Shown here: positions 1-64,000 of the stretch, piece after piece | Numbering within the stretch: position 1 is the stretch's first letter | Layout of the letters: the number at the start of each line of letters is the position of its first letter | Assembly (NCBI GenBank): GCA_030248195.1 | Contig: JASAND010015465.1 | Span: 1 to 64,000, forward strand | Length of the DNA: 64,000 nucleotides | Direction of reading: 5' to 3' | Source of the DNA: Trissonchulus latispiculum | Lineage: Eukaryota > Nematoda > Enoplea > Enoplida > Ironidae | Notes under the pieces: generated by a model | Databases searched by the model: none | What the model was told of the DNA's origin: nothing | The model's input: only the letters and a program-made list of their open reading frames with translations | Made by a program: the position numbers and the translations under genes

Positions 1-42
1 TTTCTGACCGTATTCTATTTTTGTTTGTAGTCTTAAAGCAGG

Positions 43-714
43 ATGCCTCTGTCACTCGAAGCCTGGTTGTCTGGTTCTGAGAGTTTTGTCACCTCTACTG
101 ATCTGTCTAGATTGTCTCCACCTTCAGGGTCCCATAGAGTTCCTCGTTCCACACTCCCACCTGAGCCGCGCATTCCCACCATCCAGTATGAGTCGGGTCC
201 CCCTGCAGAATCCTGGCTCCTGCCTCACCAGCGAGGCCCTGAGCGCCTTGACCTTCCGCTGCCTGATTCATTGCGCCGCTGTTTTCGGACCACCAAGATC
301 TACGTTGCTCCAGGCACTACTGCATTGTTTGCTCCCGGAAAGACGGTTCGCATCCTCGAACCGGAGGTAACTGACATGTGCACGCTTCTCTGTACAAATT
401 GTTTCTGGCGATATTCTTTGTCTTATCATGGTATTCCTACACAGATTCGCGCTGCTCCCCTCTCCCTTCTCTACGCGTCCTCCCTCCCTAAGTCGCGCCT
501 GCAGTCCCGCATGCCCGCTGACTATAATGTTGAGTACCACTGTCCTAATCGTTTGTGCATGTCTGAACGTGTGCTTGTACTAAAAGCTCGTCTGGGGTGG
601 AACCACTGTTATTGGACCACCTACCATGTCCCCAGTACTGTTCGCATGTTTTTAGATGCTTTGCCCCGTGTTCACCCTGAATTGCCGCCTGACTTTGCAT
701 GCCCTGACTTGTAA
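43..714 (+). CDS. Cys-rich accessory protein of element A (spliced ORF)
   Basis: This 223-residue protein has no function that I recognise. It shares a clear core with the 26463-27242 protein of element B: C113-x3-C117-x2-C120-F-W, then a Ser/Tyr-Gly-(I/V)-Pro segment, then C-P-N-R-x-C at 167-172, and a similar acidic C-terminus. The paired Cys clusters suggest a metal-binding fold, which is inference. A pyrimidine-rich splice acceptor ends at position 30, thirteen bases before the ATG, so it is probably translated from a spliced retroelement mRNA. The N-terminal third is Ser/Pro-rich and poorly conserved. No signal peptide or membrane segment is visible. The frame is intact, which argues for recent or maintained function. 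Confidence 0.7.
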   Translation: MPLSLEAWLSGSESFVTSTDLSRLSPPSGSHRVPRSTLPPEPRIPTIQYESGPPAESWLLPHQRGPERLDLPLPDSLRRCFRTTKIYVAPGTTALFAPGKTVRILEPEVTDMCTLLCTNCFWRYSLSYHGIPTQIRAAPLSLLYASSLPKSRLQSRMPADYNVEYHCPNRLCMSERVLVLKARLGWNHCYWTTYHVPSTVRMFLDALPRVHPELPPDFACPDL

Positions 715-2556
715 CTGTTGCATGTTTCTGTTTCTGTGTCTGTTGATGTGTTCCCGTAAGAACTGATTCTAGTGATTGCTTTTGGTAGAGCTTGTTAGCC
801 TTGTCGCGCTATCCAGATAATTGCCCATCCCCTACCGTTTGACTCCCTTATTACAAGTTATGAGACAACTTACGGGAACGCACGCATGTTTGCATGTTTA
901 TTGTACGTACTGCACCGATCCGGATCTGCTGAAATAATAATTGTCCGATGTATTAGCTATGGTGGGCACTGACTGATTTCGAATAGCTGAACGGAAAAAG
1001 ACCCTAATGAACTCTAATTCAGGAATTTGAAGTGTAGAACGTAGATACGAATTGTCTTTCTACCTGTGTTTGGACTAACCAACTTTTGATGGAATAAACT
1101 ATTTCTGGATTGGGATTTTGGAACTAATTATTGATTACTAAGATACGTAAATGTGTATAGTTAGTCGACTGATCGCACTGTTAATGTTTTTGTTGTATAG
1201 GCTCTGTGTTTGCTATGTTTTGACTAATCGCTTCACGTTCGCTTATTGTTATGTTGTTATTTGCTTCTTGTTTGGACACAATTTCCTAGACACTTGGTTT
1301 GATTAGAGCACCACGCAACGGAAAGACTGTAGGCTAGCACTTTTATCAACCTGATTAAAAGGAACTTAGGTTTAATTAACTATGAAGAATAAACACGAAT
1401 AAACTTGGAAGTAGCAGTTATTGTCCGGCCCGTGCTATGCCTGTACTATTTTTAGCTTGATATTTTTCTTTGAAGCTTGGCTGCCTTCACCCTTCCATCT
1501 GCTTGGATCTCATTCCGCACCTTGACCAAGTTTTAACTAACACTTGTTTTCTTTGGCTTAATTTTTAATGTTTGAATATTGACCTACTAACGCCTCACAC
1601 ACCTACACATAGGTTCTTGGTGGAAGTTGACTAACCCTGTTGGAAAGAAACTAACCAGATTGATTTGAGCGATGCGTGTTCCAAGCGGATTTCGACACAC
1701 TAACACCGCACTTGCACTGCACGTACTCACCTCGTTTCCCTTGCGCTTGCACACGCTGATCTTCCATTTGTCCTTTTACTTTGGGTTTATTAGCATATCA
1801 TAGCAAATAGAAAAGGAGCTGCAGATTTTGAAATTTGTTTATCGCGTGTGCCTTAGCTTGTTTATTTGCGTTGCTTATTTGTTTGTGTTCGATTATAGGC
1901 TGTTTTGCTAGCAGTGGTTTTTTCTTTTTGGTTGGTCCGTGGTTCGATTCTTCCGACGATTTGGCTGGTCCGTAGCTCGATGCTCCGGTTCATGATGTCA
2001 ACGGCAACGGCGTTCTCCATCAGGATAGTTTCCGGCCCTTGGAAGTCCGCTCAACGACCGCGTACCCCACTCGCGGCCGTATCTACTCGTCATCATCTCC
2101 CCGTCAGGGAAAACCATGCAACACCCACCTACCTGACTACGTTTCCATTGAAGTCTCCTCTGCCCACCCACCTGCTGTCGATGCCCCGGCCAATACATCT
2201 TTTGGCGCCCCGGAAGCTCTGATCGATGCGGACTATAACCGATCACCTTCCCATCCTTCCTTCAATCCTGATTTCAACCTTTCACATCTGAGCTCTGACC
2301 GAAGCGAACTGTAACCGGTCATCTCTACTCTACTCTACTCTACTCTACTCTACTCTACTCTGCTCTCCTCTACTCACCAGTACGCCGTCATCGCCAAATA
2401 TCTGCACGACTAAGGAAGACGATCTGCCACTGTTATGGACCTATACACCCTATTGTTTGTACATAGCTGTTACTGCATGTGTTTGTTGCTAATTGTACCG
2501 TTTCGATGTCTGTCTGTAATCATCCCTCCCCCTAGTGAAAGATTACCCCATTTTTT
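715..2556 (+). other. 3' non-coding region of element A
   Basis: No convincing gene is seen. Around 1890-1990 the sequence parallels 28480-28600 of element B, sharing TGTGTTCGAT, TTGGTTGGTCC and GGTTCGATTC. A short ORF (2039-2314) is open but lacks similarity to anything else here. A (CTCTA)n run occupies about 2325-2360. Confidence 0.5.
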
Positions 2557-2567
2557 GCGGGAAGGAG
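2557..2567 (+). other. Candidate polypurine tract of element A
   Basis: The bases GCGGGAAGGAG lie immediately before the TGT that opens the LTR, the position used to prime plus-strand synthesis in LTR elements. The matching place in element B (29718-29728) reads TGTGTGAAG and is much less purine-pure. Confidence 0.6.
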
Positions 2568-4261
2568 TGTGAGGGAAGCAGATAAGCTTGTTAGCTTGTT
2601 TAACTTTGGTTGGGATTTTTTGGATTTGGAGTTGGTTTTTGAGTTATTCGGAGTTGGTTTTTGAGTCCGTAGAATCTGTTTTGAGTTGTTACTGGAGTTG
2701 CTGAGGATGAGGATGCTTGCTTTTGTGTTTTGAGTCCTGTTGTGTTTTGAGCCCTGTTTTAAGTCCTGTTTTGAGCCTAAACTGTCCTCTATTGAACTGA
2801 TATTTCTGCCTTTCTGCCATATCTGTTGAATTGTTGGGAGTCTTCTGGCTGACTGTTATGTAACTTGTTGGGTCGTTTTCGGACGTCTTCGTTCTTTGTT
2901 GGGAAACATACAAAAGACTCTAATAGAAAAAGGGGATCTTAAATCTAATTTCGTAATGCTTGAGCAAACTAGTTAATTGGGCTGTTTCTGACAATTTAGA
3001 GGTTAAAACTTATCTTTGGGGTTAATCAGGATTAATCGGGAATTTTGGGGAACCCCATGAGCCCTTGAGCAAACCACTATGTCACCTAAAATTACGTAAC
3101 TTACGCTCATACAATGCCATCGCCTAACATCTAAAGAAACACAAAGATTTTCCGACTACAGTATCCAAAATTGCACGTCACGCACCTGGGAGAGTCGAGA
3201 GGCGGAGCTAGAGTTTTTGACTGACAGGTTCCCCCCATTTTTGGTCAGTCTTGGGTTTTGTTGAAGTTGGAATCGGTCGGTCAGACCAGGAAGTTGTGCT
3301 GTGTATTCAGGCCAGTTGTGCCTTGTGTTATCTCCTTCGTCTACTGCTCAGTGCTCAGGCTCAGTTTGGACTAGCTCTTTGTTGCCCTCGACTCACCAGT
3401 GACTGGTTATTAGCTGTGCTCCTTAGTGGAAAAGCCTCAACCCGCACACGGACTCAACTCATCCATTGGATCGCTGCAAGCGTAAGGATCTATCGTAAGT
3501 TGTAACGCGAATGACAAAAGGGTGTAAACGAATCTACTTACAAAAACGGTATCTTTGAAGTGAATAGTTGACATTTTCAGGAGACGTAACAATCCATATT
3601 CAATGTGCAAATTAGTTATTAGCCTTCCCCTATTTCGCGTAACATTTTGATTATATCTGTGCAAATTGCTTTGTATCGTCTAACGTATAATACGGTTCAA
3701 ACTGACCATACTGTGTGTAACTGATGGAAATTCTGTAATTTTAATCAATGTGCACAATTAGTTAAAATAGTTGATCTCTCGGGTATTCCAATTGTCTCTG
3801 TGTGACTCACGTTTGCTGTAGCTAACGGATCAGTATTAGTATCCATATTATGACCATTGGTAAAAATACGGTTTGTGACGGTATCTAAAGTTGTAACAAT
3901 AAATTTGATGTGTAGAGTTGATCCTTGCTATCTAGGTGCAGAATAAGCCATTTCACCAGTGCTTGTCTGCATACGAGCGAAGAGCCATTTAACCAGTGCT
4001 CTCAACGTGGAATATAGCCTATAGTAGCGAGTTGTGTTATGAGCGATTGACAGATTCCCGACTAATATTGAATAGAGAGTCACTTCACCAGCACTCTCCA
4101 AGACGTGAATCGAGTTATACCTAAGTTTGTTCAGAGTCCGCTATTGCGTGGGGTGGATATTGTGGTAAAACGACAGTTCATTCGCACAACGAGAACAGAA
4201 CTTTTGGATAGCTACTCCTAAATTGATCTAAACTTACTCAAACTAGAACCGTTTTATCACA
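2568..4261 (+). repeat. 3' LTR of element A
   Basis: The 1,694-bp repeat opens TGTGAGGG and closes ATCACA (TG...CA ends) and is followed by TATA, as at element B. It shares blocks with the element B LTRs: a segment ending GCCCTTGAGCAAACC (about 3060-3077; compare 29980-30000), an initiator-like TCAGTCTTGGG at 3245 and a splice-donor-like CAAGCGTAAGG at 3476-3486. Outside these blocks similarity is low. Open frames inside (for example 3251-3505) look fortuitous. Confidence 0.7.
3245..3255 (+). promoter_or_regulatory. Initiator-like motif in the element A LTR
   Basis: TCAGTCTTGGG recurs at 13137 and 30154 in the two LTRs of element B. TCAGT is the arthropod-type initiator used by TATA-less errantivirus LTRs. 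Its conservation in three otherwise divergent LTRs supports a transcription-start role, which is inference. Confidence 0.45.
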
Positions 4262-6740
4262 TATACAAGTAGGAAAAATGCTCCTTGCAGCCGCATGAAA
4301 AATACAATATGAGCCAGAAGGACAGCATTCAATTCGGGAAAAGACAAGATTTAAAATGTGTAATATGAGCCAGCATTTAATTCTGTAAAGGACAAGATTT
4401 AAAAGTTTAATATGAGCAGCTCGCTTTCTCGGACTCATATTGACGCCTCACAGACAGCCCGTAAGGGGTATCATTCTTTCTTTGCTCTTTCGTGTTTTCG
4501 CTCATAAGATTCTGACAGAGCATTTACTCATAAACTATCCCAGTGGCTTGAACGGGAACTGGCTCAAACAAATCTGGCCAGCATTTAGTCGGATCAGCAA
4601 ATAACACCACCAGTCGATTCTCCATGCCCGCACGATGGCAGCACTGCACAGTGATGCATTATCATCGGCGACCCCGATTTACTATATAAGCGCACCACCA
4701 AATGGCCGAAAACAGCTGTTTTTTGGGGACTTTTCCAACTTTGACCCTGGGAAACCCGAGGAAACACGGGCGCATTTTGAATTTTGAATCAATTAATCAT
4801 TTGGAAAACACGAAATGTACCTTTTTGGTTCATATTATGGTGCGCTCTCCGAGCTGCCCCATGATATATATATTTAAAGGCAAACAGGACCATTGATTTT
4901 AGTGAAAAATTAGCCTTTTTGAGGAAATTGAAAAATTTAGCTCGAAATGGCGCCATGTCAGCTTTTGGTGACCTGGACCACACATAATGGAAAGACGCTT
5001 GGTAAAGCCTATACTAATCTAGTTTACAGACTCTATTATGATTTCTACATGTATGCGTATACCAGTATGGTCCCAACCATTTTAATATTTCCTGCTTTGC
5101 TTATAACTACTTTCAGCCTCATATCAATATTTACGTTGCCGTAATGAGCTTTTAAAAAAATTACTCTTTCCTTTTGTGATCTGCGGTTTTAATGTTTGTT
5201 TGGAAAGAAGTAACTCAAACATTTTTAGCTTGAAACCTAAACAGTAACTTTCCATAAAAAACTTGGATTTGTCGCGCATCCACCCTTTTCAACTTCAGCA
5301 TCCGCTTTCAAACAAAACTGCACTGAAGTGTCGAGGTTTCATAAGTTTCAATGGTAAAAATGAAAATTAATAAACTTAAGAAAACTGATGGGATTTTTAA
5401 CACAACCTTATTTCTAGCGATATTCTGCATAATTGTGGCCAGTTCCAAGCAGGTTTCATTCCCAATCAGTTTAGGTACGGCGGATTTGGCATTTTGATCA
5501 AAAATCGGGTTTTAAGCTTGCTGTGAGGTTAGAAGGGTGGCTAGGTAGTTTTGCCCACTAAAACCAGCTGAGACAAAGCTTTTAAAGCACTCTAAATGAG
5601 TAATTGGTAGAAATCCGGGCCATGTTTTCCCCCTGCACCATGTTATCCCCCTGCACCATGTTTTCCCCGCTTTGCGGGTAAAAAACATGGACAAATCCTG
5701 TTACCGCCAAGCTGATATAGGTATAAAAGAAGTTTGAATATACGATTGGACAGGTATTTGCCCACGGTACATAACGGTATACTCAAACCAACCCAAAACC
5801 AAACGAAGAAAAAAAATTGGATGCTTGCTTCCCTATTCATGCCCCCCCTGACTATACATTTTGATGCAGTTGTACTAAAAACAACCCATCTTTCAATTGG
5901 AATGGTTACAAGAGCACTTGGCAACGTTCGAAAAAAATTCGAGATGGATTTATCCCACATATATGTAGGCTTTTCCTGCCGTGGCTTTTACCTTCAGTTT
6001 GGGATAATTTTTCTCACTAATGGCACACCCTAGAGAGTTATAAATATACGTACGTATATGCCATGAGCGAGACTAAAAGTTCACAGAAGGTCGAACCAGT
6101 AGTAGCCAGTAGTAGCCAGTAGTATGCCAAAGCACGCTTAATTGAGTATATAAATAAGAAAATGTAGAAACTTTTGTGGGGAAACAAAGAATACAGAAAT
6201 GTTTGATAAAATAGGAGAAGTAGGAACTCTATTCTCCCAGAATATCTCCTCTCCGGCTCTCCCTTCCCCAATTTGGGCGCCCTTTTTGATAGAAAATTAA
6301 AAATTATAGTTAGAATTTTCAATAGACGACAACAACCCATTTTCAGAGGTCAAAATTTCGGAATTGTCATGATTTTAGAGAAATTTTTGCCCATCCCCAA
6401 AGTCAAAGCTTTCTCTTAAGAAACAGTCCTCTCACTGTTCGAGATGCGCATACATACAAAATAAAAATATACACTTACCCAACGAAAGCATGCGGTCTAC
6501 GGTGATTCCGATTCCACCACATGGTTCTTCATGAAAGCACATATATATTTAAAATAATCCTGCTGACTTGAGGAACTGAGTTCTGGTCTGGAAAAGGATT
6601 GAAATTAAGAAAATCCAACCTTTTCCAGAGTATAAACCACAGCTTCCTCGAATAATACCGCAATAGGGAAATCATGTATATATATACACATGTACATCAT
6701 GCAGCGGCTTTTCTTGAAAATGCTCTGAATTCTGAAGTCA
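4262..6740. other. Intergenic DNA without recognised genes
   Basis: AT-rich DNA with only short, featureless open frames. Two imperfect direct repeats sharing AATATGAGCCAG and GACAAGATTTAAAA lie at 4303-4415. A CCCCCTGCACCATGTT motif is repeated near 5630-5665. Nothing here is supported as coding. Confidence 0.5.
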
Positions 6741-6744
6741 GGGG

Positions 6745-7830
6745 ATAGGTGTGCTGGTGGGGGTGGTGAAGGGACGCCCACCAAAACGATAAATTTTAGC
6801 GACTATCCCCTCCCCTCCTCGGCCCGATTTTTGGCCAAGAGGTGGCCAAAATGGCAAAAAAGCAAGACTTTAGGGAGGTTTTTGGCAATTTTTTGAGACC
6901 CGCGCCCGCCCTAGTTTTTTGTACAGCCACCTTTTTTCGTTTTTTTGTACTTATACCTCAGGAGATTCGGCTCAGAGGGGGGGGGGTTCCCAAAAATTGC
7001 CAAAAACCCAGTAAAATTTTGATTTTTCAATTTTTGGCCGAGCATTCGAGGTGCGAAATCTGGAAATCTGGGGGGGGGGGAAGTTGTCGTTTTAGTGGAG
7101 GGCCCCTGAACCATATCCCCTAGCACACCCTAGCACAATCCAGTGACGGGAGACTGCGACTTTCAAAAAGTGAATCTCCTCGCATAGGCGTGTTGGGGGG
7201 GTGGGGATTGGGGGACCCCCCGAAATGACAAAATTTCGCGAACCCCCTCGATTTTCAGATTTTTGCTACCCCCTCCCCCACATTTTTGGCGGCCAAAAAT
7301 GGCAAAAAATCGAAAATTTAGGGGGGTCCCCCACCTTCCGTCGGAACCCCCCCCCCCCCGATTTTTTGTCCAGCCGCACGTATGCTCCTGGTCCTGGAAT
7401 ATTCACAGCATTTCTTCTCCTCAGACATCTTTTGTCCATAGTTTCCTTAGGGGGGGGGGGGGGTTGGGGGGTATCCCCACCAACATTTTCGACCAAATTA
7501 ACCCCCACCCCAGATTTTTTGACTTACCCTCCCCCAACTGTTGGCTACCCCCCCGAACCCCCCAACGATTTTTGGACCCAAAAAGTTAGCTAAATTTGGT
7601 CGAAAAATGGTCATTTTTTGAAAAATTTTTCTAAAATTTTGGCCTAAAATAGCTTTAAAACGGTGCAAAAACGCCTAAAACGTTAAGAACAAGCCTTATT
7701 TTGATGAAAAAAGGGCTAAATTACAGAAAATTTTTTGGCTATTTTTCGAAATTTCTGAGGTCCGAATTCTGGGGGGTTGGGGGGTACCCCCATCACATTT
7801 CGGAGGTCGGCCAGGATTTACCCCCCCAGA
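6745..7830. repeat. Block of long dG/dC homopolymer runs
   Basis: At least six runs of nine or more G or C occur (about 6977, 7071, 7348 and 7450, with shorter runs at 7196 and 7550), separated by repeated phrases such as CCAAAAATGGC and AAATTTTGG. Similar material reappears at 43090-43265 and 63300-63460, which points to a dispersed repeat. Open frames in it are Gly/Pro-rich by-products. The block should form G-quadruplexes. Confidence 0.6.
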
Positions 7831-8361
7831 CCCAAAGTTCCTGGGAAACAATGCTTTTGTCGTCAGTCAAAATAAAACTGACAGTTAGTAAGCATTGACG
7901 TAGCTACTGTTAATTTACATTGATCGGTAACACATTAACTATAATTTTGAAATTTCTTAATTAAATTATTTGCGTAGGAGAGTGAACAACGTAAAATTAA
8001 TTAGTGGCTCATTTAGTGCCCATTATGTATTGCTTTCTCACAAAGTTTCAGCTCATGGATCAATCATGGGAGTGATAAGTGACATTTAGTACTCCCATAA
8101 TAAAATGTATTTTATTAATTAAAGAAAGGCGGCTCAATCCTAATATTGTGTGGCTCAATCATGTTAGGGCCTAACAAACTTGGCTCAATCGAATTTGGAG
8201 TTCGCTTATTCAGTGGGAGTGCCATGGGTACACACACCGTATCTTGTGCACATTACTTGTAGTCACTAATTTGCAAAATGCAATGCAATTTGCAAAACTG
8301 AAAGTCTTCATGGCAATGGGCACAAGCTATTCTAAAATAGTTTTATCTTTATTGTTTGCAG

Positions 8362-9317
8362 AGACTAACACTATTTACATGAACATAGCAGAGTCAGATG
8401 AGCTTCGATTTGCTGCATATCTCGGTGAACTGGAGGCATTAGCAGATCTCGGAGAGCTGACAATTACAACATTCATTCATTCAGAAATAGATATTGTTAA
8501 AGTTGTTGAAATTGCAGACAGCTTGTACATTTCTGAAGGTACATTTTGCAAGGTTTGCACGTGTAGACTTAATCTCCGATAGCTTGCGAATATTTATAGC
8601 TCCCTCATTTTGTGTTTTCCTCTTATTAGATGAGTATTACATACATACATCTTACAAGAGCATTTCAGAGAGAGTAATTGGATTTTAGCAATTTATTTTA
8701 GCAATCAATTTTAGCAATTTCATAATCATGCATAAACTATCACGATTATATATAACTGTACATCAAATACCTTCAGATTTTCGAGGAAAAAAGATCTACG
8801 AATGCAGATTTAACCAAGAAATGACCACCTTCCAGAGGAGGCTCTCGGTTATCAGAACGCAACTGTCAGACTATTTATTCATTGATCGCAGTCAAATCAG
8901 AAACATTTCAGTTGAGGGTATGACACTTCTTCCTATTATAAACCAAAGCATAAACCTAAACCGAAGCATTTTTGTGCGAGCCACCATAATACTAAAGCTT
9001 TCACCTCACCATGTATGCAATTCTGCCAAGTGAGGCCTAAATCAAATAACTAATTTGTGTGAGTAATTGTTTTAGCTAGTACTGTGACATTCACAATAGT
9101 TCAGCTAAACTCAGATGAGCTATACATGGACCTGATACAAGATCATCTAATCGAGATTGTTCAAAAAGGAGAGCTGCGATTGGTAACGGACAATAGTGAA
9201 ACTGCTTATGTCACCTCATGCCACCTGTTCACAGAAAATGGCAATAAAGTGGAATTGGTAGCTGTTGAAGCTGAAAGTATGAGCTACACAACGAAATTTA
9301 AAGCTTCTTTACAGTAG
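8362..9317 (+). CDS. Exons of an unrecognised repeated-domain protein (last three exons)
   Basis: Three exons fit together in one frame: 8362-8538, 8777-8917 and 9076-9317 (stop TAG). All junctions have AG/GT borders in phase 1, and the first two exons are whole-codon lengths (59 and 47 codons). The last exon contains a short strand-like segment STVTFTIVQ following a N-I-S-V-E segment, a pattern seen in SEA-type extracellular domains; that identification is tentative. No cysteines dominate and no membrane segment is visible. Upstream exons, including any signal peptide, were not found. The middle exon resembles the exon at 10735-10875 in length, phase and sequence, so this is probably an extracellular protein made from duplicated exon modules. 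Confidence 0.55.
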
Positions 9318-10734
9318 AGATCTGCACGGGCCGAATCTTCAAACATTTCTTCCTTCTTGCTTTCCTGAAATTTACAATAATATTGAAATTTAAGTTTGGT
9401 ATTCAAATGTTATAAACGCAAACATTGCATCAATGAATAGAGACATTTGACGTTTGCGTCCAGTTGTGGCAGCATAAAAAATTTGAATTGCCTTTTCAGT
9501 TGCGTTGTACAATTGTAATGTGGGTAATAGCGTCCCCGCTATCACCCCCTTTCCAAGTCCTTTTCAATCTTTAACTTTCGTAGTTTTCTCCTAAAACTCC
9601 CTAAAAATCCCCCAAAATTCCCCTTAAATATCATGTTATTATAATTGTTGGCAAGCCCGATAATTTTGTATTATTTTGAGTGTAAAGTCCCTCCTAAATA
9701 ATTGCAGTGCTAACTTTATGCTCATATTTCGAAAATCATTCAAATCCTTTAATTTCCCTATTTTCCGAGCATAAACTTAACTTTGCAGTTAGTTCGCAAT
9801 TTGTGTTGGCTTAGCTAAGATAAACCCTCCCGTTCCGAACGCATAACAAAATTCCCTTTAACGCTTACGTCACTCTCTCTTCAGTTGGGAGTTTTTCAAT
9901 CTACCGAGCGGTCGGTTTCCTAAGTTTGGGGGCCCCACCCATCGCATCTATCTACAATCTACATCTATCCATCTACACCTATAAACGTAAGTGTTTTTTT
10001 CGTATTCTCCTTTGAAGATTGCCCTTCACTCACCTTTTCTAATTCCCTGTTTTATTTTTAACCCCTTTCAATTTCTTTTCCTTCTAACTCCTAACTCTCC
10101 CTTCCCCTTCCCTTTCCTAATTCGCGGGGTTGTCCCCGTCCCACCGGGCCTACCTTTTCTAGCTAACTCCCCTCCCCCAACTTTGTTACTTCCCCTCTTT
10201 CCTCCATTGGATTGCTGGTTCCCTTCCATCCTGTTTGTACCCCCCTGTTGTACTATTTATTTGTGTTTGTTCTGCGGGTAGCCCGCTATATCTGTTTGTC
10301 CCTCCTCTGGGTAGCCCATTCGGGATTTCGCTAGTCAATTATCCTTGTTTTGTGCCCCAGTAAATTGTCCAGTTGTCTGCCCGATTATTAATTTAGTTGC
10401 GTTTAGTGAGAACGAAACATGACGAGCACAAAAACTTTTTAAAGGTAACCAAATATCCATAAATTGAGTTACAGAATCCAGTAAAATTTCAAAAATACGG
10501 AGATGCTGGCCGTACAGTCGGCCCGCCCGGGACCCGGCATGGCCTGTGACTTTCGGCTCGCTACACTGTCCGGTCCGTGAGCTTCGGCGTTTGCCTGCCT
10601 TTACATGCTTGAACTAGAGCGAATGCAAACGTTTGCAACTTTGTACTTCAGTTGGTGTCGTTGTTGGTATCCTAGTCATTTTATCAGTCAAGAGGTTTGA
10701 TGACAACCGTCCTATTTCTCAATTATTGTTTCAG
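9318..10734. other. Intergenic or intronic DNA
   Basis: A pyrimidine-rich tract occupies about 9990-10260. Its 96-codon open frame is Pro/Phe/Leu-rich, without motif or homologue in the window, and is not accepted as a gene. No other feature is recognised. Confidence 0.4.
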
Positions 10735-10875
10735 GTGGTCAGTATACTAAAAGAACAGTTAAACTTGGTTTCAATGCGTCTGTGCGAGACGTAGAACTAT
10801 CTGAGTTTCGTCGAGCTATTTCTGATTCCATCCTTATTAAGAAACAGCAAGTTCAGTCAGTACGACTAATCACCA
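10735..10875 (+). CDS. Isolated exon homologous to exon 8777-8917
   Basis: The 141-bp interval is bounded by TTGTTTCAG and GTAAGTG and is read in phase 1 at both ends, exactly like the exon at 8777-8917. The 47-codon products match in pattern: an initial Gly-x-x, then F-x-R-R/A-x-x-x-x-x-x-L/I-S-D, then I-x-x-x-Q-(I/V)-x-x-(I/V). It lies 1.4 kb beyond a stop codon, so it belongs to a neighbouring paralogue or an alternative 3' part of the same gene. No following exon was found before the transposon at 11.4 kb. Confidence 0.5.
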
Positions 10876-11395
10876 GTAAGTGCTTTGTTAAGGTTTACCT
10901 GGGAGTTGCATAGCTATAACGACCACAATTTTTACGTAAACATAAAAGACTCTAGAACCTCCATCGGAAATAAGGGTTCTCAAATTTTTTCATGGGATTG
11001 TATCCAGAACGCTGAATGGCTATTAAGCCGCGGATCTTTTCTATCAAGCATTTCAAGTGCCATGTGATATATTTTGCGGCTGTTGTACATTTTACGGGGA
11101 CAGAAACCCCTTCAGTGCGTTAATTGCTTTCTTTCCACTTCAGTCGAAACTCAGAGACAGTAGAGAATTGAGAAGGGAAGATCAACGGCAATGACCTCAC
11201 CCATTGTCCCCGCAAAACGAATGGGAAATTGAAATCTGTCCCCGTATACTAAACGGACGTTAAGAAAAGTTAAGACTTTTCTAAGAGTTTTTGAACGCTT
11301 CAATATTAATTTAATGATAAATTTATATATTATTTAAAAAGATTTTTAGAGTTTTATATTTTTATATAATGATTTTAAAATGGTCTTTCTATTAA

Positions 11396-12397
11396 GGTGC
11401 TGGTTTCCTTTTGGGTATTTTTGACTCCTACGGCTTTAATCCTTTACGCAAAGGGCTAAAACTTACGAAATAACCTATTTCCGTGCTCTTTAACATTTTT
11501 GGACCAGTCCCGCATTCTTAGGCCAAAAGATAAGAAAGTTTTGGTTTTTGGCCTTAAGCTCCCAGTAGGTATTCAAGACACGGGATTGGTTGGTATGGCT
11601 GGAAAGAGGACTCGAAAATGAACATTTTTGCTCTTACAACCTTTGAGCTATCTCCAGTGGTTAAGTCAGTATGAGCAAAAAACTGTTTTTAGAGTCAAAA
11701 AATGGCCATTTTCGAGGAAATCAGTTTTTCAAAATTACTGCCACATGTTAAGGACAAAATTGGCTTAGTTATACTCAATCGATACGTCGTCCAAATGCAC
11801 ATTTTATAAATGTCTACTGGCCGGACTTTATTGCTTTCAGCTAGAGATTTGGCCGAAAAACCACTTTGGCAAAACTGCGATTATTTTGTTTCGAATATCG
11901 ATTTCTCAAAAACTACTCGACGGATTCCGGAGATTTTCGGCAGAATCGAAATTCGCACTTCTGCGGAGGGACGTTTTTCTTGGTTTGGGCTAAAACCTAT
12001 TGAGTAGCAAGAAAACTCAATGCGAAGTTGCGAAATTTCGTGTTACTGTGCATTTGGCCGATTTTCTCGACCGTTAAGACCTGCTGAGCCAAATCCAAAA
12101 AAACGTCCCTCGGCCCATATGTCCTTCATATCGTGGCATAAAAAGAACTTTTGGCCGATATTTCAATTTTGAGAAATCGATGTTCAAAAACTTTTGGTCT
12201 ATATTCATCCTGTTAGATGTCAGCTTGTCAGAAAATTTCTATTTTTTGCTAATTTTGCCAGTTTCGTAAGCCCACGTGAATTTACGAATAATAAGCTTTA
12301 AAACGATGTATAAAGCTCTTTGCAACTCCCAAAATTGCGAAAGTTATAGCGTTTCAAAAAACACCACAAAAGCACTGCACAAAAGGATACCACCACC
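11396..12397. mobile_element. TTAA-flanked inverted-repeat element (non-autonomous DNA transposon)
   Basis: The ends are inverted repeats of about 20 bp (GGTGCTGGTTTCCTTTTG at the left, its near-complement at the right), flanked by TTAA at 11392-11395 and 12398-12401. Inside, a second inverted pair is visible (about 11893-11990 against 12085-12190, sharing ATCGATTTCTCAAAA and GAGGGACGTTTTT). No transposase is encoded. TTAA duplication is typical of piggyBac-type insertion, but the terminal bases are not the usual CCC, so the superfamily is uncertain. Confidence 0.65.
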
Positions 12398-13136
12398 TTA
12401 AAATATTACTTAATATTAACTACCTATATAATGAATGCAATAAGAAACAGTTACTTTTTCAATTGTTTGGAAATTTGATAATGTAAAGTTTTGATTTGAC
12501 TTTATATATGTGATGGGTAGGCTGCGTTTTGATCGTTTTTGTCTGTATATTTTGGTTCTAAGGCCTACTTACTTACATTTTGTACTACTGTTTCTGAGCT
12601 TCTATACTGATGACTACTCTGGGTCAAGGAATTTACGAATCTGTGAAAATGAAAAAGTGAAAACGAAAACAGTATGTTGTCTGTGTTGATTGTCTACTTA
12701 TTTAATCGTTTGTTTGCTGTTTGTCTGTTTGAATCCGAGCTTGAAACTAACAGTATTTTTTACCTATAATACCTGTAATTTTACCTGCAAGCTTAACTGC
12801 CTATAATGGGGTGACCCCCTTGTTGGTATCTGTTGTTAACTGTGGAAATTTCCTGTTTTGATCCTTTCTAGTGGGTCGGTTAGCAATTAATTTTGGGGAA
12901 AAGACGAAAATATTTGACAAACTACTTACCTGGGGAGTTTTTCGTCCCCAGGTAAGCCTCTTAGAAACCAATTTGGAAACGATAAGAAATTTTCCCCTTT
13001 CTAAGCGAAAATTATGGCCATCTCTCGATAAAGACTTCCAACGCTCACCGCAAATCCTGACTGACAGTTTCAGTCAGGACAAAGAGTAATCTACTGGGGT
13101 GACTGACTCAGCGATAGTTTTGTTTTTCCCAAGTCT

Positions 13137-13157
13137 TCAGTCTTGGGGCAGACTCGA
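13137..13157 (+). promoter_or_regulatory. Initiator-like motif and probable transcription start of element B
   Basis: TCAGTCTTGGGGCAGACTC is identical in the 5' and 3' LTRs (13137 and 30154), and its first 11 bases recur in element A. No TATA box stands at the usual distance. Position and conservation fit the start of the R region. Confidence 0.5.
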
Positions 13158-13373
13158 GTGAGGAAGGTTGTGTTTGTTCTTGATATCTCTGGTTCTCTGG
13201 TCCGTGCTTGGACAGAGTTTACATCGCCGATCTCTGGCATAGCTGAGTGGAAGTTTATTCGAGTATAGTTGATCAGTCAGACCGAGTTTACGGTGCAAGT
13301 CCCTAAACTTATTTTGTTAACTACGTGCCCTCATTTGCTGTGTTTTCTCTTTACAATCAAGTTTGGAATATCC

Positions 13374-13383
13374 AAGGGTAAGA
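13374..13383 (+). promoter_or_regulatory. Conserved splice donor in the LTR
   Basis: CAAGG/GTAAGAG is shared with the 3' LTR (30400-30410), and a related CAAGCGTAAGG occurs in element A (3476-3486). It lies about 240 bp after the initiator-like motif, a suitable donor for joining to the acceptors before the accessory ORFs. Confidence 0.45.
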
Positions 13384-14066
13384 GTAAGTTGTGAGTTTCT
13401 AGAAACGAGTCAACGAGTAACTAAAGTTTGATCTGGTTTTGTCCACTTCAGTATTGGTTTATGTAAATTGTTTTATGGATGTCCACAGTGAGTTGGTAAA
13501 TCTGAAAAGCTAGAATTGTTTATGTTAGCTGATCTTGTGCAAAACTTGTCTGGAACTTTTGTGTCATTGCACCTGTACTTTGCTATCAAACTGGAACTGG
13601 TTCTAATTTGTTTGGTATCTGATATTGCCCTATTGTTCAAGATTGTCTGAATAATTGTCTTTGAAATTTTAATAGAATCCAAATTTTTAGTCTTGCCTTC
13701 TGTAGGGATTCATTGCATAAATCTCGTAGTCGCTAGTCTAGATGAGCAGATTCGCCGTACAAATATTAGAGCAGATTTACAGAGCACGGATTAACAACTG
13801 ACTACGTTACAATTTTTCATAGCGTGATCTAACTAAGGAGCGATCGAATAGCTCTGACTAAAAAACCTGACGAAGAGGCGGTAATCGTGTAGTGGAATCT
13901 GGTCCACGAACTTATATGAAAAATACTGTAATAAGTGGGTAAGAGCTGTGGGTTGGAGGCCAAATCCCCTGGAAAACTGTAGGGAAATTAGAAAACCAGT
14001 GCTCTCGAGTTTAAAGTGAAGTAGTTTGACTGAAGTTAACCCTCAGCAAAAGCCTATTTTATTACA

Positions 14067-14502
14067 TGTGGAGCTCCCTCAGGCGAGGAAAAAGTGGGTA
14101 TCAATTTTCAAATAGAGCTCTACAAAACTTTTGTCTTTACTGTTTGAAAATCTGATTACTCCTTTCCTCGGAAAAATCTCACGACCCAAAAACAATTCTT
14201 TCTAGACTCTTTTAACTTCTCCCTGGGTTATAATTCTTGTATCGTCATATCATTGTATTAACTTTCATTACTTTGTTATTTAATTTACAGTACGCAGGCC
14301 TTAACTTTCATAAATTCAATTATACGTAAGGATAGCTACAAATTTTGCTAGACTGAGTTTTATCACGAACTTTCATGGAACAAATCTTCTTTTTGAGAAC
14401 TGCAGAATCCTTTTCAATTTTTTACAGACAATTTTTAGAGAAGTAGCTTTCTTTGACTGTGTTAAACTTTCATTTTTGAGCTAAGTCTACTGAATTATAA
14501 TT
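14067..14502 (+). other. 5' leader of element B with candidate primer-binding site
   Basis: The LTR is followed after two bases by TGGAGCTCCCTCAGGCG (from 14069). A TGG start is expected of a primer-binding site complementary to a tRNA 3' end. I cannot match it to a particular tRNA. The remaining 430 bases before the gag ATG are AT-rich leader without other recognised signals. Confidence 0.4.
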
Positions 14503-17500
14503 TTGCCACGGGTTTCGAACAACATGCCAAACGATACAGCTGAGTTAGGGCCACCTGCGCAGCCAGGGCCCCGGGGAAATCAGAATCATCCCCCTAGTGT
14601 TGAGACACAAGTTCTACAGAAATTGACAGACACACTTTCTGATTTTAATTCAGCTATTAGGGCGCAAGGAGTCGCCACCGCTTACAGTTCAGTCCCCATT
14701 TATGATGGGTCGCCCTCAGAGTCCTTCGAGGAACATCTCGAAAAATATGACCGTTTTTGCCAGGTCATGGACTTTGAGGAAGGGCAGAAAATTTTAACTT
14801 TTTCAAGTTCGCTCGAGGGCAGAGCATTAGAACAATTTCGGTCAGTACCGAAAGCTAGTCGTGGAACATGGGCCGAAATGGTTGAAGCCGCTAAGAAAGT
14901 TATGATTCCTCCCCATACGGCGCTGCATGCGTCATCTCTGATGTTTCAAGTGAAACAAGAGAAGGGAGAGCCCGTGATGGATTACCTCATGAGGCTTAAT
15001 AGGTATGCGCGGCTGAGCTTCACTGAAAAAGACGGTTTTTCGGAAAGTCAGATAGAAGTGCTAAAGTTACGTCTATTTTTATTCGGACTAAGAAGTGACT
15101 TGAAAGCTCGTGTGCCTCCAGGCTGCAAGACAATGGAGCGCGCGGTTGAGAAAGCGTTGCAGGCCGAGGGTGAATATCCCGGTGAAGCCTATCCATCTTT
15201 TATCGAGCCAAACTTCAGAAGTAGCCAGGACACGCCTGCAGCCATTGCAGAAGCTGAGAAAGCTGTAAAAGAGCTGAAAGCAAAGTTTGAAAAGTTTGAA
15301 ATTGACTCTAGGCAGAGCGGAAGTTCTAACAGAAACGGGAAAGGACGTGATTTGCCTCCCGGCACCACCTGTTTCAATTGTAATAGGCCAGGGCATGTTC
15401 GTAGAGAATGCCGCCAACCTGGTGGAGGTGCCTATCGGCCCAATAACCAAGGTTCGGACAGAAATTTTCAGAGAAGACCAGACGTAAATAGGGATTTTAG
15501 GAGAAATCAGAATCACCAAGGTCGACGCGAGGGAAATTTAGACCAGAATGGTCAACGAGACCGTTATCAACAAAGTAATAGGAATTATCAGGCCGATCGT
15601 AGAGACGATCGTGGTCCCCGAAGGGAACGGTATGATCAAAATCAAAATTATGATCGCAGGGATCGGGGTAGGGATTTTCCCCCGGAAATGAAGAGAGAAT
15701 ATGGTCCAAAGTTCGCTGTGTCTTGCTCTAGGACACAGGAAGAAGATCGACGCCATGAGGGCGGATATCAATCTGGGCGTTATTCTAGTGCCTCTGGTTC
15801 AGTCCATAGTGGGTATCAGGACGATCGCTATGAGGGTGAGCGATATAATTCTCCCCGCCGCAGAGGGGATTCTAGGTCTGACTCGTCCGGACAATATTCA
15901 GTTCGCTCTGCGCGAAACATTTCTCGAAATTGTTTGATGCATGCTAAGCGTTGTCTGGTCTCACCGCACTTTCAACATAAAGTTTTGATGTGCCGACAGC
16001 CTTTGATCTGTACTTGTCGAGCACCTGAACCCTATGTACCGTATGAACGGCCTGTGGTTAGGCCACCTAGTGTTAGCTCATTAACATCCACCGAGGAGGA
16101 ACTCTTTGTGCCGGTTTCTTGCAATTCTACCCGTTTGCCTAGTGCCAGTCGGGTCCGCAGAGTTTATGAGCCCATTGTGGATACCAATACAGTTGCAGTT
16201 CAGTGTAGCCTTGCACCAATTGAGAATAATGTCAAAGTTCAGGGTAGTGAGGAAAATGAGCCTAGCCTAGGCCAACTTTCCTCGGTAGTCATGTGCCTGC
16301 TGTGGGTCATGACTGTGTTGGTTCGAAGCCTGAGAAAGGCCGCCCTACCCGCTGCTTGGGTTTTGCTGGCCTTTTTAGTGTCGAACGCCAACGCACAGAC
16401 GCAGGCTGACACCGATTCTTCACGATTCCTAGCGGACGAGATAGCTAAAATTGGAACGTTGGTCTTACCCCGTTGGGGAGCAGTTTTGAGTCCCGCTGGG
16501 ATAGGGGTCATCTCTCAGAAAACTGAATATCTAGCTTTGATAGTACAGTTGGCGGTGCCGCCAATGTCTCCTCAATGGAAGCCCCCCGAATGGGCTAATG
16601 AGGAGGACTGTATCGATTTAACTACCGGAAAAACGAAGACTGACCAATACTGCGTTCGTATGATTAATCAAAGTTGTCCACAGTTTGATTACTTAGAGCG
16701 CGAAGTTGATGCTATTAAGTTGGAATATCGGAAATTATACTCGGGAGTACTGAATACGCATTTTTACTCGAAACTTCTATCTAGTTTGTGCCGATCTACG
16801 CCTGGGGTTTGTACGTCATATCCTACACCTGAGCAAAAGCATAGCCGACCAAAGCGTTTCATCGAATTTTTGTTGGCTGGGGCTCTGGGATTAGGAGGAT
16901 TAGCGAATAGCCTGGCTAACACTTATCATATGGGACAGTTAGATAATCGAGTTTCTGCTGTTGAACATGGATTCAACGTTTTGCGAGAGGATCAACTTAA
17001 GATTACGGACTCAATTAAGAGAATAGTTCATGCTAATGAGCAGGTTTACGCTTTTTTACATCATACCGTGCAGGATTTGACTACGCTGATTATTAGGGCT
17101 CGATGCTCAAACTTTTCCTATATGCGACAAATTTATATGCAACTTTTGGCGCACATTTTTACTTCCTCCTTGAGAGATGGTTTAAATTCTGTTATGAGAG
17201 CTGGACTGCATTCAGAAATTAATCCGAATTTGATAAATTTGCAAACGTTAAAAGGAATTATTCGAACTCACCCGTCATTACGGAATTCCTTGCTCAGCCA
17301 AGAGCCAAGTTTGATTTATCAATTTGGAAAAGTTTACCCGATCAAGATTGACTTCAACACCCTACGTTTCGGATTCATGCTTGAAATTCCCGTTCCCCTG
17401 GAACAGGAGGTACGTCCACTTTACGCCATCCACAATGTCGGTTATAACTCTCGAGAAAATGGAATTACAGCTTTGGCGCCTTTACCTGAGTATGCGCAGC

Positions 17501-19389
17501 GTTTAGACACTGGTGAAGTTCGCGAAATTGATGTTTCAGAGTGTAAAACCGCGCCTGGATTATGGTTTTGCCCGCCTAATGCGATTGTAACTAGCTTAAA
17601 AGCAAAATGTCTGCAAATCTTAATTAGTCGTACTATTGAACATATGGGGAAAGAATTTGAACACTGTCGAGAATATATTCAAGTTAAAGTTTTAGATAAT
17701 TCCAGTATCTACCGCACCACGCCAGCCGGAGTTTTAATTAGGACAAATTATACTGAGGTTATTGTCGCTCGTTCCCCCTCGCTGAATCATGTCGCGGAAG
17801 GTGAGAGAGTACCAGTCCCTGCAACTGGAACACTTTGGTTCGAGCACGGACGCTATCTACATTTAATCATAGGGAATACGATTTTAACCAGCACCTTAGG
17901 TGTTGCCAAAACTACCATAACCATGTCTGATTTACAAGAAATTATTGTTCCCGCCCCATTGGGACGGATCCCGTTGCATTTCACCGAACTTTCTACCGCC
18001 GCTTATGAAAACGAGCAAGCCAAAAACCTGATCCAAAGTCAGGTGAAAAATTATGTGCATCTACCGTTAATACCCTTAGAGCTTAAGCATGGTTTAGTAA
18101 TAGTGATTGTAATTGTTTTAGTAGGGTGTTTTATAGTTTGGTGGATTACGCCCTGTGGCAGGAAGTTTAGGGCCAGAATACGTAATCAGCGAGGTCCCCC
18201 GCCGCGACCTGACCGTCCAACTATCTCAGCCCCGGTAGAGAGCCAAAAGTTACAGGCATCTCTGTTTAGCGATGATGAAGAGGAACCTCCCCTAGAATTG
18301 GGAAACCTATCAGTTAAGAGCGATCCTATGCCGTACCGGCCACGAGAAAATTTAGAAACTTCTTTCGCAGAAGGAAATCGTAGATCAATGGCCAACCGCT
18401 GCCACGTGATGGCACACTATAAGCCTATGTCCAGAGACACCTCCTATGCCTCGTCTATGTCCGACTACGGACATGACCATCTAGACCTGAGTTCTCGGCC
18501 TATGACTGACGACAGTCAGGAGAGTCAGCCGTCACCACTAATCGATTTGGATTTCGGAAATACCAAAGGAAAAGGAGAAAGGATCGTGCGCTTTTCACGA
18601 CAAGTGACTTTTGAGGGTTCTGAGAACGAGAATAGTGGGTCACCTGGACATACACAGGCTGATGCCGCCACGAGTCCTTTTAAGCGACATGTTAGGCCAA
18701 CCAGTCCTGAATCTGACGGATCGGGACCTCAGACTCGCTCGGGAATTAGGAATTCCGGAAGAACTGTAAATTCACATTCAGTTCTGATGGTGCGAACTAT
18801 ACCGCTTATGATCAGTTTGCTTTTAGTAGGTAGGCCCGTGGATGCGCTTTTTGACACTGGCTCGTTGGTATCTGTCGTCTCACAAAGTTTAGTCGAAAAA
18901 TTGGGTTTAACCACTACGCCTGTTGAAACTTTAGGTTCACTTCGGACTGCTAACGGTGGGAAATGTCAAATTTTGGGGTATGTTAAAATACCGATTCTTT
19001 TCCGTGGAGCCGAAAGACGCTTACCCGTTCATAACTGGAAATTTTTAGTTGTTGAAAAACTTACAACCAATTGTATCCTAGGATCTGATTTCATGGTAAC
19101 CTTTCCTGGAGAAATTTCCTTAGATCTAGGGCAGCACACGATAACTTGGCCAGCGCTTGATGGCACCCGTGTGATCTTGCCTCTTACTATACCAGCTAAA
19201 CAGAAAACGAGCAGAACTTTTCAGATAGGAATGACCAAACGTGAATGTTGTACTTGTCACCTGGAGGAGGAAGTTGTTTCCCTGCCTCCTAGGCCGTTAC
19301 CTATGATTTACGTAAATTTGAATGGGCAACTCGTGCAAACTCTATTGGATACTGGCGCAAATTTGAGCTTAATGAATGAGTTTGGTTAG
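14503..19389 (+). CDS. Gag-Env-Protease polyprotein of element B
   Basis: One 1,628-codon frame holds domains in an unusual order. Residues about 60-250 form a retrotransposon Gag/capsid-like region. A CCHC zinc knuckle follows (C290, C293, H298, C303), then an Arg/Asp/Gln-rich tract. Residues 597-631 look like a signal peptide ending ANA. Next comes an envelope-like ectodomain with a furin-type site RPKR (782-785), a hydrophobic Gly/Ala/Leu-rich fusion-peptide-like segment, a heptad-type helix, N-glycosylation sequons and a membrane anchor at about 1198-1217. A retropepsin follows (DTGS at 1451, later ILGSDF), then the first part of a second retropepsin (DTGA at 1616) cut short by the stop. 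In known errantiviruses env lies after pol, so this layout is exceptional. The frame overlaps the pol frame by 14 bases. Confidence 0.85.
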   Translation: MPRVSNNMPNDTAELGPPAQPGPRGNQNHPPSVETQVLQKLTDTLSDFNSAIRAQGVATAYSSVPIYDGSPSESFEEHLEKYDRFCQVMDFEEGQKILTFSSSLEGRALEQFRSVPKASRGTWAEMVEAAKKVMIPPHTALHASSLMFQVKQEKGEPVMDYLMRLNRYARLSFTEKDGFSESQIEVLKLRLFLFGLRSDLKARVPPGCKTMERAVEKALQAEGEYPGEAYPSFIEPNFRSSQDTPAAIAEAEKAVKELKAKFEKFEIDSRQSGSSNRNGKGRDLPPGTTCFNCNRPGHVRRECRQPGGGAYRPNNQGSDRNFQRRPDVNRDFRRNQNHQGRREGNLDQNGQRDRYQQSNRNYQADRRDDRGPRRERYDQNQNYDRRDRGRDFPPEMKREYGPKFAVSCSRTQEEDRRHEGGYQSGRYSSASGSVHSGYQDDRYEGERYNSPRRRGDSRSDSSGQYSVRSARNISRNCLMHAKRCLVSPHFQHKVLMCRQPLICTCRAPEPYVPYERPVVRPPSVSSLTSTEEELFVPVSCNSTRLPSASRVRRVYEPIVDTNTVAVQCSLAPIENNVKVQGSEENEPSLGQLSSVVMCLLWVMTVLVRSLRKAALPAAWVLLAFLVSNANAQTQADTDSSRFLADEIAKIGTLVLPRWGAVLSPAGIGVISQKTEYLALIVQLAVPPMSPQWKPPEWANEEDCIDLTTGKTKTDQYCVRMINQSCPQFDYLEREVDAIKLEYRKLYSGVLNTHFYSKLLSSLCRSTPGVCTSYPTPEQKHSRPKRFIEFLLAGALGLGGLANSLANTYHMGQLDNRVSAVEHGFNVLREDQLKITDSIKRIVHANEQVYAFLHHTVQDLTTLIIRARCSNFSYMRQIYMQLLAHIFTSSLRDGLNSVMRAGLHSEINPNLINLQTLKGIIRTHPSLRNSLLSQEPSLIYQFGKVYPIKIDFNTLRFGFMLEIPVPLEQEVRPLYAIHNVGYNSRENGITALAPLPEYAQRLDTGEVREIDVSECKTAPGLWFCPPNAIVTSLKAKCLQILISRTIEHMGKEFEHCREYIQVKVLDNSSIYRTTPAGVLIRTNYTEVIVARSPSLNHVAEGERVPVPATGTLWFEHGRYLHLIIGNTILTSTLGVAKTTITMSDLQEIIVPAPLGRIPLHFTELSTAAYENEQAKNLIQSQVKNYVHLPLIPLELKHGLVIVIVIVLVGCFIVWWITPCGRKFRARIRNQRGPPPRPDRPTISAPVESQKLQASLFSDDEEEPPLELGNLSVKSDPMPYRPRENLETSFAEGNRRSMANRCHVMAHYKPMSRDTSYASSMSDYGHDHLDLSSRPMTDDSQESQPSPLIDLDFGNTKGKGERIVRFSRQVTFEGSENENSGSPGHTQADAATSPFKRHVRPTSPESDGSGPQTRSGIRNSGRTVNSHSVLMVRTIPLMISLLLVGRPVDALFDTGSLVSVVSQSLVEKLGLTTTPVETLGSLRTANGGKCQILGYVKIPILFRGAERRLPVHNWKFLVVEKLTTNCILGSDFMVTFPGEISLDLGQHTITWPALDGTRVILPLTIPAKQKTSRTFQIGMTKRECCTCHLEEEVVSLPPRPLPMIYVNLNGQLVQTLLDTGANLSLMNEFG
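16291..18210 (+). other. Envelope-like fusion glycoprotein domain inside the gag-pro frame
   Basis: Seen directly: a hydrophobic leader with a plausible signal-peptidase site after residue 631, paired Cys in the N-terminal subunit, RPKR cleavage site at 782-785, a glycine-rich hydrophobic stretch straight after it, a long helical region, and a single membrane span near 1198-1217 followed by a basic cytoplasmic tail. This is the layout of the F-like envelope proteins of errantiviruses and baculoviruses. It has no stop or frame change on either side, so it is either cut from a polyprotein or made from a spliced or internally initiated message. Confidence 0.75.
18820..19389 (+). other. Tandem retropepsin domains
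   Basis: The first domain has the catalytic DTGS (D1451) and the downstream ILGSDF motif, so it looks complete. A second catalytic triad DTGA (D1616) stands about 165 residues later, and its partner motif (LIGTDF) lies in the next reading frame near 19575. Retropepsins work as dimers, so two copies could form a hetero- or pseudo-dimer. Confidence 0.65.
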
Positions 19390-22300
19390 GCACTTAAAGT
19401 TGAAGATTTTACCTATGGATAGACCTTTACGTGCTGAGGTTGTAAACGGACAGGTTTTGAAATTTCGAGGTGCCGTCAAAGTTCCTGTCGAATTTTATGA
19501 TACACCAGGAATTACTGTTGAACACACTTTTCTAGTACCAAAAGGTTTGGCAGAAGACTGTTTAATTGGGACTGACTTTTTACACGAACATGGGGGTGAT
19601 TTGATTTTAAGCTTTGCGCAAGGGGAATTAAAATTGTCCAAGCCTGAGAGACCACCTATGATTGCAAAGTTAATCCATCATACGCCTGCCACACAGACTG
19701 CTTATAGAGTGTCAGCAATTAGGAAAGTTACAATTCCTGCCTATTCTGGAGTTACTGTGCCCGCTTTGGTGGAAAGTATGGAAAAACTGAAATATGACGG
19801 ATTTTTCGAACCCTCCGAATTGAAATTTGAGAGCAATGACTCCACTATACAAGTCATGCCCGCCATGGTCAATCTGAGACAAAGGTTAATTCCGGTTTTG
19901 ATGAAAAACAAGACTGGCCGCCCGCTAACTGTTTATGAAAATTCTACTTTAGGCAATGTCACCCCTAAGAATGAACTCAAGAAGGGACAAATTATGCGCG
20001 AGTACAAACCACTTGTCAATGAGCGAGGTGAGACAGTCTGTCTCAGAAATTCATTCAAGTCTAATTATGCAAAGAACGTTAAGGGGAGCCGAGATTTCAA
20101 TGTCAATATTTGCAAAATTAGTCGCCCGTGTAAATTGGATGACCTCCCAGAGGCCATGCGGGAGATTTCTTTTGACAAGGAAAATTTAAGCGAGAATGAA
20201 ATTGGACGATTCTTCGGTCTTTTGAATGAGAACAAAATTTGTTTTTCTCAGCATCCGTTTGATATCGGAAAATGCACCATTTTTAAAGCACATATTAACA
20301 CTGGCGAGTCAAAACCAATTTACGCAACGCCCTACCGATTGTCAGTGCATTTTAGGCAACCCTTATTAGGGGAACTGACAGAAATGCTAAAATACGGATT
20401 GATTAGGCCCTCCACAAGTCCCTGGAGCTCACCCATGATTTATGTGCCAAAACCAGGTGGAAAATTGCGGTTATGCGTAGATTTCAGGAAAGTTAACAAA
20501 ATTAGCGATCCAGATGTCTATCCGATTCCTCGAATAGATGACATTATGACCTCTTTAAAGGGAGCAAAATATTTTTCAACGATTGATTTGAGTAAAGGCT
20601 TCAACCAAATTGAATTGGACGACGAATCTAAGGCTAAAGCCAGTTTTAATACTTTCCATGGCCAGTTTGAGTATAACGTTTTGCCTTTCGGGTTAAAATG
20701 TGCGCCAGGTAATTTTCAGCGCTGCATGGAGCGAATTTTAGGGGACTTACAGTGGAAAAAGTGCATTATCTATATCGACGATATTCTGATCTTTTCAAAA
20801 ACTTTTGAGGAGTATTTGGAAATTATGCAGGAAGTTTTTGATCGATTGCGTGCAGCTGATCTAAAAATGAACCCAGGAAAGTGTCATTTTTTGAAAAAGT
20901 CTGTGACCTATTTGGGGCACATAATTTCCGAACAAGGAGTGGAACCGTTGAAAGAACGAATCCAGGCTATTCACGATTTGGCGGTACCCAAAAACATCAA
21001 AGACGTCGAAAGTTTTCTGGGGATGTGTGCATACTATGCAAAGTTCATTAAGGGTTTTGCGCATTTAGCGGCTCCACTTTATTCTCTAAAAAAGAAGGGA
21101 GTCCGTTTTGTCTGGAATAATACGCAACAGCAATCTTTCGATCTCCTCAAAAAAAGTTTAGTAGAGGCACCAGTGCTAGCTCACCCTGACTTGGCTAAAG
21201 GTTTCATTTTGCATACAGATGCCTCTGATTTAGGATTAGGAGCCGTTTTGTCTCAAGAACAGGATGATGGTAAATACCATCCTGTCGCTTATGCAGCACG
21301 GTCACTCAAGAAATATGAGAGAAATTACTCCACACATGATAAGGAATGTTTAGCTATGAAATTTGGTATTGAACATTTTCGTCACTATTTGTACGGGGGT
21401 CCCCCTTTCACTTTGTTTACTGATCATTCCGCGTTGAGATGGCTAATGAAACACCCCCCACGAAATTCTCGACTAGCTAGATGGCAGATGACTTTTTCAG
21501 AGTATGATTTTGAAATTAAACATCGGAATAACCCACAACTCCGAAACGCCGATGGACTTTCGCGAAATCCACTTTTTGCAGATATTGCTAAGGGCCTACT
21601 CGGAGACGAAAAGGAAAATGATCGAAAATTTGTTCAAGTGTACCAGGACGAGAGTGAAGAGCTAGTTGCTCACATAAATTCAGTAGTTGTTCATAATGGA
21701 GCCCAGAGGGCTCGAGATCCTAATATCTCAGTTGTCAATAAACTGCGCGCTAAAAAGGGTGTAACCACTGTCCGATCCAAAGTTTCGAAAATCTCGCAAC
21801 CCTCCAGTTCCACTAGCTCAGATGAAGAGAAAAGCCAGCCTTCGCCTGAGAAACAACCTAAATTGAAGGGCGCCGGTAAAATCTCTAGTTCAGTTTCCGA
21901 AGAGTCGGAGCCAGAGGTTAAGAGGTCAGTTAGACCGAGAATATTAGACTTGGACTATCCCAGTAAGGCATATGAGAAGTCAATAGAACCGCGATCCGAA
22001 CGTCAGTCTTCGGATACCAGCCGCCCTAAACGGAATGACCCGGCCACAGCCATGTTTAGCGAGGTTTTTCACCATGCCGTACGTGATAATTCTAATGTTT
22101 CTCTTAACCCTAAATCTTGGACAAAATTACAAGCCTTGCAACGTGAAGACTTGCTGTTGAATGGCATTATAGATTACAAAGTTAATGGAAATCTACCTAG
22201 CAACTTTAATCTTGCAGTCAAAATTACTTCGATAGCTGAGCAATGCGATATGCGTGATGACGTCTTAGTGCATTTAGAGAAGGTACGAGATACTACCCCA

Positions 22301-24073
22301 GAAGTTTTAGCTGTACCCGAAAGTTTACGAGATGAGGCGCTTACTGCGTGTCACGATAGTCCTTACGCCGCGCACAGTTGGAGAAATAAGACTTGTTTTC
22401 GATTATCTCAACATTTTTGGTGGCCCGGTATGTATACGGACGTTAAACGTTGGGTAGAATCCTGCCCGCGCTGTCAAAAACGTAAAGCCCCCCCAAAAAA
22501 TCCAAAAGCACCTTTACAGCATGCTCCTATGGCTGTAGAACCTTTTGAACGTGTTCACTGTGACCTCATGGATGTAAGCAAAGCTTCCAGAAGTGGTATG
22601 AAACATATTTTGAGTTTTGTTGACGCTTTTTCTAAATATGTTATAGCCATCCCTATTAAAAACAAGACAGCCTACACTGTGGCACAAAGTTTCCTCGAAT
22701 TTGTTATTTTGCAATATGGTTCTCCAAAACTGCTGATTTCAGACCAAGGAAAGGAATTTGTTGCGCTGCTGAATAAGGAAATTTGCTCGCAAGTGCAGAC
22801 TCGAAAACTTGAAACTACTCGTTATCACCCCGCCGCGAATGGTCAAGTTGAACGTTGGCATCGGACTTTACTTGATATGTTAGCTACGGTAACCGAAAAT
22901 CACTTGGAGTGGGATAACATGGTCCCATATTGCCAATTTGCCTATAACACATCCATAAATTCGACTACTGGTGAAACTCCTCATTATCTTTTACATGCAT
23001 GGGATCCCGTCTTACCTAGGGCAACCAATGTTTCTATACCTACTGACCGAAATTCAGGGTTTGATTATGTTAGAGAGGCTACTGAAGCATTGCAATTAGC
23101 CTGGTCTTTAGCTCGCGAAAAAATAGGAGCTGCTAGGAAAATTCAGGATGCAAACTATAATCAAAATGCAGTTGAGCCGAAATTTCAGGTTGGTGATTTG
23201 GTTATGATTAAAGCATCTAATGTCGCAAAACGAGATCAGGTTTTCAAACTTTTGGATAAGAAAATTGGACCATATCGTATAGAGAAAATTATTGGGTGTG
23301 TCGCAGAAGTCTATCCCGCAGGTAATCGACGCGCGAAAAGGGTTAAAGTTCAGTTTAATAATATGTACCCTTGTGTTGAACCTCGTGTAATTACGGCACC
23401 CGTCCACGATCATGATGATTCAAACTCAGATAAGGACGAATCTTCTGCTCCTAAGGGGCGGCACTCTAAAGTTGCTAAAGGACCGTTAGAGCCAGAACAT
23501 CCTCAAACACCGCCTGCTATTGACTCGCCCTCCGAGAACGAGGATCCGCAACCACAAATTCGCAAGCAGCCTAGCAGAAAATCTAAGGTTGTTCGTTCTG
23601 ATACCAGTCCTGAAAAACCGGCTGTCCAGCCTCGGAAGCCAGTTCCGCTCTCTCCTAAACAGAAAAGCGCTGCTCCCTTGAAAGTTGCTATTTCTTCCCA
23701 AGATTCCGCTTCGGATTCCGATAGCATTCCCCAGTTCATGGGTGAAGAATCTTTGACACCTGAAAAGGACCCCATCGCTTTTAACCGTAGGCATTTCTTT
23801 AATCCAGTTGACGCCCGTTGGCAACGTCATATGGCAGTGCTGCGTGGTCTACCAATCGACCATATCCTGCTAGAAATGATGAGACATACCCCACTCCATG
23901 AGCCTTACGAGGTCATTAATGTTATTGGAGACGGGAATTGCTACTACCGTGCTATCTCGCTAGCCATTACTGGCTCTGAAGAGCACTGGGTACATATCAA
24001 ACGAGACTTACTCACGTTTCTTGAGAGATACGAGCACAAACGGCGTTACCAAGACCGCCGAATATGCCACTGA
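19376..24073 (+). CDS. Pol polyprotein of element B: protease end, RT, RNase H, integrase, OTU start
   Basis: The 1,565-codon frame begins with the C-terminal part of the second retropepsin. Reverse transcriptase follows with catalytic D404 and the YIDD box (466-469), then RNase H with its first Asp at 615. A Ser/Lys-rich linker leads to an integrase with an HHCC zinc finger (H993, H1000, C1030, C1033) and a DD35E core (D1063, D1123, E1159). RT and integrase resemble the Metaviridae (gypsy) type. A long charged tail follows (about 1330-1500), then the start of an OTU domain with GDGNC (D1519, C1522). The frame is +1 to gag-env-pro and ends inside the OTU domain. All catalytic residues that I could check are present. 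Confidence 0.9.
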   Translation: MSLVRHLKLKILPMDRPLRAEVVNGQVLKFRGAVKVPVEFYDTPGITVEHTFLVPKGLAEDCLIGTDFLHEHGGDLILSFAQGELKLSKPERPPMIAKLIHHTPATQTAYRVSAIRKVTIPAYSGVTVPALVESMEKLKYDGFFEPSELKFESNDSTIQVMPAMVNLRQRLIPVLMKNKTGRPLTVYENSTLGNVTPKNELKKGQIMREYKPLVNERGETVCLRNSFKSNYAKNVKGSRDFNVNICKISRPCKLDDLPEAMREISFDKENLSENEIGRFFGLLNENKICFSQHPFDIGKCTIFKAHINTGESKPIYATPYRLSVHFRQPLLGELTEMLKYGLIRPSTSPWSSPMIYVPKPGGKLRLCVDFRKVNKISDPDVYPIPRIDDIMTSLKGAKYFSTIDLSKGFNQIELDDESKAKASFNTFHGQFEYNVLPFGLKCAPGNFQRCMERILGDLQWKKCIIYIDDILIFSKTFEEYLEIMQEVFDRLRAADLKMNPGKCHFLKKSVTYLGHIISEQGVEPLKERIQAIHDLAVPKNIKDVESFLGMCAYYAKFIKGFAHLAAPLYSLKKKGVRFVWNNTQQQSFDLLKKSLVEAPVLAHPDLAKGFILHTDASDLGLGAVLSQEQDDGKYHPVAYAARSLKKYERNYSTHDKECLAMKFGIEHFRHYLYGGPPFTLFTDHSALRWLMKHPPRNSRLARWQMTFSEYDFEIKHRNNPQLRNADGLSRNPLFADIAKGLLGDEKENDRKFVQVYQDESEELVAHINSVVVHNGAQRARDPNISVVNKLRAKKGVTTVRSKVSKISQPSSSTSSDEEKSQPSPEKQPKLKGAGKISSSVSEESEPEVKRSVRPRILDLDYPSKAYEKSIEPRSERQSSDTSRPKRNDPATAMFSEVFHHAVRDNSNVSLNPKSWTKLQALQREDLLLNGIIDYKVNGNLPSNFNLAVKITSIAEQCDMRDDVLVHLEKVRDTTPEVLAVPESLRDEALTACHDSPYAAHSWRNKTCFRLSQHFWWPGMYTDVKRWVESCPRCQKRKAPPKNPKAPLQHAPMAVEPFERVHCDLMDVSKASRSGMKHILSFVDAFSKYVIAIPIKNKTAYTVAQSFLEFVILQYGSPKLLISDQGKEFVALLNKEICSQVQTRKLETTRYHPAANGQVERWHRTLLDMLATVTENHLEWDNMVPYCQFAYNTSINSTTGETPHYLLHAWDPVLPRATNVSIPTDRNSGFDYVREATEALQLAWSLAREKIGAARKIQDANYNQNAVEPKFQVGDLVMIKASNVAKRDQVFKLLDKKIGPYRIEKIIGCVAEVYPAGNRRAKRVKVQFNNMYPCVEPRVITAPVHDHDDSNSDKDESSAPKGRHSKVAKGPLEPEHPQTPPAIDSPSENEDPQPQIRKQPSRKSKVVRSDTSPEKPAVQPRKPVPLSPKQKSAAPLKVAISSQDSASDSDSIPQFMGEESLTPEKDPIAFNRRHFFNPVDARWQRHMAVLRGLPIDHILLEMMRHTPLHEPYEVINVIGDGNCYYRAISLAITGSEEHWVHIKRDLLTFLERYEHKRRYQDRRICH

Positions 24074-24530
24074 TGATGAACTCTTTTTGACTGCTGCCTG
24101 GCTACGCACGCCCATACAGTCATACTCAAAGTTTGGTCCTGTTTGGGCTTGGCAACAATTCTTGCCAGACGCTTTGCTTGGATCAAGCCAAAGTTATGAG
24201 AGAAATTCGCTCTATCTATACAATGAGAATAGCGATCACTTTATGGTAGTGCTATCCGTACAGACACCAGCCGGATTCCAATGGCCTACCAAGAACTCAC
24301 CTAAAATCAAGATTATGGAACTAGTTTCTAGTTCATCTTCAAACCAGTCTTCCCCAGCCGATGATCCTAAGAAATCGGGCAGATCCTCTGCACCTAATGT
24401 AGAGAAACTTTTCTCAGAAAGCCCTTTGTTCTCTGGGCCAAGTCCCCTTTTTCAGAATCCCTTTAGGAGGTCCAAGCGTGGAGATGCCTCCTCCGGCCCT
24501 GCTTCGAGTCGTTACTCGTCTGAACAATAG
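24021..24530 (+). CDS. C-terminal half of the OTU domain and tail of element B
   Basis: This frame is +1 to pol and overlaps it by 53 bases. The OTU fold continues here: a Trp-rich middle segment, a short Y-L-Y-N strand and the catalytic-type His in N-S-D-H-F (H73 of this frame). The nucleophile C1522 is in the pol frame, so an active enzyme would need both frames in one protein. OTU enzymes are ubiquitin-type deconjugating cysteine proteases. A Ser-rich tail of about 70 residues follows. It could be reached by programmed frameshifting or could reflect an inactivating indel. Confidence 0.65.
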   Translation: MRDTSTNGVTKTAEYATDDELFLTAAWLRTPIQSYSKFGPVWAWQQFLPDALLGSSQSYERNSLYLYNENSDHFMVVLSVQTPAGFQWPTKNSPKIKIMELVSSSSSNQSSPADDPKKSGRSSAPNVEKLFSESPLFSGPSPLFQNPFRRSKRGDASSGPASSRYSSEQ

Positions 24531-25651
24531 GTTTGGACGCTAAACAGTGCTGTGATTGTAAAATAGAATTTGTATAAAGTTGTAGGAAATAATTGCCAAG
24601 TGTGTAAAGAATTTTTGTAGAAAACTAAGGAACAGTGCACTGCACTCTAAGAGTTGTATAGTTTTGATTGTCGTACCTTTGTGTTGACCAAACTTCCTTC
24701 TAGCGAATAAGGTTTTGATTTGTGAATAAGAGATCTCGGTGATAACATCTGTACCGATGATCTAGAATTTGGATTTTGTTAAAGTTGCTCCATGTTGGGC
24801 ATAGCCTCAGTACACAACATCCGTACTGTAGGAGGAAATGTGTATTAGTTATTGCCGCTTGCTCCCTGATGGGCACAGTACCTCGACTTCAACATCTGTC
24901 GATGGTATAGGCATAAATTCGCAGGAGTTAGGTCTTCGGGCTAAGCCCATATATTGCCCTCGGAAATTCTTGTCCGAATTGGGCATCGATAACAATGTTT
25001 GTGCAGAAAATCTAGATTTGTAATTTAGCTAATCTAGAACCATAAAAATGTTAGAAAATTATAGAAATAACATAAAAATAGTAAATGTACTGTATAGTAT
25101 AAGGAATGTAAGTCTTATACGTAATTTGATGTAACCATTGTAAAATAGATATCGATTATAGAATTCTATCCTTGTACAGATTGCTGGAACAAAATACAAA
25201 ACTCATCATAAAAAGCAATATAAAACATAGAAAATCCTTAAAAAATATCAACACTATTCTTCTTCTTCTTCTTCCTTCTTCGTTAAGTAGCGCTATGTTG
25301 TAATATGGTGTGTAGGTGTTATAGTAGTAATTTGTAGTAAATTGCAAAGTGTGCTAAGTGTTATTCTTATCTCTAGCTCGCTGACCTCATATAACTTCTA
25401 ATTGTAAAATCGCTGACATCTCTGTAACTCTAGGTAGTTTTAGGTTCAGCTGACTTCTTCCTTTCTTGAATGTTTGTGTGTGTGTTCCCTAGATACTTAC
25501 TTGAATGTTCATAGGTCTCCTTTCTTCTCTAATTGTGTGTTGCTTGTGTGAATAATAATCGTTACTAATTAGTGTGGATAGTTATCTAACAGAGCATGGT
25601 GTTGCTAGGAATGTTCTTACTAAAAGTTAGCATGAAATTTAGGATTTACGA
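24531..25651 (+). other. Non-coding region between pol/OTU and the accessory genes
   Basis: AT-rich. Diverged direct repeats sharing GCTCC-TG-TGGGCA and CAACATC-GT lie at 24785-24910. A (TTC)n run occurs at 25258-25280. No coding frame is supported; short open frames here lack homology to anything else in the window. Confidence 0.4.
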
Positions 25652-26277
25652 ATGGCTCCAAAGTTGGTTGTAACGTCAGTTGAATCGGATGAGAAAATTG
25701 AAGGTGTTGCTGATCCAGAGTTTCCCTCGCCGTTAGATTGTCCTGAATCCTTGAGAGGTCCTCATCGTTGGAGTAGTGATTTGCCCGAAGGTCTCAGAAT
25801 GGAGCCTGGAATGATTGATATCTACACAGATCCCCGTAGAGCTGAGTTGTTTCGTCCTAATATGCGTGTGCAGTTAGTGTCCCAGGTTGCCCAAACCTGC
25901 ACGTTCCTGTGCTTGCAGTGTTTTTGGAGAGTGGGTTTAAGTTTTTATGGAGTCCCGTTTGTGGTTTTTCCGTTGTCTGATGATTGCGTTTGTCCCGTGA
26001 TCCTCATAAGTTGCGTTTGCTTGAGCTTGTCCCCTCATTAGGAGGCGGAATGTTTCGTTGCCCTAACATTAGGTGTCAGTGTCCCAAAGTCGTTATTTTA
26101 CATGAGCATGAGGATTGGTATTATGGTAACGGTGTGCAAGTGTTGCCTGCAGAGGCTAAGTTTTTGTTGACTAACATCCATCGTGTGTTTCCGTTGCATG
26201 TCCCTGGTGATGTCTTAGATTACCGTATGCGTATGCTTGGTGAGTGTCCCCCATTTCATCCTATCATCCTTAACTAA
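25652..26277 (+). pseudogene. Accessory Cys-rich gene 1 of element B, broken by a frame change
   Basis: Two overlapping frames (25652-26041 and 25984-26277) together resemble the intact accessory proteins at 43-714 and 26463-27242. The first holds the C-T-F-L-C-L-Q-C-F-W cluster and the G-V-P segment; the second holds C-P-N-I-R-C and the hydrophobic C-terminal part. The reading frame changes near 25984-26041, so the copy looks inactivated unless the coding path is spliced. An acceptor-like AAATTTAG precedes the ATG. The N-terminal third is unlike its relatives. Confidence 0.55.
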
Positions 26278-26445
26278 GTTCCTTTTCCTTAAGTCCACCA
26301 GTACGAGTAAGATCCTTATCCCTTAGTTGTCATGATTCTTTAGTCCCTAGTTACAACTTTAGGTAAACATCAGAATAGAGTCCGAAGTAACACTGTGTGT
26401 GTGTAGTGTGAATGTTCGATATCTCACCTAAGATCCTTATTTTCC

Positions 26446-26458
26446 TTTTGTTTTGTAG
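26446..26458 (+). promoter_or_regulatory. Splice acceptor of accessory gene 2
   Basis: TTTTGTTTTGTAG stands directly before AATC-ATG. The same arrangement (TTTTTGTTTGTAG, then ATG) occurs at 18-45 in element A, which fixes the likely start codons of both proteins. Confidence 0.55.
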
Positions 26459-26462
26459 AATC

Positions 26463-27242
26463 ATGTCAAGTTACGTTGCCCGTTGGTTGGCCCAGTGTGA
26501 TCTGTTGAGTGAGGAGAGTGATGATGATTACCATTCGGCAGCTGCCTACCTGCCGTCGTCCTGGTCCTCTTCTTCTTCTTCTTCTTCTTCTTCTTCTTCT
26601 TCTTCTTCTTCTTCTTCTTCCTCCTCTTCGCCGTCTTCCGGCATTGCGTGCTGGAGTCGTTCTCCTACCATCCTGCCGAAGATCCTTCAGTTGAGATATG
26701 ATCCCGGTCCCCCGGAGAGCTGTTGTCCATCGTCCGCCCAGCGAGGTCCGATGAGAGCTGAAAGCCAATTGCCGCCGGAGCTGAAGATGCTCCACCACCG
26801 TGGTCAGCGAGATGTCATCTACTGTGCGCCAGGTGCCAATGATAAGTTTGTCCCCTTCCGTCCCCTCTGTGTGTTGAGTTCTGATGTGGTTGCGTGTTGC
26901 ACTCTGTTGTGTGTGAACTGTTTTTGGAAATTTAGTTTAAGTTATTTTGGAGTGCCTTTTCGTTTTGTTCCTGCACCTACTAAGTTCCAGTTTTATGATT
27001 TTCCCACTAAGTCTTCTCTTTTGAATTTAGTTCTTCCTAATCGTTCGCCTGCCTTCCGTTGTCCTAACAGGATCTGTTTGAGTTCTTCTACTACCATTTT
27101 GCACGAGATCCCTAATTGGCGTTTGCATGGCCCGTTCACTATTTGTAACCGGCATCCCATTTTTGTTGAAACTTTATTGGATTGTTTGCCTGGTTTGCAT
27201 GACCCTCCTATTCCGGAGGATTTTGTGAATGTTGACTTTTAA
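26463..27242 (+). CDS. Accessory Cys-rich gene 2 of element B (spliced ORF)
   Basis: The 259-residue protein starts at the ATG four bases after a strong acceptor (TTTTGTTTTGTAG, ending 26458); an upstream in-frame ATG at 26412 would lie in the intron. After an acidic segment there is a run of about 25 Ser encoded by a (TTC)n tract. The conserved core then follows: C146-x3-C150-x2-C153-F-W, a S-Y-F-G-V-P segment and C200-P-N-R-I-C205. The core and the C-terminal LP-G-L-H-x-P-x-I-P-E-D-F block match the protein at 43-714. The function is unknown; metal binding is inferred. The position after pol resembles that of accessory genes in complex retroviruses, but no homology to those is claimed. Confidence 0.7.
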   Translation: MSSYVARWLAQCDLLSEESDDDYHSAAAYLPSSWSSSSSSSSSSSSSSSSSSSSSSPSSGIACWSRSPTILPKILQLRYDPGPPESCCPSSAQRGPMRAESQLPPELKMLHHRGQRDVIYCAPGANDKFVPFRPLCVLSSDVVACCTLLCVNCFWKFSLSYFGVPFRFVPAPTKFQFYDFPTKSSLLNLVLPNRSPAFRCPNRICLSSSTTILHEIPNWRLHGPFTICNRHPIFVETLLDCLPGLHDPPIPEDFVNVDF

Positions 27243-28500
27243 GTTTGTTTAGTTGAGGTGCAACTATCTAGATTGTAACATCAGCCCTTCTAGACTCCCA
27301 GTTGCTTATACCTATAACTGAATGATGATACGTTAGTAGAGTAGGAAGTTCTCACAGATAACAATTAAAGTACGTAGTTAGTTGCACCCATCAGTTTCCT
27401 TTCATTTCCTTCTGTTCTTTTCCTTTCTTTTCCTTTCCTTATTGCACTGTTTTTCACTGTTGCCTGTATGTTTACTTTTAGTTGGGTACAGAATTCGGCA
27501 GTACTGAGTTTACCCCATGTACGGCATGTCCGGACCCAGGATCCCTTAGGCATACAATGAATACTGCCCAGTTGCGTCCAGTTTACGCACGAGTTCTACA
27601 TTGTTTTACGTCAACCACCTCCACACCCTAACCTAGTTGTTGTAGAGCTTGATGTGATTACTAACGCACACCTGAACTGATAGAGAACGTTTACTAACGG
27701 AACTAAAATACTAATTATAAAGTGGCACGTATTAATTTGATAGTAGCTGTTTCGTTAACCATGCATGTCGTGTACTAGTTTCAGGTTTTCTTTCCCTTTT
27801 TGCACTGTTTGGTTCCAGTTCCAGCACCCTTCACCATGGATCTTGAAGCACAGCACACCTGCATCCATCTGGATTTGCCATGAGTTTCACTTTATTGTTG
27901 GTTTTGTTTCTTAGTTTTTGAGATTCGAGTTTGAAAAGAGAGAGAGTGAGTTGTGAATCGATTTTACAGTTGATTTTAAGGGATAATTTGCGAATATCGA
28001 ATGAAAAAGCTGACATTTTTGGTTCTAACCGTCTTTCTTAAAAGGCTTATTTTTGCGCCACTAAACGTTGCCTTAGCGAAAATGGGTCTAGGCTAATCTT
28101 ACCTGACCTTAGGCCAACTTTCCCTGATATCAGGCTGTCCTTACTAGTGGTAGCAATCACTGTTTGTGCGTATCAGAGTATTGCTGACGTGATAGTGACT
28201 ATGGAAAATGGAAATGTTAACTCCTGTCGTGTTCATTTGATGACTAAAAAGTCTTGGGAAGATTGTGAAACCACGTATACATTTACTGAGCTGACTGTCC
28301 TATTTCCTAAGTTTCGTCCAAGAGTTTGTGAAAGCTGACACAAATTTCCCCTTTGAGCGTTTTATCCTTGCGAATAAAAGCTAGGTATCTCCCGTAGTGG
28401 ACAGAATAAGGTCCTCGTGTGATTTTTCGTCGATAGCTAGGCCTTGTCGCTAGCTATTCTTGTTTAACCCTACTTATTTGTGTGTGTTCGATTCTAGGCT
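27243..28500 (+). other. 3' non-coding region of element B
   Basis: No supported gene. CT-rich runs occur at about 27400-27450. A 63-codon open frame at 28147-28338 has no motif and no counterpart in element A. Confidence 0.4.
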
Positions 28501-28524
28501 GAATCTCAGCAATGGTATTTTTCT

Positions 28525-28577
28525 GGTTTCTTGGTCCAGTGGTGGTTGGTCCGATGGTTCGATTCCCGGCCAGCAAC
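28525..28577 (+). other. tRNA-like box A/box B segment in the 3' region of element B
   Basis: TGGTCCAGTGGT resembles the tRNA box A and GGTTCGATTCC is a perfect box B, but the spacing is too short for a full tRNA and no cloverleaf closes. Element A keeps GGTTCGATTC at about 1942 in the same context, so the motif belongs to the family. Confidence 0.4.
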
Positions 28578-28589
28578 CTCAGCGTGTAG

Positions 28590-29150
28590 CCCGTCAGACC
28601 GTATCCCGGTCGCCAGTGATCAGCGTCAGCGTCAGCATCCTCAAAATCAGACCGTATCCCGGTCGTCACCGTCAGAATCAGCGTCCGCGTCAGCGTCAAC
28701 GTCAGCATCGTCAGCATCGTCACCGTCAGACCGTATCCCGGTCGCCCGTGAACAGCGTCAACAGCGTCAGCGTCAGCGTCATCGTCAGCGTCAGCGTCAG
28801 CATCGTCAATATCATCATCAGACCGTATCCCGGTCGTCAGCGTCATCGTCAGCGTCATCGTCAGCGTCAGCGTCAGCGTCAGCATCGTCAGCATCGTCAC
28901 CGTCAGACCGTATCCCGGTCGCCCGTGAACAGCGTCAACAGCGTCAGCGTCAGCGTCAGCGTCAGCGTCAGCGTCATCGTCAGCGTCAGCGTCAGCATCG
29001 TCAATATCATCATCAGACCGTATCCCGGTCGTCAGCGTCATCGTCAGCGTCAGCGTCAGCGTCAGCATTGTCAGCATGCTCCCCGTCAGACCGTATCCCG
29101 GTCGCCAGTGTACAGCGTCAGCGTCAGCAGCATCGTCAGCGTCATCGCCG

Positions 29151-29181
<31 letters not shown>

Positions 29182-29185
29182 CACC
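28590..29185. repeat. GTCAGC minisatellite with nested 16-bp repeat
   Basis: Hexamer units of GTCAGC/GTCATC type are interrupted seven times by GACCGTATCCCGGTCG (from about 28597 to 29087), and a longer unit of about 180 bp is repeated at 28727-28903 and 28903-29087. The block ends in a (CAT)n run at 29153-29178. Several frames on both strands are open for 260-300 codons simply because the hexamer lacks stops. No such array is present at the equivalent place in element A. Confidence 0.7.
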
Positions 29186-29349
29186 AGCCCCTCCTGTCTG
29201 TGGCCCTGCCTGGCCACTCAACCTACAAAAGAACTGTTGGATTATTGCCACAGCCTACTGAACTGCATGGAATTTTACCACAGAAGATCCTCTTCCCTGC
29301 CACGATCCGACGTCGGTCACCACGATTCGGTGACCACGCTCCCTACTGA

Positions 29350-29728
29350 CAATTAGGGAAGCGTCCAGCAAACTCTTTGGCGTCTCCGGCAAGAAGCTGT
29401 CCATATGCGAAGGCGATCTATTGTTTGAACAGTTATATCTGTATGTCTAATATGTAGTGGTATTGTACTCTGCGGTTTCTTCCTTTTGCCTAAAAAGGAT
29501 GGTAACTTAAAATTGTGTTTGCTGATTGGTGAGCTGTGAACGTTTGTGGTTGTGCCCCCCGGTTTGCTCCTTTCGTCCTAAAAGGTTCCTCGGATTGATT
29601 CCTTTGGCTGACTAAAACCTAATCTGGCAAATCGCGGCGATGCATTTGTCTGGTATCGTGCTTGTCTGTTTTTGTCTGTATATTTTGCCCCCCTAGTGTA
29701 ACTTTACCGGCTTTTTTATTGTGTGAAG
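29350..29728 (+). other. Region before the 3' LTR of element B, with degenerate polypurine tract
   Basis: The last 40 bases align with the region before the element A LTR, but the polypurine tract is replaced by TGTGTGAAG. A damaged tract would hamper plus-strand priming. No gene is seen. Confidence 0.45.
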
Positions 29729-31125
29729 TGTGATGGGTGGTCTAATTCTTGGTGTTTTTTGTACAGTTTCTGATGCTCTTTGGTAGATACACCCCCTGTT
29801 CGGACACTCACAGAACTGATGGAAAATTCCTGTTTTTGTCAATTTGACTGACTGTCGTTGTCTGCTATCTGTAAATACTTTCAGTTTAGTTCAGTTTGCA
29901 ATTAATGGGGTCTTAGATGCAGAAAAATATTTGATAATAGGCTTATCTTGCAGAAATTTGGGGACAAAATTAAACCCCAAGAAGCCCTTGAGCAAACCAT
30001 TTTTCATCTTAAAAGATTAGTTCCCTTTCTTATCGAAAAGAATCACGGTCACTCCAAAAGACTCTTGCGCTTGCCGAAAGGACCTTGACTGACAGGACAA
30101 AGACTTAAGACGCTGGGTGACTGACCCAGCCACAATCTGGTCTCTCCCAATATTCAGTCTTGGGGCAGACTCAGTCCAGAACGGTGGTGTCTTTCTTTCG
30201 TACGGCTTGCTATTATTGCAGCATACTGCTATACAGTCGGTTGTGACTTGAGGTTTGAGATCAGTTTTGACCTGTGCAGTGCAGCGGTCCACAGTGTTAT
30301 TTGTCAGTCTTTCAGTCGCGTGCCCCTCTTTTTGTCGTTTGACCTTATTAGCTGTGCGAGTTTTCTGGTAACTAGCGAATTTAATCCACCGGATTCATCA
30401 AGGGTAAGAGTGTAGCAGGAAGGCTACTGAGAACATATTGACCTGTGTTTTGTGTTTTAAATTGATGATTTATTGACGGACTAGTAGTCTGGACGTTCTG
30501 GGTTTAGTATTGGTATTCTTGTGCTGTTTTGCGTGGAATTCTGTAAAAACTGTAACTGTGAGATACCTTTTATTTTCTGATCAAAAACTCATTTACCTTG
30601 TATTCTCTTGCTGGTTGGAGGTTGATATTGTACTCTTCATGCTATCTTGTTGTCTTCTAGGTTCTGTGTCTAGCTAAGTTATACTGCGTGTGTAATTGTA
30701 ATTTTAAAATTAATAACGCTATTTTAGTCTTGAGTCCCCTAGGGAATTGCTATCTAAATTTAGGTATGGTCTCACAGTGTCATGAGCGATAGTCTATGGA
30801 GTTATTAGATAACAGTAACTAGCGATTTTAAAAGTTTCATAGAGTCATCCGATAGTAATTGCAGACTAAATAACGTGTACTCGCAATTTTGTAGAGTTTG
30901 GATATTCTGCGTATAGGCAAATTCACACCTGAAGAAGAGGCAGTGAAACCGGAGTTAAATTGATATTACATTGGAACCGGAACTGAAATAGTTATTGTAA
31001 TAATTGGGCTAGATTGTGGGTTGGAGGCTAGAACCCCTGGAAAACCTGAGAGAACTTAAATCCAGTGCAATCCAGAGTACTAATTTGACTAAAACAAACC
31101 CTCAGCGAAAGCCTATTTTATTACA
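29729..31125 (+). repeat. 3' LTR of element B
   Basis: The 1,397-bp repeat opens TGTGATGGGTGG and ends TATTTTATTACA, followed by TATA. The initiator-like motif lies at 30154 and the splice donor at 30403. It shares GCCCTTGAGCAAACC (about 29986) with element A rather than with the 5' LTR, where that block is not evident. It is 161 bp shorter than the 5' LTR. Confidence 0.7.
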
Positions 31126-32455
31126 TATAAAACAACAGCTAAGTACCGGCACTTACAAATACATAACAAGACTAAAATAAAACAGCCTAAATCAAAACAA
31201 TACTTAACCGGCAGCTAGTCGTCGGTGTGAGCGCCCGAGGACGACCCCGTCTTAGGTAATGACCCCCAGAGGCTCACACCGACGATTGGGTACCCATAAG
31301 CTGATCTAACAACACTTCCAATAAGTGACAAACAAAAACACAGCAGAACCGAAAATTAATTATTCAAAAATATCAAAACTAGAAGTCGAATGCTTCAGAT
31401 GTCAATTATAAAGCTTGTGGTATTCTTAAAAGTAATTTTTAAGAAAGTAAAAATAGTCTCACCCGGACAAATCTAAGTCCATGACAACTATTGGACAAGA
31501 AACCTGAAAGGAAATAGTGAAAACAGTGCATAGTGCAAGAGAATTTTAAAGTGCAAAATTTTCAAACGAGACTAAACACATTTTTTCACAGAAGAGGGGA
31601 GGAGGGTTTACCCCCTCTTTTTGAACGAAATCCGGAGTTACCCCCTTTTTTAGTTGGAAACTATTTCTCAAAAGAAATTCGATCATAAATGTTACCTGGC
31701 TGGACCAGGGGTCAATTTCCCAGGCTGTGGAAATCAGAGGCTGGTTCAACAAAAGGAAAACCGCGAATCCCAAATTCTACCCATTGAACACGATCGCCAC
31801 GTTTGTAAAATTATTTGGAATACTCCAAAATGGAAACTAGACTTAGATTGCAGGAACGTGATGAGTGTGTGAATTTGGGAATTCTGAGAGAATTTAAAAG
31901 TAAAAGAATATTTATTCGAACATAATTTATTTCATACGAGTACAAAAACTACCACTAGCAAAAAGAACCTCAACCTTGACCGTGATCGAAGCATCCCCCC
32001 AGAACCCCCCGAACCAACCTCTAATTACCTGCCACTAATGCTTTCCAAATGGAGCTGAATGAAATCCGGATAGTTAGGTGAATTGAAAACCCTCCGTCTT
32101 TTATAGTGCAAATCTAATTTGCATATTATGCGTAATAGTGCTTTTTCGATAGCTAATTTTGGAAGCCAACGATTCTACACAGAAGAAACATAGCTAAACT
32201 CAAAAGCCAGACAGTTTATACAGAACCTAGAAAACATTCAATTGTTGCAAATAATTTAACAGAATTCTGGTGCGCCGCTGCGCATATTCTCACAACACCT
32301 TCTCTACTAAAATGCTTACGCATATGTAAGTGAACTTCCTGCTCTATATATCTTCTTCGTGGCGTCGTTGAAGACGCCCATAGTTGAAGATGTGAAAAAC
32401 GTCGCGAGTCAAATTTTAATAGCGCCCGTGCCAGGAAAAATTCAAACATCTACCC
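31126..32455. other. Intergenic DNA right of element B
   Basis: No gene is recognised. A 13-bp perfect inverted repeat (CGTCGGTGTGAGC at 31220-31232 against 31272-31284) could form a hairpin with a 39-base loop. The remainder is AT-rich with short open frames only. Confidence 0.4.
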
Positions 32456-32459
32456 TTAA

Positions 32460-32772
32460 GGTGCATTCATTGTTCCTGTCGCAAGTAGACGCGCGTAGAC
32501 GCACGTACGTAAGCGTCTGCATGCGTTCGTAAGCATGAATTCGTTACAACTGGTTTTAAACGGTTACAACGGCATGTTACAATCTGAGGCGTTGACGCGC
32601 GTCGATGCGCGTCTCTATGCGTTCGCGACTATGAATACACCTTAACATGGTGTTTTAACCGTTTAAAAATAATTGTAGCATATTCAAGCTCACGAACGCA
32701 TGCAGACGCTTACATACGCGCGTCGACGCGCGACTACACGCGTCTACTTGCGTCTGGAACTATGAATTCACC
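32460..32772. mobile_element. Foldback element with about 85-bp inverted arms
   Basis: The left arm starts GGTGCATTCATTGTTCC and contains GCAAGTAGACGCGCGTAG and AAGCGTCTGCATGCGTTCG; the right arm carries the near-complement of each. The left flank is TTAA (32456-32459); the right flank is TTTA (32773-32776), a one-base mismatch. An internal GAATACACC followed by TTAA at 32642 looks like a second end and suggests nesting. It is non-coding. Confidence 0.65.
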
Positions 32773-32919
32773 TTTAGAGATGTAAATGAACTGTTGGCTA
32801 CTTTTCCCGATCGGCCTAGCGTAATCTTTATTAGTCTGTATACAATCCAGCCAAATCGTATCTAAACAGCTGTTTGTTGTCTTCTGCTGATCATGCAGTT
32901 ACTGTTGTTTCAGTAGCCG

Positions 32920-33395
32920 ATTCTAGTTTCAGTTTCAGTTTCAGTCGGTGGTACGAAATAATTTCAGTTTCAGTTCCAGTTTCAGTCGGCGGACCAAAAT
33001 AGTTTCAGTTTCAGTTTAAGTTTCAGTCGGCAACGTAAAATTATTTCAGTTTCAGTTTAAGCTTCAGTCGCGGAGTTTCAGTTTCAGTTTCATTTCACAT
33101 TAAAGAGAACGGTTTCCAGCGTTCCAGTTCCAGTTTCTGAGTTAACATAAAGCACAATTAAATGCTTATTCAGGCTTTGCTGCAGCATTATTAACAAAAT
33201 CGAAGCTCAAAACCTTCAAAATTTCAGGTTTTAAGAAGGAAAGACTGAAACAGTTTCAGTTGTTTAATCAAATTAGTTTCAGTTTCAGTTTTTTAATCAA
33301 ATTAGTTTCAGTTTCAGTCGGCAGCCTAAAAAAGTTTCAGTTTCAGGTCTCTTCTGAAAATAGTTTCCGTTTCAGTTTCAGTTTCAGTGACTGAA
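32920..33395 (+). repeat. (TTTCAG)n array 1
   Basis: Irregular tandem copies of GTTTCA are interrupted by short unique words (TCGGTGG, TCGGCAACG). Sister arrays lie at 35515-35880 and 36540-36900 in the Wnt introns. On the + strand each unit reads TTTCAG, the 3' splice-site consensus. Confidence 0.8.
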
Positions 33396-33399
33396 ACAT

Positions 33400-34016
33400 C
33401 ACTATCATGTAGTATGGTACCATGAGTGCGTATAATTACACTAAGAAGAAAGGCAAGCAGCCATAGAGGGTTCACTTTATTGCATTGGGTAATGCTCCGA
33501 GCAGAATACATGAATGTTTCCCCATTTCGAAAGGAGTCCACAAGCATATACCCCTCTCCGTTTAATGGTATGTAGTGGTGTTGGGGGGAGGCTTAGATGT
33601 TTGGGTTGGGGGCCGTCAAGATAGGCTAACATTGGCTGAATCTGATTGGCTGTTGGCGCCCCTCCCCACCCAAACGTTGACCTTTATTGAGAATTTAACA
33701 AAACTACCGTAATCCCTAAACTCCACGTCTGCACACCGAAAAGGAGGCAGGATTCTCATTGATTGTTGGCTATTTTGCCACCAATTCGGGAGGGGATATG
33801 TTTTGTCGACTCCCTACTCCACCCCACCAAACGGGGGAACATTCGCGCATTCTGTTCGGAGCACCGTTCGTTACGCAAAGCAATGAAGAGTAGCCATCTA
33901 TTGGCTAACTCTTCTTATTTATAGCAGGCAGAATTGTGTACATACTCTTGATGCTACTAATGCTGGTTATGTAGCTGTTAAACATCTTCAGCAAACCATT
34001 TCTTCTTCTATTTCAG
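33400..34016 (+). other. Upstream or intron DNA of the Wnt gene
   Basis: It ends in the polypyrimidine tract and acceptor TTCTATTTCAG at 34006-34016. No 5' exon or signal-peptide exon of the Wnt gene was recognised here. Confidence 0.4.
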
Positions 34017-34237
34017 GGAACTGAGCTCTAAAAGCAACCTACTCTCAACGCCCTACATTAAGCAGATCCTGACTCGACAGCAGATGCGAATTCTGGTCCG
34101 AAATCCGAACCTGATCCACCTGGTTCGCTCTGGCTTGGAAAGAGCGGGAAAGGAGTGCCAGCGTCAGTTCGCTGGGCGGCGATGGAACTGCACTCCCAGC
34201 AATGGCTCCAGCCCCTTCGGACGACTGACTATTGTTG
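34017..34237 (+). CDS. Wnt exon with R-R-W-N-C motif
   Basis: The acceptor is TTTCAG/G and the donor is TTG/GTATGC, in phase 1 at both ends. It encodes the L-x-x-x-Q-M-R-I-L helix region, E-C-Q-R-Q-F and R-R-W-N-C-T. Confidence 0.85.
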
Positions 34238-37200
34238 GTATGCAAATATACAGTGCATAGGTTCGACAGAGTCATGAATTGACGCTTATCATACTCGTAT
34301 GTATTATATACTTTTGGCTTTACCAAATTAGGTTTAAGTTGGTCACCGAAGTTATAACTGAAGTGCAGTCCAGAGATGGAACCGGGTCACCGGGTCAGTT
34401 CGGGTCACTTTCTGGACCAGGTCACCGGGTCACCGGGTCAAGAGCTTCGACCCGGTCTTGACCCGGTTTTCTGAATTTACCCCAAATTTTAGAAATTTTT
34501 GGCTTACCAAGCTAAAATTTTAGCTTAAATTTTTGTTCAATGTCCAATATTAATTGGCATTTTTTCTATATTTTTAGTCTTGAGCATTTTCGCAGCAGGA
34601 TGTTATTTGAATCTGTCTGTCTCTGGCAAATTATTGTCTAGCGTTTTAGCTTTAGCTTTATAAGTTTTATGATTATTGCATAACTCTATTCAGTAAAATA
34701 TGGTTTGCACTTTGCAGATTATTTTCGCAACCAAGGTAAATGTCGAAGGTAAGTGAAAAATTTAATTTAATTTAACGCAATACATAATGAAAACCAAATT
34801 TTTAAAAATACTCCGTGTATTTAAAAAATTAAAAATACTCCGTGTATCTATTAGTACTTTTATATTTTGTACTCATATTAGACCCTGCAAAATTTCGCAG
34901 ACGGATAAATTATTGGTTTGCTATTAAAATCTGCATAAATTTAGAAAAAGCTACAGTTATCATCAAATGAATTTTAAAAAACTTTGAGCAAACATATACG
35001 TCTTAGTTATTCTTTTCGGGGTGGTGATGGAACATGGAAGCCAAAAATTTAGCTTTCCCAGGCAAAATCAAAAATTATTTGCAGATTTTGGAGTTTTCTG
35101 GAAAACCGGGTCACAGGGTCACCGGGTCAAGCCTAAGTGACCCGGTTCCATCACTGGTGCAGTCATCGACGGTTCAGTTTTAAAATAAAAATCTGTAATT
35201 CTCAGCTGTGACTTCTGACGAAAGCAAAAGACCATTATAATGAATAATATGAATAATTGGAATTTCAAGTGAATCGTTTAGAAAACAAAATATACACTTA
35301 AAACTTGATTGTTCATAACATCCAAAGGCACACGAGCCAAAATTTAAAATAAAATTGTTTAATTTTTAAAAGTTTTAAAACTTGTATTTTAGGATGTCCA
35401 GAAACAGCATTTGTTTATGCACTCGTGAGTGCAGCGCTGACCTATGAAATAAGTCGGGCCTGTGAAATTGGATACCTGAGAACCTGTCCATGCAGTGATG
35501 TTTACGCTGGCCTGTTTAGTTTCAGTTTCAGTTTCAGTTTCAGTTTCAGCTCCACTTTCAGACAGGTTTCAGTTTCAGTTTCAGCTCAAATTTTGTTCTA
35601 GTTTCAGTTTCAGTTTCAGTTTCAGTTTCAGCTCGTAGTTTAGCTTAGTTTCAGTTTCAGTTTCAGCTCCAAATTTGTTATAGTTTCAGTTTCAGTTTCA
35701 GTTTCAGTTTCAGCTCCAAATTTGTTATAGTTTCAGTTTCAGTTTCAGTTTCAGCTCTGTCTAAAATGAGTTTCAGCTTTAGTTTCAGTTTCAGCTTTAA
35801 GGTTTTCTATAGTTTCCAGTTTCAGCTCCAAGTCTTTTATAGTTTTCAGTTTCAGTTCTGACTAAAATGAGATTCAGCTTTTGTTATCCTCTATGTTATC
35901 CTTATGTTATGCTAATCAAATTAATTAACTGCTATTTAGTTTTCGTTCCTAATCCTGAACTTTCACATAATCTCTTTAGACATTTTCGTTTGTGGCAGAC
36001 AGGGCACTGCGAATTTTTGGTGTCTTGGTGAATTCTTTCCATAGATAATATCAAATCAAGAACATGAAGCACAATATATGTATATAATACTGATACTGAA
36101 AAACATTTAATCTTTCCCATTGGACACTTATATAACTGCGGCTATCTATACTAGAAAATTATATTGCAACAAATTAAAAGGGAAGAATTAGCTGCAATTT
36201 AATTAACCTTAAATTTGGGGATCTTTTTAGTTGTTGGTGCTGGGCTCCTGTCCTTATGTAATGATTTTATAAAAATGTTATTACGTTGGGCAAATCTTAA
36301 AATGATTATTTAATAATCTGAAAAAAGAAAATTAGTTGGAAACAGATCAAATAAACATTGCCACACAGTAGATAGTACTATAGTAGATAGCTTGGTTCTG
36401 CAAAACACTAGTCAAACGTTTATATTTATAAACACTAGTCAAACGTTTATATTTATACATAATGCTGGAATTTTACATGCTGGGAACAGGACCCAGTTTT
36501 TGAAACACGCGTCCATGATAAGCATGTATACGCGAGAGCTGAAACCTATTTCAGCTTCAGTGAGAGCTGAAACTAGTTTCAGCTTCAGCGAGAGCTGAAA
36601 ATAGTTTCAGCTTCAGCGAGAGCTGAAACTAGTTTCAGTCTTAGTGTGGAGCTGAAACTGTTTCAGTTTCAGTTTCAGCTCCTAAACTATTCTAGTTTCA
36701 GTTTCAGTTTCAGCTCAAAATTTATTTTAATTTCAGTTTCAGTTTCAGTTTCAGTTTCAGTTCTCACTTCGACTAAGTTTCAGTTTCAGTTTCAGCTCCA
36801 AATCTGTTATAGTTTCAGTTTCAGTTTCAGTTTCAGCAACTGAAACTGAAACATGTACAAGCTGAAACTAGGTTTCAGTTTCAGTTTCAGCTGCTGAAAC
36901 AACACTATGTCCATGCCGACCCCTGGACCATCACAATTTCCAAAAACGGTAAAGGTGCTGTCAGTAATTAAAAACTATTATTAATTAATTCATTGTATTA
37001 ATAATAACAGCAAACGATGAGTTAATGCGTTTACTTTAATACGTAAAAATGAAGAGCACAACACCGTCTCTTCCCTAGTGTAATTTATCTGTGCGATACT
37101 TGGCACATCTGTAGCGCTTCTACCAGGGCTGGTGGACCAAGAAGAAACCGAGGAGAATCCCATACGGGAGACGTCAGGCACCCTTGTACCCACGAAACCA

Positions 37201-38465
37201 GGACCTAGAAGACAGAGGGGAAGAGGAAGGTTCAGCTTTTTCACTCAGAATTGAAAGAAAAGAATTGGCCCGCCGGAATCGAACCACGGCTATTCTGATC
37301 TCTGATCTTATTATTATATTATGTTATATTATGTTATACTATATTATATTATTTTATATTATATTATATTATACTATATTATATTATATTATATTATATT
37401 ATATTATATTATATTATATTATTTTATATTATATTATATTATATTACCTATATTATATTATATTATATTATATTATATTATATTATATTATATTATATTA
37501 TATCATATTACATTATATCATATTACATTATATTATATTACATTACATTATATTATATTATATTCTGTTTTCTCTTGTTTCAGCTCTGTAGACCAACCAC
37601 AGCAGCTGACATTCCACTGGGAAGGCTGTGCCAAAGACAATACCAAGTTCGCCGCCAGAATTGCCAGAAAATTCATCGACAGTGTGGAAAAGGAAACGCC
37701 TCACATCAGAAGCATCATGAATCTTCATAACAACAGAGCCGGCCGAGCTGTAAGCTTGCTGTGACTTGGGAAATTTATGTTTCCGAGTAAGCTTTGTCTG
37801 CACGCTTGACTGCAGGATGTAGCAAATACACGACACAGGTACCTAGTTACCAAATCAAGTTGAAATTTTATACGAGAGTTCCCCTTCGATCACTTAGCTG
37901 AAATGAATTACACCTTTTTTCCTTGTTTCTCCTGTTTCCGCTTCGATTATCCCTTTACTTTTTTCTATTTTTTCTATTTTTGCAGCACGCTCGCAGCAGC
38001 ATGCAACTGCACTGTCGCTGTCACGGCCCGTCCGGCAGCTGCGCGTCCAAGACCTGCTGGCGATCACTGGCGAGTTTGCATCGCGTCGGCGACACACTGA
38101 TGGCGAAATATTCCGGGTCGGCCAAAATCATTCAGCCCAATCGGTACCTGTACGGTCAGGTTCGACGAAACATCCAACAACTGCTGACAGTTCATCCGAA
38201 AATGAAACGGCCGGGAAAGAAAGACTTGGTTTACTACGAGGACACCCCACAGCTTTGTGAGGGTCACTTCGTGGTGACTGAAGGCCGGCCCTGTAATCAT
38301 TCGTCGCCAGGGCCGGACAACTGTCGCCTGCTCTGCTGCGGAGGCTGGCGACTGAAACAGGACTATGTGGAACGCCCTTGTAGTCCGTGTCGATTTCTAG
38401 TCGCTCAAAACGTGCTCCGGTGTCGCACCTGTGGCTCCTGGACTGTCAACTATTTCTGTAACTGA
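34017..38465 (+). CDS. Wnt-family secreted ligand gene (3' four exons)
   Basis: Four exons are supported: 34017-34237, 35393 to about 35494, about 37589-37749, and 37986-38465 (stop TGA). The product has Wnt hallmarks: R-R-W-N-C-T after an A-G-K-E-C segment, then G-C-P-E-T-A-F-V-Y-A, H-W-E-G-C-A-K-D-N, M-N-L-H-N-N-R-A-G-R, the palmitoleoylation-loop segment C-R-C-H-G-P-S-G-S-C, and the Cys-rich C-terminal domain. Wnts are lipid-modified secreted ligands for Frizzled and LRP5/6. The sequence is divergent (H-W-E-G-C for the usual W-G-G-C) and I do not assign a subfamily. The signal-peptide exon was not found. Introns contain an hAT-like element, (TTTCAG)n arrays and a (TTATA)n tract. Confidence 0.88.
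34371..35156. mobile_element. hAT-like non-autonomous element in a Wnt intron
   Basis: The 786-bp element has inverted ends CAGAGATGGAACCGGGTCA and CAGTGATGGAACCGGGTCA (one mismatch, read inwards), flanked by an exact 8-bp duplication GTGCAGTC (34363-34370 and 35157-35164). CAG...CTG ends and 8-bp duplication are hallmarks of the hAT superfamily. Subterminal CCGGGTCA repeats, a likely transposase-binding array, occur at both ends. No transposase is encoded. Confidence 0.85.
35393..35494 (+). CDS. Wnt exon with E-T-A-F-V-Y-A motif
   Basis: The acceptor is ATTTTAG/GA. It encodes G-C-P-E-T-A-F-V-Y-A through R-A-C to the C-P-C pair. The donor is uncertain: GCA/GTGATG (35494) joins in phase to an acceptor at 37588, while CT/GTTTAG (35513) would fit an acceptor at 37582. 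A cDNA would settle it. Confidence 0.75.
35515..35880 (+). repeat. (TTTCAG)n array 2, in a Wnt intron
   Basis: GTTTCA hexamers are punctuated by CTCCAAATTTGTTATA and related words that themselves recur, giving a longer-period repeat of about 60 bp. Confidence 0.8.
36540..36900 (+). repeat. (TTTCAG)n array 3 with inverted segments
   Basis: The left part alternates AGCTGAAAC and GTTTCAGCT, so it can fold into serial hairpins (CAGCGAGAGCTGAAACTAG repeated three times). The right part is the direct GTTTCA array. It lies in the Wnt intron before exon 37589-37749. Confidence 0.8.
37100..37290 (-). mobile_element. SINE family 2, 3' part
   Basis: The reverse complement matches 54480-54650: GTTTCGTGGGTAC, GCCTGACG, CTCCTCGGTTTCTTCTTGG and TCCACCAGCCCT. 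A box-B-like GGTTCGATTCC lies at its tRNA-side end (about 37278). The (TTATA)n tract begins immediately beyond, so the 5' part is missing or was replaced. Confidence 0.65.
37310..37565. repeat. (TTATA)n pentanucleotide satellite in a Wnt intron
   Basis: About fifty units of TATAT/TTATA with occasional TTTTATATT or CATTA variants. Open frames across it are low-complexity Tyr/Ile artefacts. It ends 17 bp before the acceptor of Wnt exon 37589-37749. Confidence 0.9.
37589..37749 (+). CDS. Wnt exon with H-N-N-R-A-G-R motif
   Basis: The exon starts near the end of TCTCTTGTTTCAG (37582) or at the next AG (37588) and ends at GCT/GTAAGC in phase 0. It encodes H-W-E-G-C-A-K-D-N, a basic helix and M-N-L-H-N-N-R-A-G-R. 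Confidence 0.8.
37986..38465 (+). CDS. Wnt last exon with H-G-P-S-G-S-C motif and Cys-rich C-terminus
   Basis: The acceptor is TTTTTGCAG/CAC, phase 0. It encodes C-R-C-H-G-P-S-G-S-C (the lipid-bearing Ser is in the S-G-S), W-R-S-L, the D-L-V-Y-Y-E-D segment, L-L-C-C-G-G-W and the terminal Cys-knot-like stretch ending Y-F-C-N. Confidence 0.9.
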   Translation, partial: HARSSMQLHCRCHGPSGSCASKTCWRSLASLHRVGDTLMAKYSGSAKIIQPNRYLYGQVRRNIQQLLTVHPKMKRPGKKDLVYYEDTPQLCEGHFVVTEGRPCNHSSPGPDNCRLLCCGGWRLKQDYVERPCSPCRFLVAQNVLRCRTCGSWTVNYFCN

Positions 38466-39069
38466 GACAGTAAAGTGTGTAGACTGTGGAGCGGCGTGCA
38501 AGAGTACATAATACATAAGAGTATGACAAACGTTACAAATATTTGTACAAAGACAGAAGATCTGTGCCTTTGCCTCACTGCAGTTCTGTCTTGCGTATAA
38601 CTCAGAGCACAACAAATAGTGACTTTTATGTTGACATATGCTGTTCCTTTGATGGCTGTTGTTGTTTTATTCAAATTTGTTTGACACTGTGGCATAATCG
38701 TTAGCGAATTGTGACTTGACCAAGGAGTGGGATGAGATTCTTAATCCCACAAGATCATTTACCGAAAAGAGTAAAATAGGGTTGGTTGACGTAAAATTAT
38801 CTCTAAACTTCACTCAAGCTTGGGTTTCTCTGCTCTTACCTCTTTCATAAAAGGATCGAGTTAATTTCAACCATTTCCACCAACAGCGACCACTAGAATC
38901 ACATAAAATTAAAAGTCAGCGCTGTCAACCGGGACCTGACGTGGATATGGAACTTCTACTTCAATATTCATTGTTTGGGAATTCCCATTGTAACAGCCAA
39001 TGTATGGAACCCTTATATAATAAATCCTAAATCATATCATTCAAACAATCAATCATAAATCCTAATTTA

Positions 39070-39230
39070 CGGTTTTGAGGCAGCTTCGATCAGTTTTGAG
39101 TGCAACTGAGAAGCCCCATCACAAAACCATTCCAAAAGTGAAACCCAGGTTAAAACCGGGAACACTTCTAAGCACTTCATAATTTTAACTTTAGACTTCG
39201 TTGAAACGTTGTGTCTACGGGTTTCATTCA
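39070..39230 (+). ncRNA. Structured small-RNA-like repeat, copy 1
   Basis: Shares GGCAGCTTCGATCAGT, CAACTGAGAAGCCCC, CAAAACCATTCCAAAAGTGA, an Sm-like AATTTTA and a 3' stem GAAAC...GGTTTC (39203-39225) with four other copies. TTATATAATAAA lies about 60 bp upstream. It is part of the tandem unit. Confidence 0.4.
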
Positions 39231-39490
39231 TAGCAGAAACCGTAGCCTACTGGCAGCTGGTGGCAGTAAAAGCACTAAAAATGTGAAAAATACGTTTTGC
39301 AATAAAATAGGGCCCTTAATTCATTTTATTTGATGAGGGAAATGCATGTCCACATAAATAAATATATAGGCTAAATTCAACAGTTTATTTTCATAGATGA
39401 AAACTTTTAAGGGGGGGGAGGATTGCGAATTTACGAAAATTTAGAAAAATCTGATTTTCTCAGTTTCACACACTTCCATATGCGTTTGAC

Positions 39491-39793
39491 AAAAGGTACT
39501 GGGTCCGGCTTTATTGACCAGGCTATGCGAGGTATCCCACTCCCAGGCGCTGTCCCACCACTGTCATGACGCGGGGGCTTTTGCTTGCTGCGTTTCCGCC
39601 CTGGGCCATTATCACCCCTCATTAATCAACCTGGCTCTGCCAAGCTCCCAAAGCAGTGCCATGTTGACGCCATGCTTGGTGCGGACGCCTGGTCAACGTG
39701 GGAGGTCCCCACACAGGACTCCCAGTCTCAAGCCGTCCACCAGTCCCGGCCCCCAGGTAGCTGGGTTACAGGCAGTTGCCAAACCACCCGGCC
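39491..39793 (-). ncRNA. SRP (7SL) RNA gene 1
   Basis: The full length of about 300 nt is present. It has the Alu-domain start GGCCGGGTGG with the UGUAA motif (CCTGTAACCC), the conserved GTCCGCACCAAGC and GCGTCAATATGGC segments, helix 6 with a GGAG (GNAR) tetraloop between GCTTT and CTTTG, and the helix 8 segment GCCCAGGGCGGAAACGC followed by AGCAGGCAAAAGCC. A T4 terminator follows (AAAA at 39491 on the + strand). This RNA scaffolds the signal recognition particle that docks ribosomes to the ER. It is divergently paired with the gene at 40175. Confidence 0.9.
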
Positions 39794-40174
39794 GATAACT
39801 ATGTAACAATGAAAGTTTTTGAGGAATTCTCAGCGGGATAAAGATAAGCTTAAATAAAGAAATTAAAGAATAAAGAATGAACCCAAGTACCTGCTATTTG
39901 GATGTTTCACAGCTGTAAAAGCAGCACCTTCCATACAACTGTGCTAATGAAAAATGATGTCCATAACAACTTTTAAAATGACACGTGTACGTCACGTGAC
40001 ATTTGAATGCTTTCTACTTAAATGTTGAAAATCACGAAATTAAATCAAGCAGCGAGGTTTTTGAAAACAGCTTGTTAAATAAAAAATGAAAACAATGACC
40101 CAGATTTACGTGTTTCATCAATATTTTATGTATGAGTGTTTGAGTTTAAAGCATTTCATTGTCACAAACTTATC

Positions 40175-40476
40175 GGCCGGGTGGTTTGGCAACTACCTGT
40201 AACCCAGCTACCTGGGGGCCGGGACTGGTGGACGGCGTGAGACTGGGAGTCCTATGTGGGGACCTCCCACGTTGACCAGGCGTCCGCACCAAGCATGGCG
40301 TCAATATGGCACTGCTTTGGGAGCTTTGCAGAGCCAGATTGGTTAATGAGGGGTGATAATGGCCCAGGGCGGAAACGCAGCAGGCAAAAGCCCCCGCGTC
40401 ATGGCAGTGGTGGGACAGCACCTGGGAGTGGGATACCTCGCATAGCCTGGTCAATAAAGCCGGACCCAGTCCTTTT
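40175..40476 (+). ncRNA. SRP (7SL) RNA gene 2
   Basis: Same motifs in the same order: GGCCGGGTGG, CTGTAACCCAGC, GTCCGCACCAAGC, GTCAATATGGC, TTTGGGAGC loop, GCCCAGGGCGGAAACGC, GGTGGGACAGC, ending CCTTTT. It differs from the other copies at a few positions. About 380 bp separate its 5' end from that of gene 1, enough for shared upstream pol III promoter elements. Confidence 0.9.
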
Positions 40477-40894
40477 GGTAATTCTGTCAATTAAAATATT
40501 TTTCTGTTGTTACCATAGTCTTCTCTAGTACACCAAATTTTGGTTTCACCAGAAAACAGATATAAAGTGACTATTTTTTCAGTTTTAGCTTAAAAATTAT
40601 AATTAAAACAGTATTACCCTGTGCTGCGCAAAAGAATATTCAGTTGTGTTGTAATATTATATATACAATTTTGTTTAGTAAGATATGCAAAAGTCCTGTT
40701 GAATTTAGCAAGTTGCCTCCAACATTTTACAACAACAACCAAACCGCTATAAGTTTTGCGTTAAATTATGTGTCTAACCATATATAACTTCAAGCTTTCT
40801 TCTCATATAGTTGCAATCTTCAAGATAAGCTGTTGAGAGCTAACGGTGTTAAACAAAATTAATTACATACGATTAGGAATATGCAGAATGATAA

Positions 40895-41030
40895 ATGAAT
40901 GAAAAGATGTCAGTACAGCATCCCCGACCCGAAAAATTCCGGCCTGAGGTGGGGATTGAACCCACAACCTTTGGCTGTCTAGGCCAACGCTCTACCGATT
41001 GAGCTACCCAGGCACAATCGAACCAACCTT
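40895..41030 (-). mobile_element. tRNA-derived SINE family 1, copy a
   Basis: The reverse complement gives a tRNA-like head: GCCTGGGTAGCTC (box A), a 7-bp acceptor pairing with CTCAGGC, anticodon loop CTAGACA, and GGGTTCAATCC (box B). The tail is GGTCGGGGATGCTG..TGACATCTTTTCATTC. The loop would read AGA (Ser), yet the variable loop is short, unlike a real tRNA-Ser, and other copies share the tail, so it is a SINE. Confidence 0.7.
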
Positions 41031-41403
41031 AAGTTTGAATTCGTTCCCAAACTGTAGTGACAACTTATTGAATAGGCATATAGCCCTGCCAAAGACACGC
41101 ACCCCGCGAGACAAGCTCAAGCTAACTGGTGGTGCATTATCTTTAAACTTCACTCAATTTCTCTGCTCTTTACCTCTTTCAAAAAAGGGTCGAGTTAATT
41201 TCAACTTTTGCTACAAACGAAGCGCCCATTAGAGTCACATAAAATTAAAAGTCAGCGCTGCTAATCTGCAGCTGACGTGGATATGGAACTTTTACTTCTA
41301 TATTCATTGTTAGGGAATTCCCAACGTAACAACCAATGTATGGAACCCTTATATAATAAATCCTAAATCATATCAACAATCAATCAATCATAAATCCTAA
41401 TTT

Positions 41404-41570
41404 ACGGTTTTGAGGCAGCTTCGATCAGTTTTAAGTGCAACTGAGAAGCCCGATCACAAAACCATTCCAAAAGTGAAACCCAGGTTAAAACCGGGAACCG
41501 GGAACACTTCTAAACCCTTCATAATTTTAAGTATAGACTTCGCTGAAACTTTGTGTCTACGGGTTTCATT
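41404..41570 (+). ncRNA. Structured small-RNA-like repeat, copy 2
   Basis: Near-identical to copy 1 because it lies in the duplicated unit. The 3' stem GAAAC...GGGTTTC is at 41545-41567. Confidence 0.4.
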
Positions 41571-41849
41571 CATAGCACAAACCGCAGCCTGCTAGCAGCT
41601 GGTGGCAGTTAAAGCACTAAAAATGTGAAAAATGCGTTTTGCAATAAAATTGGACCACCTTAACTCATTTTAATTGATGTTGATAATATGAGGAAAATGT
41701 GTGTCCCTATAAATAAAATTGACTAAATGCAATAGTTGATTTTTACAGATGACAATGAATTTAAGGCGGAGGTCGCTAATTTTCGACCATCTCCAATTTC
41801 TCTCATTTTCACATATTTTTCTGTCCCTATGTGTCCACATGCGCTTGAC

Positions 41850-42152
41850 AAAAAAGGACTGGGTCCGACTTTATTGACCAGGCTATGCGAGGTTTCCCAC
41901 TCCCAGGCGCTGTCCCACCCTGCCATGACGCGGGGGCTTTTGCCTGCTGCGTTTCCGCCCTGGGCCATTATCACCCCTCATTAACCAACCTGGCTCTGCA
42001 GAGCTCCCAAACCAGTGCCATGTTGACGCCTTGCTTGGTCCGGACGCCTGGTCAATGTGGGGGGTCCCCACACAGGACTCCCAGTCTCAAGCCGTCCACC
42101 AGTCCCGGCCCCCAGGTAGCTGGGTTACAGGCGGCTGCCAAACCACCCGGCC
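41850..42152 (-). ncRNA. SRP (7SL) RNA gene 3
   Basis: Counterpart of gene 1 in the second tandem unit, with all landmark motifs. It has a small deletion relative to the others near 41920, where the segment before GGTGGGACAGC is shortened (CAGGGTGGG for CAGTGGTGGG). This may weaken pairing in the return strand of helix 5. Confidence 0.88.
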
Positions 42153-42527
42153 GATAAGTATGTGACAATGAAATGCTTTAAACTCAAAGACTCAGACATA
42201 AAATGTTGACGGAATACGTAGATTTTGTGACAATGTTTTAATTTTTTAATTAAGCTGTTTTCCAAAAATTTAGCTCACCTGAAATAATTTTGTGTTTGCC
42301 AACATTTAAACAAATAGCATTCAAATGTCACGTGATGTATGTGCACGTGTCATTTTGTGCGCTGTTATAGACTTCATTGGCACAGTGTGTCACTCCCTTT
42401 TGGAATGCACGCATTTACTGTTTTAAAACATTCAGAGTGGCCGGTATTTGGTTTCATTCGTCAAATTCTGTAATTAAGTGTGTACGCGTTCCGCTCATCA
42501 AAAACTGTTCATTGACACAACATTATT

Positions 42528-42829
42528 GGCCGGGTGGTTTGGCAGCCGCCTGTAACCCAGCTACCTGGGGGCCGGGACTGGTGGACGGCTTGAGACTGGG
42601 AGTCCTGTGTGGGGACCCCCCACGTTGACCAGGCGTCCGGACCAAGCAAGGCGTCAACATGGCACTGGTTTGGGAGCTCTGCAGAGCCAGGTTGGTTAAT
42701 GAGGGGTGATAATGGCCCAGGGCGGAAACGCAGCAGGCAAAAGCCCCCGCGTCATGACAGTGGTGGGACAGCGCCTGGGAGTGGGAAACCTCGCATAGCC
42801 TAGTCAATAAAGCCGGACCCAGTCCTTTT
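42528..42829 (+). ncRNA. SRP (7SL) RNA gene 4
   Basis: Counterpart of gene 2 in the second unit, again with all landmark motifs and a CCTTTT terminator. The separation from gene 3 is about 375 bp, like the first pair. Confidence 0.9.
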
Positions 42830-43090
42830 GGTAATATGTCATTCTGTCAGTTAAAATATATTTTCTGTTGTTAATTACCAACATGACTTCTCTGGCTCAC
42901 CAAATTTTGGTTTCACCAGAATCACATATAAAGTGATTATTTTCTTTCAGTTGAAACTTAAAGAATTATAATTAAAACAGTATACACAGTTCTACGCAAA
43001 GTATATTCAGTTATGCCGTAGCGTATATTTTAATGTACTTGTTTAGTAAGATGTGCCAAAAATCCTGATAAATTTAGCAAGTTGCCTCCA

Positions 43091-43265
43091 GACATGTGCA
43101 GGAGGGGAAGTTCTGGGAGGCCGTCCGGAAAACCGCATTTTCCGGGTTTTTGCCGCCCAAAAAACCGGAAAACTCCGGATTCTGGGGGGGGGGTGAGGGA
43201 CCCCTCTGGGGGGTGAGCTCCAGGTCTGGGGGGGTGAAGCCCTCCAAAGCACATGTATGGTTGCC
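43091..43265. repeat. G-rich insertion in the second SRP unit
   Basis: Unit 1 reads AAGTTGCCTCCAACATTTTAC where unit 2 has about 175 extra bases between GTTGCCTCC and GCCAACGTTTTAC. The insert contains a 10-G run and CCGGAAAA words, and resembles the 6.75-7.83 kb block in style. It is bounded by ACATGTGC and GCACATGT, an inverted pair. Confidence 0.55.
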
Positions 43266-43435
43266 GCCAACGTTTTACAACAACAACCAAACCGCTATAA
43301 GTTTTGCATTAGATTATGCTTTTAAACAAACTTCGAGCTTTCTGACTGCCTCTTCTCAGTTGTAATCTTCAAGGTAAGCTGTTGAGAGTTAACGGTATTA
43401 AACAAAATTAATTACATAGAATTAGGAATATACAG

Positions 43436-43530
43436 AATGATAAACGAAAGAAAAGATGCTACTACAGCACCTCCGACCCGAAAATTTCGGGCCTTAGGTG
43501 AGGATCGAACCCATAACCTTTGGCAATCTT
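43436..43530 (-). mobile_element. tRNA-derived SINE family 1, copy b (truncated)
   Basis: The tail matches copy a (AATGATAAA-GAAAGAAAAGATG, then CGACCCGAAAATT), and a box-B-like GAGGATCGAACCCATAACC is present. The box-A half is lost beyond about 43530. Confidence 0.6.
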
Positions 43531-43709
43531 GGCATAGGAAGTACTGGGAATTATGTGGAACCTTAGTTGCTACTAGTCGTTCATTGCTACATTATGGCAT
43601 GTCCAAAATTTTCGCTACTTACTCTCACTTACAAGAATGATACGCGGACTCAATTCTAGGCCAAATCTACCTCGATCAGCCCGCTCAAGGGTACCCACAG
43701 TCGCAGGAA

Positions 43710-44090
43710 TCAATATTCAAAACTCGTCAAATTTCGTATCAAATTCGCCCACGGGAGAGAGAGACCAAGGGGAACCAAAAATTTTTTGTCTTCGAGTTTG
43801 CGGAAAAGTTGCATACAGGGGTTTTCTGGGGCGTAGAGCACGAATCCGAAGTCCGTTTTTCGATTCAGTTTTTCGATAGCTCAGTATAAGCTTACATGCT
43901 TAGCTTACAACATTTTCTTATACAGAGCCAAAGAAAAGCTAAATCCGAAAACGGACTTCAGATTCGTGTTCAGCGACCCAAAAAATTCCTGTAACTTTTC
44001 AGCAAACTCGAAGACATAACATTTTTGGTTCCCTTTGATACCCCCTTGCGAATCGAAAAAATTTGCGATATTTGAACTGAGCGTGGTCGA
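43710..44090. repeat. Inverted repeat (foldback) element
   Basis: Left arm about 43710-43870 and right arm about 43930-44090 are imperfect reverse complements, sharing GTCTTCGAGTTTGC, CACGAATC-GAAGTCCG and GGAACCAAAAAT. The spacer is about 60 bp. Terminal bases and target duplication are not clear. Confidence 0.6.
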
Positions 44091-44688
44091 AAACATATCC
44101 AAAGTAAGGAATCTGGAAGAGTCATTATACCACACACAACAGCGATCCTGTCGCTCTCAGCGTGGGGAATATTCAACCCCAGAGGGTGACTCATTTTTGG
44201 CTCAACAAACAGTCACAGTTTGTGAGAACTGAGGATCACAATAATAGCTATTTATAGGAACAAGTTAGGTTACGTACCATTATTTTTCCTATTTCGGTAT
44301 TTATTTCTTTCTTATTTATGGCTTCAGGTCAATCCTGAAACTATTTCATGAACAGCTGAACAGTTAATTATCCACTAATATAGTTAAAGTGGGCAAAAGA
44401 TAAAGGAGATAACAGAAAGAACTAACCCTAAGGCAATCACGGTCAACTACTTTTTGCAAGAGACCAACAAAGCTTTACAGCACGACTTATAAACATAGGG
44501 AAAATTATTCGGGCATAAACGCTACAGAAACAAAACAAGCCATTTTTAAAATTTCAAAGATTGAACACACCCCGTTCTCGAGTTGTTAATGTTAAAGTTT
44601 CCGTTAATAAAATAATAAAAGTCTATATTAGAATATTAGAGTACTAGAATAAAGTTTTTATGAAGAAAAATCTTAGAAAAATATTTCT

Positions 44689-44855
44689 GGCTTTGCGGCA
44701 GCCTGCATCAGTCAGCGACCAATTGAGAGGCCCCAACGCAAAACCATTCCAAAAGTGAGTCACAAGGCCCGAGGTCCTCGACGAGTTCTGCGCGGCTGAC
44801 TGCCTCTCGTTTTAAGCTAAAACCTCGCCGAAGCATATGCCAGCTGGGTTTCATT
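44689..44855 (+). ncRNA. Structured small-RNA-like repeat, copy 3
   Basis: GGCTTTGCGGCAGC...GAGAGGCCCCAACGC, CCATTCCAAAAGTGAGT (a good donor-like site), then a 3' stem GAAGC...GGTTTC (a G-U wobble replaces the A-U pair of other copies). Outside these blocks it differs widely from copies 1 and 2. Confidence 0.4.
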
Positions 44856-45038
44856 TAGCACAAAGTTAGCTTTCCCTCCTCCTACACAAGAATTACTACT
44901 CACTGAAAGATGCTAAAATGCTTAATGTATGAGAGTATGCTGATACAGACAAATTGACTTTTAACCTTTAAACTTTAACTTTTAACTTTTAAACAACTTT
45001 TAAAACGAGATGGATTTCTACATTTCGGCTACTATTTC

Positions 45039-45195
45039 GGCTTTGCGGCAGCTTCCATCAGCCACGTTACAACTGAGAAGCCCCAACGCAAAACCATTCC
45101 AAAAGTGATGTTTTCACCAGGTATGCATATAGCTGGTTGTACTGGACATTCCAAATTTTAGGCTACACTGAAACATGGTCCAGCTGGGTTTCACT
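45039..45195 (+). ncRNA. Structured small-RNA-like repeat, copy 4
   Basis: Shares GGCTTTGCGGCAGCTTC, GAGAAGCCCCAACGC and CCATTCCAAAAGTGA. The Sm-like AAATTTTAGG lies at 45152-45162, just before the stem GAAACATGG...GGGTTTC. Confidence 0.4.
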
Positions 45196-45335
45196 TAAAG
45201 CATAGCCTTTAGCTTGACTGCTTACGCTAGAGTAATGCTAGCCAGAAGTTTGTTACTAAAAGGCAGTACCTAAGAGAGAATTCTAGAAAGCACATTTGGT
45301 TACAAACTTGAATTTCTAATGTTTACGGCCTAATT

Positions 45336-45340
<5 letters not shown>

Positions 45341-45404
<64 letters not shown>

Positions 45405-45434
45405 AAAATATATATATATATATATATATATATT
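45341..45434. repeat. (TA)n microsatellite
   Basis: About 40 TA units interrupted once by CACACAAAA. Confidence 0.95.
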
Positions 45435-45738
45435 TCTGGCAAAATTAAAGAAGGAAAGTCATTAGGAGATTACCTTTTAATGTGTGGTTAGAATTTCTAA
45501 TCGTCCCACTATAATCATAAAGTTATCATACTCCTTCCATCAGGTACTCATACCTAAGACAAGTGTCACAACATATTTGAACAAACAATATACTACCCTT
45601 TGATAGGCCTCATTCTAGGGGTGTTTGACTCTTTTATGTAACTGAGTGCAAATATGCAAACCAACAAAGCATTTCTGAGCAGTAAGAAATTTCTGACATG
45701 TTGAGAATTCGAGATGAAATTTTGAGCTGTGCATTTGT

Positions 45739-45915
45739 GGCTTTGCGGCAGCTTCGATCAGTCAACACTGAGAGGCCCCAACGCAAAACCATTCCAAGAG
45801 TGAGGTACAAACCTGAGGTTTTCAATCAGGTTCGCGTAGAATGCTGGCTCTTAGCGAAGGCAATTTTAGGTTTAGGCTTTGCAGAAACGCATACCGGCTA
45901 GGTTTCACTTCTGCA
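45739..45915 (+). ncRNA. Structured small-RNA-like repeat, copy 5
   Basis: GGCTTTGCGGCAGCTTCGATC, GAGAGGCCCCAACGC, CCATTCCAAGAGTGAG, a local hairpin AACCTGA/TCAGGTT, the Sm-like CAATTTTAGG at 45861-45870, and a longer 3' stem GCAGAAAC...GGTTTCACTTCTGC. Confidence 0.4.
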
Positions 45916-46079
45916 GCTAACTTTAAGCCAACAACTTCATTGGAATCTGAGACAAGACAGCAGTAAGCGGAAGAGTTCTGAGAACTTACTGCTCGAAAAA
46001 AAGAAAGATATATAAATTGAGTGAGGGATGTAATGAAAATGGAAAAAAAATGAGCTGTATTTTGCAACTGGGCTTCTCG

Positions 46080-46790
46080 CGCGTACTGTGAAAAACATCA
46101 GAATAACTTTTGAATCAGTTGTCAGAGATTATTGAGACCAGGCTCAGCTGAAAGGGCTGACCAAGAGGGTCTCAGAAAAGTTTTTCTAGAACAATTGGCC
46201 TAAAGAAGTTGATTCTGGCGAGAAATTAATGAGGAAAACCTGGCTTAGTTTTTTCTCGGCTGTGTACATGCGACTACCTACCTATCTATCATTATAACTT
46301 TTGCTATAAATAAGAGGAATGACCGGGAAGGGTCTGGTTTGAAAGAGGACAGCTAGAAAGTCTCAGAAAACTTTTTTATACGCGATCTATCCAGTCTTTG
46401 ATTCGTTCTAATGAAATAAAGATAGGCTGTTCTGACTGCTGTCGGCTGGGTCCACAACAGTTAAACGCCTCTCAAAAACATCATAATAGATTTTGCAAGA
46501 TTTCTCCTAGTGAACTGGAAATTGTCTCATGTGAAAGAAGAAACTCTGAAACATTCAGAAAACTTTTTCCTAAGCTATTGGTTCGAGTTCGGAATAGAAA
46601 AACTGAAGAGAACTTGGTCAGTGCCAAGCCTTTCGTTATTTCGAATGAACGGGGTCTCTAAATATCATAATAACTTTCGCAATTAGCATTAGCACTAAAC
46701 CAGAAGTTGATTTCCGGAAAGAACACATCGTAAAAGTCTCGGAAAACTTTTTCTCAATCAATTGGACCATTCTGAAGTTCACCAGCTAAA
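46080..46790. repeat. Diverged tandem repeat of about 190 bp, four units
   Basis: Units starting near 46090, 46290, 46480 and 46660 share CAT-ATAATAACTTTTG and CAGAAAACTTTTTC followed by AATTGG. They are degenerate and non-coding. Confidence 0.5.
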
Positions 46791-46799
46791 ATTAAAAAT

Positions 46800-49720
46800 A
46801 CGTTTCCGATATGCTCCATTATAATGACTTACGTACGATTTGTAGTTATGCTGTGTTATTATGTTTTGACAAACTGTAATTTTGTATATTCTTTTTATTG
46901 GATTCACTCACTGTCAGTAGCTTGTAATTGTAATCTTACCTTATTAGTATTGTTGTGATTATTTTTGTAAAATCCGTTCACCGTTTAATTGAGATCGAGG
47001 CTAGTTTTAACCCCTTCTATTTTGCATCATCAACTGTATGGGGTTCATCTACAGGTCCCTACTATTGAGTTGTGTGTGTGTGAGTGAAGGCCAGCGAAGG
47101 CCAGTCTGAGTGTCTAGTTTTGAGTCCACGTATGTGTGAGGTTCAGCGCTACCTTTTCACGTCCCTAGAATGACATCATACGCATAAGACAGACAGAGGG
47201 GAACCCCTCTGAAATTAAGGCACAAGTCACCCCTGAAAGGAAGAAAGAAAGAAAATTAACAATTAATATTAACGAATACGTAATAATAGGTCTCTAGCTA
47301 ATTTTTAGACTAGGTAGAAGTTTCTTCTAGCTTAGGTACTGCTTATTTCGTCTTGGGCTTCCAGGCCCCCTGTCCGTATTACGATTTTCTTCTCTCTCCT
47401 TCTGCATCTTCTTGTTTTCTTCGTCTGCCTGTCGGTCTACCTTTTAGTCCCTCATCTGTTTAGCAAACAAAATAAGGACCCATAGAAATGGAGTTCAGGA
47501 CAAAGGCACTTCGAAACAAAAACGCCATAAAAGTTTAGGGCCAGGGCTGTTGGGGTACTTTGGGCCACTTGAAAACGGACCCAAAGTCATAAAAAATTAT
47601 GTAACTAAGATGACAAACAGCCCAGGCGCAAATTCAATAGAAGGAGGCTGGGTCTTCCTTTCAAATCAGCCAATGACAGAGTGCGATCATGAAAGCAGCC
47701 AATCATCAAAAGATGATTGCAAAAGACACGAGGAAAAAGTTAACCTGAGAGCAAAATTTCAAACTCCAGTCAGTCTGTGATTTGGGGTTAGTGACGAGCG
47801 GTCGTCTGTCTTCTCTCGCGTGGCCTAAATGCTGGGGGGAAAATCACAGACACCCCATGAGCTGTTTTGTTGGGAGAGGTTCTGCCTCTCCCCTTCTAGG
47901 ATACCCCCCTTCAAAACTTTTCTCCCACTCGGACCCTAGGTTGGGATTGGGGTACACCTGGGGGGAAGGTCTATCTAAATTGGGTTTGGGCTTCAGAAGC
48001 CCAGTTTCGAAATCTCCCCTTTAGGATAAGCGGTCCCAATCCCCTTTTAGGATCTATAACAATTGTAAGTGCGAGACTAAAACCATCTAATCGGACCTCG
48101 AGTCCCTCTCTCGAAACTCATATGTTCAAATCGGGCTCTCGCCGCCCTAGACTATTTAATGTATTAACATTGCTTTCATGATTGTATGCTAATATCAGCT
48201 GATATTAGCTGGATTTCCCTGAATTTCCTGAAGAGGAAATTCAGGAATACGTCATTGGTGGGGGATTTCCGATGGAAATCCCCTCTATTCGTTTTCCTGA
48301 TTTTAAAAGACAAAATTTTCACCAAACTTTCTTCTTTTTCCTACTTTTGTCGAAAACACCTAAAAGAAGAATTTTATTCCATCTAATCACCTTTCCTAAT
48401 GCCACAAGTTTTCGCTAATTTTGCTCAAAAATCCTGATTCAGGATAGGTCTGCTGTTTCCAAATCAAAAGTAGCGAACTTCTCCTTTGTCCTGCGCGAAA
48501 TCCAGTTAATATCGCTGAATCCGGGTTAAAACCGACAAGGTTTTAACCCATTTGATTCAGTTCTAGCGAGTGCCGCCTTCGGGCCTCAGCTTCTTCTCTT
48601 CTGCTCTTCTCGATCCTCGCCTGTTCCGTGATCTCTCCAGATCCCGGACGTCTCTGCTGCTCCGTGTTCCGCTGTTTCGCCGGATCCCGGACGTCTGCCT
48701 GCTGCACTGCTCCTGGACATCAGCTGTTCCCCGGTCTCTGCCTGCTCTGCTTTCCAGTGTGAGAATCCCCGGATTCCCCTGGCCTCTCTTCCCTGGTTCT
48801 TGTCACGTGCTGCTCTGTCCGGATCGCCTGGAATTCAGCCTGTTCCCGTCAGTTTGCTGAGTTTTCACTCTTGCCTTTAGCTTCTTTGCTGAGAGCCATC
48901 CTCTGGCTTAGGGACACACCGTGAGAACTTTAGGACTGTCATATCTGGGATTGGAGTGTGGGTTGGCTGTTCAGTTGATCCTATTGAAGAGTTCGAAGAT
49001 CCTTGCCAAAACGTTGACTTTTAACTGTTTATTTTGTATTGAAAAATGTCCGCTATCTTTCTGTCTCAAATTATCTGTTCTTTGATCTGCTCTGTTCTGA
49101 TTTGCTCTGTCGAGTCTGCTCAAATTCTCTCTCTTTAACTTTTCAACCAAAGTTTAAAGTTTACTGGTCGTCCTCTTAGCAGAGGATAGAATAGTTATTA
49201 GTTTTCTGCTGGTGCGTATTGCTGGTAACTATTCGTGACCTGGGACGGGTGGACTTGTGCACACTTTTCAGGTACATATAGGGAGCATATAGGGAACTTC
49301 CCCCCTCCTCGACCCCGAAAAGCAAATTATTGTGTGACTGCGAATCAATTCGCAGTCTGAAAACAGCGAGTACTGTTTAGGTGAGTGTGTCTGTGTGCGT
49401 GTGTGTGACAAACGATAGGCTAAAATACTAATCTAACCAAAATTTTACTAGGTTTCAGCTCTAGCTCTTCTTCTGCTAAGGTTTCGGAGTAGGGACCTGT
49501 GACTGATCATAGATTTGGGTTTAGTTGTTAGGCGGTGAACGGATTCCTCTTGTATCAGTTTTTTGCAATAGATTTGTAGTGTACTTGATCCTGTGTGTTT
49601 GTGCTGTTTGATATTGAGATAATTTGACATAGTAAATAGTTAATCTAGGATCAGAACTTAAGTCGTTGTAGTTGGTATTAGATTGGATAGGAAACCGCTG
49701 AGTCGACGATATCTGGAAAA
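46800..49720. other. Long stretch without a recognised gene; possible decayed retroelement 3' region
   Basis: The strand is C/T-rich at 48550-48870, and its 96-codon open frame has no motif. Short palindromes occur (AATATCAGCTGATATT at 48190). GT-rich and splice-like signals precede the Cys-rich ORF at 49.7 kb. I could not align it with the LTRs of elements A or B. Confidence 0.35.
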
Positions 49721-49723
49721 TAG

Positions 49724-50146
49724 ATCAGTCTGGAGCCCATTGAGTTTGTCTACGGAGACGCTGACGACGAAGGAAATCTTAGCGATATTAGTGAGCCTGA
49801 GAACCAACTGAATTTGCCGTTTCATCAGTGTCCTGAGTGTCACAATCAGTACAGTTTTAGCATCCTTTTCCTAGTTCACGAGGGTAGTTCTCTAGTTGAG
49901 CCTGAGCATTCGGAGGTAACCTTCTATTGCAACTGTTCTCAGCCGTGGAATCGTGCTGAGATTGAAGCTTGGACTGTTGATAGCGAGCCCGAAGGAAGCC
50001 CTCATACGGAGCCCTGGTCTTGCGTGTTCGAGTGTGATAGTTGTTCTGACTTTAAGGTTCTCTTCTGTTGTGCAGTGACCCCTGGTACCGATCCGTGGGT
50101 AGCAGTTAAGCATCGCAACTGTTCCCTTGATAAGTACTGGCCTTGA
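49724..50146 (+). CDS. Cys-rich acidic protein or exon, unrecognised
   Basis: The frame is open from 49724 to the stop at 50144-50146 with no ATG near its start, so a spliced 5' exon is likely; an AG lies directly before it (49722-49723). An acidic leader (D-A-D-D-E-G) is followed by C-P-E-C, then C-N-C, a Trp/Glu segment, C-V-F-E-C-D-S-C and F-C-C. These paired Cys suggest zinc ribbons. It resembles the accessory proteins of elements A and B only in style, not in alignable sequence. It could be a diverged accessory gene of a third element. Confidence 0.4.
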   Translation: MSLEPIEFVYGDADDEGNLSDISEPENQLNLPFHQCPECHNQYSFSILFLVHEGSSLVEPEHSEVTFYCNCSQPWNRAEIEAWTVDSEPEGSPHTEPWSCVFECDSCSDFKVLFCCAVTPGTDPWVAVKHRNCSLDKYWP

Positions 50147-51778
50147 GGCACTAGTGAACTCACGTACCCTACAGGCGGACCGTCTGGATTAGGTTAGACC
50201 CACACTAGGCTAGCTTGATCCTTAGACCTAAGAGTTGATCCCAGCATCTTCTCGCTGTCTGCCTCTGTGTAGCAAGGAATTTCGGACCCCTGGATTTCAG
50301 CCTCTTTGTTACAAAGAGTGTGGCAAGCTTCACTGTCTTAGTTATTAACCGAAGAAATGATCAGTATGATAACCGCTGACCTCCCCGCCCACAGAATGGG
50401 AGCTATTAACTCCCTCACAATTGTACACCCCTACGCTTGACGCTACGAAAAAGTCAGTACTAATAAACAATCTCTTAATGAAATTATGAAAACTAAAGCT
50501 ATCTAAATTAGAACTAAATACAACACCAAACAGATGTTCATTAACGACACGAATACAGGAATTTTCCAGCCTTTCGACTACAAAATAAAATTAAATTCAC
50601 ATGAAAAAATGCACTGAGCTAATTTTAATTATTAATGAGCCTGCAGGATTAGTTTTTAATTAAGGCCTGCGTTTTTAAGCTGATTACTCCCTGCTAAATC
50701 CCACGGTTCATTTTAGCCGGTTTTTTCATATCAAAAAGTCTAATTTCACCTCAGCACAATGCTAGTCTCATGTTTCTTCAAATATCTAATTTCATTTCTG
50801 GTCAATGAATGAAATACTGGAACGATGCACATTTGTTGACATAATACATTTGGTTTAGTTGTGTTTGTTTGACCACTAAGTCAAATTTCATAATTTCATA
50901 ATTTCATTGGGCACTTTCAGGTGATTATCATCACATTTATTTTGTGTCCATGTTGCAGTTGCTGTTGTTATATGAGATTAATATATGCGAAAGAGTGTTA
51001 ACAAGACTCCATAATTCTTCTATATTTAAGAAGAACTAATCACTAGATGACTCTTCTTCTTGGCATTGCATACCGGTGCTCCACCCACAATACGTTTGGG
51101 GTGTCGAGAGTCGACCAGTTCAACAGCGTATACTCCCTCCCGTTTGGGAGGCTGTGGTCAAAAAGAAATCCCGTTTGGGCCTCTAGTGGTTTACTCTTCT
51201 TCTTATATAGTACAATTATGCACTCTTGGTGTTAATTTTTGTTTCACCCTGTCAGTTGGTAGTGTGGGCAACCGGGGTAGACAAATTTCGTTCTAGTAAG
51301 ACATCCATTAAGCTGCTCATTGAGTAGAGTAGGACATTAATCCTTAGATACTGCAACTTGCTAGCGCAGAAGGACTAGGATCACTTGTAAAATCGTTACG
51401 ATGTGGTGCATCGTGATTCAATTGTAATGATCGTCATAACAGTTTTCGACTGTTGGCACCGTGATCGTAATCGTAATTTTAAATAAGTCGGTAATATGAG
51501 ATGGGGAACTTGAAAAAAGATTTTTACTGCTTTAAGGATTTGAGGAAAACTAAAACGGGAACAATCACCGCAGGTAGATCTGGATTTTCGCTAGATCTTG
51601 TTTCCCGAAACTTTGTTTTCAAAAATCAAAAGATAACTACATTTATTGTTGTGCATTGGCGTTTGTTTTCTCTTTTGTGTTTATTGTATTATATTTTGAA
51701 TATTTTTATTAGGAAAAAATACCTTTAATGTTTTTCTTTGTTTACCAACAAAGATTCAAAAATAAATGACGGACAGAA
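50147..51778. other. Intergenic DNA
   Basis: No gene is supported. Around 51388-51475 short words ATCGTTACGATG, GATCGT and ACCGTGATCGTAATCG repeat and partly invert, perhaps a small transposon relic. Confidence 0.35.
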
Positions 51779-51875
51779 AAATTTCGAGTGCTGGAATCGA
51801 ACCCGAGTTAGCTGATTCGCAACAGAACTGTTTAATCTTTCGGCTAAGGCTAAACCTCAGCTTAGATCGGCTGGC
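51779..51875 (-). mobile_element. tRNA-like sequence, probably SINE-derived
   Basis: On the - strand a perfect box B (GGTTCGATTCC) and a box-A-like TTTAGCCTTAGCCG are about 45 bp apart. An anticodon-like loop TTGCGAA is visible, but the stems do not pair well enough for a functional tRNA. Confidence 0.45.
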
Positions 51876-52254
51876 CTGTCTGGTTTATTACGCTGATTTC
51901 AACCTTTCGGAGTTCACGTGAGTTCGGCTGGACTGGATTTATGCTTTCAGCCAGATAGTAAATGAGTTATAAATTTTCATGGGAATGGATAGCTGTGATA
52001 ATAATCACTCTGATTGAATTGTCTGCAGTCTGTTCTATCAAATGAGATTACGTTCAAAACCACGTTTTCGTATGTACCACTTAAAAATAGATCGACGGGA
52101 AACAAAATAGTAGGCTTCGTTTTGCACCAGTGATACTTGTGTTTAATTTCTCAATTTTTATTGTAGTTGTGAACATGAGCTCCAACTGATTAGGCTTGTG
52201 TTCTTATCATAGGGTCAACTCAGTTTTCCGTCTTTTGAATAGAGTGGTTGAAAT

Positions 52255-52410
52255 GGAGTGAACAAACGAAACTAAGACTTGTCACTACAACGGCACCTTC
52301 AACCCAAAAAATTCGGCCTTGAGGTGGGGGTCGAACCCACAACCTTTGACGATCTGGTCGAAGCTTTACCGATTGAGCAACTAGTGAACAATCGAACCAA
52401 GCCTATGTTT
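52255..52410 (-). mobile_element. tRNA-derived SINE family 1, copy c
   Basis: The reverse complement shows TTGGTTCGATTG, GTTGCTCAATCGGTAAAGC (box A), GTTGTGGGTTCGACC (box B) and the tail GAATTTTTTGGGTTGAAGGTGC. Confidence 0.6.
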
Positions 52411-52739
52411 GAATTCGTTCCTAAACTGAACTGATATATTTTAGAGGAAGCTTTAGCAAAGCTGTTGTTCATTCAAGGAATTCGATCTTGAAATAGTGCG
52501 GTTGATATATATGTCGGTGCCAAGGTTTGAAATCAGGGTTGAAAAAATTAAAGAAAAGATTGTCGAAACGGAGATACATGTATCCGTGTTGGTAAATTCG
52601 CAAGTAGAATTAGCGTACGCTATCACTCAGCTGTTAGCTATATTGAAGTCGAAGTCTGCCCTCAAACATTAAAATCAAATAACCAAGCTCAATTTCAGCG
52701 ATGCGGAGTTCACGTGAATTTATTTGGATATATACTTTC

Positions 52740-53263
52740 AGGGCCTTCTCGCGAATAAGTAGAGTAGAGTAGAGTAGAGTTAAAATTAACTCTTTTAACC
52801 CTTTTCATGAATGCGCAGGGTTAAATTTAACTGTGCAGGTTTTTAACTCCACGTGTCATTCACGAAAAGAGTAGAGTTAAAAGAGTAAATTTTTTACTCT
52901 TTTCGCGAATGACCGAAGGGTTAAAAATTTTAACTCTGCTTAACTCGGCGAGTTAAATTTAACTCTTTTAACCCATTCGCGAAAAGGATCAAGTTAATTT
53001 TAACTCGTTTAACCTATTCGCGAAAAGGCCCTCAGATGAATGCTGTAGGATTATGAGTTTACTGAAGCAATATAAATGAATGGGAGCAAGCATATAATCA
53101 TGAGTCAACTGACATGTCGACAAATGTATCACTATGTTGGATCTGATCTTGTATGTTATTTGTTTTTCTATAAATACTTCTAAGGGTCGAATGGGTTAAA
53201 CGAGTTAATTTTAACTCTACTCTACTCTACTCTACTCCACCCGTTCGCGAAAAGGCCCTCAGG
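52740..53263. mobile_element. Inverted-repeat element with (AGTAG)n-bearing termini
   Basis: Both ends read inwards GGGCCTT-TCGCGAA, then four GTAGA units and GTTAAAATTAACTC, giving arms of about 55 bp. TCA flanks both sides (52737-52739 and right after 53263), a possible 3-bp duplication. An internal AAAAGGCCCTCAG at 53022-53034 looks like a third end. The interior is rich in GTTAAA/TTTAAC words. It is non-coding; the superfamily is not assigned. Confidence 0.65.
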
Positions 53264-53269
53264 TTCTAG

Positions 53270-54390
53270 CTAAATCTAAGACGGAAATAATGTTCTGTTA
53301 AGGCAAAGCTGTTGCCAGCGCCAGTGCAAGCGGCCTTTTCGGGTTTTCTGGGGTTATTTACCTTTGAAATTTCCCAACTAATCTGGTTTGAACAAACATT
53401 CTGCTTCAAACAGCAAATAAACTACCGAGAGTAATCAGGTGAAAACAAATTTTGTAATCAATTCAGTAGTTTTGAATTGGAAGGGTTTGCTTCTGTCCTA
53501 TCTGTTCCAGACCCATCGTTATCAATGTTTCGGAAAGCATGAACTTGGCGAAATTTCTTGTAATAATTTAGCTATGGTTTAGTATGGTATAATGTTGAAT
53601 TTTCCAGAGAGTGAAAATTGCTTCTTTCTGATTTGTTTTTCCTTTTTCCAGGTTTCCAATTTCCAGAAAATTTTCTCAGAATACACAAAAACATGGATTC
53701 TCCTAAGCAACACATTTTTTTCGAATACACAGATCGACTTTTTATACCTATTTCGAAAATCACAAAAATATAATATTTCTGTATGATATTTTTATTTTAT
53801 ATTATAAATCCTAATATTGCTAAGTTTTGCATCAGTTAGCCCACCTTCAAAATTTCTGAATTTTTCGGGATTAACCCTTTTCAAATTTGAGGTAGACCTC
53901 CACAATTTACAAAATATGAGTGACGCAGAGGGTTTGATCTAACAAAGTCATTAAGCTGCAATCCTGACTCAAAGGTTGTCATTAAATATCAGATATCATA
54001 TTCTTCAGATTTGCAAATGAGTAGCTTATTTCGCTGAATCAGGAATTAAATTAAGAATTCCGAAAGACGTCAGTAAGATTAGATATTATTATGGCAGTTA
54101 GTCTTGCAGCGGAGTAACAAGATTTCGGATACATCCCCCGTAGGATGAAAGTTACCTTCCACTAAAATTGGCCAAAAATACAATTAGATTTTTGACTGAA
54201 TGTAATGTAATTTTTTGCTGTAGTTTAGTTTCTGTTTTTTTTCAATATTTCCCCACGCATTTGTTTTTGAATACAACCTTTAATAGCCTACATTTAATAC
54301 AATATCTTTGTGTTCTAATTAAGCAATTGTTTTGTTAACTTTAATGCATATTCTCTCACGATACTGTAAGCGAAGCAGGCATAGGAAAGC
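53270..54390. other. Intergenic DNA
   Basis: AT-rich without recognised genes or repeats. Confidence 0.4.
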
Positions 54391-54394
54391 ATGC

Positions 54395-54650
54395 GTGCCT
54401 GCTGTGGGAGTTCAGCTGATGGCCCTGTGGTCTTGTAGTACATAACACGTATGACTTGCAAACTGAAGGGCCTTGGTTCCACTTCTTTACATTTAATCAT
54501 GAGTGAAAAGCTGAACTTCCCTCTTCACCTCTCTGCTAGGTCATAGTTTCGTGGGTACGAGGTTGCCTGACGCCTTTCGTACGGGCTATCTCCTCGGTTT
54601 CTTCTTGGTCCACCAGCCCTTGTAGAAGCGCTACACAAGTCAATCAGAAT
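54395..54650 (+). mobile_element. SINE family 2, longer copy
   Basis: A tRNA-like head (TGATGGCCCTGTGG as box A, GGCCTTGGTTCCAC as a decayed box B) is followed by GAGTGAAAAGCTGAAC, GTTTCGTGGGTACGAGG, TTGCCTGACGCC, CTCCTCGGTTTCTTCTTGG and CCACCAGCCCT, matching 37100-37290 in reverse. Confidence 0.65.
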
Positions 54651-55334
54651 GATAGTTTGAAATTGACAATCAAAAATAATTAATTTCGTAAAACTTAAAA
54701 ATATCCACTGAACAAGTTCCTGTATTCAGTTAATGGCGAATCAATTTCCTGTGCAACAAACAACTTAATGCGCAATTCAGCTTGAGAATCCAGTTGTGCC
54801 TTTTCTAGCTTTTGTAATTCTGCCTACTGAAATTCTGCGATCTGCGCAGATACCACCCATAGGGCGAAATTGAACATCGGCTAAATATAATTAGAGGGCC
54901 TAAAGTCTGGCTTTCGGCATAATTTAATTGCGTCAACAGCCTGAGACTGAAGCAAATTAATATAAAATTTTTGGCCAAGATTGATAAAGAAACCGGAAGA
55001 TTTCCATCTTCTCAGATAATTTTTCATTCTAATGTTTCCCCCTTTCCTGAGATGAAATTTTATAGTCTCTTGGAATTAGCACAGAATGGCTGCCCTTATT
55101 CTTTTTTCTCTGCAAAAGTTAGGCTAAGGTTGAAGACTAAGGCTGGCTCAGACAAAAAATAGAAATTGAAAAGTGGGGGAAAGATAAAAATGAGGAAACT
55201 GATAGCTTAGGAATTAAAGTTGATTAAAATTTGAGACAAGTTTTTGCTCTAGCGAAGTTTGGTTATTCGGTGTCTGAATCCTCCCGTCTTTCTTTGTTGA
55301 TTTTTCCAGCCTACCAGCAATTGAATAGCGGGCT

Positions 55335-55495
55335 GGATAGCTTGGTTCGATTGTGCCTGGGTGGCTTAATAGGTAGAGCGTTGGCATAAAAAGCTAAAGG
55401 TTGTGGGCTCGATCCCCATCTCAGACCCAAATTTGTCGGGTCGGAAAGGCTGTAGTGACGCATCTTAGTTTCGTTCGTTCTTTCATGAATCTTAT
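55335..55495 (+). mobile_element. tRNA-derived SINE family 1, copy d
   Basis: GGTTCGATTGTGCCTGGGTGGC (box A) and GTTGTGGGCTCGATCCCC (box B), then TTTGTCGGGTCGGAAAGGC, TGTAGTGACGCATC and TCGTTCGTTCTTTCATG, the family tail. Confidence 0.7.
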
Positions 55496-55499
55496 TCCC

Positions 55500-56300
55500 A
55501 AATTTCGCCTTTAGCATTCGACTATGTAAGAAGCTATCGACGTCTAGCCCGGTTTGACGCGCTTCCCGTAACAATTTTAATTTTGTCATCTTTAGCATAC
55601 AATATGCGATTAACTCGGATTTGGACGATGATAACATTGGTCCCTGGTCGGGAATTTTAAAAATATATAAAGACACCGGAGGAAATGTTGTCAACGTCTA
55701 AACCAGGGTTAACTCAAAAACTTGGGCACACTCGCCTAGGTTTAACACATACATTTGATATTGATATTGATTTGATATTTGATCCGGACTGTATTGAACA
55801 ATCCCGCGTTTAGGTCGTTGATGGCGTCGGCCCCCCGGAGTTTTGTGGGGACCGAACACCACATCAAAATGTAACTTTTAATCTTCGCCTTTCTACAATT
55901 AATTATATAATTTTAAACAGATTTTCAATGGACATTAGACTAATCAATTAATTAACTACCTAACTAATTAATTAAATGGACCAATGATTGTGTGGGAGTA
56001 CGCCAGATTCACAACAGTTACACTTTCTATCCTTTGAACATCTGTTGGAATCTTAAGCTCATGCCTACGCTTCTTTGATTAGAAATTTGTTGCCAACTTT
56101 CCCGGCAGCAAAACTTTAGTTTATTGCAAACTTGTAGGAGGCTAAATATTATCTAAAACTGCTGAATTTATAAGATTTCTTCGTAAATTAAAATTCAGAA
56201 AAATGCCCTCTGAGCGCAGTTATTTCGTATTTTCCAGTTTTATTTTGATATAATTCCCGACCGAAGCAGGTTTGAAATAGTTATTCGAAAAACGGTGGGT
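55500..56300. other. Intergenic DNA
   Basis: Contains TTGATATTGATATTGATTTGATATTTGAT near 55757 and AATTAATTAA runs near 55947. No gene is seen. Confidence 0.4.
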
Positions 56301-56308
56301 ATCCTCAT

Positions 56309-56331
56309 ATATATATATATATACACACACA

Positions 56332-56400
<69 letters not shown>

Positions 56401-56440
56401 GTATGTATATATATTCATATATATATACATATATATATAT
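56309..56440. repeat. (TA)n microsatellite
   Basis: Long TA run with short CACACAC and GTATGTA interruptions. It directly precedes the hAT-like element, whose 8-bp duplication is drawn from this TA-rich DNA. Confidence 0.95.
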
Positions 56441-56452
56441 ATGTATGTATAT

Positions 56453-58111
56453 TAGTGATGTGTATCGGATCGGATCGGCAGCCAAAATCACCTACCGATC
56501 CGATCCGATCCGACCATAATTTTAATTTTGAATTGTAGACACTTAAATTGTTATAGTTTCCCATGTCCGATTATTTTGCAAAACTCTTCATCAAACTTCG
56601 CATCTGAATCTCTAATTCCGAAAGTCCGTATCAGAAACTGCAGCTGCAGAGTGATGCGCAGTCACGTTTGAAAAATACGATTTCTTTAGTTTTAGATGTT
56701 TAAGATCTGGTGAGAACTACACGAAAGACAGTGAGAAGTGAGATCTATGCAAAGATAAGATTAAATTGAACAAACTGGGGAGTGTAAGACCAAAAAACGT
56801 GCGTACAAACTTTGGTCGTATTTATAAGCAAGCAATGTATAAGTTTTTCGTTCGTTAATGGAGACGACATGGAAAATCGGAAAAAATCCGGAATCCCGGA
56901 TAATTACGGAAAATCTTAAATAATAAAAGGTTTGCTAAAATTTATGCACATTGAAGATTTAGTTTTCTTGATCAAACATATCTGGTTCCGCGGCATATTT
57001 TTGTACTTTCGACTTTTTCACCCAATTTCGGAATTTTCGGTTTTTCAAAATTTCCGAAATCTAAATGTTTTGATGCTCACGATATGGTTATTATTTAAAA
57101 ACTGATGACAATATGAACGCGTTTTACAATACAATTATTTCCCAAAATGTACTCGATTTCCAAATTCACGAAAACAGGACTTCTCCGAATTTAAATGTTT
57201 TCCATTGCGAACAGTTTTAGAGCTCTATACTCGAATGGTCTTGACCAGCGGAACAACCTTTTTAATACAACCAGATCCCAGTAATGCGCCCTGTTCCGGG
57301 AATTTACAAAAACTTCCATCAATAAATAGTGAACTTGAGAAATTGGTATATTTCCAGCTCATAATTAGTTTTTAAATAATGCCTATCATTCTAATGCAAG
57401 TGCAAAAATACGCATCTGGAACAACTCTATTCGATATGGATACAAAATTTTGAATGTGGTAAAATTGTCGAGAAATTATTTTTAATAAATTAAATAATTA
57501 ATATTAAATATTAAATATTTTCCGTGATTCAATCCCGATATGCAGGTTGTTCTAAATCTCCAGCTCAGGACGATTCTTAAAAAATATATATTGTTGGGGT
57601 TTGCTCTGAAGGCATGAGTTTGCAATAAATGAATGAAGTCTGTACAAACAATTTTGGTCATACAAAAATGCGTCCGGCGGATTTTGCAGGCTTCCACGTC
57701 CACTTCTGGGCGAAAAAGTTTCCTTCCATTTTCAGACAACGTTCGTATTAATTGAGAACTTTTAATCATACCAGTTAGTTAGTTAGCAGTCAGCGGTACT
57801 GAATTTAAAAAGAGGACACTGTCCAAAAATCAATTATATACATAGCAGGAAATATTACAGAGCAATTCCATTTGACTTTTTTGTATGTGAATATAAAAAA
57901 TTTATTTATCCAGAAAGAGGAGATGAAACAAAAATATTAACAACAAAAATTTCAACATTAAACAAAATTCCGGAAAGATTTGGAAAATTTTTTTGAAAAA
58001 ATTTCGCAATTTTGTAAGAAATTGGTACAAATTTTTAAAATTTGCCTCATTTGCCGGATCGGCGATCGGCCGATCCGATCCGAAAATTTGTCGATCCGAT
58101 CCACATCACTA
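56453..58111. mobile_element. hAT-like non-autonomous element in a (TA)n tract
   Basis: The 1,659-bp element has inverted ends beginning TAGTGATGTG, followed by GGATCGGATCGG repeats (inverted at the right end), and an exact 8-bp duplication ATGTATAT (56445-56452 and 58112-58119). This fits hAT rules. The interior has no transposase-like frame. The subterminal GGATC array is a likely transposase-binding region. Confidence 0.85.
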
Positions 58112-58417
58112 ATGTATATGTATATATAATCTTTGAATTGTGTATCACTCGGTAGTTTGATATGAAATTCAGTTCCGTTTAGTACTTTAGACCACATCTA
58201 TTTTGTCAGAACAAAATATTATTCTACTGCCTTTATTCCGGGATCGACAGCTTAAAAGTAGTATATACCACGTAAATCCATTTTTTGGGGGAGTTATACC
58301 CTGATCTTTAAAATTGAAAATTGCTCGCAGTCGACTCTACCATTTTTCCGTCCGGTCTACCTGGAAGGGAAAAGGGCAGACGATAAAGGGCAATGTTGTG
58401 TATTTCAGGATTCCAAA

Positions 58418-58645
58418 ATGCAGTCCGTCATTTTGATGAGTGCATTTGCTGTATTATTTCTAATTGCACCGTACTGCACAGCTATGTCCATCGGGAAACG
58501 ACATGTAGTTAAGCCAATCAGCTTAAGATCATGCCTGGAGGAACTGAACTCTCATGTTGTGGCCACCTACCTACGTCGAAGTTACGCCATACCTGAATTC
58601 TGTTGTGAACAATTGAAATTTCAGGCCCGATTTTGTAGAAAATAA
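58418..58645 (+). CDS. Small secreted Cys-containing peptide
   Basis: The 75-residue precursor has a clear signal peptide (1-22, ending C-T-A), then a G-K-R (26-28), a prohormone-type processing and amidation signal. The remainder carries four Cys (C39, C62, C63, C73) with C-C and a basic C-terminus R-K. The pattern is not insulin (no inner Cys of the A chain). A splice acceptor TGTATTTCAG ends nine bases before the ATG, so a 5' non-coding exon or a trans-spliced leader is likely. AATAAA overlaps the stop codon. I do not recognise the family; a peptide hormone, toxin-like or antimicrobial role is possible but unproven. Confidence 0.55.
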   Translation: MQSVILMSAFAVLFLIAPYCTAMSIGKRHVVKPISLRSCLEELNSHVVATYLRRSYAIPEFCCEQLKFQARFCRK

Positions 58646-59820
58646 AACTTTAAATTTGCCCGCTAAAGTATTATCTTTATAGCGTGTTGAATGTTGTAAA
58701 ATATAAACCTATTTTTGATTAATACCAATTTATTTAAATTGAATTTGACATAACAATTTTTAACCATTCGTCCTTAGACATAGTAAAAGCTAGAATTTAT
58801 TGTAGTAAAGAAAATATAGCGTACTTGGCTAATCGGCAGTAATAGAAAAGGGAATTTATTAACATTCCGTATGTTTATTCTGACAATATCAACCGTTAAA
58901 AACATACTTTCCAGTGGTAAAGTAAACGTAGATTTAAATTTGAGCTCTGTTCTGGTGGAGAGATAGAGAAGCGAGGGTGAATTAATTACACTCCTCAATG
59001 TCAAATAATTTGCCTATGCACTATCGCCAGTAACGTTTTTCCTTGTATTCAAATGGGAGGTATTCAAGGTATAAACTTTTAAGAGTCACAGAGGTTCAAC
59101 ATCAAAGTTCATTATCTTCCCGCTGCAAATTGGGACCCACATCCAGGCCATGGGGATTCCAGGCATTGATTTACCTTTAATAGACATTTAATAGATAAAA
59201 ATTAATCAAAACAAAACAATCAGAACACACGCGACACAGTTAGCTAACAGCCCATCAGAATGACAAAACCAGCTAGCTATCAAAAAAAATACAAAATAAA
59301 ATTTCTGTTTGTTACAAAGATAGAAATAGAAACATAATTCCATGCGTCAACGATGAACCAAGTCAACCATGGTTCACAGCGTCGGTCCAGGTGTTGACAG
59401 ACAACATAAAACTAACTAAATAGTAACTTAAAACAAGAAATGAACACATTTCATTAATATACTTATTCATTTCTACCACTTTCAGTAATACTTTTGACGT
59501 GTTTTAAAGCAAGATTGCAGATGTATTGAGTTGACGTTCTGTGACAAATTAGACATTTCGTTTATTATTTCAAGTAGACAAAAATGCCAGACACTAAAAC
59601 CATGGGACTAGCCTTGAAAACTATAGTAAATTAAAGCTTCGAAAACTGTTTTGTTTTAGGGCGCATTCTGCTTTTCCTCACTATTAATGTTTATGAGTAC
59701 AGTGACACTATAATCGAGATTACACCTTCAACCTTTTTAAAACCCATATGAGGTACTATCAAAGTGACCAAAAGGCAAATAATCGTGGGAACTCCTGAGC
59801 AGTTTACATCCGGAAATATA
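58646..59820. other. Intergenic DNA
   Basis: No gene is supported. AT-rich, with short open frames on both strands only. Confidence 0.4.
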
Positions 59821-59829
59821 ATAATGGCT

Positions 59830-59995
59830 GCAAATTTGATAGCATAACTGCAAATGTCACTGTCAGTGTCACAATTTGGAAGTACAATCCTGTGGCTCTG
59901 CCCACATTGCTTCTATTGTTCTGCGAAAAGGTAGTACCAGTATGAGAATGAAAAACAATTTCCTACGTACATTGCCTCTCCCGAACAGCACCCCA
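59830..59995 (-). pseudogene. Decayed partial copy of the neighbouring receptor gene
   Basis: This stretch aligns with about 60590-60740 of the receptor gene on the same strand: words such as ATTTG-GAGTACAAT, GAGAATGAAAA-AACA-TTTCC and GTACATTACC / GTACATTGCC recur in order. The reading frame is broken and no flanking helices are found, so it is a relic of tandem duplication. Confidence 0.55.
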
Positions 59996-60245
59996 CTAAT
60001 CGACTAGACACTCATCTCATATTTAAGCAAGACAAGATTGTACAACATAGTTGACCAAACACGTATACTACTGTTGTATACTACTACTGACATCCCAATC
60101 TAGTGACAACACTCTTTCAAAACCTAAGAAGCAACTTTGAAAGCTTTCAATCTTTGAACCAAAGTAAAATTTTCATTCTTATCGAAGTTTAGGAACGTCG
60201 TCCATCTATAATATAGAAGATGCAGGTAAACAAAAGAATACCTAA

Positions 60246-61163
60246 TTAGCGGTTATTCGATGCTGTTACTTCAGCCACAGTTACCTGACCGAGAACAGCC
60301 TTGCGAATATCAAAGCTGAATGCAAAATAAATAAATGGGTTGATGGCACTATTAGCGATGGCGAACACCCCAACAATAGCTTCCCCAATATCACCAGAGA
60401 TTGCACCACTCTGCTGCAATGACCTGGTAAACCAGTAAGACATGATATACGCGAAATAAACAAAGCCTATCACTGTGAATTGTAAAGCCAATGACTTTTC
60501 CTTTCTATAGCTATGAGACTGTGAGGAGTGCTGCGCACTTTTTCCTCGAAGACACAGCAATGTTAGCAAATTCGTTAGTACAACTGCAAACGGCATTAAC
60601 ATTGTCAAAATTTGAGAGTACAATACGGCAGCTTTGCTCACACTACTGCCATCACAAGTTCTACGATATGTAATACCTGTAGGAGAGTGAAAATAACAGT
60701 TTCCCGCATACATTACCCCAACCGACACAACAGCCCATATGTCACAGATTGCAATAAGTAAAAGAGCTTTTGTTGGATTAAAAAACTGATGGAATTTCTG
60801 TAACAGCAAAACTGCAGCAAGCCTGGTGAGTGCAATAGCGATCATATGTGACAGCAATCCCCAGCTTAGAAAATATACTATGCCACCGCCAAATCTGACA
60901 AACCACTTCGGAAGGTTATCTTCTCCCCAGACACCCTCTACTGTAGCATACAAAACTTGCATTGCTAAGAAAGACGTATCCAATACACCTAAACTCCTGA
61001 CTAATAGATAAAAAGAATTAGTGAACAGTGTTGTACGAAATTTCCAGAATACGAAAGAAACTATTGAGTAACAGATAATGCAAAAGATACAAACCAAATC
61101 TACACCAATCAGGTAACCAATGACGAAATTAGTTAATCTGTGATCTCTGGAAGTTGTATTCAT
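60246..61163 (-). CDS. Rhodopsin-type seven-transmembrane receptor (single exon)
   Basis: The 305-residue protein has seven hydrophobic spans at about 13-38, 46-70, 88-113, 130-152, 182-207, 225-250 and 258-282. The seventh has the N-P-F-I-Y motif (275-279), the class A NPxxY. The third ends A-L-T-R-L, where class A receptors have D-R-Y. Conserved Trp in helix 4 and a short C-terminal tail are present. The style recalls the small chemoreceptor-like families of nematodes and other invertebrates (Srx/Srsx type), but that is impression, not a search result. It is intronless, and a decayed duplicate lies just downstream. Confidence 0.75.
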   Translation of the reverse strand: MNTTSRDHRLTNFVIGYLIGVDLVCIFCIICYSIVSFVFWKFRTTLFTNSFYLLVRSLGVLDTSFLAMQVLYATVEGVWGEDNLPKWFVRFGGGIVYFLSWGLLSHMIAIALTRLAAVLLLQKFHQFFNPTKALLLIAICDIWAVVSVGVMYAGNCYFHSPTGITYRRTCDGSSVSKAAVLYSQILTMLMPFAVVLTNLLTLLCLRGKSAQHSSQSHSYRKEKSLALQFTVIGFVYFAYIMSYWFTRSLQQSGAISGDIGEAIVGVFAIANSAINPFIYFAFSFDIRKAVLGQVTVAEVTASNNR

Positions 61164-64000
61164 CTTGACCGAAAGGTGAATTTACAAGTTGTTACAGCTA
61201 TCTAGGCAGGTATGATTAAACAATAAATATTGCTAATTCAATCCCAATTGAAGATAAATTCTTGCAGCTTAAGTTTGTGCACATTTGCTAGATTATCAGG
61301 AGGGCAAGATAGTCGGAGTGCATTTGAAATCTGTTTCTAAAATCCTTCACAATCAATCACTAAAACAAAAACACATAATGTCGGTTTTCTGACCAGGTCT
61401 ATGCAAAAAGATCCGTAAGTTCTTGGTAGTGGCAGACAAATCTTGAGATGGTGACAGCACTACCTTCTCTCACTTCTTCTATGTTAAAATGTCAATTTTA
61501 TGTGGCCACATACCTGGCTCAGGGTCTTCCTTCTTCCTATTAATTCAGATATTTGTCATCGCTTTTAGAAGATTCGTTATCGAATGACTTTAAAAGCATG
61601 CCTTTAAACAAACCAGGGCATATAATTATTGTTAGCTGTCTTCATATATAAATACTTCAGGTAATCTAGTAACCAGAACCAGCTCGGCAAGCAGATACCT
61701 TGCAGTTAGTTAATAAGGTTTCTTGAAAGTGTGGGTAGTTTTTAAATCGTCACCGTAAGACCTTTGATTGGTTTCTGTCAAGATATCGGTTGGTTTGTGT
61801 TGGTTCGGTTGCTGCTTTAACTGTCAGCTCAATCCACCATCTGCTTTTAGCAATTCCCTATCAAAATTGGACAAAATTCAAAGTAACTGTAATTTCGTAA
61901 CCAAGTGCCTGCAATCTTTGGCTACTTGTAACATAATAATACTTGGAGTAAATTCTAACGACGTGTTTTAGAATCATCCAAAGCAGGGCATTTCAAAAAT
62001 CCGGAAAAATAAATTTGGGGATTGCTTTATCTCGTTAACAGCTTATGCACATTGTAGGCATTGAAAAAATTGATAAAATGCGGAAACTTCGTTTTAATTA
62101 ATTTCGTAAGTAAAGTGCTTTTGCAGGAGTTTGTCCAATTATCAAAGCAGGTCAGATCGTCACATGCTTCAAATTATACCTATGTGAGTATTAAGGAAAG
62201 TTTCATTTTGTGAAACGTTTGTATGAGAAAAATATGCAGTTGTACGGGCTCTAAGAAATTAGGGAAATAAAATTTAGATTCAGCAATCATTATGCTACAT
62301 GCTTAGTTTCTTTATAACGAAACACTGACCACTTGTCTATGAAGATTCTAAAAGATTGTGTTAGGGTTTACTTTATAGGCTACGAATGGTCGAAGTTTGC
62401 ACACAAGGTTTTTAATAATCGATAGAACGATAGAAGATTTTATGTATAACTAGTCTTGCTATCTTCACAGGCACATCTTGGGGTATTGGAAAATGTGGAA
62501 ATAAGCAAAATCGGCGAAGACAGAAAAATTGGCAAAGTGGACCCTCAACATGTTTTATAACCGCTGTATATACTGCTTTCGTTCAAATTTTCGCAATTAT
62601 AAATAACAAGCCATCTTTACTTTACACAACAATACTACAACTTTACAGAAATATATTCTACAGCCAATTTAACCATAGATATATATGGTATACATATGGT
62701 ATACATTAAATACTGCAGATGCGGATCTCAAACGACTATCTGTAGTTTAAAATAAAGTAAAATCTGTTACTTGATTCATTGGAAACCTGACAAAAGTAAC
62801 GTAATGAGATTCTAGACCTTGAGATCTTTCTCGATTACTTTTGCTTAAAATAGCTGAGAGACCCCTGCCTGCCTGTGTGAAAAGAAAATGCTTTGATTAA
62901 TAATGGCTCAAAATCGCCAAACGTTTCTGCAAACTCTAACTCTACTTAGGCACAAATAGTAATATTACGGAACCTGCATGTATCTCTTGATAGTTCAAAA
63001 AAATATTACTTAAATTTGAAGATAATTAGCATAATTTCGAGACCGATTTTTGGAGTTGACTGCAAACTAAATTGTCAACGTCTGAGTTTTGGAGCTCCCC
63101 CACTTAGTGGTCTAAAATAGTAGACTGTTTTTATATATACTGCTCAAATATTCTGTTTTAGCATCTAAATAGACGATTTTAGACCAAAACCTTCAGGCGA
63201 ACTAAGAACATTTTCAACAATTTTGACCAAAATCCTCAAAATTTTGCATTTTCTGGGAACATTTTAGCGAGTGGGGGAAGCCCAAAACGTAATGAGCCCC
63301 AACCCTTTAATTCCGACTTCCTCCCGAATTCCGTTGCTTCCATCATGAGAGGGGGTACTCGCTGGAATTTTCTAGGCGAAAAAAGTGAGGGAGCCCCTCC
63401 CACTAGTGGGGGGAGCCGTCGCCCCCACTAGCGGGGGAACCAAAAAAGTGGGGGGGGATTCAAAGTGGTCTAAAATCGCCAAAAACGCAGTGTAAATAGC
63501 ATGCTGTGGTGCCTGCACGTTAGATTTATTGTCTGTCAGAATGCTCTCACGCCTGCGTCAGCATACTTTATTCAGCCCTATGATATGGCTACCGAAGCAG
63601 CCGTAACTACTAAGATACAAGCATATTTAGTAACGGTGCTATGCCAAAGCTACAAAACCAAACAGAATAGCTATAAAACAAGTCACATAAAACAGCACTG
63701 CCAACGTACCTAAAGGAGTAAACACCAAGCATTGGGAGTCTCGACAGTCTTAGCAATGTAGGAAAACAATTTAAACACTTAAAACTAAACAGACTGAAGA
63801 GAAAGGGGAACGTTTGGAAGACTTCCAAGTGGACGGGGAGTATGAAGTTCCACAGTTAAGAATAGGTTACCACATCTGTCCAATACGTGTGGATCATGCC
63901 CAAACATTCTCTGACCAAGCTGCTTGCTGACAAGGCAAAAAAGAAAAAGTGAACGTGCGCAGCAAGAAAGAAAGAAAGAGAAAGCATTGAGTATACACAC
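61164..64000. other. Intergenic DNA to the end of the window
   Basis: No gene is supported. At 63300-63460 there are G-rich runs and CCCACTAGTGGGG-type palindromes resembling the block at 6.75-7.83 kb. Open frames at 63501-63828 have no motif. Confidence 0.4.

What the first reader, a model, noticed from the sequence alone, without database searches (positions are those of the whole stretch)
14503..19389. Envelope-like glycoprotein embedded between gag and protease in one continuous frame
Known gypsy/errantivirus elements place env after pol in its own frame and express it from a spliced RNA. Here a signal peptide, a furin-type RPKR site followed by a fusion-peptide-like stretch, and a membrane anchor lie in frame between the zinc knuckle (residues 290-303) and the retropepsin (1451), with no stop. 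This implies either a membrane-targeted Gag-Env-Pro polyprotein or internal expression of Env. I know of no described family with this order.
Basis: partly seen in the sequence, partly recalled or inferred. Interest (0 to 1): 0.9.

Follow-up and report, generated by a model that had tools for sequence, protein, structure and literature searches.

The report
Envelope gene inside a nematode retroelement polyprotein
In a nematode genome, a family of virus-like mobile elements carries its envelope (cell-entry-type) protein in the middle of one giant protein, between the capsid and enzyme parts rather than after them, and related elements carry an unrelated envelope type in the same slot.

Summary
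Confirmed. ORF 14503-19389 runs without a stop from a Ty3/gypsy Gag through an envelope-like glycoprotein (signal peptide, RPKR site, fusion-peptide-like stretch, membrane anchor) into a retropepsin. It recurs: in the same 734-Mb nematode genome 69 copies of this Env (the window's included) were scored of 1,144 candidates; 63 have no internal stop and 18 lie in single frames of at least 3,300 codons. In the 7 contigs listed in both the Env and RT tables, Env lies about 2.26 kb upstream of RT. More distant families keep the order. Env is among the most constrained parts (dN/dS 0.009-0.026; linker 0.11-0.26). An Env profile points to class I F proteins, with weak E-values but key features in register. 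Sister elements carry a class III-type Env in the same slot. The undamaged layout is one Gag-Env-PR-RT-RH-IN-OTU polyprotein, probably threaded through the ER membrane as in flaviviruses; that step is inferred. The window's copy is damaged in the second protease, OTU and one downstream ORF. Expression was untested. Nine open-access literature searches showed no description of this order.

The parts
12821..14067 (+). 5' LTR-like repeat (TGT...ACA)
   Evidence: 59% identical over 1310 aligned columns to 29.8-31.1 kb, sharp shared 3' end; LTR family found around Env copies on other contigs
14503..19389 (+). ORF1: Gag - Env-like - retropepsin 1 - start of retropepsin 2
14800..15417 (+). Gag capsid match (14800-15018) to CCHC zinc knuckle (15367-15417)
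   Evidence: Pfam Retrotrans_gag 2.7e-7, zf-CCHC 1.5e-5
15430..16287 (+). Linker between zinc knuckle and Env, open in frame
   Evidence: open in frame; linkers in four pairs of other copies have dN/dS 0.11-0.26
16288..16395 (+). Signal-peptide region of Env (hydrophobic stretches 16267-16323 and 16339-16395)
   Evidence: hydropathy scan; position conserved in relatives
16288..18201 (+). Envelope-like glycoprotein, 638 aa
   Evidence: 69 scored genomic copies, this one included; profile similarity to F0 fusion proteins
16846..16857 (+). RPKR furin-type cleavage site
   Evidence: R-x-K-R invariant in 9 of 9 aligned Env copies and 10 of 10 in the sub-alignment
16858..16914 (+). Fusion-peptide-like hydrophobic stretch
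   Evidence: in register with the F0 fusion peptide
18091..18147 (+). Transmembrane anchor of Env
   Evidence: mean hydropathy 3.05, highest in ORF1; conserved
18829..19092 (+). Retropepsin 1 (DTGS), complete
   Evidence: Pfam Asp_protease_2 3.9e-14
19300..19389 (+). Start of retropepsin 2 (DTGA), cut by a frame change in this copy
   Evidence: Pfam RVP 4.7e-7; one frame in L014
19376..24073 (+). ORF2: rest of retropepsin 2, RT (20444-20926), RNase H, integrase, start of OTU-like domain
   Evidence: RT-RNase H best solved relatives are Ty3 (1.7e-77, 3.1e-77)
24021..24530 (+). Rest of the OTU-like domain, in another frame in this copy
   Evidence: continuous with pol in L035; Pfam OTU 1.1e-7 in the related L028
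25652..26277 (+). Accessory Cys-rich ORF 1, split over two frames in this copy
   Evidence: one open frame in L035
26412..27242 (+). Accessory Cys-rich ORF 2, 276 aa, similar to accessory ORF 1
29797..31126 (+). 3' LTR-like repeat

Best explanation
This is a damaged copy of a Ty3/gypsy retroelement lineage (about 18 kb here) whose fusion-type glycoprotein is encoded inside one giant polyprotein, Gag-Env-PR-RT-RNaseH-IN-OTU. Shown: order, single frame, recurrence, LTR bounding, strong purifying selection on Env, conserved furin-type site, fusion-peptide-like stretch and anchor, and a second, unrelated Env type in the same slot in sister elements. Inferred: translation starts in Gag in the cytosol; the internal signal sequence docks the ribosome on the ER; Env's outer part is made in the lumen; the anchor stops transfer, so PR and Pol are made back in the cytosol. 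Signal peptidase and furin would cut the lumenal side and the element's retropepsin the cytosolic side, giving Gag, a class I-like two-subunit Env and Pol from one RNA, much as flavivirus and alphavirus polyproteins yield capsid and glycoproteins.
For: One frame from the zinc knuckle to the pre-RT region in 8 of the 9 F-type copies of the first sample, and from the knuckle to the protease motif in both F-type pieces added later (L041, L042). Of 20 upstream-of-RT pieces examined, 11 hold this F-type Env, 4 a class III-type Env, and 5 neither env type nor gag. Env copies genome-wide: 69 scored of 1144 candidates, 63 without stops, 18 in frames of at least 3,300 aa. Env-to-RT distance 2262-2263 nt in 7 of 7 contigs in both tables. 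Eight other contigs are in both the Env and LTR tables: in 6 Env starts 3242-3681 nt after the LTR start (window 3467), in 2 (C21565, C19262) only the end of a 3' LTR matched, about 13 kb after Env. dN/dS of Env 0.009-0.026 in four pairs, against 0.11-0.26 for the linker: the linker is itself constrained as protein, so it is probably translated. No Met in the 99 residues before the signal-peptide Trp in L009 and L010; no TTTNCAG/TTTCAG/TTTTAG acceptor between knuckle and signal peptide in 4 of 9 copies (L011, L012, L013, L017). Env profile against solved structures: the top 12 hits are F0 fusion glycoproteins (best E 0.0028), the next 3 hemagglutinin-esterase.
Against: No RNA or protein data. 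A 1:1:1 Gag:Env:Pol output is unusual for retroelements (recalled). The F0 matches are weak and come mostly from near-identical sequences; the same kind of search with the class III-type Env gave an evident chance hit (ribosomal P0) at E 0.0025 and no viral glycoprotein among its 4 hits. No Pfam fusion family was hit by the window's Env or its 8 aligned relatives. The single-sequence AlphaFold model was uninformative (mean pLDDT 37.8). L014 and L011/L017/L020 have Met residues close to the signal peptide, so internal initiation is open for those; the window, L009, L010, L014 and L020 do have acceptor-like patterns between knuckle and signal peptide. The splice-site scan used strict patterns only. 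Many pieces were picked for long open frames, so the in-frame fraction there is biased upward.
Confidence: 0.62

Rival explanations
1. Env is made from its own subgenomic message: cis-splicing or nematode spliced-leader trans-splicing joins a leader to a site just upstream of Env, and the open frame through gag-env-PR is only a by-product of packing.
For: Errantiviruses use spliced env RNA (recalled); Cer1 of C. elegans makes CERV from a spliced mRNA although it has no stop between gag and pol (abstract and passages of PMC10309623). Acceptor-like patterns exist near the signal peptide in some copies (L014 at -11, L009/L010 at -101); nearby Mets in L014 and L011/L017/L020.
Against: The linker between knuckle and Env is under amino-acid constraint (dN/dS 0.11-0.26) and stays open; L011, L012, L013 and L017 have no consensus acceptor there; L009/L010 have no Met in the 99 residues before the signal-peptide Trp.
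Confidence: 0.28
2. The membrane protein is not a fusion protein but a membrane-targeting or budding domain that Gag acquired; the furin and fusion-peptide features are superficial.
For: No Pfam fusion-protein match for this type; best profile E-values against solved structures only 0.003-0.02.
Against: Invariant R-x-K-R followed by a Gly/Ala/Leu-rich stretch, heptad-like helix, conserved cysteines and anchor in 9 of 9; F0 alignment in register over about 190 residues; sister elements have a recognisable viral glycoprotein in the same slot.
Confidence: 0.08
3. Assembly or insertion artefact: an unrelated env fragment fell into one gag-pol copy, or the contig is chimeric.
For: The window's LTRs differ far more than its frames are damaged, which a chimeric assembly of a high-copy repeat could give.
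Against: The same order recurs in the F-type pieces read, with constant spacing on many contigs.
Confidence: 0.02

Closest known systems
Errantiviruses (gypsy, ZAM and kin; Metaviridae)
   Same: Ty3/gypsy Gag and Pol with a furin-cut class I-type Env (errantivirus features recalled)
   Different: There env is 3' of pol in its own frame and expressed from spliced RNA (recalled). Here Env lies between Gag and PR in one frame; Pfam gave no Baculo_F match.
Cer1 (C. elegans Gypsy/Ty3)
   Same: Nematode Ty3/gypsy element with no stop between gag and pol (PMC10309623, abstract and passages)
   Different: The passages and the one section read describe no Env between gag and pol; CERV comes from a spliced mRNA that includes polyprotein residues within 1871-2272.
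BEL/Pao elements with env (Cer7, Tas, Roo, Anakin)
   Same: LTR elements that captured viral glycoproteins; Anakin took a chuvirus one, comparable to the class III-type Env of the sister group here
   Different: For Roo, Tas and Cer-7 the glycoprotein is stated to be downstream of the polyprotein (PMC7642597, passages); for Anakin I did not see the position stated. The elements here are Ty3/gypsy.
Flavivirus and alphavirus polyproteins (recalled)
   Same: Capsid, internal signal sequence, furin-matured glycoprotein and anchor in one translated chain
   Different: RNA viruses with no reverse transcriptase or integration; analogy of layout only.
Pneumovirus/paramyxovirus F protein
   Same: Cleavage site, fusion peptide, HRA coiled coil and a following Cys align in register with the Env profile
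   Different: Weak E-values; embedded in a retroelement polyprotein.

Membership tests
Ty3/gypsy (Metaviridae) | PR-RT-RNaseH-IN order and RT closest to Ty3 | tested here: met
   (among solved structures Ty3 is best: 4ol8 E 1.7e-77, 7q5b 3.1e-77); no wider RT tree was built
Ty3/gypsy (Metaviridae) | Flanking LTRs with TG...CA ends | tested here: met
   LTR-like pair TGT...ACA in the window; LTR family paired around Env copies on C4184, C17254 and C19411
Ty3/gypsy (Metaviridae) | Target-site duplication | tested here: inconclusive
   None seen by eye next to the window's LTRs; other copies not examined to the base
Errantivirus | env 3' of pol in its own reading frame | tested here: not met
   env between gag and PR, same frame; no env hit in 8 of 8 downstream pieces
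Errantivirus | env expressed from spliced RNA | not testable with these tools
   no RNA data; strict splice-site scan only
Errantivirus | Env related to baculovirus F (Pfam Baculo_F) | tested here: inconclusive
   no Pfam match in the window's Env or 8 relatives; too divergent to exclude distant kinship
Class I viral fusion protein | Proteolytic site directly followed by a hydrophobic fusion peptide and heptad-repeat helix, C-terminal anchor | tested here: met
   (sequence features only; no coiled-coil program was run)
Class I viral fusion protein | Homology or fold similarity to a known class I protein | tested here: inconclusive
   the top 15 of 18 profile hits are class I proteins, best E 0.0028; no usable fold model
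Class III Env of the sister elements | Match to class III glycoprotein families | tested here: met
   4 of 4 members match Monjiviricetes_fusion (best 5.4e-6), BDV_G (5.2e-6) and Glycoprotein_B (0.0012); for the one member whose bits are shown, all are below the curated cut-offs. Against: no viral glycoprotein among the 4 solved-structure hits. That these families are class III is recalled.
Cer1-like | gag and pol in one continuous frame | tested here: met
   frames up to 3,708 aa with RT inside

The most novel reading that the evidence does not exclude
A lineage of nematode retroviruses-in-all-but-name uses a flavivirus-like strategy: one giant Gag-Env-Pro-Pol polyprotein threaded through the ER membrane, with an internal envelope slot into which unrelated fusion proteins (class I F-like, or class III chuvirus/gB-like) have been swapped while gag, pol and the single frame were kept. 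It is a third solution to making Env, beside spliced env RNA and a separate env ORF.
Probability: 0.55. Interest if true: 0.93.

Novelty: new variant of a known kind. Interest (0 to 1): 0.87.

Why it matters
Env-bearing LTR elements are the standard model for how a retrotransposon becomes a virus, and the textbook form adds env after pol with its own RNA (recalled). A lineage that keeps Env inside the Gag-Pol chain, in copies with unbroken frames and with Env about as constrained as the enzymes or more so, shows another route. It raises directly testable questions about topology, precursor processing and the Gag:Env:Pol ratio. Two unrelated fusion-protein types in one slot make it a natural case of modular envelope exchange.

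Tried and rejected
Nested insertion or one-off fusion: rejected by recurrence. Programmed frameshift between ORF1 and ORF2: rejected for this lineage, because the frame change falls inside retropepsin 2, the relative L014 has one frame, and copies with 98-99% identical Env lie in frames over 3,300 aa. Host gene or domestication: not favoured, given LTRs and many dispersed copies. Env or RT relatives in IMG/VR: none confirmed. Some query cuts (RT; IN and C-tail) were out of frame by my error and their hits are not used. One paper search failed on a character and one on term length. A regular-expression error stopped one script, redone.

Full report
Setting. The window lies on contig C10490 of a 734-Mb genome in 21,732 contigs. 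A match to the chemoreceptor family Srv (E 3e-9) in the window says the host is a nematode (that Srv is nematode-specific is recalled). An LTR-like pair at 12821-14067 and 29797-31126 bounds an element of about 18.3 kb.

The observation. ORF1 (14503-19389) holds a Ty3/gypsy Gag with one CCHC knuckle, then a 638-residue membrane glycoprotein-like region with signal sequence, RPKR, a fusion-peptide-like stretch and an anchor, then a complete retropepsin, with no stop. A second retropepsin starts (DTGA) and is cut by a frame change into ORF2, which holds the rest of it, RT, RNase H, integrase and the start of an OTU-like domain; the OTU-like domain finishes in a third frame. In the closest fetched relative (L014/L035, contig C10547; Env 82% identical) the second retropepsin is in frame with pol, the OTU part is in frame with pol, and the first accessory ORF is open. 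Copies with 98-99% identical Env lie in frames of 3,356-3,370 aa (C2971, C2476, C1375, C21565). The window's copy is therefore damaged in the second protease, in OTU and in accessory ORF 1; gag, Env and the first protease are open. The RT-RNase H piece is closest to Ty3 among solved structures.

Recurrence. I took RT hits from the own-genome search (150 scored of 12,472 candidates) and read the DNA upstream of 16 of them, then 4 more. Of these 20 pieces, 11 carry a relative of the window's Env downstream of gag and upstream of PR/RT, or part of that order where the piece ends (L009-L014, L017, L020, L024, L041, L042; no gag hit in L024); 4 carry another Env type in that place (L015, L016, L040, L043); 5 (L018, L019, L021-L023) gave no hit to either Env or to gag. 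Of the first 9 F-type copies, 8 run in one frame from the knuckle to the pre-RT region; L024 is broken. L041 and L042 are in one frame from the knuckle to the protease motif, and so are L015 and L016; the L040 and L043 pieces end before that motif. Many pieces were chosen for long frames, so this fraction is biased. The independent Env search scored 69 copies (the window's included) of 1,144 candidates: 63 without internal stops, 18 in frames of 3,300 aa or more. Seven contigs appear in both tables (C10547, C666, C17482, C8005, C9982, C575, C20130); Env lies 2262-2263 nt upstream of RT in 7 of 7. No env hit of either type appeared in the 8 pieces downstream of RT.

LTR bounds. A search with the window's 3' LTR gave 56 matches. 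Eight contigs besides the window's are in both this and the Env table. On C4184, C17254 and C19411 the LTR occurs on both sides of Env, with LTR starts 14.1-17.2 kb apart (17.0 kb in the window). Env starts 3681, 3636, 3567, 3462, 3519 and 3242 nt after the LTR start on C4184, C17254, C19411, C1375, C2971 and C18984 (the last extrapolated from a partial match), against 3467 in the window. On C21565 and C19262 only an LTR end matched, about 13 kb after Env, as expected for a 3' LTR.

What the Env is. In 9 aligned copies R-x-K-R is invariant, followed by a Gly/Ala/Leu-rich stretch and a heptad-like helix; nine cysteines are invariant; an anchor follows. A profile of these 9 has 13 hits with E up to 10 among 177,635 solved sequences; the top 8 are F fusion glycoproteins (best E 0.017). 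A profile limited to the cleavage/fusion region (10 copies) gives E 0.0028 with 12 F hits first and 3 hemagglutinin-esterase hits next, of 18. Those chains whose virus is named are human metapneumovirus. Cleavage site, fusion peptide, coiled coil and a following cysteine are in register. The F hits are nearly one sequence, and the same search with the class III-type Env had a chance top hit at E 0.0025, so I rate class I as likely, not proven. Pfam gave no fusion family for this type. The single-sequence AlphaFold model had mean pLDDT 37.8.

The second Env. L015, L016, L040 and L043 have in the same place a signal-like stretch, a Cys-rich ectodomain, a basic site and an anchor. All 4 match Monjiviricetes_fusion (best 5.4e-6), BDV_G (5.2e-6) and Glycoprotein_B (0.0012); the bit scores shown for L015 are below the curated cut-offs, and their profile found no viral glycoprotein among solved structures (4 hits). 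These Pfam families are class III (recalled). Among the 49 loci held, this Env is in those 4 only. The RT-RNase H region of two of these elements is 46-48% identical to the window's, against about 65-97% in the F-type pieces. The one downstream piece profiled (L044) has RT, RNase H and integrase but no OTU. So two unrelated fusion-protein types occupy one slot. Whether by swap in a common gag-env-pol ancestor or by two origins, I cannot tell without a rooted tree.

Selection. In four pairs of F-type copies Env dN/dS is 0.009, 0.022, 0.023 and 0.026, against 0.026-0.061 for the PR region and 0.11-0.26 for the linker; the gag piece gave 0.082, 0.022 and 0.041, and in the fourth pair no amino-acid change with one synonymous one. 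For 5 of the 11 Env pairs tried (F-type and class III), synonymous sites were saturated and no ratio was possible; the other 6 gave 0.009-0.058. Env is thus about as constrained as the enzymes or more so, and the linker behaves as translated sequence.

How it probably works. Strict splice-acceptor patterns are absent between knuckle and signal peptide in L011, L012, L013 and L017 (4 of 9); the window, L009, L010, L014 and L020 have some. No Met occurs in the 99 residues before the signal-peptide Trp in L009 and L010; L014 and L011/L017/L020 have nearby Mets, and L012/L013 have one at -38. With the constrained linker, continuous translation from Gag through Env into PR-Pol is the best reading: an internal signal sequence, a lumenal ectodomain cut by furin, an anchor, and a return to the cytosol for PR and Pol. 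This is inference; there are no RNA or protein data.

Literature. Searches in an open-access library listed no paper whose title or abstract start describes env between gag and PR. I read the abstract, passages and one section of PMC10309623 (Cer1), passages of PMC9040795 and PMC7642597, and the abstract and passages of PMC12440569. PMC7642597 places the glycoproteins of Roo, Tas and Cer-7 downstream of the polyprotein. Subscription papers and repeat databases were not searched, so a prior description there is possible.

Puzzle. The window's LTRs are about 59% identical (161 gap columns of 1310), and four other copies show 83-89%, 88.6%, 95.0% and 99.0% over the parts fetched, while for three more pairs no LTR match was found in the fetched flanks; yet frames are largely or wholly open. 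For the C7053/C13054 pair the Env dN (0.006) is far below what those LTR differences would imply if both were neutral since insertion. Chimeric assembly of a high-copy repeat, exchange between copies, or selection on copies in place could explain it; I could not decide.

Noticed in passing
L030:3880-5352 and L028:5047-6477: Related elements carry, downstream of pol, an ORF with a NADAR match (ADP-ribose-removing family, recalled; E 3.9e-9, above the cut-off, and 1.7e-7, below it), unexpected in an LTR retroelement and suggestive of counter-defence.
   Followed up: partly
window:23800-24530; L028:1-3453: An OTU-like cysteine protease domain sits at the C-terminus of pol (Pfam OTU E 1.1e-7 in L028; split over two frames in the window, where Pfam gave no OTU match).
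   Followed up: partly
window:25652-27242; L035: Two paralogous Cys-rich accessory ORFs lie between pol and the 3' LTR; the first is broken in the window and open in L035. No Pfam match for the L035 pair.
   Followed up: partly
L015, L016, L040, L043: Sister elements with a class III-type Env in the gag-PR slot; the genome-wide count did not complete.
   Followed up: partly
window:12821-14067 and 29797-31126; L027/L028, L031/L032: LTR pairs differ more than the state of the frames between them would suggest; cause undecided.
   Followed up: partly
window:28571-29183: Tandem repeat rich in CGTCAG units before the 3' LTR.
   Followed up: no
window:38796-43533: Large direct and inverted repeats, about 84-97% identical, that look like another repeat element.
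   Followed up: no
window:37923-38465 and 60246-61163: A Wnt-family exon and an Srv chemoreceptor gene fragment; the latter identifies the host as a nematode.
   Followed up: no
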